Origin: a virus
Direction: 5' to 3' (one strand)
Length of the DNA: 23,224 nucleotides
IMG/VR virus record: IMGVR_UViG_3300021962_000678
Location: 1 to 23,224 of that record
Shown: one piece after another, positions 1-23,224 of the stretch
Layout: the number at the start of each line of letters is the position of its first letter
Position numbering within the stretch: position 1 is the first letter of the stretch
The notes under the pieces: generated by a model
Told to the model about the DNA's origin: nothing
The model's database searches: none
Seen by the model: only the letters and a program-made list of their open reading frames with translations
Made by a program: the position numbers and the translations under genes

Positions 1-116
1 ATAAATTCTTCTACCGTATCACAGGTCACTTGCTTTTCTGATCCTTCACTAGAATACAGATACACTGTACGCTTGATAGGGTCCACAACGCAGCGTGAGA
101 GGTACTCGTCTTGCAT
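1..116 (-). CDS. Small hypothetical protein, runs off the left edge (partial)
   Basis: An open frame on the minus strand starts with ATG at 116-114 and stays open to the window edge, giving 38 residues that begin MQDEYLSRCV and end TVEEF. An in-frame TAA lies a few codons upstream, so this ATG is the likely start. The visible part is mixed charged and polar, with two cysteines and no membrane segment. It sits about 18 nt downstream of the transcription start predicted from a consensus sigma70-type promoter at 142-170, so it is probably expressed early by unmodified host RNA polymerase, unlike the late structural genes to its right. Its codons (CTC, CGC, GTG, ACG) look more GC-rich than those of the structural genes. 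I do not recognise the family; the function is unknown. Confidence 0.7.
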   Translation of the reverse strand, partial: MQDEYLSRCVVDPIKRTVYLYSSEGSEKQVTCDTVEEF

Positions 117-141
117 TCGGTCGTCCGTTGATTACCCAAGT

Positions 142-170
142 ATCATAGCACGGTCAAGGGTCAGTGTCAA
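142..170 (-). promoter_or_regulatory. Consensus sigma70-type promoter (probable early promoter)
   Basis: Read on the minus strand, TTGACA (170-165) is followed after exactly 17 nt by TATGAT (147-142). A TGC immediately before TATGAT also matches an extended -10. The predicted start is near 135, upstream of the small ORF at 116. The -35 box overlaps the stop codon (TGA, 169-167) of the preceding structural gene. This is the form expected for host-polymerase early promoters of T4-like cyanophages. Confidence 0.8.
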
Positions 171-916
171 CCCCTTTCTCCATTGATAACATATTCTCTA
201 TTATCTCCAGGATAATCATTCGGGGTAGAACCAAGATACTCTGGAATGTTTTTACTCACATCCTTTCTTTCTCCATAAACAACATAAGAACAATTAATTG
301 GACCTCCCAAATTATTCTTAATAATAATTCTTTGACCCCACTCAATTTTTTCGACAAAAAGTTCCTGATAGACACCAATAGAAGTTAGAGTAACACCAAT
401 CGTTTCTGCATCAACAAGATTTTTCCAATATTCTGGAAGTTCAATAACGTTGCTTTCTACTAATTTTCCTCGCAAATATACTTCTGCATCGGGTCCCTCA
501 AGACAAATGTATCTCAATCTATAATTTTGTTTTGTTGGATGTGGAATATCGAATGATTTTTTACTAGAAATTTGACTATAGATATCTGTAATTGTTGTTC
601 CAGTAATGTTGCCATTAACTTCTAAATTCCTACCAATGTAAACATCCCTGCTAAAATTAGTTTGATCGGCCTCTACATTAAAGGTTGGAATTGGACCACT
701 GTTTCTTTCCAATGTAACTGTAGCAGTGCTACTACCATTCAAGTGCATGTAAACATAATCTGATGGAGACTCTACGGTGTTCACCAAAACCATAGAGACA
801 TCGTTGAGATTAAAGTATCCATCAAAAGGATCTAATGAAAAATCATCATTATCTCTATACTCAATACCAACTCCAGGACCGGTAAAGGTACCATATCTTC
901 TAAAGGTAAATGCCAT
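167..916 (-). CDS. Virion structural / tail-fibre-like protein A (249 aa)
   Basis: A 249-residue protein with two parts. Residues 90-112 carry a tail-fibre-like beta pattern (DVYIGRNLEVNGNITGTTIT). Residues 121-222 form a domain with the anchors IPHPTKQ, CLEGPDAEVY-RGKL, IELPEYW-NLVD and GERKDV. The same domain, with the same anchor order, closes the next protein (916-1578), so the two are paralogous at their C-termini. I know this IPHPTK/LEGPE/ELPEYW pattern from C-termini of phage structural and fibre-like proteins, but no biochemical role is established. The start ATG (916-914) overlaps the stop of the upstream gene by one base, so translation is probably coupled. It ends the long leftward late structural unit. 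A peripheral baseplate or fibre location is inferred from context. Confidence 0.72.
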   Translation of the reverse strand: MAFTFRRYGTFTGPGVGIEYRDNDDFSLDPFDGYFNLNDVSMVLVNTVESPSDYVYMHLNGSSTATVTLERNSGPIPTFNVEADQTNFSRDVYIGRNLEVNGNITGTTITDIYSQISSKKSFDIPHPTKQNYRLRYICLEGPDAEVYLRGKLVESNVIELPEYWKNLVDAETIGVTLTSIGVYQELFVEKIEWGQRIIIKNNLGGPINCSYVVYGERKDVSKNIPEYLGSTPNDYPGDNREYVINGERG

Positions 917-1578
917 TACGAATCAATCTCCGTTACTAACTGAGGTACGTCTTTTCTTGTTCCAAAAATATGATAAAAACAATTCACAGGAATTCCTGGT
1001 TTTGCCTGAAGATAAACTTTATTATCTCCAATTCTTTTTACGATAATATCTTGATGAGCTCCAATTGGAGTTAAAGATACTGTAATTGTACTTTCGTCTA
1101 CCAAATTTGTCCAATATTCGGGAAGTTCAATCTCAGTCTTATTCAACAACCTTCCGCGAACGTAAACACCATTTTCGGGTCCTTCTAAACAAGTATGAAC
1201 TAATTGCTTTCCTTGTTTGGTTGGATGAGGAATTACAAAGTTTTTAATAGCAGCTTGAAGAACTGTAGTTCTCACAACCTTTGCTTCAATATATGTTGAT
1301 TTTAAAAGTAAATCAACTCTTACAAAACTTTGAAATCTTGAATATAATCTTGACCATAGAGAATAAAGTGGATTTGATTTTGCATCAGGATTTGTAAGAG
1401 GACCCAACATCAAAGTTGCTTTTGTTGTATTATGTGCTCCCGCTTCTCCTGCCTGAAGAGGACCCTCAACAAAAGCAGAACCATTAATTTTATTTTTCCC
1501 AACTCCAAGTGCTTTTGGTACTCCAGCACCAACCATCATTTGCCCACCAATTGCATTATCATCCATTAAAAATGCCAT
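916..1578 (-). CDS. Virion structural / tail-fibre-like protein B (220 aa)
   Basis: A 220-residue protein whose residues 112-212 repeat the domain of its downstream neighbour: IPHPTKQ, CLEGPENGVYVRGRL, IELPEYWTNLVDE, LTPIG and GTRKDV. Its N-terminal half (1-105) is different, with glycine-rich stretches followed by a probable helical segment, so the pair shares a C-terminal module but not the N-terminal attachment part. The start at 1578 is well supported by a strong Shine-Dalgarno (AGGAGAG) a few bases upstream. It lies 11 nt after the preceding gene's stop and overlaps the next gene by one base. Likely an accessory virion protein at the baseplate periphery or a short fibre; a more exact assignment is not possible from sequence alone. 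Confidence 0.72.
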   Translation of the reverse strand: MAFLMDDNAIGGQMMVGAGVPKALGVGKNKINGSAFVEGPLQAGEAGAHNTTKATLMLGPLTNPDAKSNPLYSLWSRLYSRFQSFVRVDLLLKSTYIEAKVVRTTVLQAAIKNFVIPHPTKQGKQLVHTCLEGPENGVYVRGRLLNKTEIELPEYWTNLVDESTITVSLTPIGAHQDIIVKRIGDNKVYLQAKPGIPVNCFYHIFGTRKDVPQLVTEIDS

Positions 1579-1589
1579 AATCTTCTCTC

Positions 1590-2255
1590 CTATTTCGTGT
1601 TTTGTTTTTGAATGGTTCTTCCACCAGTCTTTGAATCTTTATTACATACAGCATCACTTACTCCACGAATCAGTGGTGCATACATTTTCATAACAGAATT
1701 TGCCACAATTTCAGCAGTTCCAGGTGTTGCTAACTTATATAAAGATGAAGCATTGACTAAAAACTTTTTAGAATCAAGTGAAATATTTTCACTTGCATTA
1801 ATTCTAACGTTTCCCTTAGACCCACCTTCACCGATGGCAACTATCTCAACATCGGTTCCCTGAAGTCTAAGTTTCCCATTTGATGCAACAATAGTTATAT
1901 TTCCGTTCCAAGAGTGAATGAATAGAGTATCCTCTGCTTCACTCTTGTCAACACCAGATTCTATTGATATGCGACCAGGAGCTGTAATTTGCGTGCTCCC
2001 TTTTCTTGGACCATCTTTATCAAGAACAACAGCATGTCTTGCATCAGATGCTTGAAGCATCACATCGGCGGTTACATCACCTTGCTTATGAATATATCCA
2101 AATTGCAATGCCCCATGGTCATTACCGTAAGTCAGTGCAGTGTAATTTTGTTTTGCAGTATTATTTTTAGAAATATTATCTGCAAGAAGTTCTTCCCTAC
2201 CCGCCTTAGGTTTAGATCCAAGTTTTGTATTATTACTATTATGAGCAGTTGCCAT
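1590..2255 (-). CDS. Beta-repeat, VgrG/gp5-C-terminus-like structural protein
   Basis: A 221-residue protein. Residues 1-60 are polar. From about residue 75 on there are short beta strands with N/G turns: STQITAPGRISIESG, DTLFIHSWNGNITIVASNG, KLRLQGTDVEIVAIGEGG, NVRINASENISLDSKK, then TAEIVANSVMKMYAPLIRG. This I/V-x-I/L alternation with asparagine turns resembles the beta-helical needle of T4 gp5, P2 gpV and VgrG, and also generic phage spike repeats. No lysozyme or OB-fold motif is present. It lies in the hub operon, three genes downstream of the 449-aa gp27-like hub protein and separated from the gp5-like gene by the 1196-aa gene, so it may supply the spike shaft missing from that gp5-like protein. 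The alternative is a peripheral structural protein with unrelated beta repeats. Confidence 0.6.
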   Translation of the reverse strand: MATAHNSNNTKLGSKPKAGREELLADNISKNNTAKQNYTALTYGNDHGALQFGYIHKQGDVTADVMLQASDARHAVVLDKDGPRKGSTQITAPGRISIESGVDKSEAEDTLFIHSWNGNITIVASNGKLRLQGTDVEIVAIGEGGSKGNVRINASENISLDSKKFLVNASSLYKLATPGTAEIVANSVMKMYAPLIRGVSDAVCNKDSKTGGRTIQKQNTK

Positions 2256-2258
2256 TAG

Positions 2259-2274
2259 TATTGAATATTCAATA
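2259..2274. repeat. Perfect 16-nt palindrome in an intergenic gap
   Basis: TATTGAATATTCAATA is a perfect palindrome in the 40-bp gap between the 1196-aa gene and the beta-repeat protein gene. It lies 4-19 nt upstream of the latter's ATG, so it could form a hairpin near the ribosome-binding region or be a protein site. It is all A/T apart from two G:C pairs, so chance is possible. No T-run follows on either strand, so it is not a classical terminator. Confidence 0.4.
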
Positions 2275-2295
2275 TCATACTATTTAATAACTTTG

Positions 2296-5200
2296 TCATT
2301 GCTCGCTTGTAGATTCGGGAGTTCCTGGAATATTAAGTCTTGGGTCATTACTACGAACATCAGTGCCAGACCTTTGAATAGCACTTGGAGGAGTAGTGAC
2401 CTGAGCAGTGATGCTCTCCTGAAGAGTTGCATAGACTCTTGTTTGGGGTCCAGCAGTCTTATAGTATCCCGCAAATGGAATACCCTCATCATAGTAAACA
2501 GCACCATAATATGCTCTTCCGTCAACGTAACCAGTTTGCTTAAGACCAACAAGGTCTGTAACTTGCACAAGTTTTTCTGGGGGAAGTAAAGGATCTCTCA
2601 CAACACGGAATACTGGTCTAAACGAAGCATTAATGCCAGTTAATGATGGCATTGATATTTCTGGGTAAACATTAAATCCAACACCAGGATTTAAAACTTT
2701 CACCGATTTAATTTTTCCAAATGCATCACAATCATACGAAAGTTCAGCTCCATTATTTGGAATTATTTGAAGTTGGTCTTCACCACATCGGTAGTTAATT
2801 CCGGGGTTCTCCACAATTACCTCATCCAAAACAAGAGTCACTGGATATCCAGGACCCTGTTCTAATGGTGGCAAATATCCATTTCCAGGATCTGCAACAA
2901 TTACTTTATCAACAACTCCTCTACCACCAATTTTTTTAGCACAAGGTGGAGGAATAAGTATTGCAGATATTCCCATTGGATTATTAGTCCAAGATGTTTT
3001 ATTGTCAGAGAATACTACATCTCTACTAATAAAAAGAGCGACACCCATTGGGTTAGTTGTAAATACAGATTCATCTTTTCCACCTTTTTCTGTCTTAAAA
3101 TTCTCCAATTCAATTACAATATCATACTTTCCGGGTGTGGCATTAAAAGTATATTGAATTTTCTCTCCAACAAAATCAGTTGTTTTAAATATTTCTCTTC
3201 CACCAACCTTTAGAACTGCACTATTGTCTGATTGGAAATTAAATTTATAAGTTCCCGCATAAGGAAAATCGACATTTGACCAAGTTAGAGTAAATTTACC
3301 AATGTTTTCAGAGACTTGAGGAGAAACTGAAAATTCATTCATGTATTTACTCCACCTCTTATCCACATAACCAAACAAAGAGGGCCCAGAATAACTTACG
3401 CCATTCTTCGTTACACTCTGCGAAGTTTTTGGTGCTGGAGAAGACGATCCTTTTACATTTCCAATAGTAATCTTAATGTTCTGGTCGTCTCCATCAGCAT
3501 CTCTAATACCAAGAGTATTTTGTCCATTCAAAATAGGTCCTCTTGAAGCTGGCCCAGCACCTATAATTTGAATTGGACCATACTTTTTGCCTCCAGTAAA
3601 CTTCCCAGATCCTTTATCACTATCATTTTGTTTACTAGGATCTCTTTTCAATCTTACGCTACCATCATCTGCAGGAATAACCACCTCTTTTGCTGCCATT
3701 CCAGCAGTAGAAGGATTATCATCTACGTCCATTGAGAATGTAATCTCTCCGGAACCAGATCCATCAACTTGAAGATAAAAACTTGCACCTTGTTGAATAA
3801 ATTTTGGTTTTAAATTGGCAGAAGGTTGTTGAGTAGAAGGAGATCTCCAATCTTGAGTACTAAAAATTTTTGTATCAATTACAGAACTGGTTTCTTGTGG
3901 AGTATTCTCTAGTTCAATTGAAATGGTATGAAGACCTTTTTCCAAAAATACTTTTTGAGATTTGACTCTATCAACCAATCCTTCTTTAACCCACTTCTGA
4001 TCACCCGAAGTAGTTACATCAAAAGCTATTTTTCCATCAACATAAATTCTAGCAGTGTTATCCCTTTGAACTTGGAATTTGTAGAATCCCCTATAAGGAA
4101 CATCCAATTTCCAAGAATTTCTATGAATAACTCCACTACCATCACTTCCAGGAGTATCTAGCGGAAGAACGGGAGATATAGCATAACGATTAAAAAAGTT
4201 TGCCCATCCCTTGTTTCTTACAGGATACCAAGTTTGATCAGAACCAGGAAATCTTGTAGTCCAAATTGGATTGGGTGGGCATCTTCCAGTTTGGACGGGA
4301 GGTTGTTCTTGGGGAACAGGTGGAAGTGGAGCATCAATAATCATCGATACTCCCATAGGATTTTGATACCAGGATTTTGAAGAGATTATTTCAGTAACTG
4401 TTGAAGTTGCCGAAGTGTCTCCAACTTCAAAAACTAAATCAAATGTACTTCTTCCATCTGGTGTTTCTCTTTTATTAGTTGCCTTGAAGGATCCAATGTT
4501 TGATGTGATTTGAATATCATCATTATCATTGTCAGATTGTATATGGTCTGCAAAAATTCTATCAGAGTCGCCAGTTGCACCTTCTCTATTTTTTGTGCCA
4601 TTTTTAACTATACCTTGCTCAACACCACCAGACTTTGTAGATGAAGCTGATATTTTAAACTTGCTGTTTGGATTTATCTTAATAGTTTCTTTTCTGCTTT
4701 GTCCACTTTTAGTATTTCCCTTTAATGTAAATGAATAATCATCACTGACAAAAGAGAATTTCATCTTATCAGTATTTCTTCCGTCTCCAGTTATTGTGAA
4801 AGTAACGTCAACTGTGCTTGGTTTAGAAACTGGAGTGTTTACCTTCTCAGTTACTGGAACATTCAATAAATCAACTTTTATAATATGATTACCCTCTTGT
4901 ATTGTTTTTTGTAGAGGTGATGGATTTTCTTTAAAATCTTTTAAATTTCCAATAAGACTATTATCAACATAAACTTGTGCAGTATTATCACACACACCCC
5001 TAAAAATATACTCTCCACTGATAGGGAAGTTCAATTCCCACTCCATTGAAAAAACTTTTCCAGCCTCATCACTTCCAGTAACATCAGATGGTCTAACGGG
5101 AGATACTGCATATTGATTCATAAACTCTCCCCAGTCGGGGAAAGTTACTGGAGTGGTATCTTGCGTTGCATATGATTTATCGGGAGCGGTAACTCTATCG

Positions 5201-5886
5201 GGTTGCTTCTCTCTTGTGGTCCAAAAAGGTTTCTTTAATGCTTTTTGGAATATCTCAATTTCTCTTTGAATTGGGTCAGCACCAACTCTTGTATATGTTT
5301 GTGGTTCCCAAGGACCTAGTTCTTCTCCATTGGCACCATATCTTATACCATATCCAACGTCAGTATCTTCACAAATTTCATATTCTTCAAAGTCTTCCTC
5401 ACCTTCAAATACTTCAGTTTCATCCGCAGTTTCTCCAAGTACGGCAGTTAGAACAGCACCATTTCCAAATTCACAATCATCCTTTGCTGCAACAATTGGT
5501 GCATATTGATATCCGTGCCCACCGCTTACAACATCAACTGCAAGTAGAGAACCATCTCTACCGATAACTGGATTACCTACTGCACCAATTCCACCACCAC
5601 CAAAAAATTGAATTCTTGGTGGACCACACTCCTTATATTCTTGGATACCTCCACACTTATTGTCTTTTGCAGATAAATCATTTGGAGTTAGCGTATTAAC
5701 TTCATTAATATTCAAATATCTAATGTTGTTATCACCATCCCTAAAAATAAACGTTGTTCCTGGATTATTTTTAGCATAGTTATTTGCTTCACATACAGAA
5801 ACACCATCAACATATCCAAGAGAAGGATCAATGTATCCAACTCTTATGTCGTCTTGTGATGCTGAACCAAATAAATTAAAAGACAT
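2296..5886 (-). CDS. Large virion structural protein with three PA14/jelly-roll-like modules (putative adhesin)
   Basis: A 1196-residue modular protein. Three related modules lie at about 248-345, 555-662 and 838-932. Each has an aromatic lead-in (F/Y-M/F-N-x-Y/F-A/S-V/I-SP), then a strand like YxFxxxxDN-A-VYVDG, then IKVxLxN or IELEN. PA14-like carbohydrate-binding beta-sandwiches look like this. The modules are joined by a motif NPMG(V/I)S with nearby SW (509-517, 945-954, 969-977). Acidic DxDxDD stretches at about 452-457 and 796-801 could bind calcium. Four short PG-x-GY/GF beta repeats (about 120-130, 998-1007, 1027-1033, 1066-1075) match a common phage structural motif. There is no signal peptide or membrane segment. 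It lies five bases downstream of the gp5-like gene. Probably a receptor- or polysaccharide-contacting part of the baseplate; the carbohydrate-binding role is inferred. Confidence 0.7.
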   Translation of the reverse strand: MSFNLFGSASQDDIRVGYIDPSLGYVDGVSVCEANNYAKNNPGTTFIFRDGDNNIRYLNINEVNTLTPNDLSAKDNKCGGIQEYKECGPPRIQFFGGGGIGAVGNPVIGRDGSLLAVDVVSGGHGYQYAPIVAAKDDCEFGNGAVLTAVLGETADETEVFEGEEDFEEYEICEDTDVGYGIRYGANGEELGPWEPQTYTRVGADPIQREIEIFQKALKKPFWTTREKQPDRVTAPDKSYATQDTTPVTFPDWGEFMNQYAVSPVRPSDVTGSDEAGKVFSMEWELNFPISGEYIFRGVCDNTAQVYVDNSLIGNLKDFKENPSPLQKTIQEGNHIIKVDLLNVPVTEKVNTPVSKPSTVDVTFTITGDGRNTDKMKFSFVSDDYSFTLKGNTKSGQSRKETIKINPNSKFKISASSTKSGGVEQGIVKNGTKNREGATGDSDRIFADHIQSDNDNDDIQITSNIGSFKATNKRETPDGRSTFDLVFEVGDTSATSTVTEIISSKSWYQNPMGVSMIIDAPLPPVPQEQPPVQTGRCPPNPIWTTRFPGSDQTWYPVRNKGWANFFNRYAISPVLPLDTPGSDGSGVIHRNSWKLDVPYRGFYKFQVQRDNTARIYVDGKIAFDVTTSGDQKWVKEGLVDRVKSQKVFLEKGLHTISIELENTPQETSSVIDTKIFSTQDWRSPSTQQPSANLKPKFIQQGASFYLQVDGSGSGEITFSMDVDDNPSTAGMAAKEVVIPADDGSVRLKRDPSKQNDSDKGSGKFTGGKKYGPIQIIGAGPASRGPILNGQNTLGIRDADGDDQNIKITIGNVKGSSSPAPKTSQSVTKNGVSYSGPSLFGYVDKRWSKYMNEFSVSPQVSENIGKFTLTWSNVDFPYAGTYKFNFQSDNSAVLKVGGREIFKTTDFVGEKIQYTFNATPGKYDIVIELENFKTEKGGKDESVFTTNPMGVALFISRDVVFSDNKTSWTNNPMGISAILIPPPCAKKIGGRGVVDKVIVADPGNGYLPPLEQGPGYPVTLVLDEVIVENPGINYRCGEDQLQIIPNNGAELSYDCDAFGKIKSVKVLNPGVGFNVYPEISMPSLTGINASFRPVFRVVRDPLLPPEKLVQVTDLVGLKQTGYVDGRAYYGAVYYDEGIPFAGYYKTAGPQTRVYATLQESITAQVTTPPSAIQRSGTDVRSNDPRLNIPGTPESTSEQ

Positions 5887-5891
5887 TGTTA

Positions 5892-7667
5892 TTATATTGA
5901 TCCTATGAACTGAGCAGTTTGATTAATAAATTGAGATCCTTTAGTTACATCAGTAATTATATCACTTTGATTTTGACTTGGTTGTGCAAATGGAGTTTCG
6001 GTGGTTTGTGGTGGCGTGGTAGTTTGTTGAGATGCCTTATCGACTTGTGCAGGTCTTGGTTGTTGTGGATCCTCAGCAGCACCACTACCACTATGAATCG
6101 TATAGTAATCTGATGCAGCACAATTTGGCTTTAAATCGCATCCAAATATATTAAGTTTAATATTTTCAAAACTTAATGCAGAAGTAATACTTCCGCTGAT
6201 ACCACCTATTAAATCTTTTACACTTCCAATTCCACCAGAAACAGTCCCAAGAGTATTTTGAATATCACTTAAAAATTTATTTACGTTATCTAAAATACTA
6301 TTTACCGTAGTATTCATATCATTCATATTTAACGATATTAATTCTCCAGTAAACTCTTCGACTGAACAAATAGGAGGTCTTGGTGCTTTGGCGTTTCCAT
6401 CCTTCGGAGGAAGTTCTCTTTTAATTTTTTTATTTAAAAGACCTTCTATCAAAGCACAAAGATTATTTGAAATTTTACTATAAAGACACGTAATTAATTC
6501 TGTAATACTCTCTTTAATATCAAAATACATATATCTCATATTGGGAGGTAGTTGCTCCACAGTAGGTGCAAGTCCCTTATTAATTTGTTTAAGCACATAT
6601 TCCATAATCTTATCAAAAACGATTTTCATATATTTTGCAAGGATACATGCAAATCTAGATATCAAACTTTCAATTGATCCAACCAAATTTGAAACTGCAT
6701 CAACATATGATTGTGCAGCATTCAAAACTTTATCAATGTCTTTTGTTAGATTATCAAGTTCTGTTTGAATTGCTTTTAGTGCGGACTTAACCTTATCGCA
6801 CGGAGACATTAGTGCAGTTTTCTTGTGATAATATTCATTTGAAACTATACAAGCTTTAGTTACCTTATGTACACCATCAACACTTTCAATTGTTGCACCA
6901 GGTTGTGAAGGAGAAGTTGGCGAACTTGCTTCTTCACATCTTGCTTTAATGCCTGCAGCAACTGCTTTTTGAACGAATTCGCTTCGTGCAGTTCCAGTTA
7001 ATCCTCTAGCATCAGCTTCAGCAAGAGCACTTTGTTGATCTCTAAATTGAAGTTTGGAAAGTGGTTTATCAGATCTTAAACCAAATTGATTTACAGAAAC
7101 TCCAGGAGGAGCAGGAGCACATTCCGCAGACTGCTCTGGAGACTTTGGTTTATTAATTTCAATGCCGCGATCGGGAACCTTTATATTTGGATCTTTGTTC
7201 CCATCTGCAGGAGTCGCAACTCCACTTGTCGCAAGACTCCCTGGTTGATTATTTGTAACTCGGTTATCTTTAATAGTTGTTGCTAAGGGAGTCTGTATGT
7301 TGTTTCCAAGAACTCCCATAATGACAGGAACTTGTTGCTCCTGCCCATCAAGAAAAAACCCAAAGACCATCATTCCTTGTCTTAGGTTTGCAGTGGCGGC
7401 AGCATTTGCCTGTCCACCACCACCAGTCACAGGATACATTACCTGAGCCCAAGGAAGTTTATCGGAGGATATTTCCGTCTCCCCTTGGTCATGTAATCCT
7501 ATAATACGAACTTTATAGCGATATCCCCAACCAGGATTCTGATCTTTACTTTCAAATTTTCCCGATAGAATATTATCTCGCCAGGTTGAATCGCTGGCAA
7601 TCTGTCCTACCCACCAATTAAAATGTGACCCAAGAAACCCTGGATTAAATAAGGATCCGCCTTCCAT
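5892..7667 (-). CDS. 5: Baseplate hub protein, gp5-like OB-fold, no lysozyme domain
   Basis: A 591-residue protein. Residues about 15-130 match the N-terminal OB-fold of T4 gp5: HFNWWVGQI, YKVRIIGLHDQGE, SDKLPWAQVMYPVTGG and GMMVFGFFLDGQEQQVPVIMGVLG correspond to gp5's NWFVG, VRVVGLH, KLPW, QPIT and GHFLD-GIVLGTYGG. In T4 gp5 the OB-fold is followed by a lysozyme domain and a beta-helix. Here neither is visible: residues about 200-480 are mostly helical with several cysteines, and the tail (520-591) is rich in Pro, Gln and Thr. The cell-wall enzyme therefore seems to have moved elsewhere, possibly to the tape-measure-like protein at 9262-12195. The gene lies 6 nt after the 72-aa gene and two genes after the gp27-like hub, as expected for the gp27-gp5 hub pair. 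Confidence 0.85.
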   Translation of the reverse strand: MEGGSLFNPGFLGSHFNWWVGQIASDSTWRDNILSGKFESKDQNPGWGYRYKVRIIGLHDQGETEISSDKLPWAQVMYPVTGGGGQANAAATANLRQGMMVFGFFLDGQEQQVPVIMGVLGNNIQTPLATTIKDNRVTNNQPGSLATSGVATPADGNKDPNIKVPDRGIEINKPKSPEQSAECAPAPPGVSVNQFGLRSDKPLSKLQFRDQQSALAEADARGLTGTARSEFVQKAVAAGIKARCEEASSPTSPSQPGATIESVDGVHKVTKACIVSNEYYHKKTALMSPCDKVKSALKAIQTELDNLTKDIDKVLNAAQSYVDAVSNLVGSIESLISRFACILAKYMKIVFDKIMEYVLKQINKGLAPTVEQLPPNMRYMYFDIKESITELITCLYSKISNNLCALIEGLLNKKIKRELPPKDGNAKAPRPPICSVEEFTGELISLNMNDMNTTVNSILDNVNKFLSDIQNTLGTVSGGIGSVKDLIGGISGSITSALSFENIKLNIFGCDLKPNCAASDYYTIHSGSGAAEDPQQPRPAQVDKASQQTTTPPQTTETPFAQPSQNQSDIITDVTKGSQFINQTAQFIGSI

Positions 7668-7673
7668 TAGTTA

Positions 7674-7892
7674 TCAATCATCATACATTCTACACTCAAG
7701 AGCATTTGGATGTTCATCACAATACAATTCTAATGGAGTAGGATCGTGGTCATCATCAGGATGATTGATTTGATATTGCTCTAAACTTCCCAACTCATCC
7801 TGTAAGTGGCGTCTACGTTGTCCACTTGTAGTTGGATTGTCAAGTTCATCGCGGTCATCATTAATATGTTGCTGAAGAGTTCTGTCCGTCAT
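7674..7892 (-). CDS. Small acidic hypothetical protein between hub genes
   Basis: A 72-residue, very hydrophilic and acidic protein (clusters such as HPDDDHDP) with two cysteines near the C-terminus and no membrane segment. A QRRRHLQDELGSLEQYQ stretch is probably helical. Its ATG (7892-7890) overlaps the TGA of the gp27-like gene in an ATGA arrangement, and its stop lies 6 nt before the gp5-like gene, so it is translationally embedded between the two hub genes. It could be a hub assembly factor or a small structural piece. I do not recognise a characterised family. Confidence 0.75.
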   Translation of the reverse strand: MTDRTLQQHINDDRDELDNPTTSGQRRRHLQDELGSLEQYQINHPDDDHDPTPLELYCDEHPNALECRMYDD

Positions 7893-9238
7893 AATGGTAT
7901 CTTGCCGGAGGTGTGATTTCCAATTCTACCGAAAGAATCTCTTACTAAATTTAATTTGGTGTAAGTTTCTTTTGGAGAAATATAGTGGCATAAATCTGCT
8001 ATAATATATAGACCACCATTTTGCTTACTGACATTTTTTGTTTCAGTTGCAAGTTCTGGAGCATCAACAAAAACAACATCTCCTGCGTGCAGAGAAAAAT
8101 CTCCAGGTATAGTAATCGTAGTTTTTATAGAATACAACTGATTATATCTCATAATCGCTTGATTCAAAATATTTTTATATTCAAAATTTTCAGTTTTTGA
8201 TTTTTCAATCTGTTGTTGTGGAGTATCTCCAGAGGGTAGAGTCCCTTTGTCAAGAAGATAATAAGTTGTTCTTGAGAAATCTTTATTAGCTTCAGTACGA
8301 TTAAACTCTGGATTTAGAGTTGGGAGTTCTTTACCCAATTTCTTAATACCATCTTTCTTTTCAATTTCCTTTGCATTTGGAACAACTACTTCATAATAAC
8401 AAGTAAAGGGGTCAAACAAAACCGTCCTTGTTGAGTATGCACCCATTTTAAGTTTCTCTTGAACATCAACACGATTGTCCTTTGAATACTCAAGAGCTTT
8501 AGAATCATATCCCGCAGGAATATTGTCTCCTCTAGAATCTGGAGTTTGATTATAAATTATTGATTTTTTCTTTTCTTGACTCAGCAAAGAATCAATTGAT
8601 TTAAATTTAAATCCCTCTGCAGTTTCAAAGAAAAAATATCCAGCAGTATTACCTTTCGCTTCTTTAAAATTAGGAACTGATTTCTTAGACAACCAGTTCA
8701 TTGCATAGTATGGTTTCCTATTATTACCAATAAAGTTATAATTATTCGATGTTTCTTCAACATCAACTTTCTTTTTAGTTGCAAGATAATTTGGTGCAGT
8801 TAAAATCTTTGTAATATGATCGGATATCTTTCCATCAAATCGTTCATTAAGTCTAATCTTTTCATTCAAAATAAACTCCTTAGATACAAGTTCCAACTGA
8901 ATCATAGACTTGGTTGTATCATCTGCCAAAGGAGTAACTTTATTCACATACATTGTCAGGTTTAATGTGAATTCATTATTATCCTTAAATTTTACAGTAA
9001 CTTTCTCTTGACCAACTATTGGCAATCCTTCAATAGCAGTTTTATTGTCAATGGTGTTTCCAGTATCAGCAAATGTATATGTTATTCTTACGGTATCTTG
9101 AAGAATACTTTCATAATACATTAAGCGGACAGCACCATTTACAACACTAACTGTTTTTCCTTGACTCGCATTAGACACTATATCAAATTTTTCTATGTAA
9201 GATGATTCTGCGCTTTTAGTTGTTATTGGATTTGCCAT
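7889..9238 (-). CDS. 27: Baseplate hub protein, gp27-like
   Basis: A 449-residue protein with beta-rich N-terminal half (SYIEKFDIVSNASQGKTV, VRITYTFADTG, KVTVKFKDNNEFTLNLTMYVNKV) and a C-terminal beta part (TTITIPGDFSLHAGDVVFVDAPEL, GGLYIIADLCHYIS). The GDFSLHAGDVV pattern is typical of tail hub proteins of the gp27/gpD/gp44 fold. Position supports this strongly: it lies directly after the tape-measure-like genes and before the gp5-like OB-fold protein, the place of the hub that caps the tape measure and binds the spike. T4 gp27 is about 390 residues, so this is slightly longer. A Shine-Dalgarno AGAGG precedes the ATG. Sequence identity to T4 gp27 is not obvious by eye, so the symbol rests on architecture and order. 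Confidence 0.7.
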   Translation of the reverse strand: MANPITTKSAESSYIEKFDIVSNASQGKTVSVVNGAVRLMYYESILQDTVRITYTFADTGNTIDNKTAIEGLPIVGQEKVTVKFKDNNEFTLNLTMYVNKVTPLADDTTKSMIQLELVSKEFILNEKIRLNERFDGKISDHITKILTAPNYLATKKKVDVEETSNNYNFIGNNRKPYYAMNWLSKKSVPNFKEAKGNTAGYFFFETAEGFKFKSIDSLLSQEKKKSIIYNQTPDSRGDNIPAGYDSKALEYSKDNRVDVQEKLKMGAYSTRTVLFDPFTCYYEVVVPNAKEIEKKDGIKKLGKELPTLNPEFNRTEANKDFSRTTYYLLDKGTLPSGDTPQQQIEKSKTENFEYKNILNQAIMRYNQLYSIKTTITIPGDFSLHAGDVVFVDAPELATETKNVSKQNGGLYIIADLCHYISPKETYTKLNLVRDSFGRIGNHTSGKIPL

Positions 9239-9261
9239 TGTTTATTACCTCTTATCTCTAT

Positions 9262-12195
9262 TTACCCACCCTGATATAAAGATTCAAATGGGTCTGTTTC
9301 CTCTCCACCAAAATATGCAGAACCAACGGAAGCGGGTTCATCATAACCTTGAGATTGAGCACTCATAGGCATATCAGCAATTACCACAACTTGATCAGAA
9401 CCAGACTCGTAAGAAGCAAAGTTGCGTAATACATTTATAGCTTGTTCATATTTTGCAGTGTTCAATGCTCCCAAAAATCCAGGGAAAGTTTGTTCAATAG
9501 CAGCGGTAGAGTCGGCATCAATAACAAACTCTTTTCCTTTCTCACCAACCAATGCCAAATGTGGACGCCCTAGTGTCATTCCACCCTTCTCAAATTTCGC
9601 AATACTACCTCCAAGGAATTCTTTTAAAGTTTTTCTAACTTTAGCAGATCCTGCATAATCTCTTGCACCAATAGCGCCAGAACCACCCCATTGTGCTCCA
9701 GGGACATCAAAGGCAAGTCCAGAATAATGATAAGATCCAGGAGCGTGACCACCAACTCTATCAAATCCCTGGAATTCTGTAACTTGTATTCCTTTAGATT
9801 GGAAAAATTTATATGCTCTAACTGCAGTATTTCTATCTCTAAACGCAATATGATCGTGATAATTTGATGGCAATCCATGACCACTTCTATCAAACCTTCC
9901 AAATGGTGTGTTTGGATCTCCAGTTATATACTCCGCAACAGCACCACCTAAACTACCTCGTTCCCCAACATAACCACCTCTACTTCCCGATGAACGTGCA
10001 GTATATCCACCTTTTTTAACAGCAGACAAGGCAGACTTAACTTTATCTGCCGTCATAGAACTCCTTTGTCCAGGATAATGAAACTTTCCTTGCGCATTTG
10101 GAAGAGATGCAAATTCCTGCGACAATCCTTGCATAAATTGCTCATCACTAATTTCACCCCTCAACCATCTACGTCCACCACGATTTCCTTCAATATTGAC
10201 TTTAGTAATAATCAAATCTTGATTTTCTGGACTATACAAATCTTTATCTGGATTAAGACCTGCTGCCTTTGCTCTACTGACAAGATATTGTGGCAATTGT
10301 TGATATTTACCTACAGCACCAGTTGCTCTTCTTGCAACCTCTGCGATAGTCATCTTAGTAGCACCTTTCAATACTGTGCTTGGATACATTGCCTCATAGT
10401 TTCCACCAGATTCTTTTCCGGCAATCAAATCCAATAATGGTCCCCATTGTCCACCAGAACCACCCTCAAAAGGACCCTCATCTATTTGTTCTGTTGGATC
10501 ACTTTTATCTGGTCCAGCACCTTCCTTTCTCAATTTCAAATTTTCTTGTATTTCTCTTAAAGTCTTTTGCGCATTACTCTCAGTTGCATCCTTAAAAGAC
10601 TTTGCTACCCAATCACTAATATCGCCACCTTGAGAAATCGCATCTAATGTTTTGGGGTCAACAAATCCACCCTCAGCGAAGGCAGCAAGTCCTCCCTTTA
10701 ATTTTCCATCATCTATTCCTTTCGCAACTAACATATTAATACCAAGCCCAACATTCTTATAATCTTGTTGAGTTGGTTTTTGACCCAACAGAATCTTAGA
10801 AGTGATTGCAAGTATTGGACCAAAGTAATCACTATCACCAAGATTTTGCCCTGCCTTTTGAATCACTTTAAAGGGATTCATAACATCAGTTGCTGCTTGC
10901 AAAAACTTAAGTGGATTTGGAAATAATCCAAATAACTTTTCTTCTCCCCCAACATCTGCACCAGGAGAATTTGCTTCTACATCGCCAGGTTTTTGTGGTG
11001 CCAATCTTCTTCTATATCTACCTTTCTTAGATATTGTTCTTTTTACTCCACGTTGAGGTCTTCCACCTCTCGTTACACCACCACCAGCTTTCTTAACAGT
11101 CTTTCCTTTTCCAGATGGCATTCCACTACCAAAAAAGAAATCGTAAAGGACACCACCAATGGCATCTCCAGCAACACCACCAAGTAATCCACCAATAAAG
11201 TTTCCAGCAACAGGCACAACTGTTCCAGCAGCAGCACCTACAGCACCAAGAAGTCCAGCACCAATTGCTCTAAACGCTGCTCTTCCTGGATTTTCTCCAA
11301 GCGCAACGGACAATCCAAAATCAACTAGTGCACCAACAACAGGTAGTGGAATTCTTTTTAGGAAAGGTCTTACTGAAGAAAGGAGTGCTTTATTACCACC
11401 ACGACCAGTAGTTACCTTAGGTCTTTGTCTTAGTGGATTTCTAATGTCAATACCACCAGCACGACCACCACCACTCGTTGTTACCCTAGGTCTTCCGCCT
11501 TGCCCAGGTCTAGGTCTTACTCCAGAAGAAGCACCTCCCTTTCCACCACGACCCCCACCGGATCCAGCAGCAACCATTCCAGCAATCAATGCTAGATTTA
11601 AGAACTGATTTAGGAGACCAGAAAGTTGTTCAAACTGTTTTACTCCATCATTACCAAAAAGATTTTTTACAAATCCACGAGTGGCATCATATGCCTTATA
11701 TCCCCAGTCAATAAAGGTAACCAAACCATCTAGAAGTTTTCCACCAACACCAATTACAAAATCAGTTGCTTTTCCCAAAAATTTAACAATGGGAATTATT
11801 TTTGGCAAATGATCTACTAATCTAACTGCAAAATAACCAAGAATAATATTGCCAATAAAATTCTTTACCCAGTCCAAGAATCCCATTCTTGGGAGACTTG
11901 GTGTTTTTATTTTGTCACCTTCTGCTTTTGGTTTTGTCTCTAATTTTTCCTCTATCTTTTCTCTTCTCTTGGAACTATCTTGCCTCTTAGATTCATTTAG
12001 TTTTTTCTTTTCAGCAGCTAAAGTTCCTTTTAAGATACTATCAATCTCAATTACTTTAATTTTAATAATACCAATATTTTTTATGGACTTATCACTCAAG
12101 GCAACAGAAGAAGAACTCTTAATAAGAGTCTTGTTGATTTTTGCTAATGATCCGCCTTTAGAAGAAGGCAAAAACTTTTGAGTGTTGATTGCCAT
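9262..12195 (-). CDS. Tape-measure-like tail protein with muramidase and M15-like domains
   Basis: A 977-residue protein. A coiled, Lys-rich N-terminus (about 40-95) is followed by hydrophobic helices (about 105-165), Gly/Arg-rich linkers (210-265) and a long hydrophobic Gly/Ala stretch (280-352), as in tape measures. Residues about 583-725 form a lysozyme-like domain (LLDLIAGKESGGNYEAMYP, then TGAVGKYQQLP, then NPDKDLYSPENQDL), with E595 the likely catalytic acid, as in lambda-lysozyme-type muramidases (COG4678). Residues about 775-860 carry a GGHAPGSYHYSGLAFDVPG motif; H823 and D830 match the HxxGxAxD zinc signature of M15/hedgehog-like peptidases, though the usual later ExWH is not seen. 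VGEKGKEFVI (883-892) is a typical tape-measure C-terminal motif. Likely it spans the tail tube and cuts peptidoglycan on injection. Confidence 0.75.
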   Translation of the reverse strand: MAINTQKFLPSSKGGSLAKINKTLIKSSSSVALSDKSIKNIGIIKIKVIEIDSILKGTLAAEKKKLNESKRQDSSKRREKIEEKLETKPKAEGDKIKTPSLPRMGFLDWVKNFIGNIILGYFAVRLVDHLPKIIPIVKFLGKATDFVIGVGGKLLDGLVTFIDWGYKAYDATRGFVKNLFGNDGVKQFEQLSGLLNQFLNLALIAGMVAAGSGGGRGGKGGASSGVRPRPGQGGRPRVTTSGGGRAGGIDIRNPLRQRPKVTTGRGGNKALLSSVRPFLKRIPLPVVGALVDFGLSVALGENPGRAAFRAIGAGLLGAVGAAAGTVVPVAGNFIGGLLGGVAGDAIGGVLYDFFFGSGMPSGKGKTVKKAGGGVTRGGRPQRGVKRTISKKGRYRRRLAPQKPGDVEANSPGADVGGEEKLFGLFPNPLKFLQAATDVMNPFKVIQKAGQNLGDSDYFGPILAITSKILLGQKPTQQDYKNVGLGINMLVAKGIDDGKLKGGLAAFAEGGFVDPKTLDAISQGGDISDWVAKSFKDATESNAQKTLREIQENLKLRKEGAGPDKSDPTEQIDEGPFEGGSGGQWGPLLDLIAGKESGGNYEAMYPSTVLKGATKMTIAEVARRATGAVGKYQQLPQYLVSRAKAAGLNPDKDLYSPENQDLIITKVNIEGNRGGRRWLRGEISDEQFMQGLSQEFASLPNAQGKFHYPGQRSSMTADKVKSALSAVKKGGYTARSSGSRGGYVGERGSLGGAVAEYITGDPNTPFGRFDRSGHGLPSNYHDHIAFRDRNTAVRAYKFFQSKGIQVTEFQGFDRVGGHAPGSYHYSGLAFDVPGAQWGGSGAIGARDYAGSAKVRKTLKEFLGGSIAKFEKGGMTLGRPHLALVGEKGKEFVIDADSTAAIEQTFPGFLGALNTAKYEQAINVLRNFASYESGSDQVVVIADMPMSAQSQGYDEPASVGSAYFGGEETDPFESLYQGG

Positions 12196-12199
12196 TTAC

Positions 12200-14743
12200 T
12201 TAAATGTGAATTCCAAATATGTTGATTTTGGGTCTACTTCCTTTAGTAGACGCATTGAAACTAGGTGGACGTGAGGAAGCTGGACGATTATAGATTGAGG
12301 AAGGTTTATTTTTAGATTGTGGATATGTGTATATTACTGATGGTTTTGATGGAGGTTTTACTGGACGAACTCCTGCGTTTTTAGGACGAGCAAACCTTGA
12401 TTGATATGGTCCAGATTGTTTTCTTCTTGGATCATTGGGTTTATACATTGTCACCGGACCAATATTTTTCTTTTGAGTTTCTTGGGGTTTACCAGACATA
12501 CCCAACAATCCACCAAGTAATGTTTTACTTGCAGAGAGTCCCCAAGATTCTGCAGCAGTTCTTTTGCCACCAAGAATCATATCAACATCACCCTTTCCTT
12601 TAAGTGGATTCATTTGATGCAAAGCTTGAAGTCTCTGTTGAACAGTTTTATCTTTGCCAAACAAAACTTTCATAGGATCTTTCATTTTATCAAAATCATA
12701 CTTATCTTCAATACGATATCCACCACCCATTTTTTTATCTCTTCCATATGCCCAAAATTGTCCAAGAATATTCTTGGCATTTTCAGCAGACTTACTCATC
12801 TTACCATTTTCTGCATAATCAGCATACTGAACTCGTATTCCACCCTCTTTAAATTTCTTAAGAAAACTTCTTTGAGTATTAACTGCATTATTCCACTCAG
12901 TCCTGTCTTGTCCAGGTTTTGGTGGATTTTTGAGTAAAGTATTTAATTTTTGTTGCTCTATTCTAATTTGCTGTGCTGTTCTTTTCTTAGCTCTTTGAAT
13001 TGCTTTTTGCAATTCTGCTTGAGATTCTCCAGACAAATCTCTCTCACTGATAGGTCCACCAAACCCACCTAGCATTTGTTTGGCATATGTTGAACCAGCA
13101 TCTCTATAAGTAGAAGCTCCAGGTCCTTTCAATTTTTCAGCAATTTCCTGGAACATATTTTTTTGTCCACCTAGTTTAGATCCCCGTGTTTTAGATTTTG
13201 CTGCAGGAATATCTGGTGTTCTTATTCCCATACTATTAACAATTCTAGCCACCGCACCAACAGGATCAGTCAATAAAGATCCAGTAGAAGTTTTCCCAGA
13301 AAAAGAAGTAGATGGAGTAGAAGATGGAGGACCCCAAGTAGATTGTCTACTCAAATCAGCGCCAAATTTAAATTTAATAAATCTATTAATTGCACTTAAA
13401 GGATCCTTAGTAAAAGGTAAATTTGCATTAGAATCTCGATACCCAAAAGTTCTATCTTTACCAATCATACCACCACCAGCAGCATAAGTGGTTCCACTCA
13501 TAACCTTTGGTTTGTTGGTTCCACCTCCAGCGGCATTCATTGCTTCGAGAGTATCAACTCCATACTTGGCAACAGCACCACGGGACATAACAAATTCACC
13601 ATCGCTAAGCATTGCAGGAACTTTATCAACTCCCTTTTCGCCACTTACAAATCCACTTGCCAGTCCACCACCACTAAATCCATATGATTTAGTTTTGCCA
13701 GTCTGCAAATAAGAAATTTGCTCATCAATTTCAGATCCTTTACCTTGAAGTTTTTCAAATAAATTTAAACTTGCTTTTTGTTGTTGAAGAGATTTTATTT
13801 TATCTTCTGCACTTCCAGATTGTTTTGATGTTTGCCTTTCTTGTTGATTGACAGTTCCAGGGAACATTGCGGGAATTGTTGCCCCAGCAGTAAAAAGTCC
13901 TAGTCCTATACCAGCAGGACTCTTTATAAATTTAAGTAACTGTGGTATTGCAACCTTTCCAATCTGGAATATAAACCTACCGACAAGACCTATTGTTCCT
14001 CTAATTAATTTACCAAAACTTGTTCCAAATAAAATATAGGATCCAAGTAAAGCAGGCCACCAATCTTTAACAAAACGAATAATTGATTTTACCTTACTTG
14101 CATTACTAGGATCACCTAACCACTCTACAAGTTTATATACAATTCTTCCCATTATAACAGTGGTAAAGAATTGAATGATTCTATCAAGCAAAGATTTTAC
14201 AGGTGCTATTATTTTTTCTGCTGCTTTCTTTAGACCTTCAAATCTTTTTTCTAACTTACTCTCAGCAAGTCCTCTCTTCTCTTGCTCTGCTTTTCTCTTA
14301 CCATAAGAAGAAGCATCATCACTTATCTTCCTTTGCTGTTTTAAAGTTTCCGCTATAGAAACAACAGCAGAAGTTATTGTAGATATACTATCCTCTAAAC
14401 CTCTAGATAATGGAGAAGCACTAATAGCAGTTCCAGGTAGAGCCTTAGTTGCCTTCCCCGCAATTTGTCCCTTTATTCCACCTACTGCAAAAGATTTAGC
14501 AGTTATTTTCTTTTTCTTAACCTCAAACCTTCCATTATCTTTTTTGCTCTTAACTCTTTTAAATTCATCAGTTAAGAGCATAACTTCTTCAGTAGGAATT
14601 GTTTTTTTGGTCATCCTACTTTTGACCATTGCCTCTTTAAGAAGAGTCAAATAAGTTTCATAATCAAGATCAAAAACATCCTCAAGCCCAATGAGCCTCA
14701 GTATCCTACTGTCAATTTCCTCTTTTGGATTAGAAATGGGCAT
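12200..14743 (-). CDS. Tape-measure-like tail protein (847 aa), gp29 analogue
   Basis: An 847-residue protein. Charged helices (110-180) precede a hydrophobic core (about 184-292, including LLDRIIQFFTTVIMGRIVYKLVEWL) and a motif at 364-407 (GFVSGEKGVDKVPAMLSDGEFVM, then MNAAGGG). That motif is characteristic of tape measures (G-x-D-x-VPAMLxxGEFVM). A Lys/Pro/Ser-rich tail follows. The N-terminal layout matches the 977-aa neighbour, suggesting they arose by duplication. No enzymatic domain is visible here. The start ATG (14743) overlaps the gp51 frame by 14 nt and has no clear Shine-Dalgarno, so translational coupling is likely. Position after the gp26/gp51 chaperone pair is the canonical place of a tape measure (T4 gp29). 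Which of the two proteins sets tail length cannot be read from sequence. Confidence 0.75.
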   Translation of the reverse strand: MPISNPKEEIDSRILRLIGLEDVFDLDYETYLTLLKEAMVKSRMTKKTIPTEEVMLLTDEFKRVKSKKDNGRFEVKKKKITAKSFAVGGIKGQIAGKATKALPGTAISASPLSRGLEDSISTITSAVVSIAETLKQQRKISDDASSYGKRKAEQEKRGLAESKLEKRFEGLKKAAEKIIAPVKSLLDRIIQFFTTVIMGRIVYKLVEWLGDPSNASKVKSIIRFVKDWWPALLGSYILFGTSFGKLIRGTIGLVGRFIFQIGKVAIPQLLKFIKSPAGIGLGLFTAGATIPAMFPGTVNQQERQTSKQSGSAEDKIKSLQQQKASLNLFEKLQGKGSEIDEQISYLQTGKTKSYGFSGGGLASGFVSGEKGVDKVPAMLSDGEFVMSRGAVAKYGVDTLEAMNAAGGGTNKPKVMSGTTYAAGGGMIGKDRTFGYRDSNANLPFTKDPLSAINRFIKFKFGADLSRQSTWGPPSSTPSTSFSGKTSTGSLLTDPVGAVARIVNSMGIRTPDIPAAKSKTRGSKLGGQKNMFQEIAEKLKGPGASTYRDAGSTYAKQMLGGFGGPISERDLSGESQAELQKAIQRAKKRTAQQIRIEQQKLNTLLKNPPKPGQDRTEWNNAVNTQRSFLKKFKEGGIRVQYADYAENGKMSKSAENAKNILGQFWAYGRDKKMGGGYRIEDKYDFDKMKDPMKVLFGKDKTVQQRLQALHQMNPLKGKGDVDMILGGKRTAAESWGLSASKTLLGGLLGMSGKPQETQKKNIGPVTMYKPNDPRRKQSGPYQSRFARPKNAGVRPVKPPSKPSVIYTYPQSKNKPSSIYNRPASSRPPSFNASTKGSRPKINIFGIHI

Positions 14744-14918
14744 TGGTCATCTGCTGTTTTTGTTTTAACTCTTCTTCTTCAAGATGCTGTTGTAATAATG
14801 CAACGTATATGTCCCTCTCCCAAGGAATCATATTTTCAATTTCCCATAATGAATATTTATGGTACTGCATTAATGAAAAATTAAGTTTAAAGTAATTCTC
14901 AAGGTCCATATGGACCAT
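14730..14918 (-). CDS. 51: gp51-like hub assembly catalyst / tail chaperone, -1 frame of gp26
   Basis: A 62-residue helical protein with FKLNFSLMQYHKYSLWEIENMIPWERDIYVALLQQHLEEEE, a pattern I associate with cyanophage gp51-like proteins and with the T part of tail chaperone fusions (short, helical, preceding the tape measure). Its frame is open from 14957, overlapping gp26 by 37 nt in the -1 frame. There is no Shine-Dalgarno at a usable distance before the ATG at 14918. The T TTT TTC heptamer at 14927-14933 leads exactly into this frame, with no stop in between. It is therefore more likely made as a gp26-gp51 fusion of about 303 residues than alone. It overlaps the 847-aa tape-measure gene by 14 nt. 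Assignment to gp51 itself rests on position and this pattern. Confidence 0.72.
   Translation of the reverse strand: MVHMDLENYFKLNFSLMQYHKYSLWEIENMIPWERDIYVALLQQHLEEEELKQKQQMTNAHF
14903..14916. repeat. Perfect palindrome downstream of the slippery site
   Basis: GGTCCATATGGACC is a perfect 14-nt palindrome that can fold as a 5-bp GC-rich stem with an ATAT loop. It begins 10 nt after the T TTT TTC heptamer on the minus strand and overlaps the nominal gp51 start codon (14918-14916). It could act as the downstream stimulator of frameshifting and would also hide an independent gp51 start. Confidence 0.55.
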
Positions 14919-14920
14919 AC

Positions 14921-15640
14921 TTATGCGAAAAAACTTGCTAACCCTTCTAACACCACTTCACTTTCAACTTCAGTTACTGGATTCGTCACCTTAATTGTAT
15001 GAGAAAGTTTTGGCATTGTCTCAAAGAACCTCTCAATATCTTTGAACTGAGATGAGTTCATTGATTCTAAAAAGTCTGCCATTTCTTTTTTAGTCACATC
15101 TGCGGCAGTCCAAACTTCTTCTTCAGTAAAGATTTTATCAATGCAAGATGCAATCAATTCAAAAGATTGATCCATTGCATTCTTATTACCAAAATCAAAA
15201 TTACTCTTGATAAATTGGTCCAAAGAAGGATACTTCATTTCCATCATAATAGAATCATCAAGTTTGATTCTGTTTGAATGCTCATCATTTTTTTGGACTT
15301 TAATATCATCCAAATTAATTTTTACTGGAACTTGAGTTTCGCCATCATCAGGGCAAATAATATTAACTTCAAGTTCTTCTCCAACAGACTTACCACGAAT
15401 ATTTAAAAACAAATATTCAATGTCAAAAGTAGGAAGAGATTCTACTTTAATATTTTTTGTAAGGATACAACTTTTGATAACTGTTTTAATTGCTGTTGTA
15501 ATTTGCTTCGTATCTTCACTCTCTAAAGCAATTACAAGCAACTTTTCTTCTTTAACAAGAAACGGTCTATATTGAATAGTCTCTCCAGTTGAAGGCAATT
15601 CAAGTTCATAAGTTGGTGTAGAAATCTTAGGTAAAGGCAT
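14921..15640 (-). CDS. 26: Baseplate hub subunit gp26-like / tail assembly chaperone
   Basis: A 239-residue protein with the T4 gp26 pattern: an N-terminal PTYELELPSTGETIQYRPFLVKEEKLLVIALES, then FDIEYLFLNIRGKSVGEEL, a beta part with the single Cys of NIICPDDG, and KINLDDIKV. T4 gp26 is about 208 residues. In T4 it is classed as a hub protein; its location immediately before gp51 and the tape-measure genes, and the frameshift signal at its end, suggest a G/GT-like chaperone of the tape measure. The start at 15640 is supported by AGGA 5 nt upstream. A late-type CATAAATA box lies at 15668-15675, making this the first gene of the long leftward late unit. Confidence 0.82.
   Translation of the reverse strand: MPLPKISTPTYELELPSTGETIQYRPFLVKEEKLLVIALESEDTKQITTAIKTVIKSCILTKNIKVESLPTFDIEYLFLNIRGKSVGEELEVNIICPDDGETQVPVKINLDDIKVQKNDEHSNRIKLDDSIMMEMKYPSLDQFIKSNFDFGNKNAMDQSFELIASCIDKIFTEEEVWTAADVTKKEMADFLESMNSSQFKDIERFFETMPKLSHTIKVTNPVTEVESEVVLEGLASFFA
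14927..14948 (-). promoter_or_regulatory. Programmed -1 ribosomal frameshift site (gp26 to gp51)
   Basis: Read on the minus strand: AGAAGGG (14948-14942), an 8-nt spacer (TTAGCAAG), then TTTTTTC (14933-14927), which in the gp26 frame is T TTT TTC (Phe-Phe). The gp26 stop TAA follows one codon later. A -1 slip gives CGC ATA AGT ATG and enters the gp51 frame. An upstream Shine-Dalgarno-like element about 10 nt before the heptamer plus a downstream hairpin is the arrangement known from E. coli dnaX. This would add Arg-Ile-Ser and the 62 gp51 residues to gp26 residue 238. Confidence 0.75.
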
Positions 15641-15667
15641 AATATCCTATAGAACTTCAGGTGTGAT

Positions 15668-15675
15668 TATTTATG
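15668..15675 (-). promoter_or_regulatory. Late promoter box CATAAATA upstream of gp26
   Basis: On the minus strand CATAAATA lies 28-35 nt upstream of the gp26 ATG, matching the NATAAATA late motif of T4-like phages (gp55/gp33/clamp-dependent). It would start transcription near 15661 and drive the leftward tail operon. The CATAAATA inside gp51 (14854-14861) is a weaker duplicate candidate. Confidence 0.65.
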
Positions 15676-15726
15676 GGGGATGGACAGATGGGGAAGTGTC
15701 CACTCAACCCCAAACGACCCACAAAT

Positions 15727-15739
15727 CCGTGCTATGATA
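15727..15739 (+). promoter_or_regulatory. Extended -10 promoter for the membrane-protein island
   Basis: TGC-TATGAT (TATGAT at 15733-15738) is an extended -10 element with a predicted start near 15745, 15 nt before the ATG at 15760. The 13-mer CCGTGCTATGATA is identical to the one in the early promoter at the left end (141-153, minus strand). No good -35 box is seen 16-18 nt upstream, so it may be activator-dependent or a middle promoter. Confidence 0.6.
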
Positions 15740-15759
15740 ACTACAGTTCAAACAAACCG

Positions 15760-16005
15760 ATGAAAGGACTTCTCAACTTCTATCTTGCATCTGCCCTCAC
15801 CGTAACAACTGCAGCAACTGGTGCTTGCTTTGTCTGGTATGTTCAAGAGTATGATGCAGCATATAAGTACCACAAAGTTGCTCCAGAAGTTTCTCAAATC
15901 CACCGCAACAACTCTCTGTGGTTGGGTTTGTGGGGAGGAATTTATGGACTCACTGGCGTAGTAAGTGCTATTGGTCTGTCTCAGGGTATTAAAAAAGAGC
16001 AATGA
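15760..16005 (+). CDS. Small two-pass membrane protein (81 aa)
   Basis: An 81-residue protein starting MKGLLNFYLAS, with two likely membrane helices: residues about 5-27 (hydrophobic, then FVWY) and 53-73 (LWLGLWGGIYGLTGVVSAIGL). The loop between them is polar with YDAAYKYHKVAPEV. Start choice: an ATG at 15673 is in frame, but the 29 residues it would add (MGDGQMGKCPLN onward) look non-protein-like and lie upstream of the extended -10 promoter at 15727-15739, so 15760 is preferred. No clear Shine-Dalgarno is visible. It is followed by a second small membrane gene with an ATGA overlap, then a strong terminator: a two-gene unit placed between baseplate genes and opposite in strand to its flanks. 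The pattern looks conserved in cyanophages, but I know no function. Host-membrane modification is only a guess. Confidence 0.7.
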   Translation: MKGLLNFYLASALTVTTAATGACFVWYVQEYDAAYKYHKVAPEVSQIHRNNSLWLGLWGGIYGLTGVVSAIGLSQGIKKEQ

Positions 16006-16115
16006 AAACTCTTATCATCTCATTGCTCCTAATACCATTTTTAGTTGTTGGGGGAAGCACTGTTCTATTTGCAGTTCTTCAAAACGCAAAAGTAGAACTT
16101 CCAACTCCAAACTGA
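16002..16115 (+). CDS. Single-pass membrane peptide (37 aa)
   Basis: A 37-residue ORF starting MKTLIISLLLIPFLVVGGS and ending KVELPTPN. The first about 26 residues form one hydrophobic helix after a Lys, with a short polar C-terminal tail. It could be a membrane anchor, a small subunit of the upstream protein, or a signal-peptide-like leader; there is no lipobox or Cys. Its ATG overlaps the upstream TGA (ATGA at 16002-16005), so it is probably translated by coupling. The terminator hairpin starts at its stop codon. Its size and exact coupling suggest it is real. Confidence 0.65.
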   Translation: MKTLIISLLLIPFLVVGGSTVLFAVLQNAKVELPTPN

Positions 16116-16139
16116 GGGTCTTTAAGACCCTCTTTTTTT
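16114..16139 (+). terminator. Rho-independent terminator after the membrane-protein unit
   Basis: GAGGGTC (16114-16120) pairs with GACCCTC (16126-16132), and the inner bases extend the stem. Seven T residues follow (16133-16139). The stem begins inside the stop codon of the 37-aa gene, and the T-run overlaps the last codon of the convergent gp54-like gene. On the minus strand no T-run follows, so it acts for the plus strand. Confidence 0.9.
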
Positions 16140-17061
16140 ATACCCCACTAAAAGGAGATATTGGTCCAACATTTCTACCGACGTAAGGAAGTCCAGACTC
16201 AACTTGCCTTTGGTTTGAATTAATAGCATTAACTATTTCTTCACCCTCATAAACCTGAAGAGAATTGCCAGAGGATAATGCATTTTGAACTGATAATCCT
16301 CCAGTTGTATCCACACCAAACTGAGGACTAGTAAAGGTTTGATATGCGGCAACATTAAATCCTGCTTGCTCCAATGGATTATTAAGAGATGATTGAGTAT
16401 TCTGTACGTCTGGTGGTGGAGCAGAACCATCAAGTTCTTCAACGTAGTATCTAGAATAAGTAAAAGAAACAGTACACTTCAGTAAAGAAGATGAATCATA
16501 AGATATTGGCATAGAAGATATGCTAATAGGATATGCCTTTAAAAAAGTGTATGTTAATCTAGATTGATAATCTTTCTCAAATTTAACAATAGAGAAATTT
16601 GTTTGATATTCTTCTGGATACCTAACACTATAGAAGAAGTTTGGTAGTTGAAGGCCAACTGCACCAGATGGACTTCCACTAATACTTTCATTCATAATGT
16701 ACTTAATCCAGGTTTCAAAGAATTTGATTACAGTATATTTGGTATCAACATAAAAAGTTAAGTCAATTCTATCATCATAAATTCTACGGTATGCGTGTCT
16801 TTCAGTGACACCAGTATAATCATTATTAATTTCAAGAGTTGCTAAACTTGAACCAGGCAACGTTGCTTCACTACACGCAAGTTGTAGGTTAGATTGTTCT
16901 GTAGAAAAATTGACACCATTTTTTGCCATTATCTTACCGAAATCACCAGCATTACCATTTGGCATGGTAAGGTATAACTCATAGTGAGATGTTAATGCTG
17001 GTTTAAGCAAGGAACTTTTTATTTGTGATACGCTTCTTGCTGCTGGCTGTGGAACTGCCAT
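16138..17061 (-). CDS. 54: gp54-like baseplate tail-tube initiator (tail-tube fold)
   Basis: A 307-residue protein, close in length to T4 gp54 (about 320). It shows a tail-tube-like beta fold: SHYELYLTMPNG, LQLACSEATLPGSSLATLEIN, HAYRRIYDDRIDLTFYVDTKY, FFETWIKYI, then YTFLKAYPISISSMPISYDSSSLLKCTVSFTYSRYYVE. The last segment is the classic tube motif (AYP-x-IS-x-PIS-Y-x-x-S...V-x-F-x-Y). The C-terminus (about 230-307) is Ser/Asn-rich. It could instead be a tube subunit (gp19-like), but length and position among hub and wedge genes favour gp54, which sits on gp48 to start tube growth. The start is the ATG at 17061; no Shine-Dalgarno is clear. It is convergent with the membrane-protein unit and divergent from gp4. 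Confidence 0.75.
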   Translation of the reverse strand: MAVPQPAARSVSQIKSSLLKPALTSHYELYLTMPNGNAGDFGKIMAKNGVNFSTEQSNLQLACSEATLPGSSLATLEINNDYTGVTERHAYRRIYDDRIDLTFYVDTKYTVIKFFETWIKYIMNESISGSPSGAVGLQLPNFFYSVRYPEEYQTNFSIVKFEKDYQSRLTYTFLKAYPISISSMPISYDSSSLLKCTVSFTYSRYYVEELDGSAPPPDVQNTQSSLNNPLEQAGFNVAAYQTFTSPQFGVDTTGGLSVQNALSSGNSLQVYEGEEIVNAINSNQRQVESGLPYVGRNVGPISPFSGV

Positions 17062-17062
17062 C

Positions 17063-17070
17063 TATAAATA
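17063..17070 (+). promoter_or_regulatory. Late promoter box TATAAATA upstream of gp4
   Basis: An exact T4 late consensus TATAAATA (start predicted near 17077) lies 34-41 nt before the gp4 ATG in the divergent gp54/gp4 gap, and should drive the rightward gp4, 128-aa, gp48, gp53 unit. On the minus strand of this gap only a degenerate box (ATAATATA, near 17082-17092) could serve gp54. Confidence 0.78.
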
Positions 17071-17103
17071 CTTTTTGACCGTATATATTATGTAGTAAGG
17101 ATA

Positions 17104-17547
17104 ATGGCAGAAAGCATCAAGAGCAAATACAAACCCACATATCCACAAAAATACATTGGTGATCCCAACAATATCATATGCAGAAGCAGTTGGGAAAGGC
17201 GTTTCTGTCATTGGTGCGATCTGAATGAAAACATCATTGCTTGGGGTAGTGAAGAGATTCGCATCAAATACTACGACCCCGTAAAACAAAAGGTAAGAAA
17301 TTACTTTCCAGATTTTATTATTAAAGTTAGAGAACACTCTGGAGATATTAAAAAGTATATTGTCGAGATCAAACCAAAGAAACAAACTATTGAGCCAAAA
17401 CCAAGATCAAGAACCACCAAATCTTATCTTCACGAAGTATACACATACGCAACTAATCAAGCAAAGTGGCGTGCTGCTCAAGAGTTTTGTAAGGACAATA
17501 TGATTGGATTTAAGATTATCACAGAACAAGAATTAGGAATCAAGTAA
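17104..17547 (+). CDS. 4: Head completion protein gp4
   Basis: A 147-residue protein matching T4 gp4 (about 150 residues) throughout: KYIGDPNNIICRSSWERRFCHWCD, IIAWGSEEIRIKYYDP, NYFPDFII, YIVEIKPKKQT, SYLHEVYTYATNQAKWRAAQEFCKD and FKIITEQEL. The family is a small TnsA-like/restriction-like fold (S-WE-x-x-F, PDF, E-I-K-PKK) used for completing packaged heads before tail joining. The nuclease-type residues E (of SWE), D (of PDF) and the E-x-K of VEIKPK are all present. A Shine-Dalgarno AAGGA lies a few bases before the ATG. It is the first gene of the rightward late unit and overlaps the next gene by one base. Confidence 0.93.
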   Translation: MAESIKSKYKPTYPQKYIGDPNNIICRSSWERRFCHWCDLNENIIAWGSEEIRIKYYDPVKQKVRNYFPDFIIKVREHSGDIKKYIVEIKPKKQTIEPKPRSRTTKSYLHEVYTYATNQAKWRAAQEFCKDNMIGFKIITEQELGIK

Positions 17548-17933
17548 TGGCAGAAGGTTTTGGTCAATATGCCAGCGTTCCTCCAAGAATGAGAGAACTA
17601 AAAAAAAGAATTGATGCTGCTGGTACATATGATCCAGAAGACCTGATGCTAATTATTATGGATGTATTGAGGGAAGAAGTGTTATATCCAGAACCAGGAA
17701 AATTTTATACCTTTGTTTATAATCCAAAAACACCAGACATTGAATATGATCAACATCCTTTGATTGCTTGTACGTCCTTAGAAAGGTGGGGATTCAAAGG
17801 AATTAATTTTCACTGGAGAGAGGGTAGACAATATACATGGGAAGAAGTTGTAGGTAAACTTCATGTCGTAAAATATGAAGAACTAGACGAGATGCTATCC
17901 ATACCTTATAGAAAAATACGTCTAAATAAATAA
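17547..17933 (+). CDS. Conserved hypothetical protein between gp4 and gp48 (128 aa)
   Basis: A 128-residue soluble protein. Residues about 10-50 are helical (RMRELKKRIDAAGTYDPEDLMLIIMDVLREEVLYPEPG). Residues about 50-115 are beta-rich with aromatic anchors: GKFYTFVYNPKTPDIEYDQHPLI, ERWGFKGINFHW, then REGRQYTWEEV. The YD-x-x-PL plus GF-x-G-I/L-N-x-H pattern occurs in other phage virion-associated proteins, but no specific function is known to me. Translation is coupled to gp4 (TAATG overlap). Its place in the late unit with gp4, gp48 and gp53 suggests a virion or assembly role. No membrane segments or signal peptide. Confidence 0.8.
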   Translation: MAEGFGQYASVPPRMRELKKRIDAAGTYDPEDLMLIIMDVLREEVLYPEPGKFYTFVYNPKTPDIEYDQHPLIACTSLERWGFKGINFHWREGRQYTWEEVVGKLHVVKYEELDEMLSIPYRKIRLNK

Positions 17934-17943
17934 AAACCCCCCT

Positions 17944-17951
17944 CATAAATG
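17944..17951 (+). promoter_or_regulatory. Possible internal late promoter CATAAATG upstream of gp48
   Basis: CATAAATG, one base off NATAAATA, lies in the 77-nt gap between the 128-aa gene and gp48, 60 nt before the gp48 ATG. It could supply an extra late start for gp48-gp53. No terminator precedes it, so read-through from the gp4 promoter is also expected. Confidence 0.35.
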
Positions 17952-18010
17952 TCTCATACTCTACAAAAAATTGAGATGATTACTCCTGTAAAAAATTGGA
18001 GGGAGTTTTG

Positions 18011-19333
18011 ATGGCAAAAACTGTACTAGTAGAAAGTAAACCAGCAATAACAAAAGTAGGAACTTCAGGAACCCCCCTAGAGTATTATGTACAAACTCAA
18101 TATCAAGTTGATGATAATGGAAAACTAATACAGGGTTCAGCAAAATCTTTTATTGCATATAATAATTCCACTGTTCCTGGAGTAAAAAACTTCGTTCAAG
18201 CAGCAGAAACAACAGACGGTGGTGCCAATTGGACTTTTAAGAATGGTGTAGATGGAAAACCTATTTTTGGTGCTGACGCTCAAAAATCCTTGAAGCAAGG
18301 TGCATTGAGAACGGATACGCAAAATGCTATTACATCTTCTGCAAAGAATGCTCCCCAACCATTATCTGCAGAAGATCAAAAACAACTAGCAACAAGTGCC
18401 AAAAATAATGCGGGAACAGAAGCACAACAAGCACAAGCAGCAGTAAGAGAAGACATAAAAACAGCAGAAACTAAATCAAGATTTAAATTTCCAGAAAAAT
18501 TAACATACCCATCAAATCTACAAATAGAACACCAAGATGTAATTAAATTTAATATGCTAAAGTATGAACCAAGAAGTTTAAATGAATCAGCAAACCAAGG
18601 ATTAGGTAGTTTTGGAGAAAGAAGTAATTTCACATCAAGAACAATAGGAAATGTTTTTTTACCTATACCAGGGGGAATTACAGACACTAATGCAGTAACT
18701 TGGGGGAGCGATTCTCTACCATCTGGAGCAAAGGCATTAGCAGACTTAGCAAACTCAATAATAACTGGTGGGGCAGAATCTGGAGCATCAACTGCAGAAA
18801 GGCAAATAGGACAAGCGCAAGAATCATCCGGAGAAATAAAAAAAGGACTTGCCGCATATTTTACCGAACAAGCAATTGGACAAACAAATATTCTTTCAAG
18901 AACTCAAGGAGCAATTCAAAATCCAAATATGGAATTATTATTTTCTGCACCTTCATTGAGACCTTTTAGTTTCACCTTTAAATTATCTGCAAGAAGTGTA
19001 GCAGATAGAGAACAGATTAGACAAATAATAAGATTTTTCAAACAAGGAATGGCAGCACAGAGATCGGAGTCGCAACTATTCCTCAAAGCACCACATACAT
19101 TTAAAATACAATACCTACACAGAACTAAAGATCATCCATATATCAATTTAATAAAAGAGTGTGCTCTACAGTCCTTTACAGTGAACTACACGCCAGAAGG
19201 AAACTATATGACATTTGCTGATGGATTAATGACATCATATGAAATATCAATGCAATTCCAAGAACTTGAGCCAATCTTTAATGATGATTATTCAAAACTA
19301 GACCAAGACAAAGATACAGTAATAGGATACTAA
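18011..19333 (+). CDS. 48: Baseplate tail-tube cap protein gp48
   Basis: A 440-residue protein starting MAKTVLVESKP. The ATG at 18011 is chosen because TTGGAGGGAG lies just upstream as the Shine-Dalgarno; an in-frame TTG at 17996 is disfavoured. The N-terminal half (1-200) is Ala/Gln/Thr-rich with low complexity (QAQAAVRED, then ETKSRFKFPEKLTYPS). The C-terminal half carries the tail-tube-like fold: NMELLFSAPSLRPFSFTFKLSARS, then IIRFFKQGMAAQ, FKIQYLHR, LKECALQSFTVNYTPEGNYMTF and MTSYEISMQFQELEPIF. This matches T4 gp48, which tops the baseplate and, with gp54, starts tube polymerisation. One base separates it from gp53. Longer than T4 gp48 (about 364) because of the N-terminal extension. Confidence 0.85.
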   Translation: MAKTVLVESKPAITKVGTSGTPLEYYVQTQYQVDDNGKLIQGSAKSFIAYNNSTVPGVKNFVQAAETTDGGANWTFKNGVDGKPIFGADAQKSLKQGALRTDTQNAITSSAKNAPQPLSAEDQKQLATSAKNNAGTEAQQAQAAVREDIKTAETKSRFKFPEKLTYPSNLQIEHQDVIKFNMLKYEPRSLNESANQGLGSFGERSNFTSRTIGNVFLPIPGGITDTNAVTWGSDSLPSGAKALADLANSIITGGAESGASTAERQIGQAQESSGEIKKGLAAYFTEQAIGQTNILSRTQGAIQNPNMELLFSAPSLRPFSFTFKLSARSVADREQIRQIIRFFKQGMAAQRSESQLFLKAPHTFKIQYLHRTKDHPYINLIKECALQSFTVNYTPEGNYMTFADGLMTSYEISMQFQELEPIFNDDYSKLDQDKDTVIGY

Positions 19334-19334
19334 A

Positions 19335-20036
19335 ATGGCAACTCCATACTTTAGACAACTACCATCTTTTGAATATGTTAGCAGATTACCAGATGCTAAA
19401 ATTAGTGATTATATTGAAGTAAAAAATTTATTCAAAAAAGGAGCACTTCGTCCTGACATATTTCAAGAAGTATCTTTCTTTGAAAAATATAAAATTACTG
19501 GAGATGATCGTCCAGACAACGTTGCCTTTGAAATCTACAATGATTCATCTTTAGATTGGGTAATTCTGCTCTCAAATAATATTATTAATATTCAATCAGA
19601 GTGGCCAATGACACAGGTATCTTTTGATACTTATCTAAGAGAAAAATACGGAGTCGGTTTAAATACGGAAGAAGAAATATATGCGAAAATTTATAATGGA
19701 ATACATCACTACGAAACTGTAGAGATTAAAAATAGTCAAGGAGTTGTAATCATTCCTGCAGGACTAGAAGTTCCTCAGAACTATGCTTCTGGTTCATCTT
19801 ACTATGATGCATTTAGAAATTCTCAAGTTACTCTCTCAAATGTAACAATACCAGTTACTAACTACGAGTATGAAGAAAAACTTGAAGATGCAAAGAGAAA
19901 TATATTCGTACTCAAACAAAGATACTTAAATATTGTTCTTGATGATATGGAAGAACTGATGACATATAAAGAGGGTTCCAGTCAATATAAGACTGGAACC
20001 CTCAAGAGAGCTGATAATATTAGACTCTATTCTTAA
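19335..20036 (+). CDS. 53: Baseplate wedge protein gp53
   Basis: A 233-residue protein (T4 gp53 is 196). Shared features: a short N-terminal FEYVSRLPDAKISDYIEVKNLFKK, then GDDRPDNVAFEIYNDSSLDWVILLSNN, which matches T4's RPEELANAIYGNPQLYWVLLMCN, and a helical C-terminus (NIFVLKQRYLNIVLDDMEELMTYKEG). gp53 binds the wedge to the hub in baseplate assembly and is essential in T4. The stop TAA (20034-20036) abuts the gp32 stop (20037) with no gap, so two opposing units meet here. The gene's last codons contain a 33-nt perfect inverted repeat (19971-20003). Residues around it (KEGSSQYKTGTLK) are therefore under RNA-structure constraint. Confidence 0.9.
   Translation: MATPYFRQLPSFEYVSRLPDAKISDYIEVKNLFKKGALRPDIFQEVSFFEKYKITGDDRPDNVAFEIYNDSSLDWVILLSNNIINIQSEWPMTQVSFDTYLREKYGVGLNTEEEIYAKIYNGIHHYETVEIKNSQGVVIIPAGLEVPQNYASGSSYYDAFRNSQVTLSNVTIPVTNYEYEEKLEDAKRNIFVLKQRYLNIVLDDMEELMTYKEGSSQYKTGTLKRADNIRLYS
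19971..20003 (-). terminator. Large hairpin inside the gp53 end, probable terminator for the gp32 transcript
   Basis: GAGGGTTCCAGTC (19971-19983) and GACTGGAACCCTC (19991-20003) form a perfect 13-bp stem with a 7-nt loop. On the minus strand, 34 nt beyond the gp32 stop, the stem is followed by TTTATATG, a weak U-run, so it suits leftward termination of the gp32 transcript. On the plus strand no T-run follows. It lies in gp53 coding sequence. Confidence 0.7.
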
Positions 20037-20984
20037 TCAATCTTCAGCAAGACGCTGGAAGTAAGAGAGAGCATCGTCTTCATCCTCATCAACAGAACTG
20101 ATTGTAGGAAGTGAAGGAGACTTGGAACGAGCATAGGACTGTTCCAGTTCTTCCACCACACGATCTTGAACGGTAGGAGTTTGAGTAAACTCTTCAAGTT
20201 CATCTTCTTGCTCAACCACTGCACGAGAACGAGCAGGAGTAGAGTTCTTAAGACCCAGAACCATGTTCATGCGACGCTCAAGTTCTTCATAGGACTTGAA
20301 TTGATCTGGAGCAGTGATTGCGGTCAGCGAATACTCTTTCTTCCAGAGGGCTTCCAGAGCATCATCATCATCCAGTAGTGGTTCAACTGAACCAAATTCT
20401 GACTTGTCATAGTTCCAATACCCATCTTTCTTTACGATCTTGAGTTTGAAATTAGCACCCTGCCAGAAGTCAAAGGGATTGATAGGAGTCTCATCTTCAA
20501 ATTCAGGTTGCATTGCTTCCATGATTTTATCGAAGATCTTCTTACCATATTTGAAGAGAAACACCTTACCTTCGTTATGAGGATTTACAGGATCTTTTAC
20601 GACGTAGATGTTGCTGTAATAAGACAGTTTACGCTTTTGTTTGCGAACAGTTTCTTTGTTGGATTCGATACCACTGTTCCACAGTTCACGATTATATTCA
20701 CCAAGGGGATCTTTTTGTCCAATGGTGGTCAAAGAGTTTTCAATGTACCAACCACCAGGACCTTGGAATGCGTGGGAATACATCTTTGCCCAGGGAAGTT
20801 CTTCACCTTCGGGGGCAGGCAGGAAACGGATAACTGCGAAACCGTTACCAGTTTTATCCATTTCAGGTTTCCAGAGACGCTCATCTGCGCCACCAGAAGT
20901 TGTACTCATCTTCTCTACTTCCTTTACCAGTTTCGCAGTCAGCGAACCAAGAGAAGATTGCTTTTTAAGGTCGTTAAAAGACAT
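20037..20984 (-). CDS. 32: Single-stranded DNA-binding protein gp32, lacking the zinc cysteines
   Basis: A 315-residue homologue of T4 gp32 (301). Matches: LWKPEMDKTGNGFAVIRFLP, HAFQGPGGWYIEN, RKQKRKLSYYSNIYVVKDP, NEGKVFLFKYGKKIFDKI, WQGANFKLKIVKKDGYWNYDKSEF and a Phe/Ser-rich, acidic C-terminus (SSVDEDEDDALSYFQRLAED). It coats ssDNA in replication and recombination and recruits gp59. The T4 zinc site is H64 plus three Cys (C77, C87, C90); here the His survives (H71), but the protein has no cysteine at all and the region reads IENSLTTIGQKDPLGEYN. The start at 20984 has a Shine-Dalgarno GAGGT 8 nt upstream. The leader contains a repeat of the Shine-Dalgarno region (20984-21032), possibly an autoregulatory element. 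Confidence 0.95.
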   Translation of the reverse strand: MSFNDLKKQSSLGSLTAKLVKEVEKMSTTSGGADERLWKPEMDKTGNGFAVIRFLPAPEGEELPWAKMYSHAFQGPGGWYIENSLTTIGQKDPLGEYNRELWNSGIESNKETVRKQKRKLSYYSNIYVVKDPVNPHNEGKVFLFKYGKKIFDKIMEAMQPEFEDETPINPFDFWQGANFKLKIVKKDGYWNYDKSEFGSVEPLLDDDDALEALWKKEYSLTAITAPDQFKSYEELERRMNMVLGLKNSTPARSRAVVEQEDELEEFTQTPTVQDRVVEELEQSYARSKSPSLPTISSVDEDEDDALSYFQRLAED

Positions 20985-21032
20985 TTGTGTACCTCGTATT
21001 AGTAGGATTTGGCCTTTGTGTACTTCGTTATT
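20984..21032 (-). repeat. Imperfect direct repeat in the gp32 leader
   Basis: On the minus strand AATACGAGGTACACAAA (21000-20984) is repeated upstream as AATAACGAAGTACACAAA (21032-21015), differing by one substitution and one inserted base. The downstream copy contains the gp32 Shine-Dalgarno and runs into its start codon. T4 gp32 represses its own translation by binding its leader, so this repeat may be part of such an operator; a local duplication without function is the alternative. Confidence 0.5.
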
Positions 21033-21377
21033 CTACAGGTCGGAACCCGTTTTGTCAATCTGCTGCTTCATCGAATCAAGCATTTTGGACATATTGTTCA
21101 AAATGATATTCATGTCAGTGCCAGGAGGCATACCCATCATAATAGCAGAGTTAATGATACGTTCTTTCATTTCTCTTGCTTCAGGATCATCAGACAAACT
21201 CATTCTTGTATAAAGAACTTTTTGTTTTTCCAAAAGAGTTTCCAAAACCTCAACATGCTCAAGCTTCTCTTCCTTAGACATCGAAGGAAACTTGAAGACA
21301 TTTTTATAAATCTGTTCTTGAAGTTCTGCGATTTCCGTCATTTCTGCACGGACGACTTCGGAACTAAAGAAACTCAT
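21033..21377 (-). CDS. DUF1825-like small protein between gp59 and gp32
   Basis: A 114-residue helical protein starting MSFFSSEVVRAEMTEIAELQEQIY and continuing LLEKQKVLYTRMSLSDDPEA, then MKERIINSAIMMGMPPGTDMNIILNNMSKMLDSMKQQID. This layout resembles the cyanobacterial family DUF1825 (start like MGFFDSEIVQQEA, then LMDRYRIFMKRFELSDD, then a GxTPxxMFxQM-like part and a MK-x-x-L/I end). If so, the phage carries a host-like protein in its replication/transcription block. The family function is unknown to me. ATGA overlap with gp59 (start at 21377) shows coupling; a gap of 48 nt separates it from gp32. I considered T4 gp33 and UvsY and rejected both by sequence. Confidence 0.65.
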   Translation of the reverse strand: MSFFSSEVVRAEMTEIAELQEQIYKNVFKFPSMSKEEKLEHVEVLETLLEKQKVLYTRMSLSDDPEAREMKERIINSAIMMGMPPGTDMNIILNNMSKMLDSMKQQIDKTGSDL

Positions 21378-21970
21378 TGACCCTCCAAAATAATTTCTTT
21401 CAAGATTTTACGAAAACGAAATACATCAATATTTAGAAACGGATTATATTTTCTAATCCGCCGACTGACGGTTTGCCACACCGGGTCTTGAAGTTTCTTA
21501 TCAAAGTTCTTTGAATATGCAAAGATCTTATCAAAAAGAACCATTGTTTCCAATGATACTTTACCACTTAAAAACTTTTTAAGTAAAACAGGATGTCCAT
21601 TCGAACACTTAAAGACATCCTCAAATTTGTTATCTTCAAATAGAGATTGACTTTCTTCTTTAAAGATATAGGACAACGATTGAATTTTCTTTTGCCATAC
21701 TTGATATCTTGTTTCTCCCTCTTTCATCATTTCACCAATCCAAAGTGTTTCTGGATCGGGGCAAGAAACAAAGTTAGCAACAAAAAATTCTACAACCTCT
21801 TGATCTGTTTTCTGTCTTGAAATTTTTTCAAACCAGAATCGATCTTTACGTTTGTAGAAAGACTGAACTGTTGCTCTACTTTTTCCACAATACTTATGAT
21901 AATCGTAACTATCTTTTGTAAAGTGATTCTTTAGAGCAAGATATTCACGAAACGCATCGAATGGCATCAT
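21374..21970 (-). CDS. 59: gp59 loader of replicative helicase gp41
   Basis: A 198-residue protein (T4 gp59 is 217). Shared features: an N-terminal helical half (DAFREYLALKNHFTKDSYDYHKYCGKS, then SFYKRKDRFWFEKISRQK), the D-PETLWIGEM motif (T4 AWIGDI), and a C-terminal half with LLKKFLSGKVSLETMVLFDKIF and QDPVWQTVSRRIRKYNPFLNID (T4 LLQSNIISFETFILLD, then DNLVWNNYSIKLKAYRKILNID). It loads gp41 helicase on gp32-coated DNA. Two Met codons (21970 and 21967) are possible starts. It overlaps gp33 by one base (TAATG) and the DUF1825-like gene by an ATGA. The gene order 33-59-32 matches T4. Confidence 0.92.
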   Translation of the reverse strand: MMPFDAFREYLALKNHFTKDSYDYHKYCGKSRATVQSFYKRKDRFWFEKISRQKTDQEVVEFFVANFVSCPDPETLWIGEMMKEGETRYQVWQKKIQSLSYIFKEESQSLFEDNKFEDVFKCSNGHPVLLKKFLSGKVSLETMVLFDKIFAYSKNFDKKLQDPVWQTVSRRIRKYNPFLNIDVFRFRKILKEIILEGQ

Positions 21971-22227
21971 TAAAAAATCAATTTAGCACGGGAAGTTTTT
22001 TTAAGAAAGTTTAGTTCCATTGCCTCATACTTAATCTTTTCTTTCAAAGGTTTTGAGATGAGTTTTGGAACCGATTCTAAGTCAATGTTGTTTTGTTCAC
22101 AGAAATAGATAATCGCATCAATATAATTCATCTCAACGTTTACTTGCACAAGATTCTCAATCTCTTGCGCAAAACGTGATGGACAAAAGAACTTATTCTC
22201 TAATGCTTTCTCTAATTCATTCTCCAT
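21970..22227 (-). CDS. 33: Late transcription coactivator gp33
   Basis: An 85-residue protein starting at ATG 22227 (MENELEKALENKFF); a TTG 24 nt upstream is in frame but would lie deeper in the preceding gene and is not preferred. T4 gp33 (112 aa) shares the core: VEMNYIDAIIYFCEQNNIDLESVPKLI aligns with T4 FGMSYLEATTAFLEENSIPETQFAKFI, and LKEKIKYEAMELNFLKK with IIEKIQSEAIDENLLRP. gp33 bridges host RNA polymerase to the sliding clamp and supports late promoters, here the NATAAATA boxes. In T4 its C-terminal LDFLL binds the clamp; here the end is AKLIF, a plausible hydrophobic counterpart. The shorter N-terminus is the main difference. It overlaps the exonuclease gene by 11 nt. Confidence 0.88.
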   Translation of the reverse strand: MENELEKALENKFFCPSRFAQEIENLVQVNVEMNYIDAIIYFCEQNNIDLESVPKLISKPLKEKIKYEAMELNFLKKTSRAKLIF

Positions 22228-22897
22228 CTGGCCTAGTATTGTGATGTACAAATTCTTTGATATAACGAACTAATAGTCTAATATAATCGTCTTTGTTCCT
22301 TTTGTCAAATACTTTGACTTCACCACCAGGAGTTACCATGAGTGTAATGAGTTTTTTAACAACCTGACCAGTGAGTTCGTAATATGCTGCAGCGTAGAAT
22401 GTCTCTTGAACAAAATAGTTTTCAATCCATTCTTCTGGTTTGATTTTATCCGAAGTTTTAAAGTCAATGACTGCTAACTCTCCTTCGTATTCTGCAATAC
22501 AATCAACTCGTCCAGCAAGTCCAAGGTATTCAGAATAGAGAGTTCTTTCAATCGCGTGAATATTATTTATCTTATCAAGATAAGGTTTTGCATGAATATA
22601 CATGAACTTTGTCAGGGGTTGATAATCATCCCAATTTAGTTCTTTATTCTCTAGGTAATCCTGACAGACTTGGTGAAAGTCAGTTCCCCTTGCTGTTGCC
22701 TTTCTTGTGATTGCGTTTGCTTTTTCTTCACCAACTCTCTTTCTCCACTCAACAAAGATTTGGCGATTGTAGAAAGAGGTTACAGATGTGATAGAAGGCA
22801 CCCACTGCCCATCAGGAAGATTGTACAAGCGGATGCCATTTGTTTCTTTCTTTTCTAGTTCAAGGTCACCTAAAAAATTACAATGATTAAAGATCAT
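22217..22897 (-). CDS. PD-(D/E)XK (RecB/Cas4-like) exonuclease
   Basis: A 226-residue nuclease of the RecB/Cas4-like PD-(D/E)XK superfamily. Visible active-site order: H75 (GTDFHQVCQDYL), D132 (LAGRVDCIAEY), D145-x-K147 (AVIDFKTS) and Q164-x-x-x-Y168 (QETFYAAAYY). No iron-sulphur Cys cluster typical of Cas4 is seen, and there is no helicase part. Such single-domain nucleases in phages degrade host DNA or process ends for recombination. The ATG at 22897 overlaps the phoH stop in an ATGA. Position between phoH and gp33 puts it in the early/middle DNA-metabolism unit. It is not T4 DexA, which is a DnaQ-like nuclease. Confidence 0.85.
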   Translation of the reverse strand: MIFNHCNFLGDLELEKKETNGIRLYNLPDGQWVPSITSVTSFYNRQIFVEWRKRVGEEKANAITRKATARGTDFHQVCQDYLENKELNWDDYQPLTKFMYIHAKPYLDKINNIHAIERTLYSEYLGLAGRVDCIAEYEGELAVIDFKTSDKIKPEEWIENYFVQETFYAAAYYELTGQVVKKLITLMVTPGGEVKVFDKRNKDDYIRLLVRYIKEFVHHNTRPDGE

Positions 22898-23224
22898 ACA
22901 CCAACTTCCATTTTTGCGAGAATATACTCCTTAACTAGACCAGAACGAACAATATCATCTACACCAAATTCAATAATATCAATTGAAGGCATAATACGAA
23001 GAACTTTCATAAAGTCAATAATACCATTCCTCTCATTCGTTTTGATCAGGTCAGTTTGAGTAGCATCGCCACAGAACATGATTTTACTATTCTCACCGAC
23101 ACGAGTAATGATACTATCAAGTTCATGATAGTTCAAGTTTTGGAATTCGTCTACAATAATGATTGCATTGTCCAGAGTAGTTCCGCGAATAAAAGAAGTA
23201 CTCCAAAAACTAATCGTTCCTTGA
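22894..23224 (-). CDS. phoH: PhoH-like ATPase, C-terminal part (runs off the right edge)
   Basis: The last 109 residues are inside the window; the N-terminus with the Walker A motif lies beyond 23224. Visible: GTTLDNAIIIVDEFQNLN (Walker B IIIVDE followed by QN, the PhoH/helicase signature), ELDSIITRVGENSKIMFCGDATQTDL (the GD-x-x-Q motif) and GIIDFMKVLRIMP-IDIIEFG-DDIVRSGLVKEYI (the SF1-like arginine-finger region, R of IVRS). PhoH is frequent in marine T4-like phages and named for E. coli PhoH (phosphate regulon), though phage PhoH probably acts on RNA or DNA. The stop overlaps the exonuclease start (ATGA). Being first in this unit it lies nearest the promoter, which is outside the window. 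Confidence 0.9.
   Translation of the reverse strand, partial: QGTISFWSTSFIRGTTLDNAIIIVDEFQNLNYHELDSIITRVGENSKIMFCGDATQTDLIKTNERNGIIDFMKVLRIMPSIDIIEFGVDDIVRSGLVKEYILAKMEVGV

Follow-up and report, generated by a model that had tools for sequence, protein, structure and literature searches.

A conserved slippery heptamer points to a programmed -1 frameshift joining gp26 and gp51 in T4-like marine phages

The window analysed here is the whole of a 23,224-nt stretch of DNA from a marine T4-like phage, positions 1 to 23,224 of IMG/VR record IMGVR_UViG_3300021962_000678. On its minus strand, gp26 and the reading frame annotated in relatives as gp51 meet at a short junction followed closely by a large gene. 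The features of this locus are given below together with the evidence from which each was assigned.

14921..15640, minus strand: gp26 (239 aa), predicted to be the short tail assembly chaperone, TAC-N (PF12322, phrog_150, hhalign to T4 gp26)
14942..14948, minus strand: internal Shine-Dalgarno-like AGAAGGG (sequence; anti-Shine-Dalgarno pairing peak; synonymous codon choice)
14934..14941, minus strand: 8-nt spacer from AGAAGGG to the heptamer (sequence)
14927..14933, minus strand: slippery heptamer T TTT TTC (T TTT TTN at all junctions compared; no third-base change on the tree)
14930..14932, minus strand: TTT of the heptamer, in the gp26 frame (sequence)
14924..14926, minus strand: GCA codon between heptamer and stop (sequence)
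14921..14923, minus strand: gp26 stop codon TAA, one codon past the heptamer (sequence; same spacing in most junctions)
14903..14916, minus strand: GGTCC-ATAT-GGACC stem-loop, a possible downstream stimulator (predicted folding; kept in some relatives)
14733..14927, minus strand: -1 frame C-terminal domain (TAC-C) of 65 residues, RISMVHMDLENYFKL..., predicted to be appended by the frameshift (phrog_634, C-terminal part of phrog_150, hhalign to T4 gp51)
14730..14918, minus strand: 'gp51' ORF, 62 aa, 'baseplate hub assembly catalyst' in the annotation of relatives (no in-register Shine-Dalgarno; some relatives without a nearby start codon)
12200..14743, minus strand: next gene, 847 aa, tentatively tape-measure-like (weak PHROG matches)

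A sequence-only reading of this stretch had proposed that these elements form a -1 frameshift cassette. Read on the minus strand, the coordinates it gave for AGAAGGG (14948-14942), for the 8-nt spacer and for TTTTTTC in the gp26 frame (14933-14927) are all correct, as are the single GCA codon and the TAA (14923-14921) that follow. The arms of the hairpin that it described, GGTCC at 14916-14912 and GGACC at 14907-14903, begin 10 nt past the heptamer. Between a stop near 14960 and the TAA at 14732-14730 the -1 frame contains no stop codon and runs on into gp51, as that reading had claimed, and the predicted fusion has the length it anticipated (238 + 65 = 303 residues), with the junction region ...GLASFFRISMVHMDLENYF... 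and junction-spanning peptides such as GLASFFRISMVHMDLENYFK and GFFRIALIHMDLENYYR. The first gp51 ATG, at 14918, lies 2 nt past the gp26 stop, and the window sequence contains no Shine-Dalgarno at a usable distance before it, again in agreement with the earlier description.

Loci were collected from 14 phages, T4 and seven IMG/VR scans; the phages collection holds 685 gp26-bearing records. Removal of duplicates, of truncated loci and of a single locus whose gp26 frame is broken left 254 distinct junctions, representing cyanophages, phages of Pelagibacter, Sinorhizobium, Stenotrophomonas, Acidovorax and Vibrio, and IMG/VR contigs. In the locus excluded for its frame (L176), gp26 breaks mid-gene, yet the protein is 99% like that of HTVC008M, and the break is probably a sequencing error. 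An in-frame T TTT TTN is found at 254/254 junctions, ending in C at 235, in T at 18 and in G at 1. The distance from the heptamer to the gp26 stop is 0-8 codons, and exactly 1 codon in 223/254. Conservation of the heptamer and of the -1 relation among relatives was what the sequence-only reading had looked to for support, and both hold at every distinct junction. In six loci (L287, L313, L332, L333, L335 and L347) the gp26 stop lies 8 codons past the heptamer, so the tail of the short form differs.

Homopolymers are error-prone, and gp26 and gp51 might therefore be one in-frame ORF split by a sequencing or assembly error in the T run. However, the identical frame break occurs in 254 distinct sequences, finished reference genomes included, and a true in-frame long form is seen in T4-type phages as a separate gene; we consider the probability of such an error negligible.

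The frequency of TTT in these genes was considered as another source of the T run. In the remainder of gp26, TTT accounts for a mean of 69% of Phe codons, for less than 40% in 13 loci and for 0% in ACP17 and phiM9, both of which carry the heptamer nonetheless. The heptamer of phiM9, T TTT TTG (Phe-Leu), is the sole one to end in G, and its gp26 has no other TTT Phe codon. A gp26 tree with 121 representatives as its tips was used to count third-base changes in 233 codon columns. Only 2/233 columns show no change at all, and both are the codons forming T-TTT; the median on this 121-tip tree is 43 changes per column, and other conserved Phe columns show 7-38. The first Phe codon of the heptamer is identical in 100% of sequence pairs, against 54% expected. 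Phages with little or no use of TTT, together with the tree test, rule out codon bias as the source of the run. Because T TTT TTN is in frame at all junctions and only two columns are free of third-base change, the heptamer is, on this comparative evidence, not a product of chance. Very probably it is a site of slippage through which one message gives rise to both a short and a long tail chaperone.

Sequences on either side of the heptamer carry further signals. Calculated pairing with the 16S rRNA tail (anti-Shine-Dalgarno) peaks at -20 to -14 before the heptamer, with means of up to -6.7 kcal/mol versus approximately 0 elsewhere in the 121 representatives, and an upstream Shine-Dalgarno situated 8-10 nt before the heptamer is present in about 113/121 of them. 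The peak arises in part because the encoded Glu-Gly is conserved. At this Glu-Gly, GAA-GGH was seen 17 times versus 66 expected (n=103), and GGG follows the Glu codon GAA in 14/31 cases versus 6/72 otherwise (Fisher P=4e-5), such that GAA is compensated by GGG. Judged by this codon usage, the upstream Shine-Dalgarno is kept through synonymous codon choice.

Downstream, predicted structure is stronger than that of shuffled sequences only at +11 to +60, with a mean z of -1.45 in window-like phages and -1.23 in the others; the overlapping -9 window reaches z -1.0 in the window-like group, and the remaining positions are near zero. The corresponding segment of the window (14926-14860) folds through the GGTCC/GGACC stem with z=-1.75, a value equalled by 10/200 shuffles. 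The hairpin noted in the sequence-only reading is present as described, but its exact 5-bp form is confined to near relatives. All five pairs are intact in 70/126 in-register relatives, and covariation is weak, being matched by 8/2000 shuffles of distinct 14-mers and by 123/2000 shuffles of representatives. The exact GGTCC/GGACC hairpin is ruled out as a general element, given its restriction to near relatives and its weak covariation, although the same place is taken by other stems elsewhere. By these folding comparisons the specific 5-bp hairpin is the weakest element of the cassette, whereas some folding just past the heptamer is predicted for the relatives in general. Four loci (L003, L165, L265 and L277) carry a 10-11 bp stem of the GTATGGCTCA/TGAGTCATAC type about 5 nt past the heptamer, stronger than the window hairpin.

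Past the heptamer the -1 frame is conserved and open in 254/254 junctions, extending 57-75 codons from the heptamer wherever its end is visible. The encoded peptide is conserved from the heptamer onward, in the forms FFR(I/L/V)A... and FFR(L/V/I)ALLHxxL..., and F19 and E39 are invariant in the C-domain alignment (A3). This pattern bears on whether gp51 might be a separate small gene, translated by coupling through termination at the gp26 TAA and re-initiation at ATG 14918, with the T run reflecting mere codon preference. The position of the window ATG so close to the stop is in keeping with coupling, as are an ATG nearby in 165/254 junctions and the overlap of gp26 stop and gp51 start in KVP40, S-CRM01 and phiM9. 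However, in 61/254 junctions the stretch running from the last -1 stop to 45 nt beyond the heptamer has neither ATG nor GTG nor TTG, yet the -1 peptide encoded there, ahead of the first Met, is conserved. The frameshift proposal thereby withstands the refuting conditions that the sequence-only reading had set at the level of sequence, the heptamer and the -1 relation being conserved, as is the -1 peptide 5' of any start codon. Coupling also leaves unexplained the invariant T-TTT at synonymous sites and the Shine-Dalgarno preceding the heptamer. Because those 61 junctions have no start codon, coupled re-initiation is ruled out as the main route to gp51, and we regard this account as very unlikely. 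Some independent initiation by coupling may occur in the window, because its gp51 frame has an ATG of its own (14918). As judged from the aligned junctions, the 'gp51' ORF at 14730..14918 is probably not an independent gene.

Existing annotation of gp51 varies among relatives. In S-MbCM100 it is unannotated in GenBank, and in S-E7 the GenBank gp51 starts at an internal codon; no start codon was found at the expected place in either. The GenBank gp51 of HTVC008M likewise starts at an internal codon.

The same fusion protein could be produced if RNA polymerase, rather than the ribosome, added or dropped a U in the run, since six-T runs can also provoke transcriptional slippage. Against this, 235/254 runs end in C, their six T being in register for a -1 slip, and the run is flanked by a Shine-Dalgarno and downstream structure, an arrangement that fits ribosomal slipping. 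We judge the transcriptional route very unlikely. The sequence comparisons support, with high confidence, a programmed -1 frameshift reading of gp26/gp51.

Profile searches relate both parts of the locus to T4 proteins. gp26 matches Pfam PF12322 (T4_baseplate, E=2.8e-77) and phrog_150; the -1 frame matches phrog_634 ('baseplate hub assembly catalyst', E=5.6e-29) as well as phrog_150 positions 232-281. Because the latter match follows directly on the gp26-matched part, the phrog_150 profile itself joins gp26 to the -1 frame. A query joining the two halves finds them as two pieces in cyanophages, but in T4-type Aeromonas phages gp51 matches it in one piece. T4 gp26 and gp51 are paralogous (BLASTP E=2e-6). 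With hhalign, the N-domain profile (A2) matches T4 gp26 at E=3e-18 and residues 7-187 of T4 gp51 at E=5e-6, and the C-domain profile (A3) matches T4 gp51 200-244 at E=1e-4 but gives no match to T4 gp26 (E=0.98). Since the N domain matches both proteins and the C domain only gp51, T4 gp26 is, by profile homology, the short form, and T4 gp51 the long form encoded as its own gene, a gp26-like protein with the C-terminal domain added.

The AF2 model of gp26 is confident (pLDDT 87.5). It has as its best PDB fold match the HK97 tail assembly chaperone 2OB9 (E=0.38), with YqbN 3KLU also listed (E=2.4), neither being significant alone; compared with viral models, it recovers numerous T4-type gp26 proteins as well as Acinetobacter ZZ1 gp51. 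The C-domain model is helical, and beyond close relatives its fold matches are few, weak and uninformative, Acinetobacter ZZ1 gp51 among them. Sequence searches of the PDB found no relatives.

The three-part signal resembles that of E. coli dnaX, in which a slippery A AAA AAG is preceded by an internal Shine-Dalgarno approximately 10 nt upstream and followed by a stem-loop. The two differ in the heptamer, T TTT TTC here, and in outcome, the dnaX slip giving a shorter rather than a longer protein. In lambda, a -1 frameshift at GGGAAAG near the end of the short chaperone G adds a C-terminal domain to give GT, upstream of the tape measure gene. The likeness to lambda G/GT is one of mechanism; the heptamer differs, and the C domain of the present locus is short, at about 65 aa. 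Among T4-like phages, frameshifting is reportedly conserved in several groups, and T4 is said to use separate genes 26 and 51.

The sequence-only reading had presented gp26/gp51 as a T4-type G/GT pair. Homology to the short and long forms of T4 supports the pairing, but T4 itself has two separate, divergently transcribed genes (208 and 249 aa) and no frameshift. The proteins and their proposed role are the same in both, with two genes in T4 and one gene with a predicted frameshift here; the window shows a single locus with a -1 frame. The divergent two-gene layout is also found in phiAS4, and KVP40, of the same family as T4, retains the frameshift layout. The reinterpretation is moreover already published, T4 26/51 having been identified as tail assembly chaperone genes by Vladimirov, Gautam & Davidson (Virology 2022, 566:9-15), as cited in PMC12846349 and PMC10885494. 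Citing that work, the former describes poly-T signals as known in TAC-N genes of T4-like phages, and the latter describes T4-like phages in which a short gene is accompanied by a separate gene for the long fusion; to judge from these citing papers, T4-like phages include both modes. The TAC locus of Vandenendeviridae/Andersonviridae, as in phage Adele, also has a -1 frameshift, an invariant poly-T (GTTTTT) and an open -1 frame (PMC12846349); the phage families differ, and the likeness is one of device.

The cassette, its conservation and selective constraint, and the homology to T4 gp26 and gp51 are established at the level of sequence; from these we infer that ribosomes do slip, how often they do so and that the products serve as chaperones. 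The best explanation, in which we have strong confidence, is that gp26 and what is called gp51 form a single gene whose programmed -1 ribosomal frameshift yields tail assembly chaperones of two lengths, short and long. The majority of ribosomes would terminate at TAA 14921 to give the 239-aa TAC-N. A minority would pause as the internal Shine-Dalgarno 8 nt upstream pairs with 16S rRNA, probably aided by the downstream stem-loop, whereupon both Phe-tRNAs would re-pair one base back, moving from TTT-TTC to TTT-TTT. Translation would then continue in the -1 frame to 14733, producing TAC-NC, the long form of 303 aa. If lambda G/GT is a guide, the tape measure protein would be coated by the short form, and the rare long form would recruit tail tube subunits through its C domain.

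In hundreds of cyanophage records gp51 stands as a separate 'baseplate hub assembly catalyst', where it is most likely just the tail of the fusion protein. We lean towards the view that Shine-Dalgarno, T TTT TTC and stem constitute the ancestral, near-universal route to the long chaperone in the T4 superfamily, and that T4 26/51 arose later by a duplication that replaced the slip; on that view the 'gp51' annotated in cyanophages would have no existence as a separate protein. Going by the citing papers, the central idea is already in print, and what is gained here is breadth and detail, not a new principle: the evidence that the survey contributes on the slip site is strong and takes the tree into account, and it is relevant to how abundant marine phages assemble their tails.

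The gene that follows the chaperone locus is a likely, tentatively assigned tape measure gene. The PHROG matches of its 847-aa product, all weak, include tape measure proteins as well as families labelled 'endolysin', and in HTVC008M the annotated tape measure lies one gene further down. Elsewhere on the minus strand, a gp5-like 'baseplate hub and tail lysozyme' (5892-7667) has a weak OB domain, and Pfam finds no lysozyme domain in it. The second large ORF after the chaperone locus (9262-12195, minus strand; 977 aa, Gly-rich) also looks tape-measure-like, and its stretch SGGNYEAMYPS...GAVGKYQQLP resembles, by eye, a lysozyme/transglycosylase domain.

Follow-up and report, generated by a model that had tools for sequence, protein, structure and literature searches.

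Phage lambda makes its tail chaperones G and GT, a short and a long form, from one gene by −1 frameshifting, and this gene lies between those for the tail tube and the tape measure. According to Xu, Hendrix and Duda in 2004, the tail frameshift is reportedly conserved in long-tailed phages. In E. coli, the dnaX frameshift cassette is composed of a Shine-Dalgarno (SD)-like run, a slippery heptamer and a hairpin. For T4-like phages, the abstract of the 2022 work by Vladimirov and co-workers reportedly names genes 26 and 51 of T4 and describes frameshifting as conserved in several groups.

That work (Vladimirov, Gautam and Davidson 2022, Virology 566:9-15) reportedly identified the tail chaperones of T4-like phages, frameshifted in some groups and encoded by two genes in others. 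Two other papers cite it, for T4-like phages with short and long chaperone genes instead of frameshifting (PRFect, PMC10885494) and for poly-T slippery sites in the TAC-N genes of T4-like phages (PMC12846349). It was also reported that gp51 of cyanophages and marine vibriophage is without the first ~200 residues (Sullivan et al. 2010, PMC3037559). The locus described below has the same genes, and the same idea of TAC-N and TAC-NC products, as the published system is reported to have. Our central claim is therefore not new, since it has been published for T4-like phages, and the reinterpretation of gp26/gp51 that the initial annotation of this DNA proposed was already in print (Vladimirov et al. 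2022). Apparently new, in that none was found in the papers searched, are the fixation of the heptamer over 288 junctions, the frequent lack of a gp51 start, the codon bias toward an SD-like run and the covariation in the hairpin.

The gp26/gp51 locus

The window, which is the whole stretch of DNA analysed, is the 23,224-nucleotide IMG/VR virus record IMGVR_UViG_3300021962_000678, which comes from an ocean virus and has T4-type tail genes on board. The gene order on its minus strand is tail tube, gp26, gp51 and a large ORF that probably encodes the tape measure protein. The tail tube gene (17061–16138, minus strand) matches PF23849 (E=1.6e-19) and phrog_45 (E=5e-36). Gp26 (15640–14921, minus strand), the candidate TAC-N or short G-like chaperone, has 239 residues. 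It matches phrog_150 (E=5e-81) and PF12322 T4_baseplate (E=2.8e-77), the latter over the whole family model (positions 2–219 of 219). Gp51 as annotated in relatives (14918–14730, minus strand; 62 residues), the putative TAC-C part, lies in the −1 frame and matches phrog_634 (E=7.7e-28) as well as the C-terminal part of phrog_150.

The start of the next ORF (14743–12200, minus strand; 847 residues) overlaps the end of gp51 by 14 nt. Judged by its position and by weak hits to tape measure families, phrog_3547 (E=1.2e-7) among them, it is a likely tape measure gene; the tail tube side of gp26 is clear, and the tape measure side is probable on weak matches only. The large gene that follows gp51 in phages phiM7 and Cr30 likewise matches tape measure PHROGs. 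A second large ORF follows in the window (12195–9262, minus strand; 977 residues). Both it and the 847-residue ORF have weak tape measure/endolysin PHROG matches, and either could be the tape measure. Farther along the same strand, 2296–5886 encodes a virion protein of 1196 residues that contains a PA14 domain (PF07691, E=7e-13) and matches head and tail lysozyme PHROGs. Two adjacent ORFs of 249 and 220 residues at 167–1578 (minus strand) match the same PHROGs, 17490 and 28536, and are likely a tandem duplication.

On the minus strand, the 3′ end of gp26 reads AGT-TTT-TTC-GCA-TAA, with the slippery heptamer T TTT TTC in the gp26 frame at 14933–14927 and the stop TAA (14923–14921) one codon past it. 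Gp51 sits in the −1 frame, which is open from before the heptamer to 14730. Upstream is the SD-like run AGAAGGG (14948–14942), separated from the heptamer by an 8-nt spacer (14941–14934); 10 nt downstream is the hairpin GGTCC-ATAT-GGACC (14916–14903), with arms at 14916–14912 and 14907–14903 and an ATAT loop. All of these minus-strand elements had been proposed in the initial annotation, along with a −1 frame running without a stop into gp51 to give a predicted fusion of about 303 residues, and each was confirmed in the sequence. The predicted frameshift product, a GT-like TAC-NC (15640–14730, minus strand), is 303 residues long and consists of gp26 residues 1–236, FF, then RISMVHMDLENYF...; the predicted junction-spanning peptide in the window is ...ASFFRISMVHMDLENYFK, with ASFFRISMVH across the junction. 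The 19 CDSs of the window contain 44 in-frame X XXY YYZ heptamers, and only at the one ending gp26 does the −1 frame leave its gene, overrunning it by 188 nt.

Scans of IMG/VR and of named phages yielded 288 non-redundant gp26/gp51 junctions, including those of cyanophages, Vibrio KVP40, Sinorhizobium phiM7, Pseudomonas pf16 and Caulobacter Cr30. The gp26 sequences fall into 26 clusters at 50% identity and 82 at 70%, and the probabilities given below treat clusters as independent. Every junction has the heptamer at the end of gp26, as TTTTTTC in 255, TTTTTTA in 21 and TTTTTTT in 12. The stop is one codon past the heptamer in 261 of the 288. At four loci (L278, L304, L323 and L338) gp26 extends eight codons past the heptamer, not one, and both frames are open over the overlap.

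Putative stimulators

An SD-like GAGGG or GAAGGG located 8–10 nt upstream of the heptamer is commoner than codon choice predicts. Glu-Gly is encoded by GAGGGN or GAAGGG in 106 of 133 instances at this site, compared with 22 of 73 in the rest of gp26 (Fisher P=3e-12, 80% clusters), and the bias is also seen in coarser clusters (P=5e-5 at 70%, 7e-4 at 50%).

On the other side of the heptamer, the downstream 40 nt fold with a mean of −7.8 kcal/mol, compared with −3.7 in synonymous randomisations. This excess fades with distance, from a mean z of −1.74 at offset 5 to about −0.2 from 60 on. In the window clade (76 distinct sequences), all 5 pairs of the stem show two-sided changes. The double changes occupy 45 cells, against 11.0 ± 5.3 in shuffles; none of 500 shuffles reached this value, and at most 13 were counted when the stem was slid. 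The P-HM2 clade has a stem that differs from that of the window and is conserved without covariation; no compensatory changes were found in this P-HM2-type stem (A3). The hairpin is not universal, being weak in the ACG-2014 types and several others. Because it covaries in the window clade, gives way to another stem in the P-HM2 clade and is little developed in some clades, it would be a likely but replaceable stimulator.

The hairpin and the SD-like run could instead reflect protein coding or some other RNA function, with the heptamer acting alone. The Glu-Gly motif is indeed part of gp26, and both the variation of the hairpin between clades, with weak forms in some, and the P-HM2-type stem lacking compensatory change would agree with this. 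However, it does not explain the double changes at all five stem pairs in the window clade, a folding excess over synonymous controls that appears only near the site, or a Glu-Gly codon choice that is biased just there. We regard action of the heptamer alone as rather unlikely; that the SD-like run and hairpin are real, replaceable stimulators is slightly more probable than not.

The start of gp51 and conservation of the heptamer

The initial annotation found gp51 to be without a usable SD of its own. This stands in that no good SD was found, but ATG codons do exist in the −1 frame of the window, at 14918–14916 and 14909–14907 (minus strand). The first lies 3 nt past the gp26 stop, and an ATG is present there in many close relatives; thus reinitiation could add some free gp51. 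It might also be the whole explanation, with gp51 a separate small protein made by termination-reinitiation at this ATG. Annotators do list gp51 as a gene, and phage S-SCSM1 (see below) looks so arranged. However, when relatives were clustered at 70% identity, 45 of 80 clusters lacked ATG, GTG and TTG at every −1 codon ahead of gp51's conserved xNYY block, and among the 80 clusters no candidate gp51 start had an SD match longer than 4 nt. A gp51 start with its own ribosome-binding site in relatives, a possibility raised in the initial annotation, is thus false in general, and such a start was rejected as the general rule on the start-less clusters and the short SD matches. Reinitiation also leaves the invariant heptamer unexplained, and in T4 these domains are made as a single chain. 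Taken together, production of gp51 by reinitiation alone is very improbable.

In named records gp51 begins at scattered internal codons or is omitted, as can be understood if gp51 has no start of its own. L092, L093, L100, L090 and other named cyanophage records have gp51 either unannotated or starting at an internal ATG (P-HM2, ACG-2014a), and their −1 frame is open.

The −1 frame reaches gp51 in 286 of the 288 junctions. L226 was rejected as an exception, because the locus runs into the contig end. S-SCSM1 (L087, MK867354.2; 1510–1560) is the sole true exception. An 11-nt insertion, AATCCTAATAG, right after its gp26 stop closes the −1 frame and places gp51 in a +1/−2 relation to gp26. Either the sequence is in error here or the phage has switched to reinitiation or a different kind of shift.

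Loss of the heptamer where both genes persist was looked for and was seen in none of the 288. At 50% identity, each of the 26 clusters has a codon with T in the third position ahead of TTT (P ~1e-7, judged from codon use in the rest of gp26), and TTT encodes the first Phe throughout (P ~1e-6); for the 82 clusters at 70%, the corresponding values are 1e-18 and 1e-15. Elsewhere in gp26 the T-ending share of Ser, Asn and Asp codons is 0.41–0.8 (41–66% at the 50% level), and the TTT share of Phe codons in the same genes is 0.58–0.69. Synonymous non-slippery alternatives at the heptamer are never used among the 288 relatives. The 21 loci in which Phe-Phe has changed to Phe-Leu stay slippery (TTTTTTA), showing that the bases, not the residues, are conserved. 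The X XXY YYZ heptamer is thus conserved beyond the need of the protein. That the T run is a by-product of the conserved Phe-Phe and AT-rich codon use, with no slipping, would suit a Phe-Phe that is nearly invariant in gp26 and genes rich in A and T, but its probability is negligible, as chance or codon bias is rejected by these codon statistics and by the 44-heptamer control in the window, Phe-Phe changes to Phe-Leu without heptamer loss, and only one relative departs from an open, homologous −1 frame.

Relation to T4, HK97, lambda and dnaX

T4 gp26 and T4 gp51 each match PF12322 over the whole length. T4 gp51 has a further match to phrog_634, to which the small cyanophage gp51 belongs (BLASTP E=3e-5), and the window gp51 is collinear with residues 211–246 of T4 gp51. 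These Pfam and PHROG matches indicate that T4 gp51 is paralogous to gp26 and carries the cyanophage gp51 as a tail at its C-terminus. It is collinear with the predicted fusion and has VF at the Phe-Phe position; the ~200 residues missing from cyanophage gp51 would be supplied by the predicted frameshift. Aligned by hhalign, the 14-sequence gp26 alignment gave 98.8% probability with T4 gp26 and a weak 55% with T4 gp51 alone, the latter being outweighed because the Pfam and PHROG models settle gp51.

In T4 itself, genes 26 (short) and 51 (long) are separate and divergent, and gene 26 has the Phe codons TTC TTT and no heptamer. With two genes and no slippery site in gene 26, T4 needs no frameshift; the site is lost where the long form has its own gene. 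In the paralogue tree, T4-type gp26 and gp51 adjoin each other outside the frameshifting set, which includes KVP40; given the long branches and unfixed root of this tree, we claim no time for the duplication.

By sequence, no convincing solved relatives of gp26 were found. AlphaFold2 on 52 gp26 sequences gave a model with pLDDT 92.6. When its residues 1–96 were compared with 900 chains, the top three were 3fgx, 2ob9 (the HK97 tail assembly chaperone) and 3klu (YqbN), with Z of 8.0–7.5, which is moderate only; the next was 4.9, and Foldseek alone was weak (2ob9_B, E=1.0, prob 0.77). HK97 gp13 (2ob9) superposes on the predicted N-terminal domain of gp26 with Z 7.9 over 84 residues at 4.0 Å and 8% identity, and its solved chain of 107 residues has nothing that corresponds to the second half of gp26. 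That the best matches to the predicted structure include an established tail assembly chaperone fits a chaperone role of gp26.

The heptamer, the frame relation, the missing starts, the putative stimulators, the T4 paralogy and the HK97-like N-terminal domain all point to a G/GT-type chaperone made by −1 frameshifting. Very probably, this gp51 is produced by extending gp26 in the −1 frame, and it acts in this way; the evidence from sequence for a frameshifted gp26/gp51 chaperone is very strong. The T4-type G/GT reading in the initial annotation is supported for cyanophages, and the paralogy of T4 gp51 to gp26 and the HK97 gp13-like predicted domain support it independently; it does not hold for the organisation of T4, where the two paralogous genes stand apart.

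We infer the slipping itself, its rate and the chaperone action as follows. Gp26 and gp51 would together form a single tail assembly chaperone gene with two readings. Ribosomes would mostly stop one codon past the heptamer and make the short TAC-N of 239 residues. A minority, paused by the SD-like run and the hairpin, would shift back by one base at T TTT TTC, where tRNA-Phe re-pairs UUU-UUC as UUU-UUU, and would read on to make the long TAC-NC of 303 residues. By analogy with lambda G/GT, the short forms would coat the tape measure protein, probably the product of the next gene, and the extra C-terminal part of the long form would recruit tail tube subunits; the short/long ratio set by the slip would matter for this reason. 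T4 would make the equivalent pair from its paralogous genes 26 (short) and 51 (long).

Many cyanophage records annotate gp51 as a separate baseplate hub assembly catalyst, and others omit it. As gp51 is indicated to be the tail end of a frameshift product, the annotation of a very abundant marine virus group needs joining at this locus. The puzzling pair of T4 hub genes becomes tied to the general tail chaperone system, and the relatives offer a natural series, with one fixed heptamer and many hairpins, for testing what determines the frameshift rate in cyanobacterial hosts.

The likeness to lambda G/GT lies in a short and a long chaperone produced by −1 frameshifting, predicted here, from a place between the tail tube and probable tape measure genes. 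Lambda uses G GGA AAG, whereas here the heptamer is T TTT TTN, preceded by an SD-like run and often followed by a hairpin. Those three elements stand in the same order as in the dnaX cassette, which differs in its heptamer (A AAA AAG), in giving a shortened product, and in the gene and its role. We lean slightly toward the view that marine T4-like phages carry a dnaX-like cassette. With the heptamer fixed and the hairpin rebuilt from one clade to the next, replaceable stimulators would tune the short/long chaperone ratio, and T4 would have lost the cassette when a separate gene arose for the long form.
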